A stretch of 33,722 nucleotides of DNA from Candidatus Altarchaeales archaeon. GTDB taxonomy: Archaea > Altiarchaeota > Altiarchaeia > IMC4 > QMZM01. Shown here in pieces: positions 1-33,722 of the stretch (its first letter is position 1; the number at the start of each line of letters is the position of its first letter). The notes beneath the pieces are model-generated. The model was not told the origin of the DNA. It was given only the letters and a program-made list of their open reading frames with translations, and did not search any database. Made by a program: the position numbers and the translations under genes. Location of the stretch: assembly GCA_023252215.1 (NCBI GenBank), contig JAHEXG010000009.1:1-33722 (forward strand), read 5' to 3'.

Positions 1-346
1 AAGGATTTCTCCAAGAGACCGAGAAGCATATCCAGTAAAACAAGGATTGAAACTGTCCCAGTGAGGGACATGCGGGCTTCACCTGCAAAGACCGAGAAGC
101 ATATCCAGTAAAACAAGGATTGAAACATAAAGAAGACCAGAAGAAACCAGTAGATGAGCAGGGACCGAGAAGCATATCCAGTAAAACAAGGATTGAAACT
201 CCTCTGAAACATTCTTATACGTGTAGACAATGCTATGACCGAGAAGCATATCCAGTAAAACAAGGATTGAAACTCTGTTTTAGCGGGGTCTTGTCGACGC
301 CGCTCATGTGACCGAGAAGCATATCCAGTAAAACAAGGATTGAATT
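1..346 (+). CRISPR. CRISPR array, leader-distal end, truncated by the left window edge
   Basis: 37-bp repeat GACCGAGAAGCATATCCAGTAAAACAAGGATTGAAAC at 17-53, 90-126, 163-199, 237-273 and 310-346 (last copy ends ATT instead of AAC). Spacers of 36, 36, 37 and 36 bp, plus a partial spacer at 1-16. The ATTGAAAC 3' end and degenerate last copy indicate + orientation with the leader to the left of the window. Confidence 0.98.
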
Positions 347-443
347 CCATTTTCTCCTTCAGAAAGCTCCAGTATAATAACGTATTTATAGTAGGTCTTA
401 GCATATAGTTAGATAACCTGGAGGGCCTTTTTAGGGCGTTTAT

Positions 444-806
444 ATGGCTGAGACTGTTTTCAAAGGGCGCGGAACTCTTATCTCAGGGGTATGTCCATGC
501 TGTCCTGAGGTGGTCAGCGTTTTTCTACGGGAGAACGAACCATACAGGAACAGCAGATGCAATTACTGCGGGGCAATGATACACGGCGACGGCATATCGG
601 GGATCGTCCGGGAGGGTCATTATGTCAGTCTTTTTTCTCCTATTGGGGGGAAGGTTTCTTTAAAAGGGTGCGCCGTCTGCCCGCCGGAGATAGCCGAATA
701 TGACAAAAAACGGCAGGAAGAGCTGCTGGAGATCAACAGCAGGCATATGCTTTTTGAGATCCCTCATCGCATATTGAGGATGACTAAGAGGGATTTGAAT
801 TGCTGA
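444..806 (+). CDS. small zinc-ribbon protein (ZnR-A), uncharacterised, with ~55-aa C-terminal extension
   Basis: ORF with CPCCPE...CNYCGA; N-terminal ~60 aa strongly similar to the product of 3213-3410. Confidence 0.8.
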   Translation: MAETVFKGRGTLISGVCPCCPEVVSVFLRENEPYRNSRCNYCGAMIHGDGISGIVREGHYVSLFSPIGGKVSLKGCAVCPPEIAEYDKKRQEELLEINSRHMLFEIPHRILRMTKRDLNC

Positions 807-807
807 T

Positions 808-1260
808 ATGGAAGTGATGGACCACGAAAAATACATGTTAGAAGCGATCAGGGAGGCAAGGAAAGGCCTCTCTGAGGGGGGCATACCCATAGGCGCGGTT
901 TTGGTAAAAGGCGGGAAGATCATTGGCCGGGGCCATAACTGCAGGGTGCAGGAGTCGTCTGCCGTATTGCATGCTGAGATGGATTGTTTGGAGGATGCCG
1001 GGAGGCTTGCTGCAAAAGATTATGCTGGTTGCACACTGTATTCCACTCTCTCTCCCTGCGACATGTGCAGCGGCGCAGTGCTTTTGTATAAGATACCGGT
1101 AGTCGTGATCGGGGAGAACAAGTCGTTCAAGGGTCCTGAGGCGTATCTTAGGAGGAGGGGGGTTAAACTGGTGAACTTGGACAGCGCGGAATGCAGAAAG
1201 CTCATGGCCGGTTACATAAAAGAGAAGCCTGCGCTTTGGAACGAGGACGTCGGTGAATGA
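808..1260 (+). CDS. cytosine deaminase-like (yeast FCY1-like) zinc deaminase
   Basis: HAEMD and PCDMCSG motifs; GGIPIGAVLV, TLYSTLSPCDMC and C-terminal ALWNEDVGE resemble fungal/archaeal cytosine deaminases. Starts 1 nt after the ZnR-A stop. Confidence 0.85.
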   Translation: MEVMDHEKYMLEAIREARKGLSEGGIPIGAVLVKGGKIIGRGHNCRVQESSAVLHAEMDCLEDAGRLAAKDYAGCTLYSTLSPCDMCSGAVLLYKIPVVVIGENKSFKGPEAYLRRRGVKLVNLDSAECRKLMAGYIKEKPALWNEDVGE

Positions 1261-1433
1261 AAAATAGTTTTTTAGTACCTAACTTTTCTTCCACATGCCT
1301 TCGGCAAACAATCACCCGGCAAATGTCAGTTCTATCTTCAGGTTTCGGCACCGTTAAATGTCTTTCAAGTCCTTGATTCGTTTTTTTGTTATTTGTGTTC
1401 ATTTAAATGAATCTTTTCAAATGAGAGTATATA

Positions 1434-1506
1434 ATTACACTTTCAGTAATCTGATATTTAAATTACAAATACAGTAATTATATGGTATAGTTACAATTAT
1501 TGTAAC
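1434..1506. promoter_or_regulatory. three regularly spaced (A/G)TTAC-N7-GTAA(T/C) palindromes in the AbiE promoter
   Basis: ATTACactttcaGTAAT 1434-1450; ATTACaaatacaGTAAT 1462-1478; GTTACaattattGTAAC 1490-1506; exactly 28 bp between successive sites; TATATAAT-like box at ~1427-1435 overlaps site 1. Confidence 0.75.
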
Positions 1507-1517
1507 TTAATGGGAAC

Positions 1518-2234
1518 ATGAAAACAATCAATCGATATCTCCGCCTCTTTCTAATGAGAGGAGAGAAGGAGTTTGGCTATAGAGACCTGATGGACGTTTT
1601 CAAGGTCTCGGCGAACAACGCCAAGGTCATAGTTTCAAGGATGTCTGCGGCGGGCATGGCCAGAAGAGTAGGCAGGGACCGCTACGCATTATTGGATCCC
1701 TTTGGTTACATGATCCGTTCCGCCTATGGGAGGAACGTAATGAAGTACATGGAAGAGGTCTACGGCAAGGGTTATTATTTTACGGGGCCGAGCGCTCTTT
1801 CATTTTACGGACTTGTCTCAAGCGGGGAATACTACGTTTCCGTGGAAGATGCAACGGCAGTGGAAACATACGTTAAAGCAGCGCAAGTTAATGTCTTTGC
1901 ACTAAAGAGGCCGATAGAAGAAAAGAATTATAATAGGGAGGTTTTTGAGGGACTGGAGGCAAACGTCGCCCTGTCCGAGGTATCTTTGGCCGAGACATTG
2001 CTCCTGGGGCAGGATATTATCCAGTTCTATGGGATACCTGCGGTAGGGAGCTATCTGGAGAGGGGATATGACGTAAAAAAGCTTGTCCGTGCCGCAGGAG
2101 ACGCAGGTGTAAAGGATTACATGGACAAAATCCTTAAGGTCTACAAGAACAGAGGTTATAAAGTATCGTTTGTACCAAAAAGTTCGCCTGACAAAAAGGA
2201 GGAAGAATTCATCTCCGGAGGGATAAATGTATAG
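1518..2234 (+). CDS. AbiEi-like antitoxin / transcriptional regulator (N-terminal wHTH)
   Basis: 238-aa ORF with N-terminal winged-helix-like region; overlaps the downstream nucleotidyltransferase ORF by 8 nt; palindromes immediately upstream. Confidence 0.75.
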   Translation: MKTINRYLRLFLMRGEKEFGYRDLMDVFKVSANNAKVIVSRMSAAGMARRVGRDRYALLDPFGYMIRSAYGRNVMKYMEEVYGKGYYFTGPSALSFYGLVSSGEYYVSVEDATAVETYVKAAQVNVFALKRPIEEKNYNREVFEGLEANVALSEVSLAETLLLGQDIIQFYGIPAVGSYLERGYDVKKLVRAAGDAGVKDYMDKILKVYKNRGYKVSFVPKSSPDKKEEEFISGGINV

Positions 2235-3075
2235 GCTTGCGGAAAAGATATCTGAGGAATGGATCGAAGAGGCTGCTGAGAAGACGGGTTATCCAAAACT
2301 ACAAGCAGAGTTCCTCGCGCATATGATGGACGCCGCCCAGTCCCTTTCCGCAATAGACCTTGTCCTAAAAGGGGGAACCGCCGTCCAGCAGGCAGTAAAA
2401 GAGCCTTACAGGCGGATCTCGATTGACCTGGACTACGACCTTGGCACAGAGATGTCCATTGAATCAGTTAAATCCCTGATGGATAAGCCGGCATACAAAG
2501 GAGGCGTTTACAATAGGTTCACGGGCACTCTCACATATTATCGGGCAGCACCGACGCATTACAAATCCGAGAAAAGGATCTTGGGAGAAAAGATCAACGC
2601 ACACCTGATAAAGATACAGATAAATACTCGGATAGTATCAAGAGAATATGATCAGGCTGTCTTCAACATGCTTCCGGGCATACTTGACGAATACGCCTTC
2701 AGGCAAAAGATGCTGTCCGTTGAGAGGCTTCTTGCAAACAAGATAGTGGTTTCAGCATGGTCTGAGAAGGTTAAAGTAGGTAGGGCGAGATACAAAGACC
2801 TTTATGACGTCGTCTCCTTAGTCAATTACCCTAAGAGGAAGCCGGACTATGAAAGAGTATCTGAAGAAGTCAGAAGAGACCTTCGCAGGCGGGGAAGCAA
2901 GTTATCAGTGAAGGAAGTCGTTTCCTCGTGCGCCGCCAACATTACACAACTAGAAGAGGATAATGCATTAGGATTCTATTCGTCCTACAAAGTCTCGGAA
3001 GAGGTATCAAAAAACATCCGGGACCTCGCCGAGACGACTATCAAAGCTTTGGAATCCCTCGGAATAGAAGAATAG
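2227..3075 (+). CDS. AbiEii/AbiGii-family nucleotidyltransferase toxin
   Basis: LVLKGGTAVQQ...RISIDLDYDL nucleotidyltransferase signature, RLLANKI...RYKDLYDV motif; strong RBS (ctccggaggg) before ATG. Confidence 0.85.
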   Translation: MYRLAEKISEEWIEEAAEKTGYPKLQAEFLAHMMDAAQSLSAIDLVLKGGTAVQQAVKEPYRRISIDLDYDLGTEMSIESVKSLMDKPAYKGGVYNRFTGTLTYYRAAPTHYKSEKRILGEKINAHLIKIQINTRIVSREYDQAVFNMLPGILDEYAFRQKMLSVERLLANKIVVSAWSEKVKVGRARYKDLYDVVSLVNYPKRKPDYERVSEEVRRDLRRRGSKLSVKEVVSSCAANITQLEEDNALGFYSSYKVSEEVSKNIRDLAETTIKALESLGIEE

Positions 3076-3088
3076 TCGAGGTGATAAT

Positions 3089-3108
3089 AGTTGTAGTATA
3101 CTACAACT
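3089..3108. repeat. 20-bp perfect palindrome AGTTGTAGTATACTACAACT
   Basis: Read directly; 13 bp after the AbiEii stop codon. Confidence 0.9.
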
Positions 3109-3212
3109 GGATCGAAAGGCGCATCCAATAAAATCTGCCTTGTTTTGCGTATTTATATTCGCTGTGTCCCATTTTTAATCTATTGTTTTTTTGGGGGAGG
3201 ATTTGGTACCGG

Positions 3213-3410
3213 ATGGCTAAGGTCGTTTTCGAAGGGGTCGGCTCGCTTATTACAGGTACGTGTCCCAGATGCCCTGAGAGGATCACAGTTCTCGTTAAGG
3301 AAGGGGAGAATCACAAGAACGGTAAGTGCATATACTGCGGCGCGCAAATACACGGGGACGCCATTTCCGAGATCATCAGGGAAGGCCATTATGAGGAGGT
3401 TGAGAATTAG
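3213..3410 (+). CDS. small zinc-ribbon protein (ZnR-B), paralogue of ZnR-A
   Basis: MAKVVFEGVGSLITGTCPRCPE...CIYCGAQIHGDAISEIIREGHY vs MAETVFKGRGTLISGVCPCCPE...CNYCGAMIHGDGISGIVREGHY. ATG at 3213 preferred over the upstream start of the 3183 ORF. Confidence 0.8.
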   Translation: MAKVVFEGVGSLITGTCPRCPERITVLVKEGENHKNGKCIYCGAQIHGDAISEIIREGHYEEVEN

Positions 3411-3413
3411 AGG

Positions 3414-3794
3414 ATGGATGGGAACGTTTTTACTATGGGGCTTCTTGCGCATCACGAGGGTCTAAGGGATAAACGGCTTTTTGAGCTTTTGGTTGACAGC
3501 ATAGTCGAGGATGAGGAGTTGTGCGAGGCCCATATGCATGTCAACGGCGACGAGGAGTTCCGGCTGGAATTGGAGGAGAACCTGGAGGAGGATGTGCGCA
3601 GCATACGCGTATCGGTTTATAGGCTGCTTAGCGAGGAACGCGTGCATTCTTCAGTTCATGCGGAGATGGATTACGAGCAAAGGGGTGGAGCGTATTATTT
3701 TGCAGAGGACGCTTCCCGGAAGATGACATTAGCAGACGTGTATTCCGAGATCATGGGCCTAGTCCGCAGGGTCGGGAAGGTCGAACTGGGATAG
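3414..3794 (+). CDS. acidic hypothetical protein
   Basis: 126-aa ORF starting 3 nt after the ZnR-B stop. Confidence 0.65.
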   Translation: MDGNVFTMGLLAHHEGLRDKRLFELLVDSIVEDEELCEAHMHVNGDEEFRLELEENLEEDVRSIRVSVYRLLSEERVHSSVHAEMDYEQRGGAYYFAEDASRKMTLADVYSEIMGLVRRVGKVELG

Positions 3795-3896
3795 GTTTTT
3801 TTAGTTTCTTATTTATATTTTCTAAACTAGAGGATATAATAGACATATTTTTTTTTGCAGGCCTTGCAGCGAATATATGCGTGGAGGGATTATAAT

Positions 3897-4238
3897 ATGG
3901 GTCTTGTGGACACGGCTAAATACATGCATAAAAGCAGCCTTGACTGCGTTCTGGGCATTCTTACAAGCGACGAATTCGCCGAGAAAGGAGAGCACATCGT
4001 CAGGGGCAGGAGCATTTTATCCAGCGTGGTAGGCCCTGCAAAAAAGAGATATCTGAGGACTGACCTGCAGAAGATCGTAGTTGACAGCGTTAGCGCGTTG
4101 CGTATTTGGGGGGATGAGGAGTACATCCGGGAGATGGAGGAAAAATACGCTGTGGACCTTGATGAGAGCATGTTGAGGGTCGTTCTGACCGAGTGCGGGA
4201 AGCAGTCGTTCCAGGAATACGAGAAAAGGGATATATAA
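3897..4238 (+). CDS. hypothetical protein
   Basis: ORF 3855-4238; ATG at 3897 (MGLVDTAKYMHK) is preceded by ggaggg and is the more likely start. Confidence 0.6.
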   Translation: MGLVDTAKYMHKSSLDCVLGILTSDEFAEKGEHIVRGRSILSSVVGPAKKRYLRTDLQKIVVDSVSALRIWGDEEYIREMEEKYAVDLDESMLRVVLTECGKQSFQEYEKRDI

Positions 4239-4320
4239 ACTCAGAGCTCATAAGCGTCATCATATGTCCCCGCGGGAATCAGTTATGCTTTTTCTCATCA
4301 CTGTTTTTTTTTGTTTTTTC

Positions 4321-5577
4321 TTATAGGAGGTCTTTTGGTATCTTCTGGTATTTGTATTGGTCTTCCAGTTTTTCCCTTTCCCGTATCAGCTCGTATTTTC
4401 CGTTTGACCTGATCAATACTTCCGCCGGCAGGAGTCTTGCGTTGTATCTGCTGGCCATTGAGTAGCCGTATGCGCCGGCGTCCATTAATGCCAGTATGTC
4501 TCCTGGCATGGTTTTGGGCATGAGGCGGTCTTTTGCGAAGAGGTCTCCTGATTCGCAGATGTTGCCTGCTATGTCGTATTTTTCGGTCTTTTCTTCTTTT
4601 TCGCGGCCTATGTTTTCTATCCTGTGGTAGGCGTCGTACATTGCCGGGCGTATGAGGGTGTTGAATCCTGCGTCTGTGTTTATGAATTTCTTGTAGGGGG
4701 TCTCTTTTACAGTCTGCACTGTTGTGAGCAGCATGCCGGTATTTGCTACGAGGTATCTTCCGGGTTCCAGCCACAGCGCGGGCTCATAGTTAAGCTGCTT
4801 GTTCCATTTTTCCACGACCGGGACGATCGCAGATGCCAGGTCGTCTGGTTTTATGATTTTTTCTTCCTGGTAGGGTATGCCCAGTCCTCCGCCGAGGTCT
4901 ATGTATTCCAGTTTTAGGTTTAGGTCTTTTTTGAGCCTGAGCGCGAATTCCATGATTTTTTCGCATGCTTCAGTGAATGGGGCTGCTTCTTTTATCTGGG
5001 AGCCTATGTGCGTCTGTACGCCTGTTATTTTTATGTTGTCCAGGCCGTTTGCCGTCTTATAAGCAGTATATGCGGCGTCTCCTTCTATGTGTATTCCGAA
5101 TTTTGATTCTTTTAGGCCGGTCGCTATTTTTGCGTTGGTCTTGGGGTTTACGCCGGGGTTTATGCGGAAGGATATTTTCGCGGTTTTTTTCTTTTCTTCT
5201 GCGGTTTTTTGTATCTTTAAGAGGTCCGGGACCGAGTCTGCGTTTATGACTGCGTCTGCGTCGAGGGCCTGGGCTATTTCTTCTTTTGTCTTGGAATTGT
5301 TGGTGTATATTATGTCCCGTCCGGCGAGGCCTATTTTTTGGGCTGTGAGTAGTTCTCCTCCCGATACTACGTCTGCTCCGGCTCCTTCTTTTTTGAGTAT
5401 CGCGCATAGTGCGAGGCTTGCGTTGGCTTTGTAGGCGTATAATATTTTGACTTTGGAGTATCTTTTGCTGAATGCGGAATAAAAGGTCCTGTAGTTTTTT
5501 ATCAGCAGTTCTTCGCTGTAGACGTATACCGGGGTTCCATGCTCTTCTGCTATCTTTTTGAGTTGGGATGAGTCCAT
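4321..5577 (-). CDS. lysA: diaminopimelate decarboxylase
   Basis: PLP-barrel decarboxylase: YAYKANA, GAGADVVSGGEL, HIGSQI, DLGGGLGIPY, EPGRYLVANTG, CESGDLFAKDR. Confidence 0.95.
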   Translation of the reverse strand: MDSSQLKKIAEEHGTPVYVYSEELLIKNYRTFYSAFSKRYSKVKILYAYKANASLALCAILKKEGAGADVVSGGELLTAQKIGLAGRDIIYTNNSKTKEEIAQALDADAVINADSVPDLLKIQKTAEEKKKTAKISFRINPGVNPKTNAKIATGLKESKFGIHIEGDAAYTAYKTANGLDNIKITGVQTHIGSQIKEAAPFTEACEKIMEFALRLKKDLNLKLEYIDLGGGLGIPYQEEKIIKPDDLASAIVPVVEKWNKQLNYEPALWLEPGRYLVANTGMLLTTVQTVKETPYKKFINTDAGFNTLIRPAMYDAYHRIENIGREKEEKTEKYDIAGNICESGDLFAKDRLMPKTMPGDILALMDAGAYGYSMASRYNARLLPAEVLIRSNGKYELIREREKLEDQYKYQKIPKDLL

Positions 5578-5707
5578 TTTATGAGGTGAATCCTTTTTTT
5601 TGCGCGTTTTTTATCTATTATTATTTGGCGGCTATATATCGCTCTTGGAGTGCATGTTTTTATAGTCCGGGGATAAATAAGATTAATGCCTTGATAGTTG
5701 TTTTATA

Positions 5708-5935
5708 ATGACAGAAAACGTAGAAGTCCTCCTGGAAGAATTGAGAAGAAGGAATGCCGAGAAGAGGAGGCAGGCTCTCTTGAAGGATCTGGCCGGAGCG
5801 GATGGGACAGACGGAGCCGGATCCGTAATAGGAGATAACAAGGGCAGTACGGGCAAAGAGACTGTGAAAGTGGTCGTGGCCCGGGGCCATAATGACTTGC
5901 ACGAGGTTGCTTCAAGGATAAAGGGGAAAAAATGA
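5708..5935 (+). CDS. small charged hypothetical protein
   Basis: 75-aa ORF; ATGA overlap (5932-5935) with the DUF835 protein gene. Confidence 0.6.
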   Translation: MTENVEVLLEELRRRNAEKRRQALLKDLAGADGTDGAGSVIGDNKGSTGKETVKVVVARGHNDLHEVASRIKGKK

Positions 5936-6828
5936 CGGGCATAGCTATCGCTTCTCTGATTACTCCGCAGGGTATGCATTATGAGTTGAGCGATGAATTG
6001 GTTCTTGGAATCGATCTATTGGCTGTCGTTATTTCTGTTTTGGCTTTGGTTTACTGGGTCAAGCTTTATCGCAAGCTTTATAAGTCCGACCGGCGGGAAA
6101 CCCAGGGATGGGCGTGGTTGTCTGCTGCGGTGCTGGGCATATTGTTCTTTAACATTTCCAGCATCTATATGTTGTTTTTGAATGAGCCGGTCTACGAGCT
6201 TATAAACATCGTCGGAAGGACCCTTATAGCAGTATCGATGACCGTAGGCGCGTATCTGCTTTATTCTCCCATGAAAAAGGGAGCGCTCTATAGGTTCGTC
6301 TCTGTGACCCCGGTCGCTGAAAAAGAGGGAGAGAAGACCAGCATCATGGAGAACGTTAGGAAGGGCCACAGTTATCTTGTGGAGGAGGAAAAGCCCAAAA
6401 AGGCTATCGGGGTCTTCGTGGACCTTGTTACTCACGGGTCGCAGGGCTTGTACATAACTCGCAGGTATCCGAAGGAGGTAAGAGAAGACTATAACTTGAA
6501 GGTTACGCCCATAATCTGGCTCAATCATGAGAAGACGGGAGAAGAGCATATTAATCCCACGGACATATCGGAGCTGTCGCATACCATTAAGGAATTCATC
6601 AAGAAGACCGGCGACGGCGTAGTGCTCATCGACGGCCTGGAGTACCTGATAACCCAGAACGAATACAAGGACATACTCAAATTCGTACAGTCCCTCAACG
6701 ACAGCATCGTAGTCAGCAGCTCCCGTCTCATAATCCCGGTCGACCCTTTCAGCCTGGATGCGCAGCAGTTACATCTCCTGAAAAGGGACCTGGAGGTCCT
6801 GAAAGACGGCAGCGGTAAGGTAGTCTGA
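5932..6828 (+). CDS. membrane protein with C-terminal DUF835-like domain
   Basis: Three or more N-terminal TM helices, then SYLVEEE..GLYITRRYPKEVR..IIWLNHE..GVVLIDGLEYLITQNEY, a pattern of archaeal DUF835. Confidence 0.8.
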   Translation: MTGIAIASLITPQGMHYELSDELVLGIDLLAVVISVLALVYWVKLYRKLYKSDRRETQGWAWLSAAVLGILFFNISSIYMLFLNEPVYELINIVGRTLIAVSMTVGAYLLYSPMKKGALYRFVSVTPVAEKEGEKTSIMENVRKGHSYLVEEEKPKKAIGVFVDLVTHGSQGLYITRRYPKEVREDYNLKVTPIIWLNHEKTGEEHINPTDISELSHTIKEFIKKTGDGVVLIDGLEYLITQNEYKDILKFVQSLNDSIVVSSSRLIIPVDPFSLDAQQLHLLKRDLEVLKDGSGKVV

Positions 6829-6836
6829 TCCTTTTT

Positions 6837-7403
6837 TTGCATGAAATGATCTCATTAGTTTATAGGTCCCGGCTTTATAGAGAACTCTTGGATAAGTATG
6901 TAAAGCCCGGAGACGTGGTGATAGAGATCGGCCCCCATGTGGGAAGCGCAACGAAGCTTTATTTTGGCAGGACGAAGTTGACTGTGGCAGTCGATATAGG
7001 CGTCCAGTCTGAGGCGGCTTTCAGGAAGTTGGGGGAAAATAGTTCTAACTTGTTTTTTTTAAGAGACGATGCCCGCAGCTTTGATGCGGTCAAGGCTGTT
7101 TTGGAGAAGACTCAGAGATGCGACGTTCTTGCCGTGGATTTGGGAGGGGGGCGTTTTGCGGATACGGTGTTCAAGGTATGGGCTGTGTGGTCCGGGGTTT
7201 TTCGTCCACGCGTTTCAGTGGTAAGGAATCGCAGCATCGCGGAATTCGTCCAGAAGGCAAAGGTCGAGGATGCTGCGCTTCTGGGGGAATTCCCTGACGA
7301 CGGCTGGCTGTCTATGTGGGGCAGGACCGTTCCTTCGCGCCTGAAAGAGCAGTTGGATGAATTCTCTTTTTGGGTCGATCCTTCGGGTATAAAAAAGGTT
7401 TGA
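6837..7403 (+). CDS. SAM-dependent methyltransferase-like protein
   Basis: VVIEIGPHVGSATKLYF (motif I), TVAVDIG, DVLAVDLGGG. 6837 is a TTG start; ATG at 6846 is an alternative. Confidence 0.6.
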   Translation: MHEMISLVYRSRLYRELLDKYVKPGDVVIEIGPHVGSATKLYFGRTKLTVAVDIGVQSEAAFRKLGENSSNLFFLRDDARSFDAVKAVLEKTQRCDVLAVDLGGGRFADTVFKVWAVWSGVFRPRVSVVRNRSIAEFVQKAKVEDAALLGEFPDDGWLSMWGRTVPSRLKEQLDEFSFWVDPSGIKKV

Positions 7404-7415
7404 ACCTGGGATATA

Positions 7416-7889
7416 TCATTTGTCTGAGTATATGTCCAGTGTTTCGAGTGTGCCTGTGTGTATGGTGTTCTCGTATTTTACTACGTCGTGTACCGGGTAT
7501 GCAGTGAAGTTCCAGTTCTCAAGTTTTGTCAGGAATTCTTCGAAGCCGACGTTTGCTTTCTTGTTGGGTACTACGACCTTGGAGATGACTTTTCCGTCGA
7601 ATGTCCGGAATACGTTCTGTACTTCGTCGAAGGATGCGAGTTTCGCAGCTATCTTCTTGGATTCGGCTGGCGGCGCGTCTATTATCACGTATCCCATTTG
7701 CAGGCCTAGTTCATGGGGGTGTAGCACTGCTGAGAACTTGTTTATTATCCCTTTTTCCACAAGGCGTTCGGCTCTTGTAAAAACTGTCGTATGCGGGATG
7801 CCCAGCGTCTTTCCAAGCTTTCTGAAGCTTAAGCGCGCATCTTCCTGCAGGTGTTTAATTATTTCCAGATCAAGTTTGTCAATCTTCAT
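7416..7889 (-). CDS. Lrp/AsnC-family transcriptional regulator
   Basis: LDLEIIKHLQEDARLSFRKLGKTLGIPHTTVFTRAERLVEKGII HTH followed by an RAM-like domain. Confidence 0.9.
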   Translation of the reverse strand: MKIDKLDLEIIKHLQEDARLSFRKLGKTLGIPHTTVFTRAERLVEKGIINKFSAVLHPHELGLQMGYVIIDAPPAESKKIAAKLASFDEVQNVFRTFDGKVISKVVVPNKKANVGFEEFLTKLENWNFTAYPVHDVVKYENTIHTGTLETLDIYSDK

Positions 7890-7908
7890 TTTTTCGTTAC
7901 CTCTTAAA

Positions 7909-7928
7909 ATCAGATATTGGTATTTGAT
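7909..7928. promoter_or_regulatory. imperfect palindrome ATCAGATATTGGTATTTGAT upstream of the Lrp gene
   Basis: Arms match at 7 of 8 positions; lies 20 bp upstream of the lrp ATG in the divergent promoter region. Confidence 0.4.
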
Positions 7929-8017
7929 TAAGCAATTCCGATTTTTTGATATTTTCTGTATTGATTTAATTATTATTGTCTGTATTTAAATATATTTTTA
8001 TAGAATTCTCAAAGAAG

Positions 8018-8737
8018 ATGCAGATTGTACCTATAATAGACATAAAAGACGGGGTCGCGATAGAAGCCGCCCTGGGCAGACGGAACGAGTACCGGGAGCT
8101 GTCCAGCAGGTTATCCGATTCGAATGATCCTTTTAAGCTTTCATTGGTTTATGAGCGGCTCGGCTTTACCGAGGTATACGTAGCCGACCTTGACGGTATC
8201 TTGGACTCCAAGCCCAATTATGACATTTTGAGGGATATTTCCGAGAGGACCAATCTTTCGGTCATGGCCGACATCGGTGTCTGGTCTATGGAGGATGTCT
8301 TGAATCTGCCGAAGGTTAAGCCGGTCATAGCCACTGAGACTTTTACTTCCTTGAACGTTTTGGAGTTGCCCAAGGATTTTGTCTTAAGCCTGGATACCCG
8401 CGAAGGGGAGTTCCAGTCTGCTATGAACCTGCCTCTGAAGGATTTTATCAGGATTATCAGGGACAGCAAGAAGATTACTGAGGTGTTGTTGATCGATCTG
8501 GCCCGGGTGGGCGCTGCGAAGGGGCCGAATATTGAGTTGTGTATGCGGGTTGCTGGCGAGCTTTTGGGTAAGACGTTGTTGTATGGCGGCGGCGTGAGAA
8601 ATATGCGGGACATACAGATGCTCTACGAGGTGGGCATAGAGAAGGTGCTGGTTGGTTCTGCATTGCATTCGGGAGCCATACTCAGGGATATTTACAATGG
8701 GGTGATGAGGGAATCAAGTGATTCTCCTGCTCCCTGA
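8018..8737 (+). CDS. HisA/HisF-family TIM-barrel protein
   Basis: MQIVPIIDIKDGVAI..VYVADLDGI..LLYGGGVRNMRDIQMLYEVGIEKVLVGSALH. ATG at 8018 preferred over the upstream alternative start. Confidence 0.8.
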   Translation: MQIVPIIDIKDGVAIEAALGRRNEYRELSSRLSDSNDPFKLSLVYERLGFTEVYVADLDGILDSKPNYDILRDISERTNLSVMADIGVWSMEDVLNLPKVKPVIATETFTSLNVLELPKDFVLSLDTREGEFQSAMNLPLKDFIRIIRDSKKITEVLLIDLARVGAAKGPNIELCMRVAGELLGKTLLYGGGVRNMRDIQMLYEVGIEKVLVGSALHSGAILRDIYNGVMRESSDSPAP

Positions 8738-8759
8738 GGATATGCGACGGCTGTTTTTT

Positions 8760-10808
8760 TTATTCTTCAAGTTTTGTGTATGTTCTCTGTTCTTTGAATG
8801 GTATGAATTTTGCTCCGTCTGCTGCGTAGAACTTGGTGAACCACTCGTAGTAGTGTAGCCTTAGGCTGTGCAGGAAGACTATTATCGATTCCAGGGCGAT
8901 TATTCCTGCGGTTCCTGCGAGTATGACCAGGAACCAGATTATGCCGCCTGCGAAGGGTATGGTGATGAACAGTTTTGCCACTTCGAAGAGGGCTATGAAT
9001 AGGCCTCCGTGTACGAGGGCGAGCGCGAATATCCTGCTGTAGGATATGCTGTTTGACAGGAAATTTAGGCAGGTGTCGAATGCCTCGAATGCTCCTTCTC
9101 CGAGCAGGGCCGGCAGGTGGCCGATGTCCAGGTGGGGCAGGTGCTTTATCACTTCGGATAGTACTATCAGGAGGAGGGGGACTGGTATTAATAGTATGAC
9201 CAGTGGGAGGTTTGCTCCCCATAGGGCAAAATGCACCCAGAAGGTGTAGAAGAGGTAGACGAGGCCGTAGTAGAGCCATATCTTGGGCAGTGGCACTGCT
9301 ATTGCTGTCAGATATTTTTTCTCTCGGATTAGGTTTATGAATGCGAGTATCATGCCTGAGCCTATGTGTATTGCTCCTATGAGTACTGCGAGTTGTAGGA
9401 AGCTTATCGGGTTCTCCACCGGGTTTATCTGGGGCTTTATTTCTCCGCCTACGTTGTTTGTCAGAAGCGGCGTTAGGTGGAATCCGTTCAGGGTCTCTAT
9501 CTGGACTACTTCGCCCATGCCGAACATCTCTCCGTATACTAAGCCGAAGAACATGGAGAATATGCCGCAGACCAGTACTATGATCCCGAGGCTGCGTACG
9601 CCTTTTGCGCTTTTAGCTATTTTGACTGTTAAAAGTCCCAGTAGTGCGAGTATTAGGCCGTGTCCCAGGTCTCCGAACATCAGGCCGTATAGTAACGGGA
9701 AAGTAAGCGCCAGTATGGGCGTGGGGTCTAGTTCCTTGTATGCGGGCATGCCGAATGTCTCGACCAGTACTTCGAATGGCTGGAATACTCCGGGGTTGTC
9801 GAGTTTTGTCGGGATGATTTCTCCTTTTTTCGGTTTCATCACCTTGATTATCGCGTGGCCGTCTGAGGCTTCTTCTATCCGGGTTCGCAGATGGCTTAGT
9901 TTTTTGTCCGTGACCCATCCTTCCAGCATGTAGGCCCGCCTGGTTTTTGCAGTCATGGCAGAGGTTTCGGCTATGTCTTTTTCTATCTGGACGACCTCTT
10001 TTAGGGCTAATAGTTTTTCGGCATATTTCTTTTTGTCTTCTTCCATTCCTTTTTCAAGGCGTTTTTTCTCGGCTGATACGTCGTCTATCCTCTTTTTTAC
10101 GTCCTTCAGGGAGGAGGAGGCAGTTTCCTGGTCGATTACGAATCTGTCGAAGTTGTAGGCTCCCAGTATCTTGTCTATGTCCTGTTTGCAAGACTTTGGC
10201 GAGAGGAGCATCACGGATATCTTTTCGCCGTGATTCGACTCTTTTATGACGTGTTCTATGCCTTCTTTTTCCAGCGCATAAACTAGTTTGTCCAGTTCTT
10301 CCGGCGTTGTCTCCCCGGCTACCAGGTACAGGAAACGGGATTCTCCCAGCCATGAGACTTTTACGTTAAGCCGTGATAATGCTTCAAGTACGCGTTTTTT
10401 GGGTTCCAGCGTGGCTGCTTCTTCTCCGAGCCTGACAATGTCGTTTTCTTTTTTGATGACTGAGCGCTCTATCTCGGAGATGGATTCCTCGGCCCGCGCA
10501 AGTTGCCGGGACGAGTTATCGTCCTTCCAGGAGACCTTCTGGGGCTCATTTTTCAATGAGCCGAAGAAATTCCGGTCTTCGGAGATGCCCAAGACATCGA
10601 TCAGATAGTAGACCCTGCCCAGCAGTTCTGAGGATTTAGTGTGTGCTGGGTTATCTGTTGCCGGTTCGAGGTTCTTTATTTCTTCAGGCGTGTTCCTCAC
10701 GTCCAGTACCTGGACGCTGCCGAGCCTGGAGAACTCTCTTACTACGTCTTCGAGATACTGGTCTAGGACTATGACCCGGAGCTTGCTCATCCGCGCTGGT
10801 TTAAGCAT
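8760..10808 (-). CDS. atpI: A-type ATP synthase subunit I
   Basis: 682 aa, cytosolic coiled-coil N-half, multi-TM C-half with FPLLYGLMFGDLGHG and SNSISYSRIFALALVHGGL. Confidence 0.95.
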   Translation of the reverse strand: MLKPARMSKLRVIVLDQYLEDVVREFSRLGSVQVLDVRNTPEEIKNLEPATDNPAHTKSSELLGRVYYLIDVLGISEDRNFFGSLKNEPQKVSWKDDNSSRQLARAEESISEIERSVIKKENDIVRLGEEAATLEPKKRVLEALSRLNVKVSWLGESRFLYLVAGETTPEELDKLVYALEKEGIEHVIKESNHGEKISVMLLSPKSCKQDIDKILGAYNFDRFVIDQETASSSLKDVKKRIDDVSAEKKRLEKGMEEDKKKYAEKLLALKEVVQIEKDIAETSAMTAKTRRAYMLEGWVTDKKLSHLRTRIEEASDGHAIIKVMKPKKGEIIPTKLDNPGVFQPFEVLVETFGMPAYKELDPTPILALTFPLLYGLMFGDLGHGLILALLGLLTVKIAKSAKGVRSLGIIVLVCGIFSMFFGLVYGEMFGMGEVVQIETLNGFHLTPLLTNNVGGEIKPQINPVENPISFLQLAVLIGAIHIGSGMILAFINLIREKKYLTAIAVPLPKIWLYYGLVYLFYTFWVHFALWGANLPLVILLIPVPLLLIVLSEVIKHLPHLDIGHLPALLGEGAFEAFDTCLNFLSNSISYSRIFALALVHGGLFIALFEVAKLFITIPFAGGIIWFLVILAGTAGIIALESIIVFLHSLRLHYYEWFTKFYAADGAKFIPFKEQRTYTKLEE

Positions 10809-10812
10809 TTTT

Positions 10813-11229
10813 TTATTTGGTTTTTTTCTTCGGCTTGTCTATTATATTGTCTATTACGTAGGCTCGGAATATGTCGCTGTTGGAGATGATGCCTACCAGT
10901 TTGTCTCCGTCGGCGACCGGGAACCTGCGAACATGCGTCTTTTCCATGAGCTTTGCCGCGGCTATCACGTCCATCTGCTTGGTTATAGTCATCACGGGCT
11001 TGGTCATAACGTCTGCGACCTTCAGCGTCTTGGGGTCGGAGCCTCTGCCGATCACTGCCTGGATCACGTCCTTTCTTGTGATTATCCCGAAGCAGTCGTT
11101 GTCGTTGTTTTTCTTTACGATGATTGAGCTGACGTGTCTTTCGACCATAGTCTTCATGGCCTCTTCAACCGAGGCTGCTTCATCTATGGATATTACTCCC
11201 CTAGTCATAACGTCTTCTACTGTTGGCAT
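10813..11229 (-). CDS. CBS-domain pair protein
   Basis: Two CBS repeats (VEDVMTRGVISID..., VADVMTKPVMTIT...); lies between K and I subunit genes. Confidence 0.9.
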   Translation of the reverse strand: MPTVEDVMTRGVISIDEAASVEEAMKTMVERHVSSIIVKKNNDNDCFGIITRKDVIQAVIGRGSDPKTLKVADVMTKPVMTITKQMDVIAAAKLMEKTHVRRFPVADGDKLVGIISNSDIFRAYVIDNIIDKPKKKTK

Positions 11230-11239
11230 TTTGATCTTG

Positions 11240-11521
11240 TCACCTGTTTAATTTACGGCGGTCTGTGTACCATAGGCCTGTCCCGCCGGAACTGTCTATC
11301 TTGCGAACGCTTAATAGATCCTGAAGCTTTTGCATCATCGCTTCCTGGTCTTTTTCATTCAATTCTTCCGATTCCATCAGGATATCGCATACGGCAATGA
11401 ATGCTTTGTCGTTCTTGTACCTGTTCGAGTATTTCTCGCAGGCGCGTCTTATCTCGTCTGCGTCTCCTCTTTCCAGGGTATGCAACATATCCTTTATTAC
11501 GTAATGGCTTGAAAGTATCAT
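11240..11521 (-). CDS. hypothetical helical protein in the ATPase operon
   Basis: 93-aa ORF between subunit K and CBS genes, same strand, short gaps. Confidence 0.7.
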   Translation of the reverse strand: MILSSHYVIKDMLHTLERGDADEIRRACEKYSNRYKNDKAFIAVCDILMESEELNEKDQEAMMQKLQDLLSVRKIDSSGGTGLWYTDRRKLNR

Positions 11522-11592
11522 TTTTGAAATTTAAATAAATTATTTAAAAAAAAAATCCGCCGTTCCGTCAGGGGGAGCGCAAGCCTTTTTTC

Positions 11593-11817
11593 TTATGCGC
11601 CTCCCACGACGAACAGCAATATTAACGATATCAACAGCCCGTAGATCGCGATAGCTTCTGCGAATGCGACGTATATCATCGTCTTACCGAATAGGTCGGG
11701 TTTTTCCGCGATTGCGCCGATGCTTGCGGATCCTGCTGCTGCGATTGCGTAACCTGCTCCTAGGCCGCTTAGGCCTATTGAAAGTGCTGCTCCGATTGCC
11801 ACCATTGGATCAACCAT
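11593..11817 (-). CDS. atpK: A-type ATP synthase subunit K (single-hairpin c-ring proteolipid)
   Basis: 74 aa, two TM helices, AIAEKPDLFGKT loop and FAEAIAIYGLL carboxylate helix. Confidence 0.95.
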   Translation of the reverse strand: MVDPMVAIGAALSIGLSGLGAGYAIAAAGSASIGAIAEKPDLFGKTMIYVAFAEAIAIYGLLISLILLFVVGGA

Positions 11818-11874
11818 TTTTCTTCTTTCACCTCCGTTAAGTTTATTATTGGAAAATAAAGTTTTTAAAGCGTT

Positions 11875-12519
11875 TTATTGCGCTTCGCGTTGTTTTTTTC
11901 GTTTTACCATTTTCAGGCGGAAGAAGCTTTCTCTTTCCATTTCTTCGAGCCTTGAGGTTATGTATCTTTTTGTTGCGCCTAGTCTTGGGATCATTATGTA
12001 TTCGAGGGAGTTGACCCGTCTTTTGGTCTTTTTTATCTCTTCTCCTAGCCTTCTGATCGTTTCCTCGGTTTCTGCAAGCCTTAATAGTTCCAGGTATGCT
12101 TTGTCGAATTTGTCCGATGCGTCGTATAGCTTGGATGAGGCGTATGCCGAGTCTCTTATTTTTTCCTCTGATTCGGCTTTGTGCTCTGCTACCTGTATCT
12201 GGGGTATGCGTACTCCCATGACGTTCTTTGAGGATATGCTGATTTCGCCTTTTGTAGGGGAGCTTTCGGCTATTGCTTCGACGTTGGCGGTTCCCATTAG
12301 GGCTTCTGCCTGTATCAGGTCGGGGTATGCCGTATTCAGGGTGGCCGAGAGGGCGGCTCTTGAGCCTTTGGCTTTGTCTACGACGCTGAAGAACTCGGTT
12401 ACCAGGGAGTCTCTTTTTTCTTTGAGCAGCTTGTGGCCTTTCTTGGCCAGCTTTATTTTCTTGTTCATTTCCAGGAGCTCCATCCGCGTGGGCGAAACTC
12501 CTTCGATGATCTCTGCCAT
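11875..12519 (-). CDS. atpD: A-type ATP synthase subunit D
   Basis: PTRMELLEMNKKIKLAKKGHKLLKEKRD and C-terminal coiled coil. Confidence 0.95.
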   Translation of the reverse strand: MAEIIEGVSPTRMELLEMNKKIKLAKKGHKLLKEKRDSLVTEFFSVVDKAKGSRAALSATLNTAYPDLIQAEALMGTANVEAIAESSPTKGEISISSKNVMGVRIPQIQVAEHKAESEEKIRDSAYASSKLYDASDKFDKAYLELLRLAETEETIRRLGEEIKKTKRRVNSLEYIMIPRLGATKRYITSRLEEMERESFFRLKMVKRKKQREAQ

Positions 12520-12529
12520 TTTTTATGTT

Positions 12530-13915
12530 TTACTCCTTTTTCCTGTTTTTGGGGTGGTATTTTTCTATCCACTTGGGGGATATTCTCTTCAGGTCCCTTT
12601 CGGGTATGACTGAGAGTAGGTCCCATCCGACCCCCAGCGTGTCCTGTATGCCGCGGTCTTCGTCTGCGTCCTGGTTTACGAACTCTGATTCGAATCGCTC
12701 TGAGAATTCCAGGAACTTCTGGTCTCTTTCTGTCAGCGCTTCTTCTCCGACGACTGCGACCAGGTCTCTTAGGTCGCGTCCTTCGGCGTATGCAGCGTAT
12801 ATCTGGTTGGATACGTCCTTGTGGTCTTCCCGTGTCTTGTTTGGTCCGATTCCCTGGTTCATCAAACGGGACAGGCACGGTAGAACGTCTATCGGCGGAT
12901 ATACGCCTTTCCTGTGTAGTTGCCTTGATAGAACTATTTGTCCTTCCGTAATGTAGCCTGTTAAGTCCGGGATGGGGTGAGTTATGTCGTCTCCCGGCAT
13001 GGTCAGGATGGGTATCTGGGTGATGGTTCCCTTCTTTCCTGCTATCCTTCCGGCTCGTTCGTAGCTCATGGAAAGGTCGGTGTATAAGTATCCTGGGTAT
13101 CCTCTTCTGCCCGGGACTTCTTCTCTTGCAGAGGATATTTCTCTTAGGGCTTCGCAGTAGTTGGTCATGTCCGTCAATATTACGAGGACGTTCATGCCTT
13201 TCTCGAATGCCAGATATTCGGCAGTCGTCAATGCAAGACGAGGCGTGATAATCCTTTCGATCGTGGGGTCGTCTGCGAGGTTTATGAAGGATACTATTCT
13301 TTCCAGTGCGCCTGTTCTTTCAAAGTCTTTCCTGAAGAACATCGCTTCTCCTGCGGTGATTCCCATGGCTGCGAATACGACCGCGAATTCCTCTTCTTTT
13401 CCGAGGACTTTTGCCTGTCTTGCGATCTGTGCTGCTAGTTCGTTGTGGGGGAGGCCTGCTCCTGAGAATATGGGCAGTTTCTGTCCTCTGACAAGCGTGT
13501 TCAGGGCGTCTATCGCGGAAACGCCTGTCTGGATGAATTCTCTTGGGAATTCTCTTGCAGCAGGGTTCATCGGGTATCCGTTGATGTCCAATCTGTCTTC
13601 TGGAACGACCGGGGGTAGACCGTCTTTGGGCCTGCCTGCTCCGTCGAAGATTCTTCCGAGCATGTCTACAGAGACTGCTATCTTCATGGTCTCTCCGAGG
13701 AATCTTGCCTTTGTATCTCTTGTGTCGAGGTTCGAGGTTCCTTCGAATACTTGTACGACTGCTTTGTCAAGCATCGCGTCAAGCACCTGGCCGGTCTTGC
13801 GTTCGCCTGAGCCGGTCTCTATTTCTACTACTTCATTGTACATGACGCCTTTTACTTTGTCTACGACCATCAGAGGTCCTGCGACTCCTATAATGCTTTT
13901 GTACTCCATGACCAT
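12530..13915 (-). CDS. atpB: A-type ATP synthase subunit B
   Basis: 461 aa; [63 protein letters not shown]. Confidence 0.97.
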
Positions 13916-13928
13916 TTTGATACCTCAA

Positions 13929-15668
13929 TTAACCTTTCAACTCCGCATCTATCTTTTTGAGCATAGTGCTATACTCTTCTTCGAATTTGTCTTCTGCGAC
14001 GTATTTCATCTTTGCGATGTTGTCTATGACAGAGACCTTTGATATTTCCTCGGGCTCCATTCCCTTGTCGACTGCAACCATGGCCTTTGCATAGAAGCTC
14101 AATATCGTCTTAAGCATCTTATACTGCTTCTTGGGCGAACAGTACGTGTCTATTTCGTTGAATGCGTTCTGCTGGAGGAAGTCTTCCCTCAGCATCCGTG
14201 CAACGTCTAACACAACTCTTTCCCTTGCAGGCAATGCGTCCGGGCCTACGAGCTGGACGATCTCCTCTAATTCCGATTCTTTCTGCAGGATGGTCATCGC
14301 TTCGACCCTCATCGACGGATATTCTTCGGCTACGTTCTTCCTGAACCAGTCGTTCAAGGAGTCGGTGTATAACGAATAAGACGTCAGCCAGTTGATTGAC
14401 GGGAAGTGCCGTCTGTCGGCGAGTTTCGCGTCGAGCGCCCAGAATACCTGTGTGACACGCAGCGTGTTCTGCGTGACGGGCTCCGAGAAGTCTCCGCCGG
14501 GAGGTGAAACTGCCCCGATTATCGAGGATGAAGACATCCGTCCGTCTTTTCCGAGGCATATTACTCGGCCGCTTCTTTCATAGAATTCCGCAAGCCTTGA
14601 CGCAAGATATGCCGGGTATCCTTCTTCGCCTGGCATCTCTTCCAGTCTTCCGGATATTTCTCTCATGGCTTCGGCCCATCTTGAGGTCGAATCTGCCATC
14701 AGCGCTGTGTTGTAGCCCATGTCCCTGTAGTATTCCGCAAGCGTAATACCGGTATACACCGACGCTTCTCTTGCAGCAACAGGCATGTTGGAGGTGTTGG
14801 CGATAAGCGATGTTCTCTCCATCAAAGGGAGGTTGTTTTTTGGGTCGAATAAGTGCGGGAATTCTTCCAATACTTCGGTCATCTCGTTTCCGCGTTCCCC
14901 GCATCCGACATAGATAATAACTTCGGCATCGACCCATTTGGCTAATTGGTGCTGCGAAACCGTCTTACCTGAACCGAACGGCCCGGGAATAGCGGCTGTC
15001 CCTCCTTTTGCGAGCGGGAAGAATGCGTCGAAAACCCTTTGCCCGGATATGAGCGGGATATTACATTCCAGTTTCTCCTTGAAAGGCCTGGGCCTTCTCA
15101 CGGGCCATACCTGCATGCTGGCTATGTTATACTTCTTTCCGTGGTCGTTCAGCACGCAGACAGTATCCTCGACCCTGAATTTTCCTTCCTCGATGCTCTC
15201 CACTGTTCCCTGCATCCCCGGAGGCACCATGACCTTGTTGGTTATGACCTTGGTCTCCGGAATGGTTCCGACAATGTCTCCTGCGACGAGTTTCTCGCCT
15301 ACTTTTACCTTGGGCGAAAAGTCCCATTTCTTGTCTTTGTCGATGGCAGGAACTGTCACGCCTTTTGTCAGATAGTCGCCTGCTTTTTTCTTGATGAGGT
15401 CAAGAGGCCTCTGTATCCCGTCATATATCGATTTAAGAACACCCGGTCCCAGCTCTACCGAAAGAGGCCTGCCGGTTCCCGCCACAGGCTCGTTGGGCTT
15501 TAGCCCCGAAGTCTCTTCATATACTTGAATAGAAGCAACATCAGCCCTCAACCGGATTATCTCCCCGATCAGGCCCTGGTCTCCTACCTTCACTACCTCA
15601 TGCATCCTATTTCCTCTCATTCCGTCGGCCTCGACTAGAGGACCTGCAACCCTAATGATTCGCGCCAT
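13929..15668 (-). CDS. atpA: A-type ATP synthase catalytic subunit A
   Basis: 579 aa; P-loop [49 protein letters not shown]. Confidence 0.98.
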
Positions 15669-15686
15669 TTTTTGATTATCACACCT

Positions 15687-15974
15687 TTATTTCTTTAATT
15701 CGAAACCTATAACGTCTTTTATCATTTTGGATACGAAATCCTGACCCGCACCGGACCTGTCGGGTATCTCGATTACGACCTTGTTAGCTTTGCGCAGCTT
15801 TGATATCTCCCTCTGCGCGCCGGCTGCGAGACTGGTGGACACAAGGATTATCTTGGCTTTGTCGCTTGCTTCGAGCAGGACACTGCCTACGGTATCTTTG
15901 TCTGCCACAAAAACATCCTTCAAACCCCCAAGGCGTAAACCGGTAACAGTCAGCCTGTCTGCCACAAGAAACAT
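15687..15974 (-). CDS. atpF: A-type ATP synthase subunit F
   Basis: Small Rossmann-like subunit with conserved position upstream of A. Confidence 0.9.
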   Translation of the reverse strand: MFLVADRLTVTGLRLGGLKDVFVADKDTVGSVLLEASDKAKIILVSTSLAAGAQREISKLRKANKVVIEIPDRSGAGQDFVSKMIKDVIGFELKK

Positions 15975-15975
15975 T

Positions 15976-16530
15976 TTAAACCTCTTTGAACAAGACCTTT
16001 ACTATCGCCGGCTTAAGGCTTAGGTCAAATCTTTTCATTATCGTATTTAATGTGTTGTCGACGCTGACGGTCCCGTCGCTGCTGCGTACTATCACTCCGA
16101 AGTCTCCGAGGTCTTCCAGTCTTGCGCCTTCGAACAGGTCGGCATACTGCTTGTCCGCGTAGATCACATGATCGGTTATCTGCTGGGAGCCGTTGTCTGC
16201 GAGCATTTTCATGCTCTTGGCTTTGTCTTTCTTGTTCTGGTCCAGTATAACGGTTTTTGCCCCTTCGAATGCGTTCTCCACCAGCGCGGTCCGGGTGGAG
16301 TCTATCTCTTTTTTGCGCTCCATGCGGGCGTCGGAGAGTATCCTTCGGGGGATAAAATCCAGTTCCTTGTTCCTCTCTTCTATCACTGCATCGTAGGCCT
16401 TTTCTGCGTCTTCTTTTATCTCGTTTCTTATCTCTGCTATCTTTTTGTCTGCTTCTTTTTCTAAGGCCTCTATTTCTTTTTCTCCCGTGCTCCTAATCTT
16501 TTTTTCGATTTTATCAAGATTTGCGGTCAT
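15976..16530 (-). CDS. atpE: A-type ATP synthase subunit E
   Basis: 184 aa peripheral-stalk coiled coil; ATGA overlap with subunit C. Confidence 0.9.
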   Translation of the reverse strand: MTANLDKIEKKIRSTGEKEIEALEKEADKKIAEIRNEIKEDAEKAYDAVIEERNKELDFIPRRILSDARMERKKEIDSTRTALVENAFEGAKTVILDQNKKDKAKSMKMLADNGSQQITDHVIYADKQYADLFEGARLEDLGDFGVIVRSSDGTVSVDNTLNTIMKRFDLSLKPAIVKVLFKEV

Positions 16531-17600
16531 GCTATCACCAGCTCTATGAACTCCTTGGGGTCTGATTTGTTGTCTAATGAAACTGCGATGTATCGTAGAT
16601 CCGTCAGCTCGTATTCTTTCAGTTTCAGGAAACCGAAGATGACCCCTATGTTGAACATGCTTTTCTTGAAGGTCTTTTTGTATTCTTCAAACAGGTATTT
16701 TCTGAAAGCGGTTTCAAAACTCAGGAGGGATGCGTTCTTTTCATAGGCCTTCAATGCCTCCGAGAGCATTCCGCCATAAGGAGTAGACGACAGCCCTGAG
16801 ACTATTTCATGAACGTCTTTGCCAGTTAGCATTTTAAGCTTGTCGCCCAGGCGGGAACTGACCGGGACCAGGAACTTATCGGCCTTGTAGCGGCCCTGTT
16901 TTGCGCGGAGCATGACCATTATGTTCGAAGTGTCTATTTCTTTTCCGATAAGCTCTTTTACGCATTCTGCGTCTTTGGCCGACAGTGTCTCGACTGCCGC
17001 CCACAGAGTCTGCAGATAATACTTATCCAGAAGGGACGATGCGTAGCCGGGTATTTTGAGTTCCTCAGCCGACAGGTTGTTAAGGAATCCGTATCTCGTC
17101 TTTTTCAAGAGGTCTATTACGTCGGCCTTGTTTTTGGCGTCTGCAACGCCTTTGAGGACGCTTTTCAGTTCAGAGCTTATCACTGGCGCATACACCGTAT
17201 AATCCAGGTTAAGGCTTTTACCGTCAAAGCCTCCTTCGAAACGGTTCAGGATCCTTTTCAATAGATAGGTTTCGTAGACAGCCAGAAAGGCGTCAAAGAA
17301 TTTCCGGGTCTTTTTAGGAGCTATCCTGCGGGACGTTTCCCCCAGGCGTATATAGTTGGATAACAGCAGGTCTTCCAGGGCGTTTATGTCCGTCTTCGAT
17401 ATCTTTCCCATCTCCTGCTTGTATGCGGTGTGCTCCAGGAACCCGATGTATTCTTCCAGGTTTTTTGCAGATGCAAGGGCTTTCAGGTCTTCGTCTTTCA
17501 GCATGAAGCTCTTCCAGGCCTTCACCCGCGTGTTAGGATAAGAATAGTCTACAGTATGCGTCAGTTCGCTCAATGGATTAGATGAACGTTGAAGGCCCAT
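16527..17600 (-). CDS. atpC: A-type ATP synthase subunit C
   Basis: 357 aa with d/C-subunit repeats (YPNTRVKAWKSFMLKDEDLKALASAKNLEEYIGFL). Confidence 0.92.
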   Translation of the reverse strand: MGLQRSSNPLSELTHTVDYSYPNTRVKAWKSFMLKDEDLKALASAKNLEEYIGFLEHTAYKQEMGKISKTDINALEDLLLSNYIRLGETSRRIAPKKTRKFFDAFLAVYETYLLKRILNRFEGGFDGKSLNLDYTVYAPVISSELKSVLKGVADAKNKADVIDLLKKTRYGFLNNLSAEELKIPGYASSLLDKYYLQTLWAAVETLSAKDAECVKELIGKEIDTSNIMVMLRAKQGRYKADKFLVPVSSRLGDKLKMLTGKDVHEIVSGLSSTPYGGMLSEALKAYEKNASLLSFETAFRKYLFEEYKKTFKKSMFNIGVIFGFLKLKEYELTDLRYIAVSLDNKSDPKEFIELVIA

Positions 17601-17608
17601 TTTTCTGT

Positions 17609-17920
17609 TTATCTTATGTTCTTAAACTCGGAAACGATCAGCTCAACCGCAGCATCCATATTTTTTCCGGCCTCGGACTTAATCTTCTTTTTTTCGCCCT
17701 CGGTGCCCTTCGCTATTTCCAGCGCTTCTTTTTCCGCGCCTTCTTTAACCTTCTTTGCCTGCTTGTCCATGTAAGCGTTCGCTTCGGATACTTTTTCTGC
17801 TATGGCCTTCTCCCGGAGCATCTTTGCTTCGCTTATTTTTTTATCTGTTTTCAGCCGGGCCTTTTCAACATGATTTGCGACTTCTTCCTCGATTTTTTTG
17901 ATGTGCTCTAGTTCTTCCAT
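17609..17920 (-). CDS. ahaH: A-type ATP synthase subunit H (peripheral stalk)
   Basis: 103-aa coiled coil at the operon's 5' end. Confidence 0.88.
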   Translation of the reverse strand: MEELEHIKKIEEEVANHVEKARLKTDKKISEAKMLREKAIAEKVSEANAYMDKQAKKVKEGAEKEALEIAKGTEGEKKKIKSEAGKNMDAAVELIVSEFKNIR

Positions 17921-17967
17921 TTACTCACCTAAGGAATATATAAAATTTTATACTTTGTATTTAAAAA

Positions 17968-17997
17968 TAGAACATCATTTTCTTGGACAATGTTCTA
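17968..17997. promoter_or_regulatory. inverted repeat TAGAACAT-N14-ATGTTCTA upstream of the ATPase operon
   Basis: Perfect 8-bp arms, 48 bp upstream of the ahaH ATG and upstream of a TATA-like tract. Confidence 0.45.
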
Positions 17998-18163
17998 AAT
18001 ATTGTGTTCCCATAATTTTACACTGCCGGCTAACAAATTTAGGATAGATACTGGCGAACCATACCAATAACATGATTGGGATTAAGTCCCAAAATATATC
18101 TAAAATATCGAACATTATTCAATATATTGGGGTTGCAATAATGATTACAAAGATAAGGATAGA

Positions 18164-19801
18164 TCACTCTTTATCCTTAAGCAACTCCTCAATGATCTTG
18201 GCATAAGCCGGCCGAGTTATAAACACGCCGATCAACACGCCAAGCATGGTAGTGAGAGCAAAGCCCTTGAGCATCCCCGCAACGAACGTCATAAGCGGAA
18301 GCATTACCGCAACGATCGTCGCAGCAGAGGTAAAGATAATGAAAAACGCCCTCCTGATCCTTTCAGCGACGCTGGCCGACTTCCGGGCCTGCCCTTTGGA
18401 GGCGAGGGTCTCGTCGGTTATGACTATCTGGTTGTCGACTCCGGTACCCACGGCCGCTATGATACCGGCTATAGCCGGCAGGTCTATTTCCCAGCCTATC
18501 ATCGCAGCAAGGCCTAGGACTATTATGATCTCGGAAAAGCCCGTGATTATGACTGGCGCGACTATGAAAAACTTGCGGTAGCGCAGGAATATGACCAGTG
18601 AAACGCTCAATACTCCGATGATGCCGGTAAGGAGGCTGTATCTTAGGAACTGCGCACCCAGGGATGCGGGGATAGTGGACTTGGAATCCACGTAAGCCTT
18701 CTCCGGGAGATTCCCTGACGTCAGCCACACCCTATTTTGCAGAATTTCTTTATCTGCTGCGTCCTGGCTGCTTGAGCCACCGGTTATCTGCGCAGAATAC
18801 ACGCAGTCTCCTTTGGTGTCGAAGTTGAGCCTCGGCGTGGTCTTTAGGCCGGTTACCTCCATTATCCAGGTATCTATGCTGCTGTTGCTTATATCGGTCC
18901 TTTGAGCATCTACGCCCAGGTCCTGGACCATGTTCTTCAAGCGTTCCGATATCTTGGATTCGTCTTCTGCGATTATGGTCTTTGTATAGCCCTTGCCAAG
19001 ATAGCTTCTGTAATCCGCGAGTGTCTGGTTATCGTCCCCCGCATATACTATTATAGGTATGCCTGAGCGGTTCTCTATGACTTTTCGCGCGCTGTCTCCA
19101 TAGTATATGTCCTTGCTGTTGTCCTGGCCTGCAGAAGTCGTATTGCCCATGAGGCCGTAAAGCTTGGAAGACATTAGAATCGTCGTATTCTGCGGCCGGT
19201 CTATGAACAGATCGACAGGCCGGTTCTTGGGATTGTCCGCACCGTAGAACTTGCCCTGCGCAACTCTCCCGAACCTGCATGCTCCGTCGGAATCCAATTT
19301 AAGGCCCACATACCAGCCATATCCTCCGTTGCCGGTAGAATACACGCCCGAACCCTGCGAGCTTAAGTCCACGCTTATCTCCGAACCCTGAACAGCAAGC
19401 TCGCCGTCTATCCGCTCCTCGAAATGTGCCTGCTGCTTCAGTATATCTTCTATCTTCTGTATATCCGTCATAGAAGCATTCGACAACTGTATAATAATAT
19501 ACTGATCCCCGTAGACGCTGACAGGTATGTCTTTTAATCCGAATTGATTAAGCCGGTTCTCAAGGACTCCTTTCTCGATAGTCATGACCTCAGAAGAAAC
19601 GTTATGCTCCAGCTTCAGCCAAAGCTCGGTCCCGCCCGCAAAGTCGATACCATAGGACAGGCCATTGCCCAGGCCCCAGCCGTTATCCTTGTTGCGATCG
19701 TTGAAGCTTATGACATTACATATGAGAAGTATAGAAAACAAGAGTGCAACTATCAACACCCACACCCTTATGCTCCTTGAAAGATTTTTGAGATGATCCA
19801 T
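18164..19801 (-). CDS. secD: protein export membrane protein SecD
   Basis: DFAGGTELWLKLE, AIAGIIAAVGTGVDNQIVITDE. Confidence 0.93.
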   Translation of the reverse strand: MDHLKNLSRSIRVWVLIVALLFSILLICNVISFNDRNKDNGWGLGNGLSYGIDFAGGTELWLKLEHNVSSEVMTIEKGVLENRLNQFGLKDIPVSVYGDQYIIIQLSNASMTDIQKIEDILKQQAHFEERIDGELAVQGSEISVDLSSQGSGVYSTGNGGYGWYVGLKLDSDGACRFGRVAQGKFYGADNPKNRPVDLFIDRPQNTTILMSSKLYGLMGNTTSAGQDNSKDIYYGDSARKVIENRSGIPIIVYAGDDNQTLADYRSYLGKGYTKTIIAEDESKISERLKNMVQDLGVDAQRTDISNSSIDTWIMEVTGLKTTPRLNFDTKGDCVYSAQITGGSSSQDAADKEILQNRVWLTSGNLPEKAYVDSKSTIPASLGAQFLRYSLLTGIIGVLSVSLVIFLRYRKFFIVAPVIITGFSEIIIVLGLAAMIGWEIDLPAIAGIIAAVGTGVDNQIVITDETLASKGQARKSASVAERIRRAFFIIFTSAATIVAVMLPLMTFVAGMLKGFALTTMLGVLIGVFITRPAYAKIIEELLKDKE

Positions 19802-19816
19802 GTTTTTTTTGAAAAA

Positions 19817-20938
19817 CTATCTTTTCCTGAACAAGCCTAATTTTCCGCCCTTCTCCTCCAGGTACCACTTCAATATCCCGGCATTCATAAACCAGGTACT
19901 GCAGACGTCGGCCATCAGACCTAGAAGCAGGACGGAAGCAATGCTTGTGAGAGCAGAAAGATGCGTGAACAGCTCAGACACTATGAGAACGACCAGCATC
20001 ACCACAAAAGTCGTACCGGTCATGGTCAAACCAGTCTTCACCGCCCCGTCAACCGCTTCGTTTATCTCACCCTTCCGCCGTTTAAGCATCCGGGTAGTAA
20101 GCAAAATATCCGTATCCACGGAATAACCCACCAACATGATCAACGCGACAAGCGACGCAGGCTCCATGACGATCCCCAAAAGGCTCATAAGACCGATAGA
20201 TATCACCGCATCGCATGACGCAGACAGCAGGACGGCTACTGACGGGACCACGTCCCTGAAAGCCAGCAATATGACCAAGACCATAAGGATGTAGCCGACG
20301 ATGGCGGCCTTTAATCCGTCGTTGCGCAATTTCTCCCCCAGCGTGGGCTGCATGGCGTTGACGTTGAGGTTCTTCTTTGACAACTGCACGGAAACATCCT
20401 CTTCCAGATAATACGTAAGGGCGCTGTCAAGCTCCGCCTTGTCCAGATCCAATGCAGTTATCGTAACAGTCTTGGACGCAGCATCATATTGAACGTCCAC
20501 ACCCTCTTTGAGCCTAGACGAGAGACGATCGCGCAGATTATCCGAAGGCTTCTGAGAGAGTACCGCAGAGGCCTCGTCGAACTCATGCAGAACACCGAAG
20601 TATTTTCCCAGGATACTGCTTAAGTTGCCGGCAGATATCACCGAAGTGGTGGATATGGAGACCTTGTTTTTTCCAGTCTCAAGATCTTTGCCCGAATAAA
20701 CCTTCAAGTCTTCCAGTTTCAAAGCAGAAAGATCGGACGACAGGCTCGCTACATCCTGGGGGCCCACGCTCTTATCAGTGGTCAGCTCTATAAGGGTTCC
20801 GCCTTTGAAGTCGATGCCTAAAGGCATTCCGTTGAAGTATATCACAAACAATGCCAGGACAGAGGCGACAATAGGTATGAGAATCAGTAATTTGTACGGG
20901 ACTTTCCGGGTAAGGTTGCTGTAGATGTTATCAAACAT
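19817..20938 (-). CDS. secF: protein export membrane protein SecF
   Basis: GIDFKGGTLIELT, LIMLVGYSVDTDILLTTRML; directly upstream of secD. Confidence 0.93.
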   Translation of the reverse strand: MFDNIYSNLTRKVPYKLLILIPIVASVLALFVIYFNGMPLGIDFKGGTLIELTTDKSVGPQDVASLSSDLSALKLEDLKVYSGKDLETGKNKVSISTTSVISAGNLSSILGKYFGVLHEFDEASAVLSQKPSDNLRDRLSSRLKEGVDVQYDAASKTVTITALDLDKAELDSALTYYLEEDVSVQLSKKNLNVNAMQPTLGEKLRNDGLKAAIVGYILMVLVILLAFRDVVPSVAVLLSASCDAVISIGLMSLLGIVMEPASLVALIMLVGYSVDTDILLTTRMLKRRKGEINEAVDGAVKTGLTMTGTTFVVMLVVLIVSELFTHLSALTSIASVLLLGLMADVCSTWFMNAGILKWYLEEKGGKLGLFRKR

Positions 20939-21101
20939 GTTATCTCCTGCTCAAAAAGATACTCTTGATTAGGATTTTCCAATTTAAATATAACCACTCG
21001 CCTGAAAAAAAAGACAGGACAAAAAACCCGAAAAATGCCATGCCTTTTTTACTCTCACATTCTATAATAAATTATACAAACATAAGAGAGGAGACGAAAA
21101 A

Positions 21102-21644
21102 ATGGAACTACGAATCGGAGACGCGATGACCCGCGGAGTCATATACGCGACGCCTGCGGACAACATCCAGAGGATAGCGGAAATAATGAGAAAAAACGAC
21201 ATAGACTCCGTCATAGTAATGGAAAAAAGCAAAGGCGTAGGCATAGTCACAGACACAGACATAATAGGAAAGGTAGTGGCGCCGGGCAAAGACCCAAGGA
21301 CAACCCCGGTATCACAGATAATGACCTCGCCCCTGATAACCATCACCCCGGACAAAGACGTAGACAAAGCCGCCCGCATGATGCGCGACAAAAACGTCAA
21401 AAGGCTCGTAGTCATGCAGAACGCAAAAATAGTCGGCATCATATCGGAATTCGACCTGATAAAGATAGAACCGGCACTGCACATACTCATAAAAGAACAC
21501 AGCCAATGGGACATAGCCGACATACCGATGACCGCGGGAACGCCGGTATCGGGCATATGCGAGATATGCGGCGAATACTCGGAAAACCTGGGCACAGTCG
21601 ACGGAAGACTAGTATGCGAAGACTGCTTCAAAGAAGAAGGATAA
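21102..21644 (+). CDS. CBS-domain pair protein with C-terminal zinc ribbon
   Basis: Two CBS repeats (GDAMTRGVIYATP.., VSQIMTSPLITIT..) and CEICGEYSENLGTVDGRLVCEDC. Confidence 0.9.
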   Translation: MELRIGDAMTRGVIYATPADNIQRIAEIMRKNDIDSVIVMEKSKGVGIVTDTDIIGKVVAPGKDPRTTPVSQIMTSPLITITPDKDVDKAARMMRDKNVKRLVVMQNAKIVGIISEFDLIKIEPALHILIKEHSQWDIADIPMTAGTPVSGICEICGEYSENLGTVDGRLVCEDCFKEEG

Positions 21645-21715
21645 ACACAAAACAACCGCCATCGAATCCCACCTATTTCTTTTCTTTATAGTCCACTAAT
21701 AATTACCGACACACA

Positions 21716-23254
21716 ATGAAATTCTCCATGGACTGCGAGCTCACCATGAGCAAGAAACTGGAAGGGATAAACATAGAACTGCTGCTGAACAAATCGTTCG
21801 ACCTTCTGAACAAGGGCGCACCACCCGGTGCTGGTGCTTCCATTAAAAAGTCAAGAGTTTCCGGCGACAAGGTCTTTCTGACTATCGAGTCTGGCAGGTT
21901 CGTCAGGCCCCATGACGCAGTCTTCCGTTTGAAGAATTTCCTCAGCCAGCACCTTGGAAAAGAGCATCACATAGGTGTCAAAGAAATAAATGCTTCCCAC
22001 TATGAGATCGAGTTTGAACTAGACAAAGAGCCTTTAAAGGATTTCAGCTTAACATTTCAGACAATACCTCTCCTTAAAGAGCATATGAGAAGTATGGACT
22101 TTAAAGAAAAGACCTGCCATATGCACATGATAAATTTGTCAGAGGAATTCCTTAAAAACAATTACGTCGACCGCATGATCAGCTTAATCATTGACAAGAT
22201 CAACGCCCAGCACTACGAAGGAAAAGCAGAACACTGGGAACTCATGTGGGCGTCCCCCGAAAAAAAGAACGCATGGAACAAAGACCCCACGGTCGAGATG
22301 GAGAAGGCTAACTGGATAATGCACCGCGGCCGCGGGCAGTGGATATTCGGCCCGATGGCGACAAGGATCTTGAAGACCTTCGAATCGATAGTAATGGAAG
22401 AACTCGTCACCCCCGCAGGCTTTTCCGAGATGGTATTCCCGAAAGCCGAGACATGGGACATCTGGAAAAAATCCGGCCACGCAAAAAGCATATACGGAGA
22501 GATATATTACCTGTGCCAGCCCAAGACCCGGGACAAAGAATACTGGGAAGACGTGATCGACACCTACAAGATAACAGGCGAAGTGCCACTGCACCTCATC
22601 AAAGACAAAATAAAGGAACCGATCGGGGGCATCACATACGCGCAGTGCCCGGCATTCTGGCCCTTCCTCGACGGAAGGACCATCGCGGACGAAAGTTTGC
22701 CGCTGAAGGTATTTGACCGCTCGGGAACATCCATGCGATACGAATCAGGCGGCATACACGGGATCGAGCGCGTGGATGAGTTCCACCGCATAGAACTGGT
22801 CTGGTCAGGCTACCCGGAACAAGTCCGCGAAGTGCGCAAGAAGATCGTGGACTGCTACAAACACATATTCAACGACATACTCGACCTGGAATGGCGCATG
22901 GCCTGGGTCACCCCCTGGTTCATGGCACAGGAAGGACTGGTCGGAGTAAAAGACGAATCAGAGAAGCGCGACATTGGGACGATAGACTTCGAATCATACC
23001 TGCCATACCGAGGAACACGCAAGGAATCAGAGTGGCTGGAGTTCCAGAACGCGTCGAATAATGGGGATAAGTACACCAAGGGCTTCAACGTGAAGTCGCA
23101 GAAGGGGACGGAACTATGGAGCGGGTGTACGGGGATAGGGATGGAACGCTGGCTGGCGACGTTCACGGCGCAGAAGGGATTGGATATGGAGAAGTGGCCG
23201 AAAGAATTCCTAAAACGATTCGGAGAAATCCCAACAGAAATTAAATTTTTGTAA
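21716..23254 (+). CDS. serS: seryl-tRNA synthetase, type-2 (methanogenic-type, zinc-dependent)
   Basis: 512 aa; YAQCPAFWPFLDGRTI, FHRIELVWSGYP, LWSGCTGIGMERWLATFTAQKGLD; Cys/Glu/Cys positions match the Zn ligands known for the methanogenic-type enzyme. Confidence 0.88.
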   Translation: MKFSMDCELTMSKKLEGINIELLLNKSFDLLNKGAPPGAGASIKKSRVSGDKVFLTIESGRFVRPHDAVFRLKNFLSQHLGKEHHIGVKEINASHYEIEFELDKEPLKDFSLTFQTIPLLKEHMRSMDFKEKTCHMHMINLSEEFLKNNYVDRMISLIIDKINAQHYEGKAEHWELMWASPEKKNAWNKDPTVEMEKANWIMHRGRGQWIFGPMATRILKTFESIVMEELVTPAGFSEMVFPKAETWDIWKKSGHAKSIYGEIYYLCQPKTRDKEYWEDVIDTYKITGEVPLHLIKDKIKEPIGGITYAQCPAFWPFLDGRTIADESLPLKVFDRSGTSMRYESGGIHGIERVDEFHRIELVWSGYPEQVREVRKKIVDCYKHIFNDILDLEWRMAWVTPWFMAQEGLVGVKDESEKRDIGTIDFESYLPYRGTRKESEWLEFQNASNNGDKYTKGFNVKSQKGTELWSGCTGIGMERWLATFTAQKGLDMEKWPKEFLKRFGEIPTEIKFL

Positions 23255-23318
23255 TTCAGCAGTGAGGCCGAGTCATTAGACGAATGCCTCACACGGTGCG
23301 AGCCGACGTTCGTCAGCT

Positions 23319-23354
23319 CTTGGGGAAGTGCCGACTAAAATTAAATTCTTATAA
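23319..23354 (+). pseudogene. duplicated 3'-terminal fragment of a serS-like gene
   Basis: ctt ggg gaa gtg ccg act aaa att aaa ttc tta taa = LGEVPTKIKFL* vs serS end FGEIPTEIKFL*; 26/36 nt identical, about half of the differing codons synonymous. Confidence 0.6.
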
Positions 23355-23356
23355 TG

Positions 23357-23794
23357 TTACTCTAAATACTCTTCCGGCGTCTTTATCCCGACCTCTTTTA
23401 CCTCGTCGTATTCCGAATCGTAGGTCAATAGTACGCTTCCGTACAGAAAGGAGGTTGCCAGGATCACGCTGTCCACGTATGAAAGGGTTTTTTGGTTCCG
23501 GGAGTACTGCGCCTTGAAGTATCCCGCGAGAATAGCAGTCTCAGGCGTTGTGTTCGCTACATAGAAGTTTTGGCGCATGAATAGAATGATCGTCGGTATC
23601 ATTTCCTCTTTTTTACTGCGTATGCAGACTGTGACTAGTTCCGAGAGGGTGCAGACGCTGACTACTGCTTTTAGTTCCTTGGAGACGATCTTTTCAAGGA
23701 GTACGCCGACGATGTCTTTTCCTTCTTCGGCAAAGAAATATTTCAGGAAAACGCAGGTATCAAGAAGAACCAAGTCTTCGCTTTTCCCGTCCAT
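23357..23794 (-). CDS. PIN-domain (VapC-like) toxin
   Basis: LLDTCVFLKYFF, LSELVT, YVDSVILATSFLYGSVLLTYDSEYDEV: PIN acidic residues. ORF can extend to 23821; ATG at 23794 reduces the overlap with vapB. Confidence 0.85.
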   Translation of the reverse strand: MDGKSEDLVLLDTCVFLKYFFAEEGKDIVGVLLEKIVSKELKAVVSVCTLSELVTVCIRSKKEEMIPTIILFMRQNFYVANTTPETAILAGYFKAQYSRNQKTLSYVDSVILATSFLYGSVLLTYDSEYDEVKEVGIKTPEEYLE

Positions 23795-23972
23795 AATCCT
23801 CCTCCCGCAGTTCTCTGACAACCGAGACTGCCTTTTTTTCGGATTTGAGAGCCCCTTCCAGTTCCTGAGGCTTTATCTTAGGCCTTGAGAGGACCCTTAT
23901 CTCTATGTTGCCCACGGTAAGCTGGTTCGCCCAAGGCTGCTTTAGGTCGATCAATCTCTCTGCCTTTTTCAT
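23760..23972 (-). CDS. VapB-like antitoxin (putative)
   Basis: 70-aa charged ORF overlapping the start of the PIN gene, same strand. Confidence 0.65.
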   Translation of the reverse strand: MKKAERLIDLKQPWANQLTVGNIEIRVLSRPKIKPQELEGALKSEKKAVSVVRELREEDYGREKRRLGSS

Positions 23973-24034
23973 AGTTCTTATTTTGTTTTAGGAACTTATT
24001 AACGGCCTTAGGCCAAAGAGAGTGCCTCGGAGAA

Positions 24035-24060
24035 TCGGTATGGAACGATGGCTTGCGAAT
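24035..24060 (+). pseudogene. short serS-like remnant (IGMERWLA)
   Basis: atc ggt atg gaa cga tgg ctt gcg vs serS ata ggg atg gaa cgc tgg ctg gcg: 8/8 aa identical, all 4 nt differences synonymous. Confidence 0.4.
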
Positions 24061-24098
24061 TCTGCCAGGATAACTGAATGTGTAACGGGAGAAAAAAG

Positions 24099-24758
24099 TC
24101 AATGAACCTTCATACTATCATCGCCCAATACAACCTGCCCTTCCAGGTTACTCCAAAGAGCCATTATAGAGACAAGCGATCCGGGCTCTTTTTGATCCGT
24201 CATCAACTTCATAATATTCTTCTTGGTCATATTAACGGATTTTTCAACTGCCTCTTTAACACTGTTACCTTTTAGCAGGGATATAACTATCAGATTAGAC
24301 GGCTCCAGGAATAGTTTGGCAGTCTCATCCTTGAGGGGTTTAGCAAACCATGTTCCATCGATCCAGAAAGTAAAGGGGGATCGATAGCCGATAAAGCATC
24401 CGCCGCTTTTCGTACAGGATGCGCCAAGTGAGGCTCCGGCGTAACAGGCTCGTGCATATACTATCCGGTTGCTCAGCAACTCGTGATTTACGTTCTCTTC
24501 AACGAGGATCTCTTCTACATCGTCTATCTTGTCGCCGTAGATGCGATTAGAGTCCCCGTGGGCGTTAAAGAAGATAACCGTAGGATGCTTCTCAGAGACT
24601 ATGTCTTTAAAATTCTTCTTTGTCAGGCGAGGGTTAGCCAGATCCAAAACGTTAATGTCTTTTTTCTCGGCATATTCAATCACTTCGCCTGCATAATGAT
24701 ATAAGTAGTAAGTGGCATCATCGTATGCTGGCCGGGTGACCAAGAGGCACTTTTTCAA
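24099..24758 (-). CDS. caspase/CHAT-like (caspase-haemoglobinase fold) putative cysteine protease
   Basis: 219 aa; VIFFNAHGDS (H67-G68) and IVYARACYAGASLGASC (C105) follow the His-Gly ... Ala-Cys dyad layout of clan CD peptidases. Confidence 0.7.
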   Translation of the reverse strand: MKKCLLVTRPAYDDATYYLYHYAGEVIEYAEKKDINVLDLANPRLTKKNFKDIVSEKHPTVIFFNAHGDSNRIYGDKIDDVEEILVEENVNHELLSNRIVYARACYAGASLGASCTKSGGCFIGYRSPFTFWIDGTWFAKPLKDETAKLFLEPSNLIVISLLKGNSVKEAVEKSVNMTKKNIMKLMTDQKEPGSLVSIMALWSNLEGQVVLGDDSMKVH

Positions 24759-24759
24759 A

Positions 24760-25014
24760 TTATTCGGCTAGGGTTTTGGAGAATTCACCGCTTGCAACAG
24801 CCCGGATAAACTTTAGTTGCATATCTATGAAGCTGCGGCCTATCTCATCCTCGGCTTCTACGTGCTTTTTCAGCTCCTGCTTTGTATAGACGCCCTTTCC
24901 GCCGACAGAAAACTTGTAATTCTGAGGGACGCTAACCTCCAGACGCCATAAAACAAGCTCCTTGATCTCATCATCAAGAATCTCTTTCTCCTGCTGTGTT
25001 CTCTCTTTATTCAT
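24760..25014 (-). CDS. small protein, partner of the caspase-like protein
   Basis: 84-aa ORF; ATGA overlap with the upstream 65-aa ORF; 1-nt gap to the protease ORF. Confidence 0.75.
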   Translation of the reverse strand: MNKERTQQEKEILDDEIKELVLWRLEVSVPQNYKFSVGGKGVYTKQELKKHVEAEDEIGRSFIDMQLKFIRAVASGEFSKTLAE

Positions 25015-25208
25015 ATTATTCCCACCAAAACAAGCTTATCAATGATCTTCCTGCCAAGCGAGGAATCATTCTTGACCTCGATCATTGCCGCATTCCAAGT
25101 AAAAGGCTTGCTATCGACAACAACAATGATATCATCGGCCCTGATACTTTCCGGGACATTTGCAAACACCCTCAGAAATTTAGCCCTCTTGTCCTCCATG
25201 TTAACCAT
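25011..25208 (-). CDS. small protein, first gene of the caspase-like operon
   Basis: 65-aa ORF (alternative ATG 25199) with IIVVVDSKPFTWNAAMIEVKNDSSLGRKIIDKL; ATGA overlap with the next gene. Confidence 0.75.
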   Translation of the reverse strand: MVNMEDKRAKFLRVFANVPESIRADDIIVVVDSKPFTWNAAMIEVKNDSSLGRKIIDKLVLVGII

Positions 25209-25337
25209 TTAGCGATAAATAGGATAAATACGCCTAGAAAGGATAATATATACACATAAAGGATTTATAAGACAGAACAGTTAGATACACCTATAACCCC
25301 CGTGGAAGGCGAATGCATAAATGGAGTGTGGGCTATG

Positions 25338-25374
25338 GAGCGGATGCACCCGCCAACCGGGGGGGCGGATGCTC
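25338..25374. terminator. GC-rich hairpin downstream of the CPHC thioredoxin-like gene
   Basis: GAGC...CCCGCC-aaccgggg-GGGCGG...GCTC nested arms, 11 nt after the 25385 stop codon (minus sense). Confidence 0.35.
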
Positions 25375-25384
25375 TCAAAGGGCG

Positions 25385-25924
25385 TCACATCAGTTGTTTC
25401 CTGTTCTTGTATATCAGCGCGATCATTGCTATCGCTATCAATGCCGCGAATCCTAGGATTAGCGGATCTGCTGTTGCGGCTTTTGGTTCTGGTAGCGTCG
25501 TTGTCGTGGTTGTCGGGTGGGTTGCGAGGTAGTCTGCGAGTTTTTGGTCTGGGTCGCTGCATCCGTTTTTTATGCAGTCGTTGATGGCGTTTGTCACTGC
25601 TACGTCTGTGTCTCCTTTGGCGTATCCTTCGAACATCTGGTCTCCTATGAAGGTGCCTGGGACTCCTTCTGCTGTTTTGTTGTATGCTTTGGCCATTGCG
25701 GTGAATATCTGGTTATTTGTCTGGTTGTTGAATACTTCGAAACTTTTGACTGTTAGCTGCGGGTATGTGTTTTGCATTTCCTGTATGAATGGCTTCATTT
25801 CTTCGCAGTGTGGGCATCCCTGGCCCCAGAAGAAGTATGTTGTTATTGTTCCTTTTGCGGTTTCCTGTGCAGAACATGTTGCTGCCAGGGCAGATAATGC
25901 GATAAGGATCATTAGTTTTTTCAT
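25385..25924 (-). CDS. exported thioredoxin/glutaredoxin-like protein with Thr linker and C-terminal TM
   Basis: Signal peptide, FFWGQGCPHCEEMKPF, PGTFIGDQMFEGY, TTTTTT linker, C-terminal TM and basic tail. Confidence 0.85.
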   Translation of the reverse strand: MKKLMILIALSALAATCSAQETAKGTITTYFFWGQGCPHCEEMKPFIQEMQNTYPQLTVKSFEVFNNQTNNQIFTAMAKAYNKTAEGVPGTFIGDQMFEGYAKGDTDVAVTNAINDCIKNGCSDPDQKLADYLATHPTTTTTTLPEPKAATADPLILGFAALIAIAMIALIYKNRKQLM

Positions 25925-25930
25925 TTGTTA

Positions 25931-26656
25931 TTATTGGGATTTCTTGATTAAATCTTCGGGTTTCCCGGGTTTCAAGGGTCTTCTGACTAGGAGCGCGGAT
26001 AGGGCTAATACTGCTACTGCGAGGGGTGCCAGTATTTGTGTGTTGTCTTTTTTCTCTGGCTGAGGGATGGTCGATGTTGTGGGATTTGTCGTGGTTGTGG
26101 TCTGGGCGGTAGTCGTAGTGGTCGTGGCGGTAGTCGTTGTCGTAGTAGTGGACGATGTGGTAGTGGTCGTGGTTGTTGTAGTTGTCGACGACGTGGTTGT
26201 CGTTTCCTGCGTGGTTGTCGATATCGTGTGATTGTTCTTGTATTCTTGGAGTTTTTGTCCGGGTGACGCGCATTTTTTCTCTGTGCAGTTTATTACTGCG
26301 CTTTCTATTCTTTGCTCGGTTATCCAGCTGTTGTATCCTTCTATCATGTAGTCGTCAACGAATATTGTCGGCGTGATTTTTGCTGTTTTCCCGTATGCTT
26401 CTGCCGTGTCGTAGAATAGCTGGCTGTTTTCCTGGCTTTTGCTTACTTCGAATTTTTTTAGGTCCAGTTGCGGATATTTTTTTTCCAGTGTTCCGATGAA
26501 TGGCTCTATTTCCTGGCAGTGTGCGCAGCCTATCTGCCAGAAGTAGTACATGGTCACGTTTTTGGGGGTGCTGTTCTGGTCGGTTTGTGCTGCGTTCACT
26601 GTGCAGATTAGCAGAACAAGTATGACTATTAGTGCCGGGGGAATTGTTTTTTTCAT
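25931..26656 (-). CDS. exported thioredoxin-like protein with long poly-Thr/Ser linker and C-terminal TM
   Basis: MKKTIPPALIVILVLLICTVNA signal; YFWQIGCAHCQEIEPF; ~60-aa T/S tract; C-terminal TM. ATG at 26656 overlaps the upstream stop (ATGA). Confidence 0.85.
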   Translation of the reverse strand: MKKTIPPALIVILVLLICTVNAAQTDQNSTPKNVTMYYFWQIGCAHCQEIEPFIGTLEKKYPQLDLKKFEVSKSQENSQLFYDTAEAYGKTAKITPTIFVDDYMIEGYNSWITEQRIESAVINCTEKKCASPGQKLQEYKNNHTISTTTQETTTTSSTTTTTTTTTTSSTTTTTTTATTTTTTAQTTTTTNPTTSTIPQPEKKDNTQILAPLAVAVLALSALLVRRPLKPGKPEDLIKKSQ

Positions 26657-27285
26657 TTCTCTGGTGTTTGTTTCAGTTCGCATATATCGTATTCCGTGCA
26701 TGCTTCTCCGCCGCATGACGGGTAGCATTGGCAGATTTTGCCGTCTGATGTCGTGTTTGCGCATGCGGTTCCGTCGCTGCATTTATTGCATTTTGGATTT
26801 CCAAGGAAGCAGTTCAGGTATATTCCTTCGCCTGCTTTGCGGTCGCATCGGCATAGCGAGCCTTTTTTGTTTGTCTGACCGCAGACTGTCCCGTCGTAGC
26901 ACTTGGCGCATATCGTTCCTTTGGAGAGGTAGCAGGAGGAGTATTCTTCGTTGGATAATGGCATTATGCAGGTGCAGACAACGTCTGTTTCGTTCTCTTT
27001 GCCGGTCTGGCCGCATTCAAGGCCGTTCCTGCATTTGCTGCAGCCTTTGGAGGATGAGAGCGTGGTGGTAGTTGCGTGAGTGGTTCTCCGGCCGGTGGTG
27101 GATGATACTGTCCGGGTTTCATCTGACGCCTGGGTTGTTTCTACGTCCTGGGGCAGGGTTGTTGTCGTCTTAGCCTGCGTTTCCTGCGCCTGCGTGGTTG
27201 TAGTTACTCCTGTCTTTTCTCCGCCAAGGCACATGCAGAAAAGGAGCGATGTGAGCAATAGGAGGGGTATTATTCTTTTGTCCAT
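26653..27285 (-). CDS. Cys-rich lipoprotein with three tandem Cys modules
   Basis: Signal and lipobox-like LLFCMCLGG, Thr-rich linker, repeats CSKCRNGLECGQT..CTC / CAKCYDGTVCGQT..CRC / CNKCSDGTACANT..CQC. Confidence 0.8.
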   Translation of the reverse strand: MDKRIIPLLLLTSLLFCMCLGGEKTGVTTTTQAQETQAKTTTTLPQDVETTQASDETRTVSSTTGRRTTHATTTTLSSSKGCSKCRNGLECGQTGKENETDVVCTCIMPLSNEEYSSCYLSKGTICAKCYDGTVCGQTNKKGSLCRCDRKAGEGIYLNCFLGNPKCNKCSDGTACANTTSDGKICQCYPSCGGEACTEYDICELKQTPEK

Positions 27286-27384
27286 GGGTAAAGGATTGCA
27301 TTAAGCAATATAATATGAAATTTAGATATTATTTAGGCTTTGGAACCTTAATTAAATATTGTTAATAATCTAGGGTGGTTTCAA

Positions 27385-28560
27385 ATGGATGAAGAAGATA
27401 AGTTTGCTTTGATCGTTTTGGCGGTCTTGTTCTTTTATTTTGCGCCCTCTATCGTCCCTGAGACCGGTTATCGCTCTTTTAACCCGGTAGTGAATGGTTT
27501 TTTCCTGTTGCATTTCTATATATTGGAGTATTCCTTGGTTCTTGTGCCTGCTTTGTTCTTTGCCGGGGCGCTTGCTTCTTTTGTCTCCAAGGAGGAGCTT
27601 ACAAAACATCTCTCCGGCGGGAGGGAGGATTTTAGCGCTTACTTATGGTCTCTGTGGGCTGGTTTTCTGCTGTCCATTTATTCGTACACTCTCCTGCCGT
27701 TGTTTGCGGGAATACGCAAGCGGGGCGCAAAGCTTGGCCCTGCCATGTCTTTTTTGTACATGGCTTCTTCCGTGAACGTTCTTTCAATAGTCTTTGCAGG
27801 AGTGGTGCTTGGCTGGGATATAGCGCTTTTTGTGGCTTTGTTCGCAGTTCTTTCGGCGTATCTGATAGGGTTTTTCATGTCCGACCTCTTTAACGATGAA
27901 AGGACAAGGTACAGAGGCCTGTTCCAGTACCTGGACGACAAAAAGCAGAGGAGGGGTTTTCGGGAATTGGACAGTCTTCCCGCGCATGAGACGACGGGAG
28001 TTGTGTTATTGCTCTTTTCCCTGGCGGCGATGATAGCGGTTGCGGCCATGGGTTCCGACTGGATGCTTAAAGCCGGGGCCCTTTTGATCCTGGCAGGCGT
28101 GGTCTTATACCAGGTATGGACCGGCTACAGCAGAAATGAGATGGTCTACTGGGCCAATGAGACGTACATATTATTCATGTCGGTAATTCCCGTGCTGCTT
28201 GTGGCGATATTCATAGCAGGCATGTTCTCCTCAGCCGTGAGGGATAATTCCCTGGCGGATTACGTCAAAGGAAACAACGTATTCTCCAGCCTTGTTGCAG
28301 CCTTGCTGGGGGTGTCCATATATTTTCCTACTCTAATAGAGGTCCCGCTGGCAAAGATACTCCTGGACCTTGGAATGGATCGGGGCGCAGTGATTGCTTT
28401 CCTCCTGGCGGCTTACGTATTGTCTCCGTCCACGATGCTTTTTTTGAGGAGGATAATCGGCACGGAAAAGACCAGGGCTTATCTTATAATGGTCGTAATA
28501 TCGTGCACTCTTTCAGGGATAATATACGGGATAGTTACCGGCGTAATACGGCTGTATTAA
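27385..28560 (+). CDS. permease, ArsP/DUF318-like
   Basis: 391 aa multi-TM; EYSLVLVPALFFAGALASFVSKEELTKHL and SIYSYTLLPLFAGIRKRGAKLGPAMSFLYMASSVNVLS pattern of the permease family. Confidence 0.8.
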   Translation: MDEEDKFALIVLAVLFFYFAPSIVPETGYRSFNPVVNGFFLLHFYILEYSLVLVPALFFAGALASFVSKEELTKHLSGGREDFSAYLWSLWAGFLLSIYSYTLLPLFAGIRKRGAKLGPAMSFLYMASSVNVLSIVFAGVVLGWDIALFVALFAVLSAYLIGFFMSDLFNDERTRYRGLFQYLDDKKQRRGFRELDSLPAHETTGVVLLLFSLAAMIAVAAMGSDWMLKAGALLILAGVVLYQVWTGYSRNEMVYWANETYILFMSVIPVLLVAIFIAGMFSSAVRDNSLADYVKGNNVFSSLVAALLGVSIYFPTLIEVPLAKILLDLGMDRGAVIAFLLAAYVLSPSTMLFLRRIIGTEKTRAYLIMVVISCTLSGIIYGIVTGVIRLY

Positions 28561-28820
28561 GCCTCTTTCTGACAACCTGCTTTAAGGACTTTCTTTATTT
28601 CTTCGGCGTTCGGAACTCTTCCGGAGAATTTCACTTCACCGTCCACGACGAGCGCAGGCGTGGACATGACGCCGTATTCGATTATCTTGCCTATGTCAGT
28701 TATATGTTCTATCACTGCGTCTTTTAGTCCTAGTTCTTCGACGGCTTTCTTTACCGCGGCATCAAGCATGCGGCATTTGGGGCATCCGGTTCCCAGCACT
28801 TCTATTTTCATTTTTGTCAT
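28557..28820 (-). CDS. small thioredoxin-like redox-active disulfide protein
   Basis: MKIEVLGTGCPKCRMLDAAVKKA...GVMSTPALVVDGEVKFSGRVP; start at 28820 gives ATGA overlap with the upstream gene. Confidence 0.9.
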   Translation of the reverse strand: MTKMKIEVLGTGCPKCRMLDAAVKKAVEELGLKDAVIEHITDIGKIIEYGVMSTPALVVDGEVKFSGRVPNAEEIKKVLKAGCQKEA

Positions 28821-29542
28821 GCGAGTACTCCGATATTCTGGAGAGTATAGTAGGTTCCCGCTAGGATGAATATTAACGCAACTACCGTTCTGTTCCATTT
28901 CTCGAATGTCTGCAGCTTGTTCAATATGCTTCCCAGCTTGCTGACGCCGGACACTAATATGAACGAGAACACTATCACAGGAAGCCCTGTCGCGAACGCG
29001 AATACTGCGGGCACCATCAGCGCATCGCCGGTCTTTAATGCGAGCGGTATCAGCATTCCGAAATATAGGACGGCCGAAAAGGGGCAGAATGCGAGCGCAA
29101 ATATTACGCCCAACAGGTAGCCTCCCAGGTATCCCCTGTCCGCGAGGTCCTTTTTAATTTTTTCTGTTCCGGCAGGTATCCTAATAAAGTCTAGATTTAT
29201 TAATTCCAGCATGACCAGGCCGATGAAAACAAGCAGTGGACCGAGTATCTGTCCTCCGTATTCCTGCAAGAACAATGCTATGCCCTGCGTCTTCAGGCCC
29301 GCGTAGACGATGAGGCTTGCTATCGAAACATACGTCGTCATGAGGCCCATCGTATATAGAAAACCCACGAGCAGGGTATGACGGCTGTTCTCTATCCTCC
29401 GGGAAACATAAGCTATCGCAGTGATATTTGTCGCTAGAGGACAGGGACTGATAGCCATCATCAGGCCGATAAAAAAGGAAGCCAGGAGAGGAATGCTACT
29501 TGTTCCCATAGACTCCATGAAAGGCATCAGCTCGAAACTCAT
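28817..29542 (-). CDS. CcdA/DsbD-like (ArsG-like) membrane protein
   Basis: SFFIGLMMAISPCPLATNITAIAYVSRR and FALAFCPFSAVLYFG: paired Cys TM helices. Confidence 0.8.
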   Translation of the reverse strand: MSFELMPFMESMGTSSIPLLASFFIGLMMAISPCPLATNITAIAYVSRRIENSRHTLLVGFLYTMGLMTTYVSIASLIVYAGLKTQGIALFLQEYGGQILGPLLVFIGLVMLELINLDFIRIPAGTEKIKKDLADRGYLGGYLLGVIFALAFCPFSAVLYFGMLIPLALKTGDALMVPAVFAFATGLPVIVFSFILVSGVSKLGSILNKLQTFEKWNRTVVALIFILAGTYYTLQNIGVLA

Positions 29543-30018
29543 GTCAGATCCCCCGTAAGCCTCTTATCCAGAACGCCCTTCAGGTAGCTTAAGTACGCAG
29601 TCTCATTGTCTATCCGGTACCAGACCTTTACGTCTTCTTCTTTGTTGAATTTTCCGTTCACATAAGTACCTATCCAGAGAGAGGAACCCGTAACGCCGTA
29701 TTTCTCGGCGAGCGCCTTGTTCTCAGGCAGCTCGTAATTCACGTGCCCGAAGACCATCTTCCCGGATGCGAGTTCCCGCAGGTAATACCTGCTCATGGTT
29801 TGCTCTGCAAAATCCCCCACCGTCGTGCATGAAACGCACTGGTTTTTCCCGTGAAAGTGATAGACTTCCACTTTGACAGAAACATTATCGCCTGCCGCCG
29901 GCATAGTATTCATCAAAACGCCGTTCTTTGCATCGCCTGCCTCGGCATTGTTGCCTGCGCACCCGCAGCATAGCATTGCGCACAGGATCAATACAAAGAG
30001 GCATAAACAGTTTTTCAT
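29539..30018 (-). CDS. ArsF-like CxxC lipoprotein
   Basis: Lipobox-like LCCGCAGN; VEVYHFHGKNQCVSC; NYELPENKALAEKYGVTGSSLWIGTY; ATGA overlap with the ArsG-like gene. Confidence 0.8.
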   Translation of the reverse strand: MKNCLCLFVLILCAMLCCGCAGNNAEAGDAKNGVLMNTMPAAGDNVSVKVEVYHFHGKNQCVSCTTVGDFAEQTMSRYYLRELASGKMVFGHVNYELPENKALAEKYGVTGSSLWIGTYVNGKFNKEEDVKVWYRIDNETAYLSYLKGVLDKRLTGDLT

Positions 30019-30291
30019 TTAAGTTCCCCTGATCTTCTTGGAAACGGACAGAAGCTCTTTTATCTTTTCGTCCGCGAGGAAATAGTATACGCTGAGGCCC
30101 TCCCTGCGGAATTTCACAAGCCCGGATTCATGCAGTATCTTCAGATGCGCGGAAACAGTAGGCTGGCTCTTGCCGGTATCGGGTATTATCTTGCACACGC
30201 ACATTTCCCCTTTGAGCAGCATTTCAACTATGAGAAGCCGGGTCGGATCTCCGAGAGCCTTGAACAATTTAGCCTGCTTTTCCGGGTTCAT
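30019..30291 (-). CDS. ArsR-family transcriptional regulator
   Basis: KALGDPTRLLIVEMLLKGEMCVCKII..SQPTVSAHLKILHESGLVKFRREGLSVYY; CVC metal-site motif. Confidence 0.93.
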   Translation of the reverse strand: MNPEKQAKLFKALGDPTRLLIVEMLLKGEMCVCKIIPDTGKSQPTVSAHLKILHESGLVKFRREGLSVYYFLADEKIKELLSVSKKIRGT

Positions 30292-30328
30292 ATAGATAAA
30301 TTTAGATATATAGATATATTAATAATTT

Positions 30329-30922
30329 TCAGGTCAGGTCCCCGCCCAGTCTCTTGTCTATCGCCTCTTTCAAGTAATCCATGTAATCACGTTTATTCCC
30401 GGTCTTGTACCACACGCCGATCTTCATCTCCTTGTAGAATTTGCCCTCTTTGTATGTGCCTATCCAAAGAGAGGAACTTTCAGGTCCGTATTTCCTCACT
30501 AGCTCCTTATTCTGTGGATCAAAATAGTTCGCCTTTTTGAATATCAGAGTCCCGGATGAGACTTCCTCCTGATAGTAGGTGTTTATCGTCTCCTCGGCTA
30601 GCTCCCCCACTTGGATGCAGTTTTCGCAGGGTGATATCGGGAAAAAGAAGACGACTTCAACTTTTAGAGGGGGAAAGGTAGTAGTCGTAGTTGATGTTGT
30701 CGTGGTCGTAGTTGTTGCCGGAAGAAGTGTCGTGGAGGTTGATGCCTGCTCCGGGGCCGTTGTGGAAGAGGACGTCGTCGTTGTAGATGAAGATGCGAAT
30801 GATATCTGCGGCTGCGTAACCGGAGGATCGGCCGTTTGTTCCTTCCGCTCAGCTCCGGAGTCTATGCATCCTGAGAACAGCAGGACAGCCGAAAAGAATA
30901 ACACAAAGAACTCTTTATTCAT
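30329..30922 (-). CDS. second ArsF-like CxxC lipoprotein with Thr/Ser-rich linker
   Basis: Lipobox LFSGC; T/S tract; VVFFFPISPCENC; SSLWIGTYKEGKFYKE shared with the 29539-30018 product. Confidence 0.8.
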   Translation of the reverse strand: MNKEFFVLFFSAVLLFSGCIDSGAERKEQTADPPVTQPQISFASSSTTTTSSSTTAPEQASTSTTLLPATTTTTTTSTTTTTFPPLKVEVVFFFPISPCENCIQVGELAEETINTYYQEEVSSGTLIFKKANYFDPQNKELVRKYGPESSSLWIGTYKEGKFYKEMKIGVWYKTGNKRDYMDYLKEAIDKRLGGDLT

Positions 30923-31029
30923 GTTGTTTTTTTCCCGCTATTGATTGGTATTTTCGCGAAATAAACCGAACGATACTGTTATTAAAGACGTATTTCTCAA
31001 TAAACTATTAACCTGCACTAATAGAGACT

Positions 31030-31836
31030 ATGGAAGATATCATCATCGCTATCATCCTGGGCATCATCGAAGGGATAACTGAATTCCTGCCGGTATCCTC
31101 TACAGGGCACCTCATACTCGCGAATAATTTTCTCGGATTCACCGGGGAGTTCGCCGATACCTTTGACATGGTCATACAATTCGGCGCCATCCTTTCAGTG
31201 ATCGTGTATTTTAGAGAAAAGCTATTCCCGTTCGGAAAAGGAAAGACCCCCGAAGAAAAGAGGGACGTGTGGAATCTGTGGAAAAAAACGGCGGTCGGCG
31301 TCATCCCTGCCATGATAGTAGGAATAACTTTTGGGAAACGCCTCCAAGAAGCCTTGTTCAACCCGTTCGTCGTAGCCGCTGCTCTTATCGTCGGAGGGAT
31401 CGCTTTATTAGTTATCGAAGGAAAGAAGAGGCCTACGCGCATCGATTCCTTCGCCTCGCTCACGTATAAGACGGCGTTTCTGATCGGCCTGATACAGTGT
31501 CTTGCATTCATTCCAGGGACTTCAAGGTCCGCCGCGACCATAATAGGCGCGATGCTTCTAGGGACGAGCAGAATTGCCGCCACCGAATACTCGTTCTATC
31601 TTGCTATTCCCACGTTAGCAGGAGCATCCGCGTATTCATTATACAAAAGCGGGGTCGCGCTTAGCGGAAATGAGCTACAGCTATTAGCCGTTGGGTTTGT
31701 CGTATCGTTCTTTGTCGCATGGGCGGTTATCGCGGTCTTCATGGACTATGTGTCAAAGAAGGACTTCAAGGCGTTCGGATATTACAGGATAATACTTGGA
31801 GTTATCGTTCTGGCATACTACGGGTTGATGAGTTAA
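31030..31836 (+). CDS. uppP: undecaprenyl-diphosphatase-family protein
   Basis: IIEGITEFLPVSSTGHLILA and FIPGTSRSAATIIGAMLLG motifs. Confidence 0.95.
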   Translation: MEDIIIAIILGIIEGITEFLPVSSTGHLILANNFLGFTGEFADTFDMVIQFGAILSVIVYFREKLFPFGKGKTPEEKRDVWNLWKKTAVGVIPAMIVGITFGKRLQEALFNPFVVAAALIVGGIALLVIEGKKRPTRIDSFASLTYKTAFLIGLIQCLAFIPGTSRSAATIIGAMLLGTSRIAATEYSFYLAIPTLAGASAYSLYKSGVALSGNELQLLAVGFVVSFFVAWAVIAVFMDYVSKKDFKAFGYYRIILGVIVLAYYGLMS

Positions 31837-31857
31837 AAAGAATCCAGGCAGGCTTGC

Positions 31858-33722
31858 TTATCTTTTGAATCTAATCAGCAGCGCCGAGTTAACCATTACC
31901 GAGAAGCATCCTGCTTCCTGGAAGATTACTGCCAGCGCGGGCACAAAGAAGCCGGTTGCCGAAAGCGTAAAGCCCAGGATGTTGTAAGCCATTGAGAATA
32001 CGATGTTTCCTTTGATCGTGCGAAGCGTTCTACGGCTCAGGCGGATCATGTCCGCGACCTTTCCCACGTCGTTCGTCTTCAAAACGATGTCTGCTGCGCC
32101 TATTGAAACGTCGGTTCCGGAGCCCATCGCGATCGACACGTTGGCTGCGGAAAGGGCTGGAGCATCGTTTATGCCGTCTCCGACCATCGCAACCTTGTAC
32201 TGCTTCTTTAGCTCTTCAATTATCCTGACCTTGTCTTCGGGGAGGAGTTCGTATCTGACGTCCTCTATGCCAAGCTGCCTTCCCACGGCTTGCGTCGCAA
32301 GCATGTTGTCGCCCGATAACAGAACTATCTTTTTTATTCCCAGTTTTCGCAATTCCGTTATTCCTGCGCAGGCGTCGTCCTTCAATACGTCCGCAACCGA
32401 GATTACCCCCGCGACTTTTTTGTCTAATGCGACGGTCAGAAGAGTCTTTCCCTCAGTTCCTCTTTTTTCCAGTACGCTTTTTACCTCCCCGGATAAAGAT
32501 ATATTATAATCCTGAAGCAGCTTGTTATTCCCGACAAGCACTTCTTTTCCTTTGACTTTCGCCCATATGCCCTTGCCCGGGAACACTTTAAATGTTTCAG
32601 GGTCGAAGAGCGCTATCTTTCGCTTTTTTGCTTCCGCGATGATGCTCGTAGACATCGCGTGTTCCGAGAGTTTTTCTGCGCTCCCGGCATAGAAGATAAC
32701 ATCCTCGACGCTCACACCATCGAAGGACGCTACGTCTGTGACATCCGGCTTTCCGAACGTCAGGGTGCCGGTCTTGTCGAAGACAACGCAGTCGACCGCT
32801 GCTGCCGCTTCAAGGAATGTTCCCCCCTTTATCATGATGCCCTTGCGCGCGCCGTTGCCTATTCCGGCCACGACCGCTGCGGGGGTAGCCATGCTCAGAG
32901 CGCAGGGACATGCGACCAGTAGTACGGCCGCCATTTTGACAGGGTCTTTTGTGATTATGTAGACCAATAAGGAAAGAGTAAGGACCGTTGGTATGAAGAT
33001 CCGCGCGATTTTGTCGGCATATTTCTGGACTTCCGGTTTTTTGTTCTGCGCATCCTGCACCATTCGCACGACCCGGGCTAACGTAGTGTCCTCGCCCACC
33101 TTTGTCGCAGTCATCTCAAAAGCCCCCAGCTCGCATATCGTCCCGCCCATGACGGCGTCTCCGACTGTTTTTTCTACGGGAAGGCCTTCGCCGCTGATGG
33201 CAGACTCATTTACAGAGCCGGTCCCTTTAGTAATGACTCCGTCTACGGCTATGCTTTCCCCGCTCTTCACGAGCAGCGTGTCGCCGGTTTTAACCGCTTC
33301 CACCGGGACTTCTTCCTCGACGAATCCGCGCTTGATGCGTGCCTTTTTCGGCGCAAGCGCCATCAACTCGTCTACCGCGCTCTTCATCTTTACCAGGGTG
33401 AATACCTCAAGCGTTTCAATCCCCAGCATAATGATTATGACCGACCCCGCAGGAAAATACCTGCTTGTAAAAAGCCTTTCGAGATCAGGGCCAAGCCAAG
33501 ACGCCTCCACGGAATGCTCGGGAACCGAAAGGGCTGTTGCAATAGCGATGCCTATAAGTACTTCTGTTGTCAGCTGGCCCTTCAAAAGAGAGTTAAGCGC
33601 CCTGCTGTATATGGGCGCTGCGCCGATAAAGATCGCTACAAGCGCGGTATCTACTCCAAAAAGGGTGTCAAGGATATGAAACCAGCGTAACGTGAAAAGC
33701 AGCAGGACCGTACCGAATATAG
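31858..33722 (-). CDS. heavy-metal P1B-type ATPase (N-terminus beyond the window)
   Basis: ACPCALSMATPAAV, DKTGTLTFGKPDV, MVGDGINDAPAL. Frame stays open upstream of the listed TTG 'start' to the window edge (...GVDTALVAIFIGAAPIYSRALNSLLKGQL...). Confidence 0.93.
   Translation of the reverse strand, partial: IFGTVLLLFTLRWFHILDTLFGVDTALVAIFIGAAPIYSRALNSLLKGQLTTEVLIGIAIATALSVPEHSVEASWLGPDLERLFTSRYFPAGSVIIIMLGIETLEVFTLVKMKSAVDELMALAPKKARIKRGFVEEEVPVEAVKTGDTLLVKSGESIAVDGVITKGTGSVNESAISGEGLPVEKTVGDAVMGGTICELGAFEMTATKVGEDTTLARVVRMVQDAQNKKPEVQKYADKIARIFIPTVLTLSLLVYIITKDPVKMAAVLLVACPCALSMATPAAVVAGIGNGARKGIMIKGGTFLEAAAAVDCVVFDKTGTLTFGKPDVTDVASFDGVSVEDVIFYAGSAEKLSEHAMSTSIIAEAKKRKIALFDPETFKVFPGKGIWAKVKGKEVLVGNNKLLQDYNISLSGEVKSVLEKRGTEGKTLLTVALDKKVAGVISVADVLKDDACAGITELRKLGIKKIVLLSGDNMLATQAVGRQLGIEDVRYELLPEDKVRIIEELKKQYKVAMVGDGINDAPALSAANVSIAMGSGTDVSIGAADIVLKTNDVGKVADMIRLSRRTLRTIKGNIVFSMAYNILGFTLSATGFFVPALAVIFQEAGCFSVMVNSALLIRFKR

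What the first reader, a model, noticed from the sequence alone, without database searches (positions are those of the whole stretch)
24099..25208. Three-gene operon: two tiny proteins plus a caspase/CHAT-like putative protease
Three tightly packed minus-strand genes encode 65 aa, 84 aa (ATGA overlap) and 219 aa (1-nt gap). The last has NAHGD (H67) and ARACYAGASLG (C105), the dyad layout of clan CD peptidases, in a compact single-domain form. It lacks visible fused sensor domains, so the two small proteins may be the sensor, inhibitor or substrate. It sits next to a VapBC-like pair in an accessory segment between serS and a redox island. My hypothesis is a minimal protease-based toxin or defence module; function is not shown by sequence.
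Basis: partly seen in the sequence, partly recalled or inferred. Interest (0 to 1): 0.75.

Follow-up and report, generated by a model that had tools for sequence, protein, structure and literature searches.

The report
Mobile archaeal caspase module, two small partners
A small caspase-like protease in an archaeon is encoded together with two tiny, mutually related partner proteins, and the same three genes travel as one unit through many unrelated archaea, which looks like an undescribed protease-based toxin or antiviral switch, although its activity has not been tested.

Summary
The three minus-strand genes (65, 84 and 219 aa) lie where stated and form a tight operon. (1) An AlphaFold model of the 219-aa protein (pLDDT 85.5, pTM 0.87) matches only clan CD proteases convincingly; best is SAVED-CHAT, E 4.5e-8, then caspases and gingipain. 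(2) H67 and C105 are conserved in 39 of 39 full-length relatives. (3) The small genes co-occur with the protease: of 397 archaeal genomes, all 19 with the 65-aa family also carry the protease, against 0 of 376 without it. About 30 intact three-gene copies were found, in the same order, scattered over many families and several phyla. A congener lacks the module between serS and the thioredoxin-like genes. New here: the two small proteins are probably paralogues; two homologues of the 65-aa protein carry an AbrB-like extension (weak match); an archaeal virus has a two-gene, membrane-anchored version; some copies keep the small genes but have a broken protease. No family library tried has a model for any of the three. 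The best mechanism, a protease held in check by its partners and released in stress or infection, is inferred.

The parts
24099..24758 (-). 219-aa caspase/CHAT-fold cysteine protease (TTG start); catalytic dyad H67 and C105; D144 nearly invariant
   Evidence: AF2 model pLDDT 85.5, pTM 0.87; Foldseek PDB SAVED-CHAT E 4.5e-8 and other clan CD members; H and C in 39/39
24760..25014 (-). 84-aa soluble partner (S84 family), alpha-beta-beta-alpha-alpha model, no known fold
   Evidence: profile found adjacent to the protease across archaea; AF2 pLDDT 87.2; no PDB match with E<=0.001
25011..25208 (-). 65-aa soluble partner (S65 family), first gene of the operon, probably paralogous to S84
25209..25264 (.). 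A/T-rich upstream region with direct repeats TAAATAGGATAA/TAGAAAGGATAA; possible promoter/operator, untested
   Evidence: inference only
23255..25384 (.). accessory segment (PIN/70-aa pair plus the module) absent between serS and the thioredoxin-like genes in the same-genus genome G001
23322..23354 (+). imperfect repeat of the serS 3' end, at one edge of the accessory segment
   Evidence: 76% over 33 nt, E 0.9; a similar repeat is visible in G001

Best explanation
Shown by computation: a compact, soluble, single-domain cysteine protease of clan CD (caspase-haemoglobinase fold, His-Cys dyad) is encoded as the last gene of a conserved, horizontally spread three-gene operon behind two small, probably paralogous partner proteins. 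Inferred: the two small proteins are made first, bind the protease as a pair and hold it inactive; where the 65-aa partner carries an AbrB-like domain it may also repress the operon. Infection or stress that removes or modifies a partner would free the protease, which then cleaves cellular or viral proteins and arrests or kills the cell, like a toxin-antitoxin or abortive-infection module whose toxin is a protease.
For: Fold and dyad. Strict linkage and order: plus (loci; S65 in 19/397 genomes, all with protease; Fisher p about 1.7e-30), operon spacing -23 to +48 nt. Accessory and transferred: empty site in G001, tree mixing families and phyla, the window protein 63% identical to one from another phylum but only 22% to one from its own family, several divergent copies per genome in G176 and G308. 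Antitoxin-like hints: partners upstream of the enzyme; weak AbrB/MazE matches in the N-terminal extension of S65 in L028 (MazE E 0.056; AbrB E 0.015) with the same extension in L089 (43% identical); protease broken or missing with the small genes largely kept in G003, G177, G283, G445 and G212:C1, never the reverse; neighbours richer in MNT, HEPN, Fic, AbiE, Csx1 and TnpB genes than control stretches of the same genomes (versus 114-115).
Against: No activity, toxicity, binding or protection data. The bias towards broken proteases is not significant given gene length (0.62^5 = 0.09). The AbrB match is below family cut-offs and L089 alone gives no hit. Two partners rather than one antitoxin is unusual. 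The neighbourhood comparison is not a formal statistic. Complexes could not be modelled. PADLOC has no model for any component.
Confidence: 0.5

Rival explanations
1. Sensor/effector defence complex: the small proteins are sensors or adaptors that activate the protease on infection, rather than inhibitors removed on infection.
For: Closest fold match is SAVED-CHAT, which the PDB title describes as an activated filament, i.e. a CHAT protease switched on by a sensor; defence-type neighbours.
Against: The partners are tiny, have no recognisable ligand-binding domain and precede the enzyme in translationally coupled order; copies that kept partners without the protease fit inhibitors at least as well.
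Confidence: 0.22
2. Regulated proteolysis of its own partners: S65 and/or S84 are the substrates, for example DNA-binding regulators cleaved to change transcription.
For: AbrB-like extension on S65 in L028 and L089; from general knowledge, bacterial caspase cascades can act on small regulatory partners.
Against: Most S65 and all S84 lack any recognisable DNA-binding domain; no conserved linker or cleavage motif is evident in the alignments.
Confidence: 0.18
3. Virus-derived gene: the protease came from archaeal viruses, where it serves virion assembly, egress or superinfection exclusion, and cellular copies are relics or domesticated forms.
For: Two-gene version in Methanofastidiosa virus vir519 (BK063666.1 genes 53-54, C-terminal membrane helix) and in virus-like contigs G012:C49 and G381 and in G422:C32.
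Against: Cellular copies form a separate, larger group with two small genes and mostly no membrane helix; the catalytic dyad is invariant, so most copies are not relics. Direction of transfer is unresolved.
Confidence: 0.08
4. Ordinary unlinked small ORFs beside a housekeeping peptidase.
For: No matches in Pfam, NCBIfam, PHROGs or PADLOC.
Against: Conserved three-gene order across about 30 loci and strict co-occurrence.
Confidence: 0.02

Closest known systems
SAVED-CHAT protease (PDB 8tl0) and CHAT proteases of defence systems (Craspase TPR-CHAT, Borvo)
   Same: Same caspase/CHAT fold with His-Cys dyad; best structural match; CHAT proteases occur in phage defence (PMC10952713)
   Different: No fused SAVED, TPR or other sensor domain; no CRISPR or cyclase genes in the operon; 14-17% identity over the structural alignment; two small partners instead
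EACC1-caspase two-gene system (Kaur et al. 2020, eLife 9:e52696, PMC7159879)
   Same: A small 5' gene paired with a caspase-superfamily gene, proposed as a conflict system
   Different: EACC1 has a TM helix and the system is found overwhelmingly in multicellular prokaryotes; S65 and S84 have no TM helix, there are two of them, and the hosts are archaea
Type II toxin-antitoxin modules (MazEF/AbrB-type, VapBC)
   Same: Small genes first, translational overlap, patchy transfer, AbrB-like extension on one partner in two loci
   Different: Enzyme is a protease, not an RNase or similar; two partners; no toxicity shown
Peptidase C25 (gingipain), C11 and C14 metacaspases
   Same: Clan CD fold and dyad; weak C25 Pfam match in one homologue (E 0.023); large C25-like proteins weakly hit by the profile
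   Different: No secretion signal or C25 accessory domains; below every family cut-off

Membership tests
Clan CD (caspase-haemoglobinase fold) cysteine peptidase | alpha/beta core with His after strand 3 and Cys after strand 4 | tested here: met
   AF2 secondary-structure order and positions of H67 and C105; Foldseek matches to CHAT, caspases, gingipain and legumain
Clan CD (caspase-haemoglobinase fold) cysteine peptidase | Invariant catalytic His and Cys in homologues | tested here: met
   39/39 full-length sequences
Clan CD (caspase-haemoglobinase fold) cysteine peptidase | Proteolytic activity | not testable with these tools
   needs a biochemical assay
CHAT (PF12770) / C14 / C25 Pfam families | Match above the curated cut-off | tested here: not met
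   no hit for the window protein; only C25 at E 0.023 in one homologue
EACC1-caspase system | 5' partner with a single TM helix | tested here: not met
   19-residue hydropathy maxima 1.06 (S65) and 0.54 (S84), no TM segment
SAVED-CHAT / type III-E CHAT systems | SAVED or TPR sensor and CRISPR linkage | tested here: not met
   single-domain 219-aa protein; no cas genes in the module; Csx1 appears only as an occasional neighbour
Type II toxin-antitoxin system | Co-directional small upstream gene plus enzyme, conserved as a unit and mobile | tested here: met
   (gene layout; transcription itself not tested)
Type II toxin-antitoxin system | DNA-binding antitoxin domain | tested here: inconclusive
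   sub-threshold AbrB/MazE match in one S65 protein and the same extension in a second, of about 30
Type II toxin-antitoxin system | Toxin toxic alone and neutralised by binding of the antitoxin | not testable with these tools
   no complex modelling available and no expression data

The most novel reading that the evidence does not exclude
A new class of toxin-antitoxin or abortive-infection system of archaea (with a viral branch) in which the toxin is a minimal soluble caspase and the antitoxin is a pair of small proteins that arose by duplication of one ancestral inhibitor.
Probability: 0.3. Interest if true: 0.9.

Novelty: new variant of a known kind. Interest (0 to 1): 0.72.

Why it matters
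Prokaryotic caspase-fold proteases are known mostly as large multidomain effectors of bacteria. A single-domain archaeal one with two dedicated small partners, moving as a three-gene cassette through small-genome archaea and with a viral counterpart, would be a minimal and experimentally tractable model for how a caspase is kept silent and released. It bears on the origin of caspase-based cell death and adds a candidate system in lineages where known immune systems are sparse (PMC12988326).

Tried and rejected
Pfam, NCBIfam, PHROGs and PADLOC scans of the three proteins gave nothing above cut-off. PDB sequence searches gave nothing. Viral-contig scans with window-based queries found none; two viral-contig hits from L025 proved to be helicase-like proteins matched by a short motif, false positives. 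Plasmid searches: none. Considered and rejected: pyrrolysine or stop read-through in G003 and G283 (truncation, and TAA stops in a decayed gene); programmed frameshifting in G101 (all three genes decayed and the catalytic His lost). Literature searches found no description of this module; absence from an open-access library is not proof. Bacterial genomes could not be searched systematically, so restriction to archaea is not established.

Full report
Observation. The 65-aa and 84-aa genes overlap by ATGA. The 219-aa gene starts with TTG one base after the 84-aa stop. The start is supported by an ATG at the aligned residue in a Pacearchaeota homologue (L010).

Identity of the protease. The protein has no match above cut-off in Pfam, NCBIfam, PHROGs or PADLOC. 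An AlphaFold2 model from four homologues has mean pLDDT 85.5 and pTM 0.87, though the other four models were weaker (65-70). It shows strand-helix-strand-helix-strand, H67, a hairpin, strand, C105, strand and a helical C-terminus. Foldseek against the PDB gives SAVED-CHAT (8tl0, E 4.5e-8, TM 0.64), caspases 4, 11 and 1, gingipain R, legumain and a C11 protease. All matches with E<=0.001 belong to clan CD. In 39 full-length relatives (38 distinct; one locus was counted twice) H67 and C105 are invariant, G75 is invariant and D144 is present in 38. The loop 134-141 is of low confidence, so the substrate pocket cannot be read from the model.

The conserved module. A profile of the 84-aa protein found the same unit in many archaeal genomes. 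Reading those loci showed a 60-68 aa ORF (128 aa in L028), a 70-84 aa ORF and a 206-234 aa protease in this order, with gaps of -23 to +48 nt. A protease profile found more. In all, 32 loci have all three recognisable genes, one of them (G003) with a truncated protease, and a third G308 copy was seen separately. Of 397 archaeal genomes, 21 have a strong protease match and 19 have the 65-aa family. All 19 are among the 21; the two exceptions are G012 (two-gene form) and G381 (divergent). Fisher's exact p is about 1.7e-30. The profiles were trained on module members, but nothing restricted them to such loci. Named examples are Altiarchaeota (L009, L011) and Pacearchaeota (L010).

The two small proteins. 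Neither has a family match above cut-off or a PDB match with E<=0.001. The 84-aa model is helix-strand-strand-helix-helix (pLDDT 87). Profile-profile comparison aligns the two families (E 1.4e-4, probability 52%). Weak reciprocal profile hits occur, and a single small protein in L101 matches both profiles (E 4e-6 and 4e-4). I infer that the two arose by duplication; this is probable, not proven. In L028 and L089 the 65-aa family carries an N-terminal extension resembling AbrB/MazE DNA-binding domains (MazE E 0.056, AbrB E 0.015 for L028, none for L089). In G212:C1 the two small ORFs are fused and no protease follows.

Mobility. In the same-genus genome G001 serS is followed directly by the thioredoxin-like genes, so the PIN pair plus the module (23255-25384) is an accessory segment. 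Which event occurred, gain or loss, is not settled by one relative. Most of the family lacks the module. The protease tree mixes families and phyla: the window's clade holds Altiarchaeota, Pacearchaeota and members of families f94 and f105. The window protein is 63% identical to the f105 copy but 22% to the G012 copy of its own family. G176 and G308 carry three copies each.

Decay. The protease is broken or absent while the small genes are largely kept in G003 (N-terminus lost), G177 (C-terminus lost), G283 (two TAA), G445 (internal deletion of the dyad region; the 65-aa gene slightly short) and G212:C1. No copy shows the reverse. G101 has all three genes decayed. This direction is what a toxin would show, but the count is too small for significance (0.09).

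Neighbourhood. Proteins around 22 modules include MNT nucleotidyltransferases (4), Fic (3), AbiEi and AbiEii (2 each), HEPN (2), Csx1 and TnpB; stretches from the same genomes away from the module showed none of these among the listed families (versus 114-115). Distinct PADLOC families matched were 110 versus 49. Only the top 25 families are listed per scan, so this is indicative only.

Viral branch. Gene 54 of BK063666.1, a circular Caudoviricetes genome assigned to Methanofastidiosa, is a 248-aa homologue with the dyad and a C-terminal membrane helix. Its upstream overlapping gene 53 (66 aa) resembles both small families. Similar two-gene forms lie in G012:C49 and G422:C32. The window protein and its partners have no membrane segment.

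Mechanism. I favour a protease silenced by its two upstream partners and released under infection or stress (0.5). Activation by the partners (0.22) and cleavage of the partners (0.18) are serious rivals. What is shown: fold, dyad, operon layout, co-occurrence, accessory status and patchy spread. What is inferred: inhibition, trigger, targets and any role in cell death or defence.

Comparison with the known. The nearest designs are CHAT proteases of defence systems and the EACC1-caspase pair of multicellular prokaryotes (PMC7159879); the latter's defining TM helix was tested and not met. The 2026 survey of archaeal immunity contains no occurrence of caspase, CHAT or protease in its main text (PMC12988326). 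The 2012 survey of prokaryotic caspase homologues found metacaspases in only five archaeal genomes, all Euryarchaeota (PMC3501461). I therefore class this as a new variant of a known kind; it would become categorically new if the protease is shown to be the toxin of a toxin-antitoxin pair.

Noticed in passing
window:24034-24058 (+) and 23322-23354 (+): Short remnants of serS (motif 3 IGMERWLA and the 3' end EVPTKIKFL-stop) lie between serS and the module; G001 also has a serS 3'-end repeat. Suggests an insertion hot spot at the serS 3' end.
   Followed up: partly
L165 (BK063666.1 30410-38837), 3723-4666: Archaeal tailed virus vir519 encodes a two-gene version with a C-terminally membrane-anchored caspase-like protein; annotated only as hypothetical.
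   Followed up: partly
L069-L072 (G381) and L004 (G012:C49): Divergent caspase-like ORFs in virus- or plasmid-like contexts, four of them in one archaeal genome; L004 also has three paralogous ~200-aa structural-looking proteins (5000-6867).
   Followed up: no
L066 (G101:C16 124.2-125.3 kb): All three module genes decayed by frameshifts, stops and loss of the catalytic His: a whole-module pseudogene.
   Followed up: yes
window:23357-23972 (-): PIN toxin-like gene overlapping a 70-aa ORF without Pfam match, a VapBC-like pair absent from the G001 site together with the module.
   Followed up: partly
L095, L096, L098: Large C25-gingipain-like proteins in archaeal genomes hit weakly by the module protease profile.
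   Followed up: no
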